In this document: in pieces, positions 1-34,734 of the stretch
Position numbering within the stretch: position 1 is the stretch's first letter
Layout of the letters: each line of letters opens with the position of its first letter
From: a virus
IMG/VR virus record: IMGVR_UViG_3300035703_000262
Location: 1 to 34,734 of that record
Direction: 5' to 3' (one strand)
Length of the DNA stretch: 34,734 nt
Notes under the pieces: model-generated
Databases searched by the model: none
What the model saw: only the letters and a program-made list of their open reading frames with translations
What the model was told of the DNA's origin: nothing
Translations under genes and position numbers: made by a program

Positions 1-2
1 CA

Positions 3-266
3 CCTTTTGAATTACGCGAAGCAATTTCACAAGCCGATTGGTCAAAGCAAGAGTTTAAAGACCTTGCTGGGTTGCTTTGTGATCTTTGGATTGCGGCGGA
101 AGAAAATCAAAGGCAGGTGAATATTTTGCCGTGGTTTTTTGACGAATCTGGAGATTGGTCAGGAGTACACTTAACTTGCGTGCGTAAGGATTTTTGGAAA
201 CAGTGGCAAGACGGCGCGTTTAACGACGTGTCTTTGGTGTTGTCAAAGTTGAGGGCTATAAAATGA
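3..266 (+). CDS. Hypothetical protein, 5'-truncated by window edge
   Basis: The frame is open from base 3, with no stop, until TGA at 264-266. A TTG at 72 could act as a start, but the frame continues upstream without one, so the gene most likely begins outside the window. The visible 87 residues are rich in Trp and acidic residues (for example DLWIAAEE and WFFDESGDWSG) and show no motif I recognise. The stop overlaps the next ATG by 4 bp (ATGA at 263-266), so it belongs to the coupled leftward operon. Function unknown. Confidence 0.6.
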   Translation, partial: PFELREAISQADWSKQEFKDLAGLLCDLWIAAEENQRQVNILPWFFDESGDWSGVHLTCVRKDFWKQWQDGAFNDVSLVLSKLRAIK

Positions 267-499
267 CCGAACAAGATAGAGTTACTTGTCCGTTTTGTGA
301 TGCACAAATACACCTTGCTCAACACCCGGCGCTGACAAACCAAACAGGTGCGCTTTGTCCGCTGCTAGGGTACTCCTTCTCATGGGAACAATGGGCCATG
401 CGCCCACCAAAAAAGGAATGCGGCGATATTCCAAAAATTAAAAGTGAGGTTGAGTGGCTTAGGTTAATGGTGGAAAAGTTTGTGGGTGAATTGAAGTGA
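263..499 (+). CDS. Small putative zinc-ribbon protein
   Basis: 78-residue protein starting at ATG 263 inside the ATGA overlap with the preceding gene. A CPFC knuckle (C9, C12) is followed by H17, H21 and C32, which could complete a zinc site. The C-terminal third is a charged amphipathic helix. Small zinc ribbons of this type are frequent in phage accessory regions and often bind nucleic acid or protein, but the role here is unknown. It ends in a GTGA overlap (496-499) with the following HTH gene, which suggests translational coupling. Confidence 0.6.
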   Translation: MTEQDRVTCPFCDAQIHLAQHPALTNQTGALCPLLGYSFSWEQWAMRPPKKECGDIPKIKSEVEWLRLMVEKFVGELK

Positions 500-780
500 A
501 GTCGATCATGATGGATATTTCTGAGGCGGAAGTTTCAACGCTAATGGACATTGCGAAGTCAATTTTGCGCGTGGTTGGTCCTATTAAAAAGAGGTTAAAC
601 GCGCGAAAATCATTACAAAAGGCGCTGGCGAATGGGTCGCGTATTGGGCGCAAAAGAAAGCGCGATGACGCCTTAATTTTGAGAGCAAGGAAGAAAGGCA
701 TGTCTATGCGAGAGATCGCCAAACTAGCGGAAGTCTCCCTATGGTCGGTTCAGAGATCGCTAAAGGATGCCAAAAAATGA
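496..780 (+). CDS. Resolvase-type HTH DNA-binding protein
   Basis: 94 residues from GTG 496, which overlaps the upstream stop as GTGA; ATG 508 and 511 are in-frame alternatives. The C-terminal half reads GRKRKRDDALILRARKKG followed by MSMREIAKLAEVSLWSVQR. This is the arrangement of the helix-turn-helix at the C-terminus of serine resolvases and invertases (basic GR-K arm, then a trihelical HTH). No catalytic serine recombinase domain is present; the N-terminal half is a short helical segment. The likely role is a small site-specific DNA-binding or regulatory protein. The stop overlaps the ATG of a 10-codon ORF at 777. Confidence 0.7.
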   Translation: MKSIMMDISEAEVSTLMDIAKSILRVVGPIKKRLNARKSLQKALANGSRIGRKRKRDDALILRARKKGMSMREIAKLAEVSLWSVQRSLKDAKK

Positions 781-809
781 AACACCAATTTTTAGGAGGT
801 TACAAATGA
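777..809 (+). CDS. Ten-codon leader mini-ORF (MKHQFLGGYK)
   Basis: ATG 777 sits in an ATGA overlap with the HTH gene stop, and its own TGA (807-809) sits in an ATGA overlap with the next gene's ATG at 806. It therefore bridges two real genes exactly. Its codons contain the strong Shine-Dalgarno AGGAGGT used by the gene at 806, so ribosomes reading it would pass over and unmask that site. Its first 18 nt (ATGAAACACCAAtTTTTA) recur with one mismatch at 1284. A translational-coupling leader is inferred; it could also be the remnant of a duplicated gene start. Confidence 0.45.
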   Translation: MKHQFLGGYK

Positions 810-1072
810 AAAGATTAGTTGAAGAAGTATCGGGCGAAGGACTTGAAAAATTACTTGGTGAGCGCGTGATATTAATGTGTGGCGCATATTTTTACGAGGG
901 TAAGCTGGTAGGCGTCAATGCGACAGACGTGGTTATCCAAGATCCTCATATTGTTTTCGACGCTGGCGAGTGGGTTAAGAAAGGGTATGTCACTGAGGAA
1001 AAAATAGCGCATGCCGATGAGTGGTACATTCGCACCGCTTCGATTGAAAGCTACGGGAAATCTAAAAGATGA
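806..1072 (+). CDS. Sm-like small phage protein
   Basis: An in-frame ATG lies at 767, but ATG 806 is preceded by TTTAGGAGGT at 4-5 nt spacing and is chosen as the start, giving 88 residues. The alternating beta pattern (GERVILMCGAYFYEGKL, then GVNATDVVIQDPHIVF, then a final WYIRTASIESYG strand) resembles small Sm/Hfq-like beta-barrel proteins seen in other phages; this is fold-level inference only. It ends in an ATGA overlap (1069-1072) with the Arg/Ser repeat ORF. A role in binding RNA or DNA is possible but not shown. Confidence 0.6.
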   Translation: MKRLVEEVSGEGLEKLLGERVILMCGAYFYEGKLVGVNATDVVIQDPHIVFDAGEWVKKGYVTEEKIAHADEWYIRTASIESYGKSKR

Positions 1073-1287
1073 GTAAAGGTTATCGTGTGTATCTTCGTGG
1101 CCGGTCGCGTTCGTGGGCGGGGTTGCGGTCAAGATCGCGTTCGGGGGCGTGTTCGCGTTCGCGTTCGTGTTCGTGTTCGTGTTGGTGGTCGCGTTCGGGT
1201 TCGCGTTCGTGGTCGTGGTCGGGTTTGCAGCCATGGTCGCGTTCGGGTTGGTATTCGCGTCCACGTTCTCGTTCAGGAGTGTTATGA
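1069..1287 (+). CDS. Low-complexity Arg/Ser-repeat protein
   Basis: 72 residues from ATG 1069, bracketed by ATGA overlaps at both ends (1069-1072 and 1284-1287). From about residue 10 every second residue is Ser (TCG) and the intervening one is Arg, Gly, Cys or Trp (CGT, GGT, TGT, TGG), as in RSRSGSRSWSWSG. The DNA is a degenerate hexanucleotide repeat, so nearly all six frames are open; the frame is selected here by stop-start coupling, not by length. Resembles RS-type low-complexity tails. Whether it is a functional protein or a coupling spacer is unknown. Confidence 0.45.
   Translation: MSKGYRVYLRGRSRSWAGLRSRSRSGACSRSRSCSCSCWWSRSGSRSWSWSGLQPWSRSGWYSRPRSRSGVL
1100..1278 (+). repeat. Degenerate hexanucleotide repeat (NGTTCG type)
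   Basis: About 180 bp in which TCG recurs nearly every 6 bp (cgttcg, tgttcg, ggttcg, tggtcg), with the purest run at about 1150-1180. The period is two codons, so gain or loss of one unit keeps the frame. The G/T-rich top strand and the lack of stops leave all six frames open. This favours replication slippage and length variation between relatives. Confidence 0.8.
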
Positions 1288-1388
1288 AACACCAACTTTT
1301 AAACGGCTGGACGCCGCACGAAGTTTTTGAAGCGTGGATTAGAGGCGGAGGCGAACTGTACCCATGGGTGGTAGAAACCCCCCCCTAA
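1284..1388 (+). CDS. Small hypothetical protein (34 aa)
   Basis: ATG 1284 lies in an ATGA overlap with the Arg/Ser ORF and has AGGAG just upstream (1275-1279). The product begins MKHQLLNGW and continues with an amphipathic segment and a Pro-rich end. Its first 18 nt nearly repeat those of the mini-ORF at 777, suggesting a duplicated 5' end. A longer frame starting at 1113 is open only because it runs through the repeat. Function unknown. Confidence 0.45.
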   Translation: MKHQLLNGWTPHEVFEAWIRGGGELYPWVVETPP

Positions 1389-1449
1389 GTTCTTGGAGGG
1401 GAGGGGCTAAGGTAAGGAATGTGTCGCCATGATGACAAGGAGTGTCGCT

Positions 1450-1497
1450 ATGCAGTATTCGTCGGCCAAGTCCGACATAAACTTTTTCGGAACGTAA
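1450..1497 (+). CDS. Possible 15-codon mini-ORF before zinc-ribbon gene
   Basis: In the 122-nt gap 1389-1510, ATG 1450 has AAGGAG (1437-1442) at 7-nt spacing and reads MQYSSAKSDINFFGT to a TAA at 1495-1497. The TAA touches the Shine-Dalgarno of the next gene. It contains the short inverted repeat GTCGG...CCGAC. It could be a second coupling leader like 777-809, but its length gives no statistical support. Confidence 0.2.
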   Translation: MQYSSAKSDINFFGT

Positions 1498-1510
1498 AGG
1501 AGAAACTTAA

Positions 1511-1708
1511 ATGGAAGGCTACTTAATGTCAGACGATCACGGCTATACACACATCTGCCCGAAGTGTACGAAACGCTACGGTGCACAAGTAAAAGGCGTG
1601 AGAACACTAACCATAAAACACTGCCAACCGTGCGAAAAGAAAGTCGCAGAAGAAAAAAATAAGCCGCAACGAAGCTCCAACCCAAGAGTGGCTCGACCGA
1701 TCTTCTGA
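1511..1708 (+). CDS. Small zinc-ribbon protein
   Basis: 65 residues from ATG 1511, with AAAGGAG about 8 nt upstream; ATG 1526 is a weaker alternative. Two CxxC knuckles (C16/C19 and C38/C41, 18 residues apart) form a classical four-Cys zinc ribbon, followed by a Lys/Arg-rich tail. Such proteins often bind nucleic acid. It is the last gene before the packaging module; nothing in its sequence specifies a partner. Confidence 0.6.
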   Translation: MEGYLMSDDHGYTHICPKCTKRYGAQVKGVRTLTIKHCQPCEKKVAEEKNKPQRSSNPRVARPIF

Positions 1709-1726
1709 GAAAAAAGACTACATATT

Positions 1727-1753
1727 TCGTCTATACTCGATATAGTGGGACGA
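1727..1753 (+). promoter_or_regulatory. Imperfect inverted repeat upstream of terS
   Basis: CTATA (1731-1735) and TATAG (1741-1745) flank CTCGA, and the outer arms TCGTC (1727-1731) and GACGA (1749-1753) are also complementary. The site lies in the only gap between the accessory operon and the packaging genes and contains TATACT and TATAGT hexamers that could be -10 boxes. No convincing -35 is seen. It may be an operator or promoter; the evidence is palindromicity and position only. Confidence 0.3.
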
Positions 1754-1787
1754 AACGATCTTTGTCCGTATATACCAAGCGAGCATC

Positions 1788-2381
1788 ATGGACGAAACCA
1801 ACCCGCCAGAATCACAGGAAAAAAAAGAAACTACGAGCGCAGGGACGCGCCGTAGTAAAGACGACTTGGATAAGGAAATTGCAGAAGGATTTCAAAGCCT
1901 TCCGGTCGATGAGAAAATTCTGGCCTTCCTTTATAAGTACCCAGATGCAACGGTAAGACAGATCGCAGCGGTGGTCGGCGTATCGAAGACGGTCGTGCAT
2001 CGTCGCATGAAGAAGCCGTCGTTTAAGCGTGCCTATAAAGAGATGAAAGCCGACGTGCTCATGCTTATGGGCAGAGCGAAGATTATGGCGATGCGTCGGA
2101 TTATGGAACTCATTAAGTCAGAAGACGAGAACATAGCCCTTCGCGCTTCTCTCGGCGTTCTTCAGGGCGAGTTGCAGGGTGAAAGTCTTGCACGCTTTGC
2201 CGAGGTGGGCGGAAATATTACCTACGCTGTTCAGTTCGGCGAATCTGGTCAGGTCTTTAATAAGATGATCCGTGTGCCTTCAGGTACTAATGTCGAGAAG
2301 GTAATCGAAGCAAACGTCGTAGACACGAAAGACGTGCTACCTCAAAACACGCTGGAGCTTCTTAAAGGTGTCGAGACTTAA
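1788..2381 (+). CDS. terS: Terminase small subunit
   Basis: 197 residues, directly upstream of and overlapping the large terminase by 14 bp. Residues about 45-75 form a helix-turn-helix (ATVRQIAAVVGVSKTVVHRR) followed by KKPSFKRAYKE, as in the DNA-recognition domain of small terminases that bind pac/cos and load DNA into TerL. A central helical oligomerisation region and a beta-rich tail follow. ATG 1788 has only a weak ribosome site (GCGAG), so the start is less certain than the gene. The assignment rests on the HTH, the size and the adjacency to TerL. Confidence 0.75.
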   Translation: MDETNPPESQEKKETTSAGTRRSKDDLDKEIAEGFQSLPVDEKILAFLYKYPDATVRQIAAVVGVSKTVVHRRMKKPSFKRAYKEMKADVLMLMGRAKIMAMRRIMELIKSEDENIALRASLGVLQGELQGESLARFAEVGGNITYAVQFGESGQVFNKMIRVPSGTNVEKVIEANVVDTKDVLPQNTLELLKGVET

Positions 2382-3798
2382 CGCTGAACTGCCTGAGATG
2401 CAGCCGCAGCAACATATTATAAAACTCGCACAGCCGCACAGCGAGAAGCAGCGCGTCATAATGCAAGCTCTTATCACGCCGGGAGTCAGAGAGATCTGGG
2501 TGCCGTGCGGTACTAAGTTTGGAAAGACGTTTGCAGCGGCTTCTGCCGTTTGCGCTCGTGCTCCATTTTCTCCTGGCGGTCTGATTCGCTGGATCGCTCC
2601 GATCTATAGTCAGTCGAAGATAGGGTTTAACTACATCCGTCGCATGATGCCCGGCGAGCCGCTGGTAAAGATCAACAAAGCTGAGCTGTCTATTCACTTC
2701 AATCCGACCGATACATCGATAGAGATCAAGTCGGGCCGTAATCCAGAAGACCTAGAAGGTGAAGCAACGTCGGCAAACGTACTCGACGAAGTCGCGAAGA
2801 TGACGCGCCAGGTCTACGATTCGACCAAGACGACGACGACTGTTACTCGTGGTCCGATTCTTGCCATTTCTACGCCTCGCGGAAAGAACTGGTTCTATAC
2901 GAAGTGCATGGAAGCTCGCGAAAGAATGCAATGGGATCTGCGACGAGGCAAGCCGCCAACGATTCTCTATATAACCGCACCTTCAACTGATAACCCTCTT
3001 GTATCTGCCGAAGCCGTTGAAGATGCTCGCAGAGGTCTGCCCGACCGCCTCTTTCGACAGTATTACCAAGCGGAGTTCATAGACGATGGTTCGGTCTTTG
3101 CCGGGTATCGCGACTGCATAGCCGGAGAAGCCATCGAGACGATAGATAAGTCGCAGCGGTGGTTTCTTCCAGGATACGACACAACTAAAGGTCAAGTTGT
3201 CATAGGCGCCGATTGGGCAAAGACTAAAGACTGGACCGTCTTTGTCGCTATAGACGTACCCACGCGAAGGATCGTAGCCTTTCAGCGCTTTCACAAAACA
3301 CCTTATACCGAAGCAGTAGGTCGCCTAATACGTTTCTCAAAACAGTTTGCAGATGTGATAGTGATCAATCACGATAAGACTGGACTAGGTGGAGTTATCG
3401 ACGATCTACTTGCAAATAGTGACATACCTTATAACGGCATAACGTTTACAAACTCGTTCAAAGCAGAAGAAGTAGCAAAGCTAATTACAGCCTTCGAGCA
3501 GAAACTATTGACTATACCTAATTGGTCTCATCTTCTAGATGAACTAGAGTGCTATGAGGTAAAGGCAACACCGACCGGAAACATGACCTATGCCGCTGCA
3601 GAAGGTAAGCACGACGATATAGTTTCAGCTCTCATGCTTGCCTACTCAGCCTTGTCGCAGTACGCTGACGCAGTCTACGACGTTCGCTTCGTGGAAGGAA
3701 ATAAGATCGTTGACGCCTACGGCTCCGAGGTAAAGGATACGCAGAGTCCTATCGAAAGGTATTACCAAGACATTGTAGGCATGAGCGACGACGATTAG
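2368..3798 (+). CDS. terL: Terminase large subunit (ATPase-nuclease)
   Basis: 476 residues from GTG 2368. This is the packaging motor that cuts concatemeric DNA and pumps it into the prohead. Walker A-like GTKFGKT is at residues 48-54 and Walker B ANVLDE ends at D140/E141. The RNase H-like nuclease domain shows GADWAKTKDWT (D282), INHDKTG (D336) and KHDDIVSALM (D416/D417), consistent with the three metal-binding acidic positions of the family. Length is typical. The 14-bp overlap with terS suggests coupled translation. The portal gene follows 33 bp downstream. Confidence 0.95.
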   Translation: MSRLNAELPEMQPQQHIIKLAQPHSEKQRVIMQALITPGVREIWVPCGTKFGKTFAAASAVCARAPFSPGGLIRWIAPIYSQSKIGFNYIRRMMPGEPLVKINKAELSIHFNPTDTSIEIKSGRNPEDLEGEATSANVLDEVAKMTRQVYDSTKTTTTVTRGPILAISTPRGKNWFYTKCMEARERMQWDLRRGKPPTILYITAPSTDNPLVSAEAVEDARRGLPDRLFRQYYQAEFIDDGSVFAGYRDCIAGEAIETIDKSQRWFLPGYDTTKGQVVIGADWAKTKDWTVFVAIDVPTRRIVAFQRFHKTPYTEAVGRLIRFSKQFADVIVINHDKTGLGGVIDDLLANSDIPYNGITFTNSFKAEEVAKLITAFEQKLLTIPNWSHLLDELECYEVKATPTGNMTYAAAEGKHDDIVSALMLAYSALSQYADAVYDVRFVEGNKIVDAYGSEVKDTQSPIERYYQDIVGMSDDD

Positions 3799-3831
3799 AA
3801 TAGAGGACGAGCACCTATCACGGAGGATCGG

Positions 3832-6201
3832 ATGAACCGTCGAAGAAAAATAACCCGTCAGAAGCCAATGTTTGAATCTGACGAGGACGAGGTTCAGTCG
3901 TACCAAGATATGGTAGCTGGCTTTAAGTCGTTTCAGGATATGACTCGTGGTGATGATATGGCTGGAGGTATCTGGGAAGCCGATACTAAAGCCATCGTAG
4001 ACGCCATGACTCTGAAGGCTATGTTTTTCTCGGAAGACTGGGTTTACATAACGACTGATCTGATTGCGGGAATCATTTCCAATCAACCGCTGAAGGTCGT
4101 AAAAAAACAGATGATCGATGGTCAAAAAGTAGAGGAAGATCTTCCTGGACATCCTCTGCTGCAACGTTTTGAGAGTCCAAACAACTATCAGGACTATCAT
4201 GCGTGGATGTACTGCACGACGGTAGACCATACCATTCTAGGAAATGCTGTGATATGGGCACCAAAGATGTCCAATCAGCTTTTAACTATTCCAGGTGAAT
4301 CAATATCAATACGCTTTGATCGAGCCGGAAAGATCGAGCGATACATTGCCTCTCAGTATACGACGGAAGATGGCTACCTAGCAGACGACAAGTCTATAGC
4401 TTCGTTTGTGAAAGAGGAAATCATTCACATTCGCCGACCTAACCCGTCGTCACTTATGTGGGGTCTTTCTCCGTTCGTTCCAGGATCGAAGTCGGTTCTT
4501 TTCAATCGCTACTCGTCCGAATACTTAAACTCGTTCTATCTAAAAGGCGCAACTCCTGGTCTTGCTTTGGAGATGGATAAGGATGCGAACGAGAAAGTAA
4601 TACTTCGCCTTATGCGCTCGTTCGAGGCTGCTCATACCGGACGCCGTAACCAGCGCAGACCTATGATGCTTCCCAAGGGCGTGACGGTAAAGCAGGTAGC
4701 TACGTCGTTAGGAGATCAGCACCTTACAGAGCACGTTAATCAGAATCGCGAAACTATCATGAACCTTTTGCGCGTACCTAAACACGCTTTGTCTTTGCAG
4801 GCCGCGGCAGGTCTAGGAAGCGAAGAACATCGTCAAGCTATGCGTAACCTTTGGGCTATGGCTATAAAGCCTATTATGTCTATGATTTCAGGATCTTTGA
4901 CGAAACACTTTGCAGGTGAGCTAGGTCCTGGTCTTCAAGTTGACTTCGACCTATCGAACGTAGAGATCCTTCAAGACGACGAATCTGCAAAAGCAGACCT
5001 AGCTACGAAGATGCTAACGACTCATACCCTTAACGAGGTTCGTAAGAAAGTCTATAAGATGGAGCCTTTGCAAGGAGGTGACACCACTCCTGGCACTCAG
5101 CAAGCGCAAGGCGAAGGTTTTGGTTTTCCTTTTGGTCTATCGTCTGTCGCGCAGCAGACAGCTTCAATTCAGACTCAGCCTGTTTTACAACAGTCAGCAG
5201 CTCCAGTTACAGCAACAGACTCTTCAGAAGCCGTAGATGACGATAAGTCGAAAGCACCAAACAAGCTCAAGGCTGATAAGGAAAAGCTCTCGGTTTGGCT
5301 TAAAGGTAAAGACGACTGGTGGAATAAGCGAGAGCAAACGATCGCTGCAGGCGCTAAGAAAGCCATTGCAGACGTTGAGCGTTTCATGCTGGAGACGTTC
5401 TCCGACATGGCTTCTACCATTATTTCAACGTCGTCGAAGTACCTTAAGGCTAAAGGCTTCTTTGTAGTCGAAACCAAAGCTACTGAAGCAGGTAATCCTC
5501 AAGTCACTTTGGTAAAGAAAGCAGAGCTACGTCGTCGCCTTCGCGCAGCACTTGAGCGCATGGAAGAAAAGTGGGTTGATTCTTATAAAAAGAAGCTCAA
5601 GGAGACTGTCGAGCTAGGCTACGACGCTGCAATGAATATCCCGTTTGGTATGCCGTCGAAAGACGAAATTCAAGCTCTTAAAGAACGATCCGAATCTCTT
5701 AGGGAAGAAGCCCTAGAGGAACACGCGCAAAGGGCGTTCAAATACCTAAACGAAACGACGCTTGAAGACGTCTTCTGGACTATCGAGCAGAGTATCAAGA
5801 AGGGTAAAGACCTTGACGGTATTGCAAACGACTTGCGCGAGAAGTTCTCGAACGTAGAGCAGATCGGTGCGCGAGCGATGACGATAGCCAGAACCGAGTC
5901 GATGATAGCCGTATCTCTCGGCCAAGCAGCGTCGATGAAAGACGCAGCAACGGTCGTTCCTAATCTTAAAAAGATGTGGCTGACGGCTAACGACGACCGA
6001 GTAAGGGATAGTCACGAAGCGTTGAATGGCGACGTGGTAGACTGGGATCAAGCGTTCGACAACGGTCTATTCTTTCCACGAGATCCGCAAGGCGAAGCTG
6101 GTGACATTATAAACTGCCGCTGTACTTGGGTGACTTTACCTGCCGATCAGATGGAGTCCCTAGTCGAAGAAAACCCAGACCTCGAAGCCGATGAGGTTTA
6201 A
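3832..6201 (+). CDS. Portal protein fused to MuF-like head morphogenesis domain
   Basis: 789 residues; ATG 3832 follows CACGGAGGATCGG. Residues about 50-400 match an HK97-type portal (for example IRRPNPSSLMWGLSPF and RVPKHALSLQAAAG), the dodecameric channel at the capsid vertex. A Gln/Ala/Ser-rich linker (about 415-475) leads to a helical region and a C-terminal SPP1 gp7/MuF domain, seen in AMTIARTES, MWLTANDDRVRDSHEALNG (about 715-733) and GDIINCRCTW near 757-766. Portal and MuF are usually separate genes; here they are one uninterrupted frame. No toxin domain follows the MuF end. Confidence 0.92.
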   Translation: MNRRRKITRQKPMFESDEDEVQSYQDMVAGFKSFQDMTRGDDMAGGIWEADTKAIVDAMTLKAMFFSEDWVYITTDLIAGIISNQPLKVVKKQMIDGQKVEEDLPGHPLLQRFESPNNYQDYHAWMYCTTVDHTILGNAVIWAPKMSNQLLTIPGESISIRFDRAGKIERYIASQYTTEDGYLADDKSIASFVKEEIIHIRRPNPSSLMWGLSPFVPGSKSVLFNRYSSEYLNSFYLKGATPGLALEMDKDANEKVILRLMRSFEAAHTGRRNQRRPMMLPKGVTVKQVATSLGDQHLTEHVNQNRETIMNLLRVPKHALSLQAAAGLGSEEHRQAMRNLWAMAIKPIMSMISGSLTKHFAGELGPGLQVDFDLSNVEILQDDESAKADLATKMLTTHTLNEVRKKVYKMEPLQGGDTTPGTQQAQGEGFGFPFGLSSVAQQTASIQTQPVLQQSAAPVTATDSSEAVDDDKSKAPNKLKADKEKLSVWLKGKDDWWNKREQTIAAGAKKAIADVERFMLETFSDMASTIISTSSKYLKAKGFFVVETKATEAGNPQVTLVKKAELRRRLRAALERMEEKWVDSYKKKLKETVELGYDAAMNIPFGMPSKDEIQALKERSESLREEALEEHAQRAFKYLNETTLEDVFWTIEQSIKKGKDLDGIANDLREKFSNVEQIGARAMTIARTESMIAVSLGQAASMKDAATVVPNLKKMWLTANDDRVRDSHEALNGDVVDWDQAFDNGLFFPRDPQGEAGDIINCRCTWVTLPADQMESLVEENPDLEADEV

Positions 6202-6216
6202 TAAGGAGCTATGACG

Positions 6217-7842
6217 ATGACTGCTAAAAGAACCTTGTCGTTCGACTTCAAGGATATGTCAAAAAAAGGTGGCAACCTAGTAATCGAAGGCTACGCAAAC
6301 CGAGCGACCGTAGACCGCATGAAAGAGAGAATCGATCCGAAAGGTTGGCTTCTCGACAACTACAAGAAAAACCCAATCGTCCTCTTCGATCACGGTCATG
6401 ATCCGTCGTTTGGTTTTATGCCGATAGGTAAAGCCGTCGCAGTCGAAGCACGCGAAGATGGACTTTACACCAAGATTCAACTATCGAAGTCGCAGAACGA
6501 AAAGATTGCAGCCATTCGTGATCTTGTCGAAGAAGGTATCTTAAAGACGTTCTCTGTTGGCTTCAATCCGCTAGACATGAAGAAAGCAGTCGATGACCCT
6601 GAAGTCGTCGACATTACCAAAGCGGAGCTCGTCGAGTGCTCTATTGTTCCAATCCCAATGAACCAAGACAGCATGTTTTCGCTAGTCGGTAAACGCTTGG
6701 GCGGCAAGGCTCATGCCTTAGCTAAACGTTGGTTTGAAGGACATCAGATTCGCATCAAGCTGCGAGAAAAAAAGGCGTGGGCTGCTCTCGCTATTCACCA
6801 AAGGATCTCTGATCTGATTTCTGCAGAAAAGGTAAAGTCGTTCGACGAAGTTGTGATGCAAGTCGCAACTGAAATGAGTCTTAAGCCTACGCAAGTATCG
6901 TCTATCTTCTCAGGAGAGATCGAAAAACTTGACGACATGACACTTAAGACTTTTGCAGGTATTCTCGCAGTCGAGTACGATCTATTAAAACAGATCAACG
7001 AAGGCGCGGTCGAAGCGATCGACGATATGAGGTCGCCAGAAGCCGTTCAGGAGAAAGCAGCAATGAAGCAAGGCGTTGTGGTTCAAGCAGTCGAAGTGCC
7101 AAAAGAAGCATACGATAATGCTGAACTTGCGCTAGAAGCCGTTGCAGCCGCAGGCTATTCGACAGAGAAGATGACAGAGAACGACTCGATGTACGTCTTC
7201 GAGCAAGCGGATCCAAAAGGCTGCGATATGGAAAAAGCAGCTATGGTTGATCTCGGCAGCGGCATTATGGCTAAGGTCTGTCCAATGAAGCCTGAAGGTA
7301 AAGACGAAGGCGAGAAGGCAGGCGAAGCAGAGAACGTTGAAGACGAGATGACGGAAGAAAAACCAGAGGACGAAGGTAAAGACGACTCGCAAGAGTTGAA
7401 AGATAAGTGGAAGGCTGCGGTCGATGCGATGCTCGCTTCGTGGAAACAAGACGAAGCAAAGTGGGCTGAGGCTGTCGCTGCAAGCCAAGCGGCTCTAGGC
7501 AAAGAAGATCTTGCGTTCCTTATGTGGTGGTACGGCGGTATGGGTGGAGGCGAAAAATCTGCCCATCCAGCACAGTCTACAAAAGGCGTTACCGAGATCG
7601 ACGACAATCCTTATCTTCAAGAAGCTCGTCAAACGAACGTCCTTCTTGGTACACTTGTAAACGAGATCAAACAGCTTTCAGCGTCCTTAAAGGGAACGGC
7701 AGTTGACGCCGACAAACCAAAGGACGACATTAAAGAGGGTGAGAAACCGACCGATGAAGAAATGAAGTCGGCTCTTGCACTTGTAAAGGAATACAAGTCT
7801 CTCATAAAAGAAAAGCTCGATGGGCTTGGCGTCGTAGGTTGA
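6217..7842 (+). CDS. Prohead protease with long scaffold-like C-terminus
   Basis: Start 6217 is preferred over ATG 6211 because AAGGAG (6203-6208) then lies 8 nt upstream; 541 residues. The N-terminal 170 residues are an HK97/U35-type serine protease: catalytic His in LFDHGHD (H59), Ser in TFSVGF (S113) and the ELVECSIVP segment (E140). It would cleave the scaffold and capsid delta domain during maturation. Residues about 195-265 look like an XRE-type helix-turn-helix (MSLKPTQVSSIFSG). About 285-355 is a small alpha/beta domain (VVVQAVEVPKEAYDN). A highly acidic segment (365-390) and coiled-coil scaffold-like tail follow. It is much longer than a lone protease. Confidence 0.88.
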   Translation: MTAKRTLSFDFKDMSKKGGNLVIEGYANRATVDRMKERIDPKGWLLDNYKKNPIVLFDHGHDPSFGFMPIGKAVAVEAREDGLYTKIQLSKSQNEKIAAIRDLVEEGILKTFSVGFNPLDMKKAVDDPEVVDITKAELVECSIVPIPMNQDSMFSLVGKRLGGKAHALAKRWFEGHQIRIKLREKKAWAALAIHQRISDLISAEKVKSFDEVVMQVATEMSLKPTQVSSIFSGEIEKLDDMTLKTFAGILAVEYDLLKQINEGAVEAIDDMRSPEAVQEKAAMKQGVVVQAVEVPKEAYDNAELALEAVAAAGYSTEKMTENDSMYVFEQADPKGCDMEKAAMVDLGSGIMAKVCPMKPEGKDEGEKAGEAENVEDEMTEEKPEDEGKDDSQELKDKWKAAVDAMLASWKQDEAKWAEAVAASQAALGKEDLAFLMWWYGGMGGGEKSAHPAQSTKGVTEIDDNPYLQEARQTNVLLGTLVNEIKQLSASLKGTAVDADKPKDDIKEGEKPTDEEMKSALALVKEYKSLIKEKLDGLGVVG

Positions 7843-7860
7843 CGTTTCCCAACAAGCATA

Positions 7861-7886
7861 ATCCTAAACACGGAGGTTCTTAGGAT
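7861..7886 (+). promoter_or_regulatory. Hairpin presenting the capsid-gene ribosome site
   Basis: ATCCTAA (7861-7867) is perfectly complementary to TTAGGAT (7880-7886). The 12-nt loop contains the Shine-Dalgarno GGAGG (7872-7876), and the 3' arm includes the first two bases of the capsid ATG (7885). In mRNA this would display the ribosome site while pairing part of the start codon. Tuning of capsid translation or mRNA stability is inferred. Confidence 0.5.
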
Positions 7887-9285
7887 GTTGACTAAAAGTG
7901 AATTGGACAACCTGCTGGCCGAGACCAAGTCCCTCAAGGACCGCACCGAAGCAGCGGAAAAGAAAATCAAGGATCTGGAAGCTGAAAAAGCCGACATGAT
8001 CGCAACCAAAGGCTACGCACCTGCTGGCCATCGCACCACGTCCGACGAAGCTCGGATGTTACGTTCGTTTGGTTGTTCGCATCCGCGTCAACTTCTTGAT
8101 GTGAACGTTGGTCATGCTCGCTTCAAGGGCGTTCCTGACGAGCTGAAGCACATGGCTTTGGCTTTCAAAGATAACGTCGACGTAGCGCGCTGGATCGCTC
8201 AGTTGAACGGCGAGCCGCTCGACACCATCGGCAAGACCGAAAAGCAAGATCGCATTGCATCCGTCAAAGGTATGCTGGACAGCCGCTTCGGTCGCGAAGT
8301 TCTCGCTCCGCAGATCAAGGCGTTCGGCTCTACCGTCGTCGGTGCCGGTGACGAGTGGGTGCCCACGATGATCTCGACTTCCTATATGGAAGAGTTCGAG
8401 TTGAAGCGCGTTCTTGAAGGCCGCTTCATTCAGATGCCGATGCCGTCCAACCCGTTCGATGCTCCAAAGATCAACGGCGTGACGAAAGCTCGCAAAGCAA
8501 CTGAAGGCGGGACGATGACTGGCGGTCAGTTCGGAACGGATAAGATCCGTTTGACGGCTGTTAAACTCGCAGAATACTACGAGCTGCCGGAAGAATTGAC
8601 CGAAGACTCTGCGCCAGACTTCTTGATGGCTGGCAAAAAAGAAGTCGTTCTTGCGCAAGAGCGCGCTGCTGAGTCGGCAATCATCAACGGTGACGATGAC
8701 GGAACGCACATCGACTCTGATACCCAGGCCGGTGCTGCTGACCTTGCAGAGAAAGTTTGGAGCGGCTTGCGTAAGCTGGCTCTTGCGAACTCTGCAAACG
8801 GCTCGACCGTTAACTTCGGTAACGCCTTTACGCCCGCACTGCTTCGTCAGTTGCGTGCTGCTGGCGGCAAATACTTCAGCGATCCAGAATCATGCGTTTG
8901 GATCGTTGGCCCATCGATCTACACTCAGTTCATCGCTCTCGATAACGTAGCAACGGTCGACAAGTTCGGTCCGATGGCAACCGTTCTGAAAGGTGCTCTC
9001 GCTGCATACCAAGGTATGCCGATCATCAACAGCGAATGGTTCCGCGAAGACCTCAACGCAACCGGCGTTTACGACGGCGTAACCACGGATCGCGGCGGCG
9101 TGTTGCTTGTGAATACCAAGCGGTTCTTGTTCGGTACACGTCGTCCGATCAAGGTCAAGCTGCAACAGTCCAATCCAAACAGCGATCTGTGGTGGTTGGC
9201 TTCATACCGTCGCGTTGACTTCAAAGGCCATGCTCAGAGCGCGACCGAGAAGTCAGTCGTCTACGGCTACAACGCTGCGAAGTAA
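7885..9285 (+). CDS. Major capsid protein, HK97 fold
   Basis: 466 residues from ATG 7885, with GGAGG 8 nt upstream. The N-terminal about 45 residues form a charged coiled coil typical of a cleavable delta domain. The rest matches phage_capsid (HK97 gp5-like) proteins: EWVPTMISTSYMEEF, AEYYELPEELTEDSAPDF (spine helix/E-loop region) and the C-terminal GVLLVNTKRFLFGTRRPIKV. Codons are more biased and C-rich than in neighbouring genes, as expected for the most expressed gene. It follows the protease directly and is followed by a strong hairpin. It forms the icosahedral shell. Confidence 0.93.
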   Translation: MLTKSELDNLLAETKSLKDRTEAAEKKIKDLEAEKADMIATKGYAPAGHRTTSDEARMLRSFGCSHPRQLLDVNVGHARFKGVPDELKHMALAFKDNVDVARWIAQLNGEPLDTIGKTEKQDRIASVKGMLDSRFGREVLAPQIKAFGSTVVGAGDEWVPTMISTSYMEEFELKRVLEGRFIQMPMPSNPFDAPKINGVTKARKATEGGTMTGGQFGTDKIRLTAVKLAEYYELPEELTEDSAPDFLMAGKKEVVLAQERAAESAIINGDDDGTHIDSDTQAGAADLAEKVWSGLRKLALANSANGSTVNFGNAFTPALLRQLRAAGGKYFSDPESCVWIVGPSIYTQFIALDNVATVDKFGPMATVLKGALAAYQGMPIINSEWFREDLNATGVYDGVTTDRGGVLLVNTKRFLFGTRRPIKVKLQQSNPNSDLWWLASYRRVDFKGHAQSATEKSVVYGYNAAK

Positions 9286-9315
9286 TCGCGTAGGTTAGAT
9301 AACGATGCAGTAACG

Positions 9316-9343
9316 GGGGAGGGAGGTTTAAGTCTCCCTCCCC
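9316..9343 (+). terminator. Strong GC hairpin after capsid gene
   Basis: GGGGAGGGAG (9316-9325) and CTCCCTCCCC (9334-9343) form a perfect 10-bp stem with an 8-nt loop. The downstream tract is TTAGTGTTT, not a clean T-run, so it may act as a partial terminator or as a 3' stabiliser of capsid mRNA. It ends 23 bp before the next start. Confidence 0.65.
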
Positions 9344-9366
9344 TTAGTGTTTAAGGGGTGAGTGCT

Positions 9367-10149
9367 GTGAGTTTTCAAGAGAACGTACAACTCAACCTCT
9401 ACGACTCCCGAATCATTTTCGACGTTCAAAGTCTACCGGCAGGAACATACACCAAAAGACTTCAGATATTCGGTAATGCTATCCTTTCAACGCTATGGGT
9501 AAAGTCCATAGACGTAGGCGCAACCGTTACAGTTACCTATTGGGATTTCGGTCCTGGTGACGGAACCATAGCAAGCGAAAAGATCGTAATTGCGTCTCAT
9601 CCAGTAGCATCAGCCGTCGTATCGTCTCGTATTATCGTTACCAGGATACACAACCGTCCGAGAGTTGAGGTTGTCGTTTCTGGAGGATCAGCCGAGTTAG
9701 GCATTTACGCAACCATTGCAAACGATTTCCCTGTTGATTTAAAAGGCTCGATAGTAGACGGCCAAACAGCAAACCTTCTCGTAGATGGTGGTTTACCTGT
9801 ATCGGTCTACAATCCTGACGATGGTAAGTTTTACCTTTTACGCGGATCTGATGCAGGTCTATTTGTCGCGCCTTCTGTTTCAACCCCTTTAAACCACACG
9901 ATTACCATAGCTGCGGCAAACGTAGAGCAATCATTCACATTCCCTGCTGGAACAAAAAAGATAGGATTTAAAGCTCGTCAGACTGCAAAAATACAGTACG
10001 GATGGGCCATTGGAGATTCGTCGGCTAACTTTACTACGCTCTATCCTGGATCAATCTATCAATCTGAGATGTTCAATAAGTCTTCTCTGACGCTTTATTT
10101 TCAAAGTCCTCTCGCTGGGTTGATAATAGAAGCTCAAAGTTGGTCTTAA
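9367..10149 (+). CDS. Putative beta-rich virion protein
   Basis: GTG 9367 is preferred (AAGGGG at 9353-9358, 8 nt upstream) over the in-frame GTG 9358; 260 residues. It is almost entirely beta-strand pattern rich in Ser, Thr, Val and Ile, without catalytic motifs. It has an N-terminal sandwich-like region (FDVQSLPAGTYTKRLQ), a middle segment (GSIVDGQTANLLVDGGLPV) typical of phage particle proteins, and a C-terminal beta domain. The position directly after the capsid gene suggests a head decoration protein or head fibre. No family was recognised with certainty. Confidence 0.55.
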   Translation: MSFQENVQLNLYDSRIIFDVQSLPAGTYTKRLQIFGNAILSTLWVKSIDVGATVTVTYWDFGPGDGTIASEKIVIASHPVASAVVSSRIIVTRIHNRPRVEVVVSGGSAELGIYATIANDFPVDLKGSIVDGQTANLLVDGGLPVSVYNPDDGKFYLLRGSDAGLFVAPSVSTPLNHTITIAAANVEQSFTFPAGTKKIGFKARQTAKIQYGWAIGDSSANFTTLYPGSIYQSEMFNKSSLTLYFQSPLAGLIIEAQSWS

Positions 10150-10178
10150 CTTTCTCCTGCCGACTCCGATCACTTTCG

Positions 10179-10194
10179 TTGCTACCTGTAGCAA
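10179..10194 (+). promoter_or_regulatory. Short hairpin in 73-bp intergenic gap
   Basis: TTGCTA (10179-10184) pairs with TAGCAA (10189-10194) around CCTG. On the + strand it is followed by A-rich sequence, so it lacks the T-tract of a forward terminator. Possible mRNA processing or stability structure upstream of the gene at 10223. Confidence 0.3.
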
Positions 10195-10222
10195 AACATA
10201 AAAACCTTAAGGAGAACGAATT

Positions 10223-11059
10223 ATGAGTGGTGGTATTTTCAAGACAAGATTGACTTACGATGCGACAACACCAAGTGATGCAGATTCGGTAGCAGCGTTT
10301 CTGAGAACTGGAACTGCTGCTCTTACCTCGACAAACGTCGGCGGTAAGGAAGGCTTAGACGTAAACATTATCAACGATCTGACAATCGACGCCGATGGCG
10401 TTTACTCCGGCGGAAACACCGACCCAGATAATGTCGGAATCATTGGTCACGTTAGGAATGCAACCCCTGGAGATACTCATCAGACGTTCCGCTTTACGGG
10501 CGGAAATCCATCGGCTGATAACGTCGATCCTTCAACCGTCCACGCCCTTGATACGTCCGCATTTATGCACGGCTGGGATGGATCTGCATGGGATCGCGTT
10601 GGAATCTCTAGCGGAGCATTAAACGTAGCACCACTAGGTAACGTTGCTGATGATGCAGCCGATGCAGGAAATCCCGTAAAGGTTGGCTCACGAGCTATCG
10701 ACGGAGCTCTTTCTGCTATTTCGGCAGGTAACGATCGTGCTGACATGATCTCCGACATGTATCGCCGTCTCTGGACGACCAATGCAGCAAACGCAGTAGG
10801 CTCTAACGCTGCCGTTTCTGTAGACACTACAGCAGGTGGCGTTGTCTTGTTTGCTACTCCGGTAGAAGGACGCTGTAAAGCATTGGTTCAGAATCTAGGT
10901 TCAAAGGATATTTTTGTTGGATTCGGGACTGTTACCCCTGCAAACGGTATCCGCATCGATGCTCAGTCGAACATGCCTATCGATATCGGCCCTGATTTGA
11001 TTCTTAAAGGAATCACCGCTACAGGCTCAAGTGATGTTCGCGTAATGCAGCTAGCATAA
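10223..11059 (+). CDS. Putative virion structural / head decoration protein
   Basis: 278 residues, ATG 10223 with CTTAAGGAG upstream. The motif DAADAGNPVKVGSRA followed by a Met/Arg/Asp helix (DRADMISDMYRRLW) is shared by many phage structural proteins near capsid genes. The C-terminal about 75 residues form a beta domain ending GITATGSSDVRVMQLA. The N-terminal part has repeated short segments such as GSNAAVS and GGKEGLDVNI that fit an extended beta architecture. Role inferred as capsid decoration or fibre. It is followed by a terminator-like hairpin. Confidence 0.6.
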   Translation: MSGGIFKTRLTYDATTPSDADSVAAFLRTGTAALTSTNVGGKEGLDVNIINDLTIDADGVYSGGNTDPDNVGIIGHVRNATPGDTHQTFRFTGGNPSADNVDPSTVHALDTSAFMHGWDGSAWDRVGISSGALNVAPLGNVADDAADAGNPVKVGSRAIDGALSAISAGNDRADMISDMYRRLWTTNAANAVGSNAAVSVDTTAGGVVLFATPVEGRCKALVQNLGSKDIFVGFGTVTPANGIRIDAQSNMPIDIGPDLILKGITATGSSDVRVMQLA

Positions 11060-11068
11060 GGTAAGATG

Positions 11069-11103
11069 AGTGACGACGGGTCGATGATCGGCTCGTCGTC
11101 ACT
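11069..11103 (+). terminator. Terminator-like hairpin
   Basis: AGTGACGACGGG (11069-11080) pairs with CTCGTCGTCACT (11092-11103) in a 12-bp stem with a single G.T pair and an 11-nt loop. It is followed by only TTT before AAAGAGG. Located 10 bp after a stop codon. Likely an intrinsic terminator or mRNA 3'-end stabiliser. Confidence 0.65.
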
Positions 11104-11117
11104 TTAAAGAGGCACGC

Positions 11118-11390
11118 ATGAAGATCACTCATATCGACAAAATCCGCTGCGAACAACTTGTTAAGTGTATGAACAAAGTAACTTACAGTTTGGAAGCGTC
11201 TGAAGTTCCTGCCGTGATGCAGATATTTCAATGGATGGGTGAGCTTCAAGCAAGAATAGAAGCTGATCTTATAGCCGACAAAATGGCAGAGAAGGAAGCA
11301 GCTTTGCGTAGTATTCTTGCAGCAGAGCAGCAAGCAAAAGAAGATCTCGAGGCACTAAAAAAAGACGTTAATAAGAGAACAAAAAAATGA
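11118..11390 (+). CDS. Small coiled-coil protein
   Basis: 90 residues, ATG 11118 after AAAGAGG. The first half contains two Cys and a short helical region; the second half (about 45-90) is a continuous highly charged helix rich in Ala, Glu, Lys and Gln, consistent with a coiled coil. It ends in an ATGA overlap (11387-11390) with the signal-peptide-bearing structural protein, so the two are probably co-translated. No family recognised; an assembly or chaperone role would be a guess. Confidence 0.6.
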   Translation: MKITHIDKIRCEQLVKCMNKVTYSLEASEVPAVMQIFQWMGELQARIEADLIADKMAEKEAALRSILAAEQQAKEDLEALKKDVNKRTKK

Positions 11391-12292
11391 TCCGTAGTTT
11401 ACTTCTACCGCTTATTTTTGTCTCGTGCTCTGCATGGGCTCAGGTATTTACTAATCCTTTGCGCTATGAAGAAGGAGACGCAGCGGCAGGTCAGAAGGCG
11501 TCTGCTACGCTTGTTGGAAAGAGAACAACAGATGGTGCATTGTCTTATTTGAAAGTAGACGGCACAGGCGGCCTTGTCACGACTGCGCTGACTGGTTTTG
11601 GTGCTGATTTTTCTTTCGGTGACATAACCTCAGCCTCGACAACTCAGAAAGCTGTTAGGCGAACAACTTACACAGAACAGACCTCAAACGCGCAACGCTC
11701 TATCGCTTCGGCTTCGGCAAACGATACAGCAGCAGGCACAGGTGCCAGAACTGTTAGAATTACATATCTAGACTCGACAGGATCAGGCCCGTACACCGAG
11801 ACTGTAACGCTAAATGGGACTTCCTATGTCAACACCGTTGCGACCAATATCTGCTTTATCGAGCAAATTGACGTGATAACTGCGGGAAGTGGTGGCTCCA
11901 ATGCTGGAGTTATCACGCTAAAGGCCGCGACTGCTGGCGGAGGTGCAACAATAGGGACAATAAATACTGGCGATAATCAAACTTTTTGGGCGCACCATTA
12001 TATCCCGACCGGGAAAGAAGCAAATATTACTGGTGTATCCGTTTCTCACAACGGAACGACAGTAGGCTCTGGCGGTGTTTTCGTAATCAAAGCTTTGCCT
12101 ATCGGCGTAGCAAATGCGATTGAGAACCAAGTCACAGACTTCGTACGTCTTTACGGTCAGTCGTCTACGTTTGCTCGCGTATACACGTCGCCGGTAAAGG
12201 TAGCAGGGCCAGCACGACTTGTGCTTTATGTGACGCCAGAAAGCGCGTCGTCGTTTGTATATCGCGGTTCCATAGATTACTTCCAGCCGTAG
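11387..12292 (+). CDS. Beta-rich virion-type protein with N-terminal signal peptide
   Basis: 301 residues. The N-terminus MIRSLLLPLIFVSCSAWAQ is a clear Sec-type signal (R, hydrophobic core, AWA-Q cleavage at about residue 18). Residues about 100-225 match a domain I know from phage virion proteins (SANDTAAGTGARTVRITY, later IPTGKEANITGVSVSHNGT), with a beta-rich C-terminus. A virion-like protein with an export signal is odd: virions assemble in the cytoplasm. It may be periplasmic or envelope-associated, or the hydrophobic N-terminus may have another function. Translationally coupled to the coiled-coil gene by ATGA. Confidence 0.6.
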   Translation: MIRSLLLPLIFVSCSAWAQVFTNPLRYEEGDAAAGQKASATLVGKRTTDGALSYLKVDGTGGLVTTALTGFGADFSFGDITSASTTQKAVRRTTYTEQTSNAQRSIASASANDTAAGTGARTVRITYLDSTGSGPYTETVTLNGTSYVNTVATNICFIEQIDVITAGSGGSNAGVITLKAATAGGGATIGTINTGDNQTFWAHHYIPTGKEANITGVSVSHNGTTVGSGGVFVIKALPIGVANAIENQVTDFVRLYGQSSTFARVYTSPVKVAGPARLVLYVTPESASSFVYRGSIDYFQP

Positions 12293-12301
12293 AGGTGCAA
12301 A

Positions 12302-12709
12302 ATGGCATCTAAGAGATTCATCCACATCGATCAGTTTAACTCTGATGCTGTACAGTTTGCTGGTGCGGCAGCGGTTGGAGATGCAGCTGAGAACGGTAAT
12401 ACAGAAATAGATTATACCTGCCCTTTTGACCTTTGCATCACTGGCGCGGTTCTTCTAGTGAAAGATGGTAAATTTGGAGACAAGTGCTGCCTTCAAGTGG
12501 TCCATCCTACCTACGGTGTCATAAACGAGTTTGCGACCGATTGGGCGATTGCTTCAGACAACCAAAAGCAGTTTGAGCTAAACCTGAACTACCCGGCAAA
12601 TATTCCAACCGGATTAAAACTCCGGCTACTTTACAAAGCGACATCAGAGGCAGGAACGCGAAAAGTTGCGATTAATTATCTCAACCACAAAGTATTACAA
12701 CAGGAATAA
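12302..12709 (+). CDS. Putative small virion protein
   Basis: 135 residues, ATG 12302 with GAGGTG about 5 nt upstream. Beta-rich, with strands such as DLCITGAVLLVKDG and TGLKLRLLYKAT, and two Cys pairs in the central part. It resembles small beta-sandwich decoration or fibre-associated proteins but has no diagnostic motif. It lies between the secreted virion-like protein and a papain-like protein. Hypothetical structural protein. Confidence 0.55.
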   Translation: MASKRFIHIDQFNSDAVQFAGAAAVGDAAENGNTEIDYTCPFDLCITGAVLLVKDGKFGDKCCLQVVHPTYGVINEFATDWAIASDNQKQFELNLNYPANIPTGLKLRLLYKATSEAGTRKVAINYLNHKVLQQE

Positions 12710-12713
12710 GCAC

Positions 12714-13193
12714 ATGCTAACAGGTGCGATATTCTGCGACTCAGATAACTTCGTTGCGCGTACCATCAAGGACGTTACAAAGGATGGCGAAAGCCATGTC
12801 GCTCTTTTGTTTGACGGCGACATAGTCATACACTTTCGTTTTCTAGGCTTTGAAACAATGCACCTAGACGAGTTCAAAAGTCTTTACCATATAAGCTCTA
12901 TACTCACAGCAAAGCAGACGATCATGATCGAGCCTAAGGCGGTAATAAAGCATTACGGCGGTAAGGCGTATGACTTTTTAGGCATGATCTACGTCGGGAT
13001 ATTTCTACTTGTAAGGGATTTTTTTGGCTTTCATCTTCCCGGAGGCAATCACTTCGAGAGTCGAAGGGATCGTTTCTGCGTCGAGTTTGCTTCTGAGATA
13101 TGTCTAGGCCAGCGCGGATCTATGATGACCCCTGGTCAACTTCGTCGCCGTCTTCTTGAAAATGGATGGTCTGAGCGTAATGACATTTCTTGA
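12714..13193 (+). CDS. Permuted papain-like (NlpC/P60, YiiX-type) protein
   Basis: 159 residues from ATG 12714 (AGGA upstream; an upstream in-frame ATG at 12666 would overlap the previous gene). The layout fits circularly permuted NlpC/P60-like enzymes: candidate catalytic His in SHVALLFDG (H28), a GKAYDFLGM segment, and candidate nucleophile Cys in DRFCVEFASE (C122). Such enzymes cleave cell-wall peptides, amides or acyl bonds. In phages they occur as virion-associated or accessory enzymes. A hydrophobic IYVGIFLLV stretch may be a core helix. Activity is inferred. Confidence 0.6.
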   Translation: MLTGAIFCDSDNFVARTIKDVTKDGESHVALLFDGDIVIHFRFLGFETMHLDEFKSLYHISSILTAKQTIMIEPKAVIKHYGGKAYDFLGMIYVGIFLLVRDFFGFHLPGGNHFESRRDRFCVEFASEICLGQRGSMMTPGQLRRRLLENGWSERNDIS

Positions 13194-13407
13194 ACAGGCG
13201 CGATCTATCCTTAAGACCATGTCGCGCTGCGTCAAAGACAAAACCCTTCTCGCAACTGTAGAGACGGTAGAGCTTCGCGCGGCGATCTGCTCTAGGTGTC
13301 CTCTTTTAAAAGGCTCGCCAGGAAAGCAATACTGCTCGAAGTGCGGCTGTACGTTTAAAAGAAAAATCTCGATTCACGGATCGTACTGTCCTCTAGGCAA
13401 ATGGTAG
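13180..13407 (+). CDS. Zinc-ribbon protein (CPLGKW type)
   Basis: 75 residues from ATG 13180, overlapping the upstream stop by 14 bp; TTG 13156 or ATG 13162 are alternatives. Cysteines C37/C40, C52/C55/C57 and C70 lie in CSRCPLLKG, YCSKCGC and a terminal CPLGKW, a pattern common in small phage zinc-ribbon proteins near head-tail genes. The N-terminal 30 residues form a helix. Function unknown; probably protein-protein interaction during assembly. Confidence 0.65.
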   Translation: MTFLEQARSILKTMSRCVKDKTLLATVETVELRAAICSRCPLLKGSPGKQYCSKCGCTFKRKISIHGSYCPLGKW

Positions 13408-13414
13408 CCTTTCG

Positions 13415-13461
13415 AGTAGGCTTTACCGAGTAAGCAACCCAACAATCTAGAGGTAAAGGAG
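13415..13461 (+). promoter_or_regulatory. Conserved hairpin element, copy A
   Basis: CTTTACC (13421-13427) can pair with GGTAAAG (13452-13458) around a loop containing GTAAGCAACC (13430-13439). The 3' arm overlaps the start of the Shine-Dalgarno AAAGGAG of the gene at 13471. A second copy with the same stem and same loop core lies upstream of the gene at 16740. Conservation in two places suggests a cis-acting RNA or DNA element controlling translation. Confidence 0.5.
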
Positions 13462-13470
13462 TCGCAATCT

Positions 13471-13740
13471 ATGAAGCTGACACTTACGAAAAAGCACGAT
13501 CAGTCTGACAAGAATCCACTAGTAATCCTCATGAAAGAGCCGACGTTCTTTTGCGCGGAAGTTTCCATTAAAGGTAGCATCGAAGTAGACGATGAGATGG
13601 GATATGCGATCCTTGGAGATCGTCGCTACTCTGGTCTATTCGTTCAAGACGGCTACGAAGCTAAGTCTGCTACTGGAAGCAGCTACCACAATAAGTCGGT
13701 AAAGTCTGCTCTGCGAGACGAAGCAAAAGCCTCGACGTGA
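13471..13740 (+). CDS. Small hypothetical head-region protein
   Basis: 89 residues, ATG 13471 with AAAGGAG at 9 nt. The central part (IKGSIEVDDEMGYAILGD followed by YSGLFVQ) resembles short phage proteins found just before connector genes that carry a beta-hairpin and a small helix. The C-terminus is Ser/Lys-rich and probably disordered. Located immediately before the gp6-like connector. No certain function. Confidence 0.5.
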   Translation: MKLTLTKKHDQSDKNPLVILMKEPTFFCAEVSIKGSIEVDDEMGYAILGDRRYSGLFVQDGYEAKSATGSSYHNKSVKSALRDEAKAST

Positions 13741-13767
13741 TAAAGTAGACCTAGCAGGATGCTGATA

Positions 13768-13785
13768 GCCCGCAGGGAGGCGGGC
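13768..13785 (+). promoter_or_regulatory. GC hairpin with Shine-Dalgarno in loop
   Basis: GCCCGC (13768-13773) and GCGGGC (13780-13785) form a perfect 6-bp stem whose 6-nt loop AGGGAG is the ribosome site for the connector ATG at 13791. The arrangement matches the capsid-gene hairpin at 7861. Confidence 0.5.
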
Positions 13786-13790
13786 GACTT

Positions 13791-14399
13791 ATGGCATTAA
13801 ACGCTAACGCACTCGTAGATCTTGCAACGGCAAAGACCTATCTGAAGATCCCTATTGGGGAAACTTCACAGGATGCGCTGGTAGAGATCTATATAAACGC
13901 CGCCTCTGAAGAGATCGAGCGCGAGTGCGATAGATCGTTTAAAAGTCAGTCCCATACCGAGACGCGCCACGGTCGTAAACAAAACATTCTTCTCTTAAAA
14001 CAGTGGCCGGTAACGGCCATTGCGTCTTTACGAATCGATAACGACTCGACCTTTACCGCTCCTTCAACTCTTATCGACTCGAGTGATTACAGGATCGGCG
14101 ACGACGGAAACAGTCTCGTACTCTTGAACCAAGTATTTCCAAACGGCTACTCGAATATTCAAGTGGTATATACGGCAGGATATGCAACCGTTCCTGCCGA
14201 TCTTCAGCACGCCTGTCTGTGGATGGTGTCGTGGTTTAGGCAGATGCGCGACTCAGGCGACATCGGCAGAGAGTCGAAGTCGAAGGGCGATGAAACTGTA
14301 ACAATGCTTCAGACGGCGCCGCAGTACGTTAAAGACGCGATCAACCGCTACAAGAAGTCCGAGTTCGGTCTTCTCGAAGCAAGCATGTGGAACTCTTAA
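13791..14399 (+). CDS. Head-tail connector, HK97 gp6-like
   Basis: 202 residues. The N-terminal half reads LVDLATAKTYLKIP, then DALVEIYINAASEEIERECD, typical of phage_connect_1 (HK97 gp6/SPP1 gp15-like) adaptor proteins, which form the ring below the portal. A beta region (FTAPSTLIDSSDYRIGDD, VVYTAGYATVPADLQHA) and C-terminal helices follow, as in this family. The stop codon overlaps the next ATG as TAATG. Gene order (connector, gp10-like, terminator, major tail) supports the call. Confidence 0.85.
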   Translation: MALNANALVDLATAKTYLKIPIGETSQDALVEIYINAASEEIERECDRSFKSQSHTETRHGRKQNILLLKQWPVTAIASLRIDNDSTFTAPSTLIDSSDYRIGDDGNSLVLLNQVFPNGYSNIQVVYTAGYATVPADLQHACLWMVSWFRQMRDSGDIGRESKSKGDETVTMLQTAPQYVKDAINRYKKSEFGLLEASMWNS

Positions 14400-14878
14400 T
14401 GGCTCGCAACGTCTTTACCATGATCAACAACCTGCAGAAGACCATCGAAAGATTGTCTCCCGATAGTCCGTATCTGAAGGCAGCCATGCACAGGGTAGGT
14501 CTTTACGTTGTCGGTCTGGCAAAGATCGAGGCGCTGCGTAAAGGCGTGATCTCGTCCGGTCGTCTAGTGAACAGTCTTCGCTACGAGTTTTTCCGTAGAG
14601 GAAGTGTCGTAGGTATCTCGATCGGCTCGTTTGGTGTGCCTTACGCAGCCATGAACGAGTTCGGCGGGAGGATTAGTCCTCGGCAGTATCGCGCAATGAT
14701 GGCTCGACTTTCACGAAACAGCCGCCACAGACGGGCTAGTAAGGGCGTGGTTCGAGGCAATCCGCAGACAGGGGGAACGTGGCGGGCACGTCCATTCCTT
14801 CGACCAGCGTTTGCAAAAAGCCGTCCCTTCGTGGTCGATACGCTTCGGGCTGCCTTATCTTTCTCGAAAGGACGGTAG
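14399..14878 (+). CDS. HK97 gp10-like head-tail joining protein
   Basis: 159 residues; ATG 14399 overlaps the upstream TAA (TAATG) and is preferred over an in-frame GTG at 14387. It contains a helical N-terminus with LVNSLRYEF, then GVPYAAMNEFGG, the signature of the HK97 gp10-like family acting at the head-tail interface. A basic region (RNSRHRRASKG) and RPFLRPAFAKS near the C-terminus are also typical. Confidence 0.82.
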   Translation: MARNVFTMINNLQKTIERLSPDSPYLKAAMHRVGLYVVGLAKIEALRKGVISSGRLVNSLRYEFFRRGSVVGISIGSFGVPYAAMNEFGGRISPRQYRAMMARLSRNSRHRRASKGVVRGNPQTGGTWRARPFLRPAFAKSRPFVVDTLRAALSFSKGR

Positions 14879-14881
14879 ATC

Positions 14882-15319
14882 GTGTCGTCTTTACGCAGTG
14901 ACATAGCCGATGCGATCATAGCGCGCCTTGCGTTACTGCCAGACATCAAGTCGGCGTCGTTCGATACGGTTCGTCTTCAAGCCAACGACTTTCAAGACTG
15001 GGAGCTACCGGCTGTTCAGATTATCGATCTCGGAGAGGTCGTCATTCACGAGATGAAACGCGCTCGTAAAAGCTGGCAGCTTGTCGTCGAGATCATTCTA
15101 GGTCCGCAAGCGACGACAACGCCTACGCAAAAAACCTTGTGGGACTTGATGGAGACGGTAGAGCGACATCTTTGGGAGACGCCAAACCTTGGTATTTCAG
15201 GCGTTATCCACATGATACTCACAGGAACATCGACCGATCTGCACTTGATGCAGCCGTATTACCTCGGTCGACTTGAAATGCAGGTAGACTATTATCAGCC
15301 CCTTGTCGGCACTTGCTGA
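14882..15319 (+). CDS. Putative tail terminator / tail completion protein
   Basis: 145 residues from GTG 14882, 3 bp after the previous stop. An N-terminal helix (RSDIADAIIARLALLP) followed by alternating strands and helices (SWQLVVEIILGPQ, LWDLMETVERHLWETP) and a terminal RLEMQVDYY strand match the gpU/HK97 gp11-like alpha/beta fold that caps the tail tube. Position directly before the major tail protein fits. The specific family is inferred from size and order. Confidence 0.7.
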   Translation: MSSLRSDIADAIIARLALLPDIKSASFDTVRLQANDFQDWELPAVQIIDLGEVVIHEMKRARKSWQLVVEIILGPQATTTPTQKTLWDLMETVERHLWETPNLGISGVIHMILTGTSTDLHLMQPYYLGRLEMQVDYYQPLVGTC

Positions 15320-15351
15320 TAAGGTTTACACTTTTCTAACCGAAGAAAGGA

Positions 15352-15365
15352 TGCCGAGGAGGGCA
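15352..15365 (+). promoter_or_regulatory. Small hairpin around major-tail ribosome site
   Basis: TGCC and GGCA (within ATGCCGAGGAGGGCACAGC) form a 4-bp stem with the Shine-Dalgarno GAGGAG in the loop, just before ATG 15370. Weak alone, but it matches the loop-placed ribosome sites of the capsid and connector genes. Confidence 0.3.
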
Positions 15366-15369
15366 CAGC

Positions 15370-16608
15370 ATGTCGAAGAATTACGCAGCAATTTACGAGA
15401 GCGACAACGATGCGATTGCCCTTGAGCAGTCGTTCTACGTCAAAGAGGAAATCACCAGAGGCGAACTAATTGCCCCGGTCGATGCAGATTTTATTTTCAC
15501 AATCCCAGGCGGAACGTTGAACTTTGTTCAGCCGTTCGAGCCGTCACCGCACCGATCTGGTCGCGGTCCTGTAGGCATTATCAAAAAGAAGAAAGAAACT
15601 TCGTGGTCGTTGAACTCGTACTTCAACATCAACGAAGCTCTCGGCGCTCCCGCAGCTACCGAGATCGATCCAGGTATCCGCGCTCTCATGAAGCAGGTAC
15701 TTGGTAAAGAAGACACGACGACGGGTATTAAGTTTACCCGTACCGTTCCGGCTACCACGGTTTCGATCTTCGAGTGCGGTGATAAGTTCGCTCGTCAGGC
15801 AAACGGTGCCTTCTGCGATGCCTTGAACATGCAGTTTCCTGGCGACGGCGAAGCGTCGATGGCTTTTTCCGGTATGGCAAAGAATTGTCTCTACGTCGGT
15901 ATTGGTAAGACTACGGCAAATAATAACGGCGGCACAACCGTTACACTCGAAACCGACGACGGCAAGCAGTTCTCATCTGCCGTAGGCGCTTACGTCATGC
16001 TTATCGAGGCAGACGGAACGACTCGTTCTGCTGATACTCCAAACGGCTCGCCTCGCAAGATTTTGTCAGTAGTAGGCGACGTCGTAACGCTTTCTGGAGC
16101 AGCCCTAGCCGATGCGGATGCTTCTGTAAATGATATGTATCTCGTTTACTATGAACCTGCGAACCCAACGGCGATCAACAATCCTGTTACCGGCCTTCAA
16201 GGTGCACTTGCAGTTTCAGGCATTGCAGGATCGATCTGCCCACGTTCTCTTAGCGTTCAGATCACGAATAACCACGAAGTACGCAACGACTGCTACGGAA
16301 CCGATGCGCTGGCAGGATCGCTATTCGTCGCAGGAGCTCGCGCTACGATCTCGGTGAGCATGGAAATGAACGTCAACAAAGACTTGATTGCATTCTTCAA
16401 CGCAGTACAGGCGTTCGAGTCGCAGGTTCTTCAGATCACTCTTGGCGATACAACCAAGCGTTATCTCGACATGGACTTCCCGAAGGTCATGTTCCCTGTT
16501 CCTGAGATGCCTATTCCCGAGTCCGGTTCAATTCCTGTGACGTTTGAAGGCACGCCGCTTCAGACAGCCTTGAATGCGGACGACGAAATTAGCGTTCACT
16601 TCAAGTAA
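15370..16608 (+). CDS. Major tail (tube) protein
   Basis: 412 residues, ATG 15370 with GAGGAGG upstream. The beta-rich protein includes strands typical of tail-tube subunits (for example ISVSMEMNVNKDLIAFF and FPKVMFPVPEMPIPESGS, then IPVTFEGTPLQ), with a middle insertion (about 180-265) rich in Gly, Thr and Asp that may be an exposed Ig-like or spacer domain. It lies between the tail terminator and the G/GT chaperones and is followed by a strong terminator, as expected for a highly expressed gene. It forms the tail tube around the tape measure. Confidence 0.82.
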   Translation: MSKNYAAIYESDNDAIALEQSFYVKEEITRGELIAPVDADFIFTIPGGTLNFVQPFEPSPHRSGRGPVGIIKKKKETSWSLNSYFNINEALGAPAATEIDPGIRALMKQVLGKEDTTTGIKFTRTVPATTVSIFECGDKFARQANGAFCDALNMQFPGDGEASMAFSGMAKNCLYVGIGKTTANNNGGTTVTLETDDGKQFSSAVGAYVMLIEADGTTRSADTPNGSPRKILSVVGDVVTLSGAALADADASVNDMYLVYYEPANPTAINNPVTGLQGALAVSGIAGSICPRSLSVQITNNHEVRNDCYGTDALAGSLFVAGARATISVSMEMNVNKDLIAFFNAVQAFESQVLQITLGDTTKRYLDMDFPKVMFPVPEMPIPESGSIPVTFEGTPLQTALNADDEISVHFK

Positions 16609-16634
16609 CAAGTCGGCCAGTAGGCTTTGCCTCT

Positions 16635-16715
16635 GGTTGCTTACGGGAGACGGTCTTGCAGCAATGCTTGGCCGTCTTTCTTTTTTCTGGGTAAACTTTA
16701 CCCTCGTAAGCAACC
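16635..16715 (+). terminator. Nested terminator region after major tail gene
   Basis: AGACGG (16648-16653) pairs with CCGTCT (16672-16677) and is followed by TTTCTTTTTT, a good intrinsic terminator. It is enclosed by a perfect 11-bp inverted repeat, GGTTGCTTACG (16635-16645) and CGTAAGCAACC (16705-16715), and followed by the palindrome GGGTAAACTTTACCC (16689-16703). The terminator would reduce transcripts for chaperone and tape-measure genes relative to the tail tube. Confidence 0.8.
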
Positions 16716-16735
16716 AACTAACCTATGAGGTAAAG
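16696..16735 (+). promoter_or_regulatory. Conserved hairpin element, copy B
   Basis: CTTTACC (16696-16702) can pair with GGTAAAG (16729-16735), enclosing GTAAGCAACC (16706-16715) as in copy A. The 3' arm overlaps the GAGGT ribosome site of the gene at 16740. The same CTTTACC is also complementary to GGGTAAA at 16689-16695, so two mutually exclusive pairings are possible, as in an attenuator or translational switch. Confidence 0.5.
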
Positions 16736-16739
16736 ACAC

Positions 16740-17213
16740 ATGGCGTTTACAATCGACCAACTGGTTAACGACGGCACAATTGAAGTCATCGTATCGAAAG
16801 ACACAGCCCTTCTAGACCTAGACAAAGACACCTACACCGAATACCTGAAGACGCTCGACGAGAAGCTATTGAAGTTCAAAGACGGAGAAGCTCCCTGTCG
16901 TTTCGTCATGAAAAAGCGCGTGGACTACAAGAAGCAGAAATGGTTGGACAATCAAATGGTTGTCTACTCAGAAGGCGAAGCACAGTATCAAGCTGCTTTT
17001 GCTCTGGACGTGGTTCGCGCCTGTCTCGACGAGATCAAGTATCCTGACTACGTTCCCATGGAAAAGCGGATCATCGTTAAGAAGACCGGCGACGGTTACG
17101 TTGACGATCGCACGATGTCTATGCTCGCTCCTACTGGTATTTGTCACGAGCTTTTTGTTGCGCGAAGCATGTTCATCGATAAGGAATCTGGAGGAGCGAG
17201 CTTAAAAAAATAG
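16740..17213 (+). CDS. Tail assembly chaperone, gpG-like
   Basis: 157 residues from ATG 16740, located between the major tail protein and tape measure, the invariant position of gpG-like chaperones that coat the tape measure during tail assembly. Mostly helical with a charged beta-like middle (DGEAPCRFVMKKRVDYKK). The last codons (Leu-Lys-Lys-stop) run through seven A residues, 17204-17210, which in this frame read A AAA AAA, the classic -1 slippery heptamer. A -1 shift there fuses it to the frame at 17213. Confidence 0.8.
   Translation: MAFTIDQLVNDGTIEVIVSKDTALLDLDKDTYTEYLKTLDEKLLKFKDGEAPCRFVMKKRVDYKKQKWLDNQMVVYSEGEAQYQAAFALDVVRACLDEIKYPDYVPMEKRIIVKKTGDGYVDDRTMSMLAPTGICHELFVARSMFIDKESGGASLKK
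17204..17210 (+). other. Programmed -1 ribosomal frameshift site (A AAA AAA)
   Basis: The heptamer is in phase with the upstream gene (zero-frame codons tta aaa aaa tag). A -1 slip reads ata gtg tcg next and enters the 17213 frame, which is open to 17620. This gives a G-GT fusion of about 293 residues. Confidence 0.8.
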
Positions 17214-17620
17214 TGTCGGCGTTGCTGGACTTGACCTATGCCTCGCCCGAACGCGCTGCATCTTTTAATTGTTTGACGTGTAGGGATAGGGTCAAGAAGC
17301 TGCGCCGATGTAAAGAGGATCGCGAGGACTTTACGTTTGAAAAAGACGGAAACCCATGGCCTATACAGATCGACAAAGGCGGCGAAACATACGGCTTTTG
17401 TCCTGGTAAGGTGACGTGGCGCGTAGAGAATAGCGACCTTCTAAGGCTTCTGATCGTCGGGGCCGAAACGGGTGTTATGATAAGAGGCGGTGGACTTGCG
17501 GATCAGCCGTCGTGGTGGATCGACCTTCTAGGATGGTTCATACCGAAGTACGATGCAATAAAGTTTGCATCCAAGGCTCGGCAAGTTCTCGGCGACGGCT
17601 CGAAGACAAAAAAGGGATAG
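17213..17620 (+). CDS. Frameshift extension (gpT-like) of tail chaperone, zinc-binding
   Basis: 135 residues if started at GTG 17213 (TAGTG overlap with the gpG-like stop), but more likely translated as the -1 frameshift extension. Cys residues C20, C23, C33 and C63 lie in NCLTCRDRVKKLRRC and YGFCPGK, suggesting a zinc-binding domain. The rest is helical with a hydrophobic WWIDLLGWFIP segment and ends KFASKARQVLGDGSK. Position immediately upstream of the tape measure supports a T-domain role in binding it. A free GTG-initiated product cannot be excluded. Confidence 0.75.
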   Translation: MSALLDLTYASPERAASFNCLTCRDRVKKLRRCKEDREDFTFEKDGNPWPIQIDKGGETYGFCPGKVTWRVENSDLLRLLIVGAETGVMIRGGGLADQPSWWIDLLGWFIPKYDAIKFASKARQVLGDGSKTKKG

Positions 17621-17623
17621 CTT

Positions 17624-20600
17624 ATGCCAATTACGACCGACAGTTTACTCATGGACATTTCGGTGGACGTGAAGAAGTCGTCGGTCGAAGTCGCTGGCCT
17701 TAGCAACTCCCTTGAAAAGCTCGTAAAAGACCTAATGGAGACGCGCAAAAGCGCGCAGCAAAGCAGTCAATCACTTACCGATCTTGGCGCTACGTCGCTA
17801 AAGCTAAACGCAACGCTCGACCTTCTCTCGAAGGCTTATACCCTTCTCATAGCTCCGCTTCAGATGTCCGTTAAGGCGTTTATGCGCGAAGACGAGGTTA
17901 CTAATAAACTTGCCGGAACGCTTCGCCTTCTCGGACAAGAAACGCAAGAGCACATGCAGATATTTCTCGACTTCGCCGAGTCGATGGACGTTAGTTCACG
18001 AGTCAGCGGGGAGGTTACCTTAAACCTTGCGGCTCAAGCTAAAGCCATGGGAGCAACGACGAAGCAGACTTTAATGCTCGTCCAGGCATCTGCGGATCTT
18101 GCTTCTTTAATGGACAAGGACATCTTCGGCGCATTCAATCAGTTGACGACGCTTATGAATGGCGTTGTTCCGAAGAGTATCGAAAAGCTCATACCGCAGA
18201 TCAAAACCCTTTCTGCAGAACAGCTACGCGCCGGAAAAGGCGTCGAGATGTTAGCGAAAGCCTTGAAAGGTATGGCTGGCAGAGACGTCAGTAGCCTTAC
18301 TGCCTCGATAGAAAGAGTTGGAAATTCTATCGAGAATTTTATGAAGGCTATAGGCCGTCTAGTTGAAGAAGTGTTTAGACTGCCTTCGTCGTTCGATACG
18401 GTAAAGAATGCAATAGACGGTGCCCGTAAGGTAATCGAGTCGGCTGGTCCTTCTATTAAGAAGACCGTAGATGCGCTTGCTGCAACAGACTGGGGAAAAA
18501 TTGCTACTGGCGTCTTGTCGGTAGCCGCTGCCTTCGTTGCTTTAAAGTCTGCAATGGCTATTACTGGTGCAATCGCCGCAGTCGGCGGTCTGTCAAGTGC
18601 TATAGCTTTGATGGGCGGCATGACGGTTATTCTTGCTCAGATAACAACTTTTTTTGCAGCCATGAAGACCGCAGCTCTTGCGGCCGTTATTCCAATGATG
18701 AAACTTGCTGCAACTGTTGGCGTTATAATGGCCGTAGTTGCTGCCGTTGACATTCTAGTAAGAAACTTTCGACAGCTAGACAAGTTAGCAAAGACCGTCG
18801 CTCTCTCGATGGAAATTGCTTTCAACTCTGCTCTTATGAATTTTAAAGGCTTTGCTGATGCCTTTATGAAAGGCGTTGAAGGGATTGCGTCTAGTATAAA
18901 CAAGATCGCCGGACGTGAGTTGATCGATATGGCTGGCTTTGCCGAGATGGAAAAGCGCCGCCTAGATCGCGCAAAGGATCTCGCAGACCGAACAGATAAG
19001 TTGATCTCCGATCTAAAGGACGCCTCGAAAGACATCGACTTCGGCTTTGCGGGAGAAGGTTTAAAACTCGTAAACAGACTTCTCGGCGATACCACTGAGA
19101 AGGTTAAAGACGTAGCAAAAACAGCTAAGACGCTGCCAGACGTAGGTCGCGGAACCGTTGCTTCATACGAAGACATGAAGAAGGTTCTCGACGAGCTGAC
19201 TTCTAAAAACGAAGACCTTTTACTAGACATTGCCAACATGGGAGCAAGCACGGTCGAGCAGATCGAGAACGCTCTCGACCTTGAACTCGAACGTCTTGCC
19301 GTTAAGGAAGATCAGCTTCGTATTGAAGGCAAACTAAACGGCGAGATGGGCAAGAGAATCCAAGAGCAAATTGATCTACAAAAAGAGCTGATTGAAACGC
19401 AAGCAGCAACAAAAATAGATCAAGTAATTGCGCCAAACGCGATCAATCCAGATCAGCTCGAAGCTATCAAAAGATCCTTTGGAGAAGGCGCGTCAGGCTT
19501 CGCCGCTGTAATAGGTAAGGCTATGGGCGGTATGAGCATGGTTACCTCTGCTGTATCTGCTGTGATGGGCGCTATTTCTGGACTTATTTCTTTCGTTCAA
19601 GAGCTTCTAGATTTCGTTCCAAAGACGCTTGATGCAATAGCCAACATTTTTAAAACCTTGACCGATCTGCCTGGCCGTATTCTCGAATCTGTAAAGAATC
19701 TCGGTAAAGAAGTCGTTCGTCTGATAAGCGACTTCATACCGAACCTTCTTCAGGCGCTTCCAGATATTGTTGATTCTCTCGCTGTTGCTTTGTTTGAAAA
19801 AATTCCCGAAGCCATATCGCGCTTGATGGAGGCTCTGCCTGATATTTTTGACCGCTTCGCGCAGCGTATTCCAGAGCTGACGGAGAGAGTTGTTGCTGGC
19901 TTGGTAGCAGGAGCGCCGTCTATTGCGATACGTCTGACCAACGGACTTGTGCGGTCTGGGCCTCGCATAGCAATAGCCATGATGAAAGTCATGGCCGTTG
20001 AACTTCCAAAAGCTATCGTCGAAGGTATCGTCGAAGGCGTAAAACAGATATTTGGTCTATTAAGCGACTTCGGCTCGTCGCTGATTGATCCTGAAAAAAT
20101 CGGCGCTGCACTTTCTGGTATAGGCAAGCGTCTGACCGGCGAAGCGTCTCAGCTTTTTGCTGTAATGGATTTAACCAGTCAAGGCGAAGCCGTAAAGACT
20201 GCATACGAAGATTTCAAGCAAGCGATCAACGACGCAACGCTTCAGGCTTTGAATATTCTGAAAGCTCTCTGGGACGAACTCATGAGAGGTCTTGTCGCTA
20301 TTTGGCGCTTTATCTACGACACATTTATTCAGCCGCTACTCGACGGAATCAGAACTGTTTGGCTATGGGTTTACGATAATGTGATTCGACCGATCTTGGG
20401 AATAATTCAGCAAGCGTGGCAATGGGTCTCAGACAACATAATCTCGCCGCTTTCAGGAGCGGTTCAAAAAGCGTGGCAGTGGGTTGTTGATAACGTTATT
20501 AATCGACTCACGTCTTCAGTGAAAGACGCTTGGGAGTGGGTTTACACGAAGATCGTCGAGCCTCTTGTTAGCGCGTTCAATAGAATTTTTTCTTTCAAGT

Positions 20601-21082
20601 TTCCAGAGTTTCCTAAATTCTACTGGCCGTCGTTTCCAGAATTTAAGTGGCCGTCAATACCTAAGCCCGATTGGTGGAAAATGCCAAGCATGAGTGGCGG
20701 TAGCGGTAGCGGAGGACTAATAAGCGGAACCGGAACGCCACTGGATTATTTTAATAAAGGCGGCTTCGTAAAACCAATCTACGCACAGACAGGCTTGATG
20801 ATTCCGAAAGGAACTGACTCTGTTCCAGCGATGCTAACTCCTGGCGAGTTCGTAGTTCAACGTCCTGCCGTTCAAGCTCTTGGAGCTGGCGCACTTCACG
20901 CAATAAACAAAGGAATAGCTCCTGTATCGAATACGACTGTTAACCTATCGTTCGACATAAAGACAACAGAGCCGATAGACGATAACTTCTTCAGGCAGAA
21001 GATCATGCCGCGCGTCCGAGAAGAGTTCCGTCGTGCTTCGTTGGATGGATCGTTCGTCATAGCAGGAAGCGGGATAAGGTAA
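17624..21082 (+). CDS. Tape measure protein
   Basis: 1152 residues, the longest gene. An N-terminal coiled coil (about 20-60) is followed by helical domains, hydrophobic Ala-rich segments (about 290-390) likely to be membrane-inserting, and more coiled coil (about 500-600). Further amphipathic helices, five 19-residue Trp repeats (894-988) and a C-terminal segment GTDSVPAMLTPGEFVVQRP, a hallmark of tape measures, follow. It sets tail length; at about 1.5 angstrom per residue this suggests about 170 nm. A downstream SGGSGSGGLISGTGT linker is flexible. It abuts the next gene (TAA then ATG). Confidence 0.93.
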   Translation: MPITTDSLLMDISVDVKKSSVEVAGLSNSLEKLVKDLMETRKSAQQSSQSLTDLGATSLKLNATLDLLSKAYTLLIAPLQMSVKAFMREDEVTNKLAGTLRLLGQETQEHMQIFLDFAESMDVSSRVSGEVTLNLAAQAKAMGATTKQTLMLVQASADLASLMDKDIFGAFNQLTTLMNGVVPKSIEKLIPQIKTLSAEQLRAGKGVEMLAKALKGMAGRDVSSLTASIERVGNSIENFMKAIGRLVEEVFRLPSSFDTVKNAIDGARKVIESAGPSIKKTVDALAATDWGKIATGVLSVAAAFVALKSAMAITGAIAAVGGLSSAIALMGGMTVILAQITTFFAAMKTAALAAVIPMMKLAATVGVIMAVVAAVDILVRNFRQLDKLAKTVALSMEIAFNSALMNFKGFADAFMKGVEGIASSINKIAGRELIDMAGFAEMEKRRLDRAKDLADRTDKLISDLKDASKDIDFGFAGEGLKLVNRLLGDTTEKVKDVAKTAKTLPDVGRGTVASYEDMKKVLDELTSKNEDLLLDIANMGASTVEQIENALDLELERLAVKEDQLRIEGKLNGEMGKRIQEQIDLQKELIETQAATKIDQVIAPNAINPDQLEAIKRSFGEGASGFAAVIGKAMGGMSMVTSAVSAVMGAISGLISFVQELLDFVPKTLDAIANIFKTLTDLPGRILESVKNLGKEVVRLISDFIPNLLQALPDIVDSLAVALFEKIPEAISRLMEALPDIFDRFAQRIPELTERVVAGLVAGAPSIAIRLTNGLVRSGPRIAIAMMKVMAVELPKAIVEGIVEGVKQIFGLLSDFGSSLIDPEKIGAALSGIGKRLTGEASQLFAVMDLTSQGEAVKTAYEDFKQAINDATLQALNILKALWDELMRGLVAIWRFIYDTFIQPLLDGIRTVWLWVYDNVIRPILGIIQQAWQWVSDNIISPLSGAVQKAWQWVVDNVINRLTSSVKDAWEWVYTKIVEPLVSAFNRIFSFKFPEFPKFYWPSFPEFKWPSIPKPDWWKMPSMSGGSGSGGLISGTGTPLDYFNKGGFVKPIYAQTGLMIPKGTDSVPAMLTPGEFVVQRPAVQALGAGALHAINKGIAPVSNTTVNLSFDIKTTEPIDDNFFRQKIMPRVREEFRRASLDGSFVIAGSGIR
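20303..20587 (+). repeat. Five 19-residue Trp repeats in tape measure
   Basis: Period 57 nt. Units start at residues 894, 913, 932, 951 and 970 with the pattern W-x-[FW]-[IV]-x-D/T-x-[IF]-[IV]-x-[PR]-L (for example WLWVYDNVIRPILGIIQQA and WQWVSDNIISPLSGAVQKA). The units are amphipathic and helical. Confidence 0.85.
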
Positions 21083-22621
21083 ATGGCACCAAACCCATCG
21101 ACTCGCGGTTATCTAAACGAAGACTATCTGACCGAAGAATACCTCGGCGACGAAGCCTATTACTCGTGGGGCGTTCAAGCAAATCTTGTCATAGACGGCA
21201 GCGACCCATTAGGAATTCAGTTTCAAGGGATCATCGACTCTAATAAACCGATTGGCGTTGAAGCAGATCTTCAAGTCGGCATAGACGACTTTACAGGGGT
21301 ACAGTCGAATCTAGTAATTGACTCTGCTTTCTTTGCTGGACTTCAGACAAATCTGATAGTTGGATCTAACAAGCCTGTAGGCGTTCAGTTTCAAAGCAAT
21401 CCTACTCAGCCTCAGTACTTTGGCGTTCAATTCTTTTCAGCAATAAGCGATCTTCCTGCATACCGAGCCGTTGAAGCTAGAATGACGAAGTCGTTCCCTC
21501 ACTGGCAATGCGAAGAAGCTGGCTACCTTGCAGAAGAATATTTGGTTGGACCTTACCTAGTCCCCGGCTTCTGCGTCTTTGGTCCGATGCAGTTTAAGGG
21601 CGTAATAAACGACGAGCCGGTTCCTTTTGGAGTACAAGCAGCTCGTGTTATAGAAGCTCTAGATGCTACGGCCGTTCAAGCTCTAAGAACGATAGCCGAC
21701 GCACCGTTCCCTGTAGGCGTTCAAGCGGATCGTCTTCGTGCAACCACTTTTGGCGTACAAGCTAGGTTTGTTCTTTACAACACAACGAATCTTCGTATCT
21801 TGTGCGACTTCCCAAGCCGAGGCGCAGCAGGTGCAGGTAATAACTCGTGGGGAAATCCAAAAGGAACAGGCCAGAATTGGTTAGCTTCGTCTACTGAAGT
21901 GGGAGACTTTGGAGCTGAGAATTTAAATACAGACATCGTAGAGCAGCGTTGGCAGTCTGCGGCTGGGGTAACGTCTGCAATACTTTCTTGCGATACTGAG
22001 ACGGCGCAAGGAACGGCTATCGATACCATTGCTCTTCTAGGTCACAACCTTACGACGTCTGCGGTAGTCACGGTCGAAGGCAGTACAAGTCCTACTTTTG
22101 CGCCTGTTGGCGAAACCATATCAATGACTATGACCGTCGACGACGCCTACTACATCGCTCCAGTCTTCCCGGTGGCTCAGTATCGTTACTGGAGATTGTT
22201 GATCTCAGACCCAACAAATCCAGACGGCTTCCTCTACATAGGAACAATCGTCTTTGGTACGACTATCATTCTGCAAGGTGAATGCTTTACAGATGAAGTC
22301 ACGAGAGGCTTACGACACTTTTCCGACAAAGTTCAGACGGAAGGCTTCACGAATGTGTCGAACGACCGTTCTCTAAAAAGAACCGTATCGCTCGACTTTA
22401 GAATGCTGCGCTACTCGGCTGGGAACTATCGCAATCTACGATCGATCTTCGAGACGGCTCGCACGTCGCTGAAGTGTCTGTGGATACCGGATCCGCAAGA
22501 TCCTACACGCTTCGGCTTATTCTCGAAGCTGACGACTTTACCGTCAGAGCGTCACAAGAAGATGGGACCGGGTGAAGCCGATACCGTATCGTTCGGAATA
22601 GACTTGGACGAGAGTTTATGA
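21083..22621 (+). CDS. Distal tail protein with GVQ repeats
   Basis: 512 residues starting directly after the tape-measure stop. Residues 30-113 are six exact 14-residue units beginning G[VIL][QE]; further GVQ units occur around 185-245. The C-terminal half (from about 232: LYNTTNLRILCDFPSRG) includes a discoidin-like beta-sandwich pattern ending YWRLLISDPTNPDGFLYIG and then a region with LRHFSDKVQTEGF typical of distal tail-type proteins. The position after the tape measure suggests the tail-tip ring. It overlaps the next gene by ATGA (22618-22621). Confidence 0.65.
   Translation: MAPNPSTRGYLNEDYLTEEYLGDEAYYSWGVQANLVIDGSDPLGIQFQGIIDSNKPIGVEADLQVGIDDFTGVQSNLVIDSAFFAGLQTNLIVGSNKPVGVQFQSNPTQPQYFGVQFFSAISDLPAYRAVEARMTKSFPHWQCEEAGYLAEEYLVGPYLVPGFCVFGPMQFKGVINDEPVPFGVQAARVIEALDATAVQALRTIADAPFPVGVQADRLRATTFGVQARFVLYNTTNLRILCDFPSRGAAGAGNNSWGNPKGTGQNWLASSTEVGDFGAENLNTDIVEQRWQSAAGVTSAILSCDTETAQGTAIDTIALLGHNLTTSAVVTVEGSTSPTFAPVGETISMTMTVDDAYYIAPVFPVAQYRYWRLLISDPTNPDGFLYIGTIVFGTTIILQGECFTDEVTRGLRHFSDKVQTEGFTNVSNDRSLKRTVSLDFRMLRYSAGNYRNLRSIFETARTSLKCLWIPDPQDPTRFGLFSKLTTLPSERHKKMGPGEADTVSFGIDLDESL
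21170..21421 (+). repeat. Six 14-residue GVQ repeats
   Basis: Period 42 nt; units GVQANLVIDGSDPL, GIQFQGIIDSNKPI, GVEADLQVGIDDFT and so on. The strict spacing suggests stacked beta-strands or a repeated exposed loop. Confidence 0.85.
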
Positions 22622-24567
22622 GCTCAGGAGATAGACGGCCGTATCTTTCGGCAACATCGCTGACGCAAGACCTTCTCGACGCCTCGCACGATAACTTAGA
22701 GTGCCGTCTTGAAATGGTTTGCGAGATTGAGACGCCTTCGGGTACGATCTACGCATCCGATAGAAACAAGTACGTTGGCGGGACGTTCTACGAGGCGCTG
22801 GTTCAGTTTCCAGTGATCGGTAGAACAGTGGGCGAGTGGCTTGCCGGTGAGCTTCAGTTCTCGACACTGTCGCTTACACTCTCAAACGTCGACGGCCGCT
22901 TTAACGATCTGCTTGCCGGGGGAGCGAACTTCGGAGGCTGGATCGGAAAAAGCGTGGTCGTAAAGCTAGGTTTAGCCGAAGCTGCGGCGACCTATCGTAC
23001 TGTTTTTTCTGGGACAATTACCGACATAGGCGGCTTTCGTCGCAACATCAAAAGCATTCAAGTTATCTCTCGCGACCGTTACGATGCCTTGCGCGTAAAC
23101 TTTCCTGCTGATGTCTTTACCGAATCCGCATATCCAAAGATCGAGACGCGCTACATAGGTAAAGTCATGCCGGTCGTTTACGGCGATTGGACCGTCGAAA
23201 CTGATCCCTATCCCGCAGCCGTTCCTGCATATGCAACAAATGGCAACGATCCTGAGGTGTCTTTTGCCGATCGACTTTGCACGATCTCGCAAGCATCACC
23301 TGGGGTCGTTTCCCTAGTCTCGCACGACTTCGACGAAGGCGATCCGCTTGTCTTTACAACGGGCGGTACTTTACCCACACCTCTCGTCGCTGCAACGGTC
23401 TACTACGCGAAGAACGTAGGTGCAGACGCTTTTAGTGTATCGGCTACTCCATTTGGTGCGGCAATCAATACAACCTCTGCAGGCTCAGGCGAGCATCGAG
23501 TAAAGGCTGATCCTGCCGGTTCGCGAAAGAACTTAGCACTTCGCATCTCGTCGAACGATCTTAGTTCGTTCTCGTCGGCTGAGGTATATGTAAAGCGCGG
23601 CGAAAACTTCTATTTGGCACCGTCTGCCGAGGTAGTAAACGTCGGAGCTGGAAATAAGACGTTCGAGCTACAGCAAGGCGCGTCGTTTATAGACGGCAAT
23701 CCTTTCGAGTGGACGTCGTCCGATGAGATTTACGTCAAAGTGATCGGACCGACTCTTTCCGGGTATCAAGACAACATCGTAGAGCAAGCTCGTCATATCT
23801 TAACGACCTACGGCGGCTTGGTTTCTGGGGATTTCGACGCCTCGTGGAACACTTATCGCGACAAGGCAACCCCCGCACAAAGTAACGTCGCAGGATTTAA
23901 AAGCAGGATATGGATTGCCGAGCCTACCCCTGTCATTACCTATGCCCTTTCGTTACTTGAGCAAGTTCGGCTTGAGGCGTTCATAGACGTGAATCTGAAG
24001 CTCAAGATCAACTCTCTTCACTTTGAAGACTGGACGGCATCGCCGACCTATATGGTTCGTAACTGGGATGTAGAAGCAAACTCGCTGCGAACGACGACCG
24101 ACGAAAGAAACGTCTTCAATAGAGCGCAAGGCTTTTACAATTTTCTACCGATCATCAACGAGAACGGCTTGACGACGAGAATCCATAAGAATACGGCTTC
24201 GATCACGCAGATAGGTAAAGCCATATCAAAAAAAGTGGTCTTTCCTAATCTTTACGTCGAAGCAGACGTTGCTTATCAGGTAGTCGAGATCCTTCGTCTA
24301 TCATCTTCAGGACTTGAAATAATAGACGCAAACCTTACTTGGCGGTCTATGCTGCAAGACATTGGCGGCTTTGTTTCGCTGGATGTTAAGATAGGCTCAA
24401 CTCAGTTCGATACAGTACCTTGTATGATCCGCGATATCGGCTACGATCCCGCAGGTCTTAAGATACCTGTAAAGGTCTGGTCGATGCTGATGGTGCCTTT
24501 TCCCGGTTATACTCCTGGATACGCTGGAACGGTCGGTGGCTATGCTGCCACCATTGACGTAGAGTAA
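22618..24567 (+). CDS. Tail tip / hub-like protein
   Basis: 649 residues from ATG 22618 (ATGA overlap). The N-terminal about 160 residues (CEIETPSGTIYASDRNKYV, LSLTLSNVDGRFNDLL, TVFSGTITDIGG) match tail-hub-like phage proteins. Residues about 215-300 form a domain of the kind found in phage tail proteins, with DPLVFTTGGTLPTP and VYYAKNVGADAFSVS. The middle and C-terminal parts contain a long alpha/beta region (EQARHILTTYGGLVSGDFD) resembling hub domains. Its place between the distal tail and fibre genes supports a tail-tip role. It may take part in initiation of the tail or DNA delivery. Confidence 0.65.
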   Translation: MSSGDRRPYLSATSLTQDLLDASHDNLECRLEMVCEIETPSGTIYASDRNKYVGGTFYEALVQFPVIGRTVGEWLAGELQFSTLSLTLSNVDGRFNDLLAGGANFGGWIGKSVVVKLGLAEAAATYRTVFSGTITDIGGFRRNIKSIQVISRDRYDALRVNFPADVFTESAYPKIETRYIGKVMPVVYGDWTVETDPYPAAVPAYATNGNDPEVSFADRLCTISQASPGVVSLVSHDFDEGDPLVFTTGGTLPTPLVAATVYYAKNVGADAFSVSATPFGAAINTTSAGSGEHRVKADPAGSRKNLALRISSNDLSSFSSAEVYVKRGENFYLAPSAEVVNVGAGNKTFELQQGASFIDGNPFEWTSSDEIYVKVIGPTLSGYQDNIVEQARHILTTYGGLVSGDFDASWNTYRDKATPAQSNVAGFKSRIWIAEPTPVITYALSLLEQVRLEAFIDVNLKLKINSLHFEDWTASPTYMVRNWDVEANSLRTTTDERNVFNRAQGFYNFLPIINENGLTTRIHKNTASITQIGKAISKKVVFPNLYVEADVAYQVVEILRLSSSGLEIIDANLTWRSMLQDIGGFVSLDVKIGSTQFDTVPCMIRDIGYDPAGLKIPVKVWSMLMVPFPGYTPGYAGTVGGYAATIDVE

Positions 24568-24606
24568 TATTAACGCCTGACGTGGCACGGACGCCTCGTC
24601 GCAAAT

Positions 24607-24620
24607 ACCCAAGGAGGGTT
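24607..24620 (+). promoter_or_regulatory. Small hairpin around ribosome site
   Basis: ACCC and GGGT (in AATACCCAAGGAGGGTTTAGG) form a 4-bp stem with AAGGA of the Shine-Dalgarno in the loop, just upstream of ATG 24625. Fourth example of a loop-placed ribosome site; weak alone. Confidence 0.3.
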
Positions 24621-24624
24621 TAGG

Positions 24625-25317
24625 ATGACAGTTCTTTTAACCGTGAGCGAAACTCTCGGAGGGTCAAACTTTGCGGACGCCCTTGCAGGTGGCGGAACGG
24701 GAATAGACCTCGGCAACGTGATCAACGGCCAATACGCGCCGATCACAAGTCAGCCAGCAAACACCGGCCATCAAGCGGTTTACATTCGCCACGATGCCAC
24801 GATAGATCCGATCACTAACTTGAAGACCTATCTTCAGCAGTTTGGATCTGGAACAGGCTTTACCTACGGCGGCGCAAATACCGCAGCCGCAGACTTCACT
24901 AAGATCCTAAACATGGGCAACGCCGATAATATGGGCGCAGCCGTCGGAAACAACTCGGACGGATTAGGCGGCGGTCTGCACATCGATATGGATTGGGACG
25001 TTTCAACGGCCAACCAATTCTTGGGATCTCGGACGGGATCGCAAAAACAAATCTACGGTGATAACGGAGGCGCTGCATCAGGCGACGGACGAAACCTTGC
25101 AACGGCATTTACCATGCACGTTGATGCAATGATGTACGACAATGCTAGCGTTGAAACAGCTCCGACTACGCCTGTAGCTGGATCTGTTGGTAAGTCTGGC
25201 GACTCTGTTTTAGGCGACTACGCAAAGCCTCGTATCAGAATCTTTTTGCGACAAGACGAAGTAGACGGCGGTATTATTCAGTTCGAGTGGGTTGCTGCTT
25301 ATTCGTATACCGCTTAA
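24625..25317 (+). CDS. Putative tail structural protein
   Basis: 230 residues, ATG 24625 with AAGGAGG upstream. Gly/Asp/Asn-rich with beta character (NMGNADNMGAAVGNNSDG, then GGGLHIDMDWDVSTANQF) and a C-terminal strand RIRIFLRQDEVDGGIIQFEW. Position between the tail tip and fibre suggests a fibre-attachment or tail-tip protein. No family recognised with certainty. Confidence 0.55.
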   Translation: MTVLLTVSETLGGSNFADALAGGGTGIDLGNVINGQYAPITSQPANTGHQAVYIRHDATIDPITNLKTYLQQFGSGTGFTYGGANTAAADFTKILNMGNADNMGAAVGNNSDGLGGGLHIDMDWDVSTANQFLGSRTGSQKQIYGDNGGAASGDGRNLATAFTMHVDAMMYDNASVETAPTTPVAGSVGKSGDSVLGDYAKPRIRIFLRQDEVDGGIIQFEWVAAYSYTA

Positions 25318-25323
25318 AGGTGG

Positions 25324-25737
25324 ATGATGTCTGTTCGATACAAACTTCGATGGCGTTTCGACTATAGCGACGGCAAGCGGTCGCGCTGGGGCATGTGGGA
25401 TTCTTCTGGTCCGAAAGAAGACGTTGCCACTAAAGCTGCTTATCAGCCTCGCGAAAACATGTCGTTCGCTTCTGTAGAAGGAAAGAACGTCGAAACGGGC
25501 GAGATCGTTACCTTGCTTCAAGTTCCTGGTCAGGATTTCATGGTATTTCAATGGGACGCAGCGGCTTTTATAAACCCTTTTGGCGTGGGCAGACCTGTCA
25601 CACCTCCAACCAGGTTGACGGGTCTTCGCCTCGTAAGTCGAAATGCCGAGTATGTCGTAAGATCGACCGGCGTTACTGAGACTTATCCGCTTTCTGAAGC
25701 TGCTAAAACGATCAACTTTGCGACCTACGGGAGATAG
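25324..25737 (+). CDS. Small tail-region hypothetical protein
   Basis: 137 residues; ATG 25324 or the adjacent ATG 25327 after AAAGGTGG. Begins SVRYKLRWRFDYSDGKRSRWG, beta-rich with aromatic strands, and ends EAAKTINFATYG. It is located immediately upstream of the large tail fibre, so an adaptor or chaperone role is possible. No known domain recognised. Confidence 0.55.
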   Translation: MMSVRYKLRWRFDYSDGKRSRWGMWDSSGPKEDVATKAAYQPRENMSFASVEGKNVETGEIVTLLQVPGQDFMVFQWDAAAFINPFGVGRPVTPPTRLTGLRLVSRNAEYVVRSTGVTETYPLSEAAKTINFATYGR

Positions 25738-25741
25738 ATAA

Positions 25742-28315
25742 ATGACAGTCGTATCACGCTTACAGTTAGATCATCCGGCTCTTGGTACGGCTGGCGGCGC
25801 AGGTCTGCACGCTTCCATCGAAGCCATCTACACGAAGATCGGCAACAACATTGCAGACCGTATCCTTGTCGCTGTGAACTTAAACGACTCGGCGACAACG
25901 ACGGTAGAGCATAACTTTAAGACGGCGTTTGCGAATCTTCGCTGGGATCTTTACCTGTACGACGAAACAACGACCGAGCTTGATCTTATTACCAGTTCCA
26001 GTTCGCCTTCGCTTTCGCAGTTTACGGTTGTGGCAAACGGTACGAACCCCGAAACACAGATCGACATTACTAATAACTCTGGAGCGCAGCGCGATCTTGC
26101 TCTTGTCGTTTTCTGCGATCCGATCAATCTAACTGAACTGAAAGACGTTCAGATTAACTCGCCGCAAGACGGCCAAGCCTTGGTCTATAGCAGCTCTCTC
26201 GGAAAGTATACGATGGGAGCTTCTGGCGACGCTTCGTTTAAGCTGCAACAGATCGCAGCAAACGTTCTAACGATAAAAGGCGGATACCTAAAGCTAGACG
26301 ACGGAAGAGAGCTTGCAACCTATGACGCTCCTACTTATGGGGTCGATATTAGTGTTTCGCTTCTTACGCTACTTGCAACACCAGCAGATGGCACAACGTA
26401 CTATCTATATATCGACTTAAATGCTCTTGGATCAGAGCAGACGCAAGGTTTAACTGGTAGAAAGCTCTACCAAGTAACGCAGTCGCAAATGATTTTGTCT
26501 GCAACTACTCCTGCAAGCATAAATCGCGCTCGCTACGTTCCTATAGGCTCAGTCGTCGGAGAGGCAGCGAATACCTACGAAACAGGAAACTTTACGACGT
26601 TTGCTGCTAAGGTACACAACACAACGCCTTTCGCTATATCGCCGAAAGTCTATTCGCTTTCGCAAGCAGTAGGTTCAGTAGGTTCTGCAAGTCAAATAAA
26701 AGCTGGTCATATCTTGGAAGGCGCTTCCTTTCCATCGTCAATGACCGCATCAAAGGGATCATTTTACAATCTTGCGGCTGATGGCGATGACGATAGCGGC
26801 AACGCTAGAACCCTAACAAACAATGGTTCAACTGCTTTCACTGGAACAAATATTTTTGGCACTTCAAATGCTGCTGCAAATCTAGACGGAGTGAACGATA
26901 ACTTCAGTTCTACAAGCTCTCACTTCAATCCAGGAAACGGTAAATCATGGGCTGTGGGTGGCTGGTTTAAAGCGAACGATTGGACGCCAGCTGGCGTTCA
27001 AGATTTGGTTTCAAATATTGCGTCCGGCGCTGATCGCGGTTTTGCTATTCAACTTCAAAGCGATGGGCGAATTGAATTTCAGGCGACAAATTCAGCCTCT
27101 TCATATGACACAACCTTAACCGTACCAAGTCCAGGATTTACAGACGGAACTTGGCAACACTTTGCAATGGTTTATGACTTTTCAACAACAACGTTGAAGG
27201 CTTACATAAACGGAAAAATTGCTGCATCAAGCGCACTTGCAAACACAAGATCAGTCACAAGTTCAATCTTCAGGGTAGGCGCTGAACAATCTGTTGCGGC
27301 GGCATTTTTTGCTGGTGCTGTTCAGGAAGTGTTTTTTGTAAACGATCATCTGTTGACCGATGCGGACATTAGAAAAATCGTTTCTTCAAAAATCACTCAC
27401 AATGCTGCGATCGACGCTAAAAACCAAGATTGGAAATTTATTTTGGGTTCCGGCGTTCAAAAGCATCCTTCATGGCAACCTGTTGTTGATCAATCAAGCC
27501 AAACTATTCTTTATGCTGATTTTGGCGATCTCGATTCAACAGAAACCGTTGATATTTCATTGCTTGATATGGGTATGAATGCGGTAGCTGTTCCGGCTGT
27601 TCCGCCGTTCGATCAAACGTACTCAAGTAACCCGACATTCCCAATTAACCATGGATTGGGAGAAGTTCCATCACTGCAAGTTGGTTATAAGGACGCAAGC
27701 AATGACTGGCACTGGACTACGGGAGAAGGTGCGGTTAAAGCCGATTCTACGCAGCTTAAAGGTTCCTTACAGACTTATTTTGACGCAGGTGCGACGCAAG
27801 TACGCATTCGTGCGGTGGTTGGTGCTTCCCCCACTGGGGTCAAAGAAGCAACTGCGAGCGCGGCTGGTATTTTACAGCCAGTAACATCAATGAGCGATGA
27901 ACTAGCAACAACCCTTGGATATAAAGTTTACTCTCATGGTGGTTCGTACAACGGAGGAAACGCTCCTACGATTACGCTTAGTTCTGGTGGCGGCACGTTA
28001 TCAACAGTAAATAGGGCTGATTTTGTGCCATATAAAACACAAAGCGGCGGTTGGCGATGCAAGTTTAATGTTTCTGTTGATTTATCTTCCGCGGTAAGAA
28101 CAAATCCCGTTCTCGCTGTTGATGGTATTTCGTTCCCAACTGGTAATCAAGCGATAGCTGCCGGGGTTCTTACGGGAAACCCTGCCTATATTATTTACGG
28201 AATCGCTCAACAAAGCGCGAGCGGATTAGAGGCATTTCATGCTTCAGCAACAACATCGGCCTACGCTTTCTCTGGCGACGTAGCGTTAGCATCAAAACCA
28301 ACTTGGGCATATTAA
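25742..28315 (+). CDS. Tail fibre with LamG/concanavalin-like domain
   Basis: 857 residues. The N-terminal 310 residues contain repeats common to fibres (INSPQDGQALVYSSSLGKY, FKLQQIAANVLTIKGG). Residues about 339-545 form a LamG/concanavalin-like lectin domain: NLDGVNDNFSSTSS, WAVGGWFKANDW, DGTWQHFAMVYDFS and LKAYINGKIAASS. A C-terminal region (about 600-857) carries a typical fibre segment (FPINHGLGEVPSLQVGYKD, KEATASAAGILQPVTSMSD). It probably binds cell-surface polysaccharide or LPS. Base and codon use change near 26,690, before the lectin domain, indicating recombination of the adhesin part. Confidence 0.82.
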   Translation: MTVVSRLQLDHPALGTAGGAGLHASIEAIYTKIGNNIADRILVAVNLNDSATTTVEHNFKTAFANLRWDLYLYDETTTELDLITSSSSPSLSQFTVVANGTNPETQIDITNNSGAQRDLALVVFCDPINLTELKDVQINSPQDGQALVYSSSLGKYTMGASGDASFKLQQIAANVLTIKGGYLKLDDGRELATYDAPTYGVDISVSLLTLLATPADGTTYYLYIDLNALGSEQTQGLTGRKLYQVTQSQMILSATTPASINRARYVPIGSVVGEAANTYETGNFTTFAAKVHNTTPFAISPKVYSLSQAVGSVGSASQIKAGHILEGASFPSSMTASKGSFYNLAADGDDDSGNARTLTNNGSTAFTGTNIFGTSNAAANLDGVNDNFSSTSSHFNPGNGKSWAVGGWFKANDWTPAGVQDLVSNIASGADRGFAIQLQSDGRIEFQATNSASSYDTTLTVPSPGFTDGTWQHFAMVYDFSTTTLKAYINGKIAASSALANTRSVTSSIFRVGAEQSVAAAFFAGAVQEVFFVNDHLLTDADIRKIVSSKITHNAAIDAKNQDWKFILGSGVQKHPSWQPVVDQSSQTILYADFGDLDSTETVDISLLDMGMNAVAVPAVPPFDQTYSSNPTFPINHGLGEVPSLQVGYKDASNDWHWTTGEGAVKADSTQLKGSLQTYFDAGATQVRIRAVVGASPTGVKEATASAAGILQPVTSMSDELATTLGYKVYSHGGSYNGGNAPTITLSSGGGTLSTVNRADFVPYKTQSGGWRCKFNVSVDLSSAVRTNPVLAVDGISFPTGNQAIAAGVLTGNPAYIIYGIAQQSASGLEAFHASATTSAYAFSGDVALASKPTWAY

Positions 28316-28324
28316 GGGGATCTC

Positions 28325-28825
28325 ATGAACTTAATCCAAAAACTAGCTTACAACCCGATAACAAAAGCACTGCAAGCTGTGTTGGCTGGCGGATCTAAAA
28401 GCATAACAATGCCAAGCGAATACCTTGAAGGTTCATGGACTCCAGGCATTTTTGACGCTGCTACAGGTGGAAATGAGGCAACTTATTCTGATCGCGGCGG
28501 TCATTTTGTTAAGATAGGAAAACTCGTGATAATCCATGGATGGATGAATGTTTCAAGTACGGCCGGTATGACTGGTGCTAACTCAGCTTTTTTAAGAAAT
28601 TTACCGTTTACGTTCAAAAACGTATCAGGAAACTATGACGCACCAATTCCGGCATATGCTGAACAAACTACTTTCAGCGGTTTTTTGGCTTGGGTTCCTG
28701 GCGCAAATACTAAAAGAGCTACCTTAAAATCAATCATATCTGGGTCGGGATCGACGACAATTACTGTTACAAATCTAGGCACAGGGTACACCACAATCAA
28801 TGGATGTTACATTACTGAGGAATAA
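28325..28825 (+). CDS. Tail fibre tip-like protein
   Basis: 166 residues, ATG 28325 after AAGGGGATCTC. It matches C-terminal domains common at fibre ends: LEGSWTPGIFDAATGG, then RGGHFVKIGKLVIIHGW and SAFLRNLPFTFKN. This beta domain usually is the final part of a larger fibre; here it is a separate gene. It probably binds the host receptor or trimerises with the fibre. Composition is AT-richer than the tail genes, matching the end of the preceding fibre gene. Confidence 0.65.
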   Translation: MNLIQKLAYNPITKALQAVLAGGSKSITMPSEYLEGSWTPGIFDAATGGNEATYSDRGGHFVKIGKLVIIHGWMNVSSTAGMTGANSAFLRNLPFTFKNVSGNYDAPIPAYAEQTTFSGFLAWVPGANTKRATLKSIISGSGSTTITVTNLGTGYTTINGCYITEE

Positions 28826-28826
28826 C

Positions 28827-29342
28827 ATGAAAAAACTTCTACTTTTATTTTTTCTATTCGCAACACCTGCATTCGCGATTGACAAACCAATTCCATGCGA
28901 CGGCGCAAACTGCAAATTGAAGTTTGAAACTCGCGATGGATCGAACGTGAAGGTGAGTGCTGGTGAGGTTAGTGGATCGACTTGGACCTTTGGAACAACC
29001 AATTCAAAAATCGTTTTAGGCGGATACTCTATCGCATCGGCCATGATTTCACTTGGTGGAAACTGCACAACATCGCCTTGTACGATTGATTCTGATCGCG
29101 GCGGCATGATATCTACTGTCACTAGAGCTTCTACAGGAAACTACACGGTGAATTTTACCGGATCTTACTGGACTGCTGGACCAACGTGCGTTGTGGTAAA
29201 CACAAGCGGTTCCGCTGATGTTAGCTGTAGGCTTAACACGTCATCACTTTCAGCCACATCATACGGCGTAATATGCGCGTTGGATAACGGTGGAACAGCG
29301 GCGGATAGCCGTTTTGCTATTATTTGCCATGGACCGAGGTAG
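28827..29342 (+). CDS. Secreted small beta-rich protein
   Basis: 171 residues; ATG 28827, one base after the previous stop and preceded by GAGGA. The N-terminus MKKLLLLFFLFATPAFAID is a textbook Sec signal peptide (cleavage after AFA). The mature part is Cys-, Gly- and Thr-rich; the C-terminal half resembles fibre-type beta repeats (STGNYTVNFTGSYWTAGPTC, with SSLSATSYGVICALDNGG). Cys residues could form disulfides in the periplasm. A phage fibre-like domain exported by Sec is unusual. Role unknown. Confidence 0.6.
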   Translation: MKKLLLLFFLFATPAFAIDKPIPCDGANCKLKFETRDGSNVKVSAGEVSGSTWTFGTTNSKIVLGGYSIASAMISLGGNCTTSPCTIDSDRGGMISTVTRASTGNYTVNFTGSYWTAGPTCVVVNTSGSADVSCRLNTSSLSATSYGVICALDNGGTAADSRFAIICHGPR

Positions 29343-29345
29343 GTA

Positions 29346-30404
29346 ATGCGCATCCTACTTCTCACAATCTGCCTAACATTCTCAGCTTGCAAGCGCGATA
29401 ACAAGTCCGTTGAGACTGACGTAAGCTCGGAAGTCGCTGCAAAAAAGGCATTTTATTGCTCTGAAGGTAAGCGCGTATTTGACGAGATCGGCTTCATGGA
29501 CGACAAGTGCGACTCGCTTCTATATACGTCTCTCTGGTCTGCAAGCTGTCTTCCAGAACTAAGTATTCAAGACTGGGAAGATCCAGACAGTCCAGGCAAG
29601 TGGCATCGCAATCCGCAGCGCGACTGCTTCCTAGACGGCAAGCCAAACGGTGCAGCAAGTTCTATTAGTCGAGACATGATGCTTGGTCTATGGCACAAGC
29701 TCGTAAAGAATAAAGACCTTGCAAACGTAAAAGACCTGATCGAGTACGGTAAGAAAAATAATTGGGTAATGGGAGAAGCCAAAGACAACGAAACATTGGT
29801 TTCTAGGGCTATGCTTTCTCCGCAACTGATAAGCCTACTTTACGACATCGAAAGCAAACTATCTGGCGCAAACCTTACGGGCGAAAAAGATAAGCAAGTT
29901 GAATTAGCAAGCGCACACGCTACTTATTTGGTTACTGGTAGTTATCTAACGACATCAGCCTTAACTGAAACGCAAACAAATCTCTTGCAAGATTTTTTGC
30001 CCATACAGGAGAGCGACGATGCCTTACCTATCAACACCGGATTTCGTGCTCATCTTGACATTCTCCGCATTCACCTCTCTGGTCTTGTTCGCGGCGGTAT
30101 TACTGACGGTGAGCTTGAAACTATTAAAGCGCAGATCAAACGCCAGCCCCGTAATGCTCTCTTTGCTGCCGTTGGCGCTAAATACGGAGTTGCTAAAGCA
30201 ACCACTGTACACGCGCTTCTATTCGATGAAAGTATTTACCCTGCCGATAGACTTCCTACTACCAAAGACCGCTGTATCGGCTACATTAATGCAAGAAACC
30301 AAGAAAGCGACGACTGGAAGCCTTGCCCAAACGAAGGCATAAAAGAGCATGATGGAACCGATCTCGTATTTGCTGCGTCTATCATTGATGGAACATTCCC
30401 GTAG
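29346..30404 (+). CDS. Putative lipoprotein of unknown family
   Basis: 352 residues. MRILLLTICLTFSAC is a lipoprotein signal (lipobox-like TFSAC, C15). The mature protein is mostly helical with SRDMMLGLWHKLVKNKD, LIEYGKKNNWVMGE, GFRAHLDILRIHLSGLVRGG and a C-terminal PADRLPTTKDRCIGYINAR with KPCPNEG. I recognise this pattern from uncharacterised phage and proteobacterial proteins; the alternating helices recall alpha/alpha folds but no catalytic site is identified. It may anchor to the outer membrane, for example in superinfection exclusion or envelope remodelling. The neighbouring lysis genes do not define its task. Confidence 0.6.
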   Translation: MRILLLTICLTFSACKRDNKSVETDVSSEVAAKKAFYCSEGKRVFDEIGFMDDKCDSLLYTSLWSASCLPELSIQDWEDPDSPGKWHRNPQRDCFLDGKPNGAASSISRDMMLGLWHKLVKNKDLANVKDLIEYGKKNNWVMGEAKDNETLVSRAMLSPQLISLLYDIESKLSGANLTGEKDKQVELASAHATYLVTGSYLTTSALTETQTNLLQDFLPIQESDDALPINTGFRAHLDILRIHLSGLVRGGITDGELETIKAQIKRQPRNALFAAVGAKYGVAKATTVHALLFDESIYPADRLPTTKDRCIGYINARNQESDDWKPCPNEGIKEHDGTDLVFAASIIDGTFP

Positions 30405-30418
30405 GAGGTTCACTCCGA

Positions 30419-30850
30419 ATGGAAGTGGACATACTCCAGATCGCAAAAGAGTACGGCCCTGCGGCGCTGAGTGTCGTGGGGTCCGGCGTTTTGGCCGCTT
30501 TTGGTGCTGTACTGACTGTGGCGCGATGGGCGTGGAAAAAACACACTCGGCGAATGGCTCAGATGGCGGAAGCACTTAAGTCTCTGGCAGTATCCATAGA
30601 AAAAGCATCTACAGATCACCACGACGAGTCGGCAAACCTATGGAAAGCAATTCACGGACTTAGAGCCGATCTTCAGGTTACAATACAAAGAATCGACCCC
30701 GTATCGAAAGACTTGTCGGAGGTTCAAGGCTCAATTAAAACCCTGAATCAGACGATAATGAACTATGCCGAGCGCATGGCGGCGGTATCCGGGAAACTAG
30801 ATGCAGTCTTCAGATTTATGGACGCGCCGAAAAGGGCTTCAGACACATGA
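30419..30850 (+). CDS. Membrane protein with coiled coil (holin-like or lysis-associated)
   Basis: 143 residues; ATG 30419 after GGAGG. A short acidic N-terminus is followed by one transmembrane helix (about residues 12-35, with VVGSGVLAAFGAVLTVARWA), a basic loop, and a long amphipathic coiled coil to the C-terminus. This resembles phage holin-like or membrane-anchored small proteins preceding endolysins. GGAG and CTCC around GTTCA can form a small hairpin at the ribosome site. It overlaps the next gene by ATGA. Holin identity is not proven. Confidence 0.5.
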   Translation: MEVDILQIAKEYGPAALSVVGSGVLAAFGAVLTVARWAWKKHTRRMAQMAEALKSLAVSIEKASTDHHDESANLWKAIHGLRADLQVTIQRIDPVSKDLSEVQGSIKTLNQTIMNYAERMAAVSGKLDAVFRFMDAPKRASDT

Positions 30851-31224
30851 CCTTAAGGGGGTTCGTTATGGCTATGGTTTTCACTGCACTCGCACTGTGG
30901 TTCGTTTCGTCGATAGCAATTGGTCAAGAGGCTACGGCGGAGTCAGTCATTGCTGGTTATCTTTCTGGCCTGCCATCTATCGGAAAACTTATCGGGTTTG
31001 CTATTACGCTCCAGGTTTGTTTGAGGCTCTTAGCGGAACTTCTTTTGAAGATTTCGGAGATGACCGAGACGAAAGTCGATAACAAAGTCGCTGCATGGAT
31101 TAGTGAAGCTGCTTGGGTCTTGGGACTTGGTATCTCGAAGTTTGGCTATTCAGTTCCTAAAGTAGTCGTCGAAGAAAAAGCGAAGACACTCCCAGCAGAG
31201 GCCAAAAAGGATGGACAAGCCTAA
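30847..31224 (+). CDS. Putative holin / membrane protein
   Basis: 125 residues from ATG 30847 (ATGA overlap). Two hydrophobic segments: residues 6-26 (FVMAMVFTALALWFVSSIA), which could also be a signal peptide, and about 43-68 (GKLIGFAITLQVCLRLLAEL), followed by an amphipathic region and a Lys/Glu/Ala-rich tail. Size and topology fit class II-like holins or lysis-associated membrane proteins. It lies between a coiled-coil membrane protein and the spanin-like pair, upstream of the amidase. Confidence 0.5.
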   Translation: MTLRGFVMAMVFTALALWFVSSIAIGQEATAESVIAGYLSGLPSIGKLIGFAITLQVCLRLLAELLLKISEMTETKVDNKVAAWISEAAWVLGLGISKFGYSVPKVVVEEKAKTLPAEAKKDGQA

Positions 31225-31510
31225 GCCAATATCAACTATCGACCTAGCTCTATCGGCCCTTGGCTTACTTAAGTCAGGGGCCTTGGTCTTTGTCATGCTT
31301 CTGCTGGAGTGGAGTCGTAAGAGAGAGGCGCAAGCAAGGCTAGAAGCAACGGCAGCCAGAAACGATCTCGACGTGGAGAAAACAACCAATGCGATTGAAA
31401 AGCAGGCTATGGGCAAGTCTTCTTCTGACATCGTGGACGGCTTCCTTAAACGCGCAGACGAAGTGCTACAGCCAAGCGGAGATCGACAAGATAGCGAAAG
31501 CAATCGTTGA
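31211..31510 (+). CDS. Possible inner-membrane spanin-like protein
   Basis: 99 residues from ATG 31211, overlapping the previous gene by 14 bp. One transmembrane helix (about 10-33, with ALSALGLLKSGALVFVMLLL) and then a long charged helix (SRKREAQARLEATAARNDL), the topology of an i-spanin (Rz) with its coiled coil after the membrane anchor. The 3' end overlaps the next ORF in the +1 frame, like Rz/Rz1. Positively charged residues directly after the helix make the orientation uncertain. Confidence 0.4.
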   Translation: MDKPKPISTIDLALSALGLLKSGALVFVMLLLEWSRKREAQARLEATAARNDLDVEKTTNAIEKQAMGKSSSDIVDGFLKRADEVLQPSGDRQDSESNR

Positions 31511-31685
31511 TCTCGAAGTCTGCGAGAACGAGCTTTTCTTGCGGCGTGCTTTTATAGAAAAAGAAGTCACAGCGCAAGAGCCAGTCCACCGAGAGTGGTG
31601 GTCGGAACCCCAAATGATTGTCGGCGGCCTAGTCTTATCTTTTTCAACTGGTCTGATTCTTGCGACCATCTTAAATAACCGCTAA
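31389..31685 (+). CDS. Signal-peptide plus C-terminal TM protein, spanin-like
   Basis: 98 residues from ATG 31389, overlapping the preceding gene by 122 bp in the +1 frame. It has an N-terminal signal (RLWASLLLTSWTASLNAQ, cleavage near residue 23), a central charged helix with Cys (CYSQAEIDKIAKAIVDLEVC) and a C-terminal transmembrane helix (MIVGGLVLSFSTGLILATI). A secreted N-terminus with C-terminal membrane anchor recalls u-spanins, but no lipobox is seen. It may act with the upstream membrane protein in outer-membrane disruption. GGAG lies about 10 nt upstream. Confidence 0.45.
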   Translation: MRLKSRLWASLLLTSWTASLNAQTKCYSQAEIDKIAKAIVDLEVCENELFLRRAFIEKEVTAQEPVHREWWSEPQMIVGGLVLSFSTGLILATILNNR

Positions 31686-31875
31686 GGGGTTAGAATAATC
31701 TTTGAGTGTCTGTCAGGGATAGGTGCGGCGGTCGTCGACAACCCTTGCAGACTTCACCACACGGCATCGACTGATCGCTCGAAGCTGGGGGGATAACTCG
31801 AACGATTGGTCTGAACTGTCTTTCGTGGTGATGCTCTGCAAGGGATCGCACTTTATTAGCAAAGGAGCTCGCAAC
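31686..31875 (+). other. 190-bp gap before amidase
   Basis: The amidase frame is open upstream to an ATG/GTG-like start near 31723, but that part lacks a ribosome site and shows no domain, so it is treated as non-coding. It contains no clear terminator; GTCGTCGAC (31729-31737) is a short palindrome. A promoter for late lysis is possible but not supported by clear boxes. Confidence 0.4.
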
Positions 31876-32460
31876 GTGCAACCATCAATCAGCCGAAACT
31901 TTTATGGCTTTTTAAAAGGCGTTGCACCGATGGACCCAGAAGGCGTAACCGTTCACTACACTGCGGATCGCGATCCGATGCGAACCATTAAAAGCCTTCA
32001 GCAAGCTGCTCTTGCTTATCATTATTTGATTGATAATTTCGGTACGATCTTTCATCTCGTAGACGTTCACGAGCGCGTAAACCATGCAGGAAAAGCTCTG
32101 TGGAACGGTCGCTCTCCTAATCGCACTCATATCGCCGTGGCCTTGTTATCGTGGGGGCGTTTGACGAAACAAGACGACGGTACTATTAGGACTTGGAACA
32201 ACATTCGCATACCTGAGTCTGGCACAGCTTTTCGCCTGAACGCCTACTGGGACAAGGCAAGCGAGATACAGGAACTCGCCCTTCTGGCTCTTCTTCGCAA
32301 GCTATGCTATGAAGAAGGTATAGACGCAACGGATATATGCGGGCATGATGAATGTGCTATACCTTCTGGCCGGAAGACGGACCCTGGAGGGGTGCTTTCA
32401 CGGACCATGGCGGAGATTCGGAGTGACATCTTTCCAAAAGACGAAGACTTGGAAATCTAA
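31876..32460 (+). CDS. N-acetylmuramoyl-L-alanine amidase (endolysin)
   Basis: GTG 31876 is chosen because AAAGGAG lies 8 nt upstream; 194 residues. AmpD/T7 lysozyme-type Amidase_2: zinc ligands H27 (VTVHYTADRD), H157 (CGHDECAIP) and D169, with catalytic-type K167 in SGRKTDPG; NHAGKALWNG (H70) is also characteristic. It cleaves the amide bond between MurNAc and L-Ala in peptidoglycan. No signal peptide, so it probably needs a holin. It overlaps the HNH gene by 38 bp. Confidence 0.88.
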   Translation: MQPSISRNFYGFLKGVAPMDPEGVTVHYTADRDPMRTIKSLQQAALAYHYLIDNFGTIFHLVDVHERVNHAGKALWNGRSPNRTHIAVALLSWGRLTKQDDGTIRTWNNIRIPESGTAFRLNAYWDKASEIQELALLALLRKLCYEEGIDATDICGHDECAIPSGRKTDPGGVLSRTMAEIRSDIFPKDEDLEI

Positions 32461-32782
32461 AGCCTACCTAGAACACATTCGTTCTCGCCCATGCGTCGTC
32501 TCTGGAACTAGCCATAACGTCATAGCACACCACGTCAGAATGTTCGGTCATGGTGGCGTCGGCATGAAGCCGTCAGATTACCTCTGCATACCTCTAGACG
32601 ATACTCTTCACAAAAAACTGCACAACATGGGCGAGCGCGAGTTCTGGGACTCGCACGGCATAGACATCGGCATGAAGCTGGTCTGTGAGATGCTCATTTT
32701 TATTTTGAAGTCAGGAACCGTGAACAAAAAACTATTAGACGAAGTAGGGGAGGTAGTCCGTGGCGTTTCAACCAGTGAGTGA
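32423..32782 (+). CDS. HNH / Ref-like His-Me finger nuclease
   Basis: GTG 32423 has GGAG at 7 nt spacing; 119 residues. SRPCVVSGTSHNVIAHHVR (H36/H37) followed by GVGMKPSDYLCIPLDD and LHKKLHNMGEREFW (H63, H67) match the phage DUF968/Ref-like group of HNH-type nucleases, sometimes linked to recombination. Only one clear Cys of the usual zinc set is seen. It is translated from within the amidase end and overlaps the RHH gene start. A role in DNA processing is inferred. Confidence 0.65.
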   Translation: MTSFQKTKTWKSKAYLEHIRSRPCVVSGTSHNVIAHHVRMFGHGGVGMKPSDYLCIPLDDTLHKKLHNMGEREFWDSHGIDIGMKLVCEMLIFILKSGTVNKKLLDEVGEVVRGVSTSE

Positions 32783-32951
32783 TAAAGAGCGCAAAAAGAT
32801 CATCGTAAACTTTAAGGTAAACGAAGATCAGTACAAGAATCTGATTATTAATTCAGACGGAAATATCAGCGAGTACATCAGAAAAAAATGCTGCGGAGAG
32901 CCAAGCACTACTCAGCATAAGCAAGAACAAGCTCCTCAACAAGTGGGATAG
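32760..32951 (+). CDS. Small RHH-like DNA-binding protein
   Basis: 63 residues from GTG 32760, GGAGG upstream, overlapping the nuclease gene by 23 bp. KKIIVNFKVNEDQYKNL gives a short beta-strand and NISEYIRKKC a helix pair, the layout of ribbon-helix-helix proteins like MobC/Arc. A Gln/Pro-rich tail follows. Such proteins bind operators or mark DNA; here it sits next to a ParB-like gene. Fold-level call only. Confidence 0.5.
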   Translation: MAFQPVSDKERKKIIVNFKVNEDQYKNLIINSDGNISEYIRKKCCGEPSTTQHKQEQAPQQVG

Positions 32952-32954
32952 TAA

Positions 32955-33800
32955 ATGCAGGAAATAAGAATTAGATGCGACGTAAAGGATCATCTTCCTT
33001 TAGGATCGTTCGTCAATTTACAGGGCAATTTAAAGTCTCTTTCTACAGAGAACTATCAGAAGTTGCGAAAGCATATCCTTGAGCTTGGTTTCACCGCACC
33101 GATCTTCGTATGGAACAATAAAATACTCGACGGTCATCAGCGTCTTAAAACTGTTCAGCAGATGGTGTCTGATCGAGAGCTTTCGTGCTCTCACTTGCCA
33201 ATCGTAAATATAAATGCTGAAAACGAAGACGAAGCACGACGAATGCTTTCTGGTTTTGTAAGTCAGTTCGGACGTGTAGACGAGCAAGGTCTATACGAGT
33301 TCGCTACAGAGTCGAACTGGTCGCCAGCGTTTATGCTTGAGAATATGGATATTCCAGGCTTCGATATGCCGAAGTTTTTGGAAGGCTATTACGATAACTT
33401 TAAGATACCTGGCGAAGAGAATGAATCAGATGAAAGTATGTACTCGAAGAAGATCGAAGCTCCCATCTACGAGCCTAAAGGCGAAAAGCCGCAACTTAAC
33501 GAACTCGTTGATTACTCTAAGATGACTGAACTGATATCTCAGATCGATGCTGCCGATATTTCAGAAGACGAAAAGCACTTTTTAAAAGCTGCTGCATATC
33601 GCCATAACGTCTTTAACTATGAAAAAATAGCCGAATACTATGCTCATTCAAGTACTGAAACGAAAGACTTAATGGAAAAGTCAGCTCTCGTAATTATTGA
33701 CTTTAATAAGGCTATCGAGAACGGATTCGTTCAGATGTCTACAGTCATTGCTGATATGTTCTCAGAAGAATTTAATACTGTAGAGGATGTAGATGAGTAA
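32955..33800 (+). CDS. ParB-like (ParB/Srx fold) protein of a DNA-modification module
   Basis: 281 residues, ATG 32955, 3 bp after the RHH gene stop. The N-terminal about 130 residues are ParB/sulfiredoxin-like: TENYQKLRKHILELGFTAP, then ILDGHQRLKTVQQM with the GHQR signature at 60-63. The C-terminal region (about 180-275: LKAAAYRHNVFNYEKIAEYY, ALVIIDFNKAIENGFVQM) is helical. ParB-like genes of this form accompany DNA base-modification glycosyltransferases in phages. It overlaps the glycosyltransferase start by 8 bp, strongly suggesting a shared operon and pathway. Nuclease or NTPase activity is not assured. Confidence 0.72.
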   Translation: MQEIRIRCDVKDHLPLGSFVNLQGNLKSLSTENYQKLRKHILELGFTAPIFVWNNKILDGHQRLKTVQQMVSDRELSCSHLPIVNINAENEDEARRMLSGFVSQFGRVDEQGLYEFATESNWSPAFMLENMDIPGFDMPKFLEGYYDNFKIPGEENESDESMYSKKIEAPIYEPKGEKPQLNELVDYSKMTELISQIDAADISEDEKHFLKAAAYRHNVFNYEKIAEYYAHSSTETKDLMEKSALVIIDFNKAIENGFVQMSTVIADMFSEEFNTVEDVDE

Positions 33801-34734
33801 CGACTTTGCTGCAATTATTCTTAGTCACGGAAGACCGGAAAAGGTTGTGACTTATAATACTTTACGCGAATGCGGCTATACGGGCCGCATCGTCGTTCTT
33901 ATCGATAACACCGACAAGACGGCAGCTCGTTACAAAGAACTTTACGGAGATCAGGTCTACGTTTTCGACAAGTTTAAGGTGAAGTATGAAAGCGAGAGTG
34001 GAAACAATTTCAACGATCTTCGCTCCACAATATTTCCGCGCAACGCCATGTTCGACGTAGCAAAAGATCTGGGAGTTAAAGCGTTTATTCAGCTAGACGA
34101 CGACTACATTTCTTTTCGCTATAAGTTCGACGATCAATATAAGTGGATTAACGACCGTCTGTGTAAGCCTAAAAATCTCGATAAACTCTTCAAAGTGTTT
34201 GTTGAATTCATGGAAAAAACACCGCTACTAAGTCTGTGTTTCGCTCAGGGAGGCGACTTCATTGGCGGCGAGAACTCGCAACTAGCGCAGCACGTTAGAA
34301 CGAAGCGTAAGGGGATGAACTCTTTCGTCTGTCTAACGGATAGACCTTTTAAGTTTTTCGGACAGATGAATGAAGACGTAAATACGGTTATCAATCTTGG
34401 AAGTCGCGGTCATATCTTTCTTATGACAAATCAGATCTCTCTCGATCAGCTACCGACTCAGAAGAACGCCGGAGGAATGTCTGATATATATCTCGACTCT
34501 GGAACGTATGTAAAAACCTTTTATTCGGTAATGTATCATCCATCTGGCGCGAAAGTTCACTATCTAAATTCAAGCAATAAGCGAATTCATCATCAAATTA
34601 AATGGAAGTACACTGCTCCAAAAATATTGCGCGAAAGCATTAAGCATAAAGTCGAAGAAGTTCAAAACAACTCAACAGTGAACGTAGTGCCAGGAACAAA
34701 AAGTATCGAAAACAAAAAAAGCGAATCCGTAATA
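33793..34734 (+). CDS. TET-associated-type DNA glycosyltransferase, 3'-truncated
   Basis: Open from ATG 33793 to the window end (314 codons, no stop). It begins MSNDFAAIILSHGRPEKVVT and has the DxD-type motif FIQLDDDY (D102-D104), GGDFIGGENS, MNEDVNT (193-198) and AGGMSDIYLDSGTYVKTFYS, the signature I associate with TAGT glycosyltransferases of phages (GT-A fold). These add sugars to hydroxymethylated cytosine made by phage TET/JBP enzymes. A Lys/Asn/Gln-rich tail runs past residue 290. Sugar donor, acceptor and the oxygenase are not visible. AGAGG precedes the ATG. Confidence 0.8.
   Translation, partial: MSNDFAAIILSHGRPEKVVTYNTLRECGYTGRIVVLIDNTDKTAARYKELYGDQVYVFDKFKVKYESESGNNFNDLRSTIFPRNAMFDVAKDLGVKAFIQLDDDYISFRYKFDDQYKWINDRLCKPKNLDKLFKVFVEFMEKTPLLSLCFAQGGDFIGGENSQLAQHVRTKRKGMNSFVCLTDRPFKFFGQMNEDVNTVINLGSRGHIFLMTNQISLDQLPTQKNAGGMSDIYLDSGTYVKTFYSVMYHPSGAKVHYLNSSNKRIHHQIKWKYTAPKILRESIKHKVEEVQNNSTVNVVPGTKSIENKKSESVI

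Follow-up and report, generated by a model that had tools for sequence, protein, structure and literature searches.

TAGT glycosyltransferases, reportedly defined as a family in a 2013 paper, bear a name that implies a TET enzyme. Among the closest described systems is that of phage T6, whose beta-glucosyl-HMC-alpha-glucosyltransferase adds glucose to already glucosylated hydroxymethylcytosine in DNA (PMC13216743). This phage-encoded enzyme falls into the same Pfam family (PF20691) as the glycosyltransferase described here, for which a GT-A fold is predicted. In a 2026 paper, TAGT was found without alpha-GT or beta-GT in 288 of 753 phage genomes, and novel transferases were suggested (PMC13216743). 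These solitary TAGTs are homologs that occur without the T-even glucosyltransferases, as in the present case. The main text of that paper does not mention ParB; relative to the open-library literature, the domain that we name PC and its linkage to TAGT are added by the present analysis.

Two further systems resemble the locus through the N-terminal part of a ParB-like protein (ParB-N). In the fusions of ParB-N to N6/N4 methyltransferases of PHROG 498 (e.g., MW202867), ParB-N is up to 77.5% identical to a ParB-N of the module studied here and the gene occupies the same genome slot 5' of terminase, but the effector is the fused methyltransferase, whereas here it is PC with a separate TAGT. In Mycobacterium phage Nigel, a block of ParB, TET/JBP, P-loop kinase and terminase genes has the same layout, with an enzyme gene that overlaps behind ParB and terminase next; its ParB, however, has a different C-terminus, and an oxygenase and a kinase stand where our loci have TAGT.

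The last two genes of the phage fragment

The window analyzed is the entire IMG/VR record IMGVR_UViG_3300035703_000262 (34,734 nt), a tailed-phage fragment that stops within its final gene; because the window is the whole record, there is no sequence past position 34734 to look at. The genes run from terminase (1788-3798) via head, tail and lysis genes to those for ParB-PC and TAGT. The terminase region, on the plus strand, encodes a probable small subunit (1788..2381; PHROG 2538, E 9.9e-8) and the large subunit (2368..3798; PHROG 2, E 2.1e-35, Terminase_6C), and 5' of it lies a near-repetitive stretch at 1083-1290 (cgttcgtgttcgtgttcg...).

The penultimate gene (32955-33800, plus strand) encodes a ParB-fold protein of 281 aa, and the last gene (33793-34734, plus strand) a glycosyltransferase of 314 aa with no stop codon up to the end of the record. 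The catalytic domain of the latter is complete, and what may be missing at the open 3' end is a C-terminal tail of little conservation. The two ORFs share 8 nt (ATGAGTAA; 33793..33800, plus strand), which suggests that their translation may be coupled, and according to the ORF calls the ORFs overlap in 122 of 127 PC/TAGT pairs. All the elements that the preliminary description of this locus had listed for the two overlapping genes were recovered, namely GHQR at residues 60-63 of the ParB-fold protein and LDDDY, NEDVNT and GGMSDIYLDSGTYVK at residues 101-105, 193-198 and 227-241 of the glycosyltransferase. The RHH-like and HNH-like genes that it had placed upstream were also found, the gene at 32345-32782 as DUF968/HNH-like (Pfam, E 1.5e-14) and the short gene at 32760-32951 through a sub-threshold NikA/RHH-like match (Pfam, E 0.011).

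Membership of the glycosyltransferase in the TAGT family, as first proposed, was borne out by matches to Pfam PF20691 (E 5.4e-31; 108.6 bits against a curated cut-off of 27.5) and PHROG 842 (E 2e-67); PADLOC and NCBIfam returned no match for it. Its AlphaFold model (pLDDT 91.3) can be superposed on GT-A enzymes along most of the chain (Z up to 13.5), and the conserved acidic metal motif that accompanies a GT-A fold is present: among 93 relatives, D103, D104 and D195 are identical in all and D102 in 92. Residues D102-D104 form the metal/nucleotide-sugar motif, and H266/H267 are conserved as well. Judged by this conservation, the motifs are under selection. From homology and predicted fold, the TAGT protein would be the sugar-transferring GT-A subunit.

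The ParB-like part, the PC domain and their linkage to TAGT

The N-terminal part of the 281-aa protein (residues about 1-150; 32955..33404, plus strand) combines the ParB-N fold with the GHxR motif, as expected of the ParB/Srx superfamily. Its identity as ParB is weak by Pfam, where only a sub-threshold GmrSD_N match was obtained, but clear by PHROG 620 (E 1.1e-18), by PDB profiles, which returned Noc/Spo0J/ParB chains (Noc/Spo0J, E 6e-14), and by predicted fold, the AlphaFold model resembling CTP-binding ParB/Noc/KorB (Z 8-10 over about 88 residues). GHxR or GNxR is present in 93 of 102 fused homologs. The fold and the motif are shared with the ParB/Noc/KorB CTPases of chromosome partition; the C-terminal half, however, is here the PC domain, and the role that we propose is enzyme targeting and not partition. 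Among the genes annotated in the blocks of the relatives, no ParA-like neighbor was seen by annotation.

In blast comparisons of the ParB protein, the C-terminal third was much better conserved than the N-terminus. This third holds PC, a helical domain of ~100 residues (about 153-262; 33411..33740, plus strand) recognized by conservation and by its linkage to TAGT. PC was overlooked in the first reading of the sequence and is the most constant feature of these loci. Ten of its residues (Y163, P170, Y172, F209, R216, A226, Y229, E241, D249 and G257) are invariant in 88 of 88 sequences, a degree of conservation that looks higher than expected for a pure adaptor. As a family of its own, PC is absent from Pfam and NCBIfam, and PADLOC also gave nothing; in PHROGs it is covered solely at the tail of PHROG 620. 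A fold search with the whole ParB-PC model (PDB, BFVD) yielded no convincing match to PC outside viral ParB-PC relatives.

Loci were collected with patterns conserved in TAGT or PC, a procedure that favors close relatives; in them, a PC ORF lies immediately upstream of 127 of the 141 TAGT ORFs. Those without it comprise locus edges, TAGT copies in tandem, degenerate genes, loci with a single inserted methyltransferase gene, and one case with only the ParB part recognizable. In the reverse direction, TAGT is found behind all 79 PC ORFs with room for it, 69 times directly and ten times after a single gene, a cytidylyltransferase that is mostly fused to a histidine phosphatase. In the phage collection, TAGT of the PC-linked type occurs in 34 records and PC in 30, the records matching, and a survey of 299 + 299 genomes added one more TAGT without PC. 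The linkage extends over about ten bacterial phyla, in whose phages and prophages it occurs, and to a haloarchaeal virus. ParB-N is less constant in these counts: it is fused in 102 of 131 PC-domain ORFs and PC stands alone in 29, for example in the roughly 190-kb Vibrio phages, where it is a 139-aa protein directly 5' of TAGT.

Across 70 non-redundant loci, pairwise distances of TAGT correlate with those of PC (r 0.58) and hardly with those of ParB-N (r 0.20; bootstrap of the difference, 0.18-0.55), which indicates that PC and TAGT evolve as a unit to which ParB-N is an add-on. At the level of sequence, linkage and co-variation thus show PC as the apparently obligate partner subunit of TAGT, usually fused to ParB-N.

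The O-antigen is frequently modified by phage glycosyltransferases, and many records of relatives name ParB as a partition protein. Both would fit an enzyme that modifies host surface polysaccharide (seroconversion) with a plasmid-style partition gene as its chance neighbor. We regard this as highly improbable, given that the linkage to PC is near-absolute and co-varying, that the enzyme is a TAGT and not a member of a surface-polysaccharide glycosyltransferase family, and that it has no transmembrane-like stretch (maximum 19-residue hydropathy 1.1). A cell-wall or O-antigen role was set aside.

Searches for TET, C5 methyltransferase and hydroxymethylase

The preliminary description held that TAGT acts here on 5-hydroxymethylcytosine made by TET/JBP, with the oxygenase and a cytosine methyltransferase just downstream, and set beforehand as its test the presence of these genes within 20 kb. 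In the relatives, this TET-coupled version fails. Tet_JBP was detected in none of 21 records (the window, 13 named phages, ten of them titled complete phage genomes, and short viral contigs), none of 50 viral records and none of 36 whole prokaryote genomes with PC-TAGT relatives, and C5-cytosine methyltransferase in none of the 21 records, a count of virus-encoded enzymes. What usually follows the pair is terminase, found at most 3 kb downstream in 71 of 80 ParB-type loci. PF00303, the family of dCMP hydroxymethylase, was present in two of the 21 records, both of large Vibrio phages; the PF00303 gene of Vibrio phage SRILMA is annotated as thymidylate synthase and adjoins DHFR (dihydrofolate reductase).

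Phage TETs are recognized by the Pfam model with only moderate sensitivity, and many of the viral records are fragments, so absence from any single such record is weak. The search is not blind, however, since it detected the TET of phage Nigel as a positive control (E 4e-8, 28 bits); as this score lies under the Pfam cut-off, the E-value was used as the criterion instead. The detected protein, Nigel gp2 (776-1744 of the extracted locus L142), belongs to PHROG 6059, labeled queuine tRNA-ribosyltransferase. Its Tet_JBP match and its H-x-D / H-G-V / R-x-S pattern favor TET over this label, which looks wrong from the sequence.

One could still place the oxygenase and the C5 methyltransferase in the unsequenced part of the phage, where they would make the 5-hydroxymethylcytosine that TAGT glycosylates from 5-methylcytosine. 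The family name and the Pfam match would agree with this, as would the position of TET beside a related ParB-N protein in Nigel. The zero counts across all three sets of relatives make it very unlikely, and Nigel itself has neither TAGT nor PC in the stretches scanned (35-65 kb and around the TET gene). The T6 enzyme also differs on this point: a dCMP hydroxymethylase gene is its neighbor, PC does not accompany it and its match to the PC-TAGT profile does not rise above noise, whereas the PC-TAGTs come without TET and with PF00303 only in the two large Vibrio phages.

The acceptor is probably not hydroxymethylcytosine derived from a phage TET or dCMP hydroxymethylase. With no oxidizing or hydroxymethylating enzyme at hand, the candidates become an unmodified base, a base altered by PC or the host, or, less likely, a protein such as PC itself. 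No source of the acceptor hydroxyl was identified in the PC-TAGT relatives, which counts against the reading as a DNA glycosyltransferase; the already glucosylated acceptor of the T6 enzyme and the strong conservation of PC weigh in the same direction. We suggest only tentatively that PC-TAGT could glycosylate bases without a prior hydroxyl (e.g., at an exocyclic amine) or that PC could prepare the acceptor.

ParB-N exchange, genomic setting and proposed function

Three cases of domain exchange point to the substrate. PC-TAGT locus L003 has a ParB-N with 76% identity to the one that MW202867 carries in fusion with an adenine-specific DNA methyltransferase; the fusion gene likewise lies just upstream of terminase. 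The ParB-N of Nocardia phage NTR1, also from a PC-TAGT locus, is 54.5% identical to that of phage Nigel, whose ParB has another C-terminus and is followed by TET, P-loop kinase and terminase. Finally, the ParB-N of the E. coli Rac-type locus is 64% identical to one at L158, where a ParB with a different C-terminus and without PC precedes a TAGT of another subfamily, near terminase-like genes. Compared in this way, ParB-N is shown as an exchangeable module, putatively for DNA targeting. DNA modification is common to all three exchanges, and this is the main argument for placing the product of PC-TAGT on DNA.

In L158 (6373-10044, minus strand) TAGT overlaps ParB, and adjacent genes encode a methyltransferase, a GT9-like and an MptE-like protein. 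Streptococcus phages (H90, H94 and H95 of the phage collection) have a related ParB-N match under a gene annotated as DUF4417, possibly another effector on the ParB-N chassis.

As ParB-N is joined to or placed beside an adenine methyltransferase and TET in other phages, a DNA-modification module is the best reading of the locus. The hypermodification module of the preliminary description is in this respect likely, and it is its TET-coupled form that fails in the relatives. On balance, the PC-TAGT pair rather probably modifies DNA.

A protein acceptor deserves weighing. The structural matches of the glycosyltransferase include the protein-modifying GT-A enzymes GalNAc-T2 and COLGALT1, the invariant Y163, P170 and Y172 of PC fall in a low-confidence, probably flexible region of the model, and the genes adjoin terminase and head genes. 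TAGT might then glycosylate PC (in a glycogenin-like manner), terminase or a capsid protein, with ParB-PC as acceptor or regulator. This is unlikely in view of the exchange of ParB-N with DNA methyltransferase and TET contexts and of the known TAGT relative that modifies DNA (PMC13216743). Moreover, terminase is missing downstream of 15 of the 23 stand-alone PC-TAGT pairs whose flanks are long enough to tell, and genes for replication or recombination surround several of these pairs.

Where terminase does follow the pair, as in Lactobacillus phages c5 and jlb1, Nocardia phage NTR1, Porphyromonas phage 005a and an E. coli Rac-type prophage, one may ask whether the module marks DNA for packaging, in a sequence-specific manner near cos or pac, in place of genome-wide protection against restriction. 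The proximity of terminase in the ParB-type loci would agree with such a mark, and the genes that come first after cos in Lactobacillus phage c5 are those of the pair. Terminase is downstream in only 8 of the 23 stand-alone pairs, however, and the 190-kb Vibrio phages carry PC-TAGT beside helicase and exonuclease genes, which makes a packaging mark quite unlikely.

Accessory genes of the PC-TAGT operons fit varied or decorated sugar donors. They encode a UDP-galactopyranose mutase (L056), cytidylyltransferases alone or fused to histidine phosphatase (L051, L236 and others), radical SAM enzymes (L013, L034, L035, L039, L042 and L098) and class I methyltransferases (L047, L081, L086 and L097). 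In L056 (7857-11928), three consecutive TAGT genes accompany one PC gene and the mutase, an array that suggests decoration with multiple sugars. In L098 (4740-10599), a single block combines two PC-TAGT pairs in tandem with genes for an N6/N4 DNA methyltransferase and a radical SAM/SPASM enzyme.

We return to DNA as the acceptor and propose, as the reading that we consider rather probable, that the two genes encode a DNA glycosyltransferase of tailed phages that has two components, is independent of TET, acts post-replicatively and is built on a ParB targeting chassis. ParB-N would bind, load onto or scan phage DNA, and PC would couple TAGT to ParB-N or complete the active site of TAGT. Because the genes lie immediately 5' of terminase in most relatives, the sugar is probably added late, after replication and shortly before packaging, and it may protect the phage DNA from being restricted once it enters another host.

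Among 5426 complete E. coli genomes, 885 (about a sixth) contain the pair, prophage-borne and to an extent of at least 80%. The E. coli H1 locus has the Rac-type arrangement trkG, ParB-PC (WP_001291093), TAGT (WP_001204028) and terminase. YnaK of K-12 MG1655 (1425377-1425640; L143 7378-7641) is a stub with the first 86 residues of ParB-PC; other E. coli strains have the intact protein in their Rac-type prophages. This distribution makes the function of the pair testable in laboratory E. coli, with K-12, left with the stub only, as a natural null background.

For one sizeable group of TAGTs, the analysis identifies a partner domain that is obligate, and the TET implied by the family name is absent from the relatives searched. 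ParB genes beside terminases are explained as parts of exchangeable DNA-modification units. If bases without a prior hydroxyl are glycosylated, the pair would represent a modular phage DNA-modification platform with a sugar chemistry independent of TET and hydroxymethylases. If DNA is the acceptor, glycosylation of phage DNA would be widespread and would proceed by a chemistry for which no first step is known.
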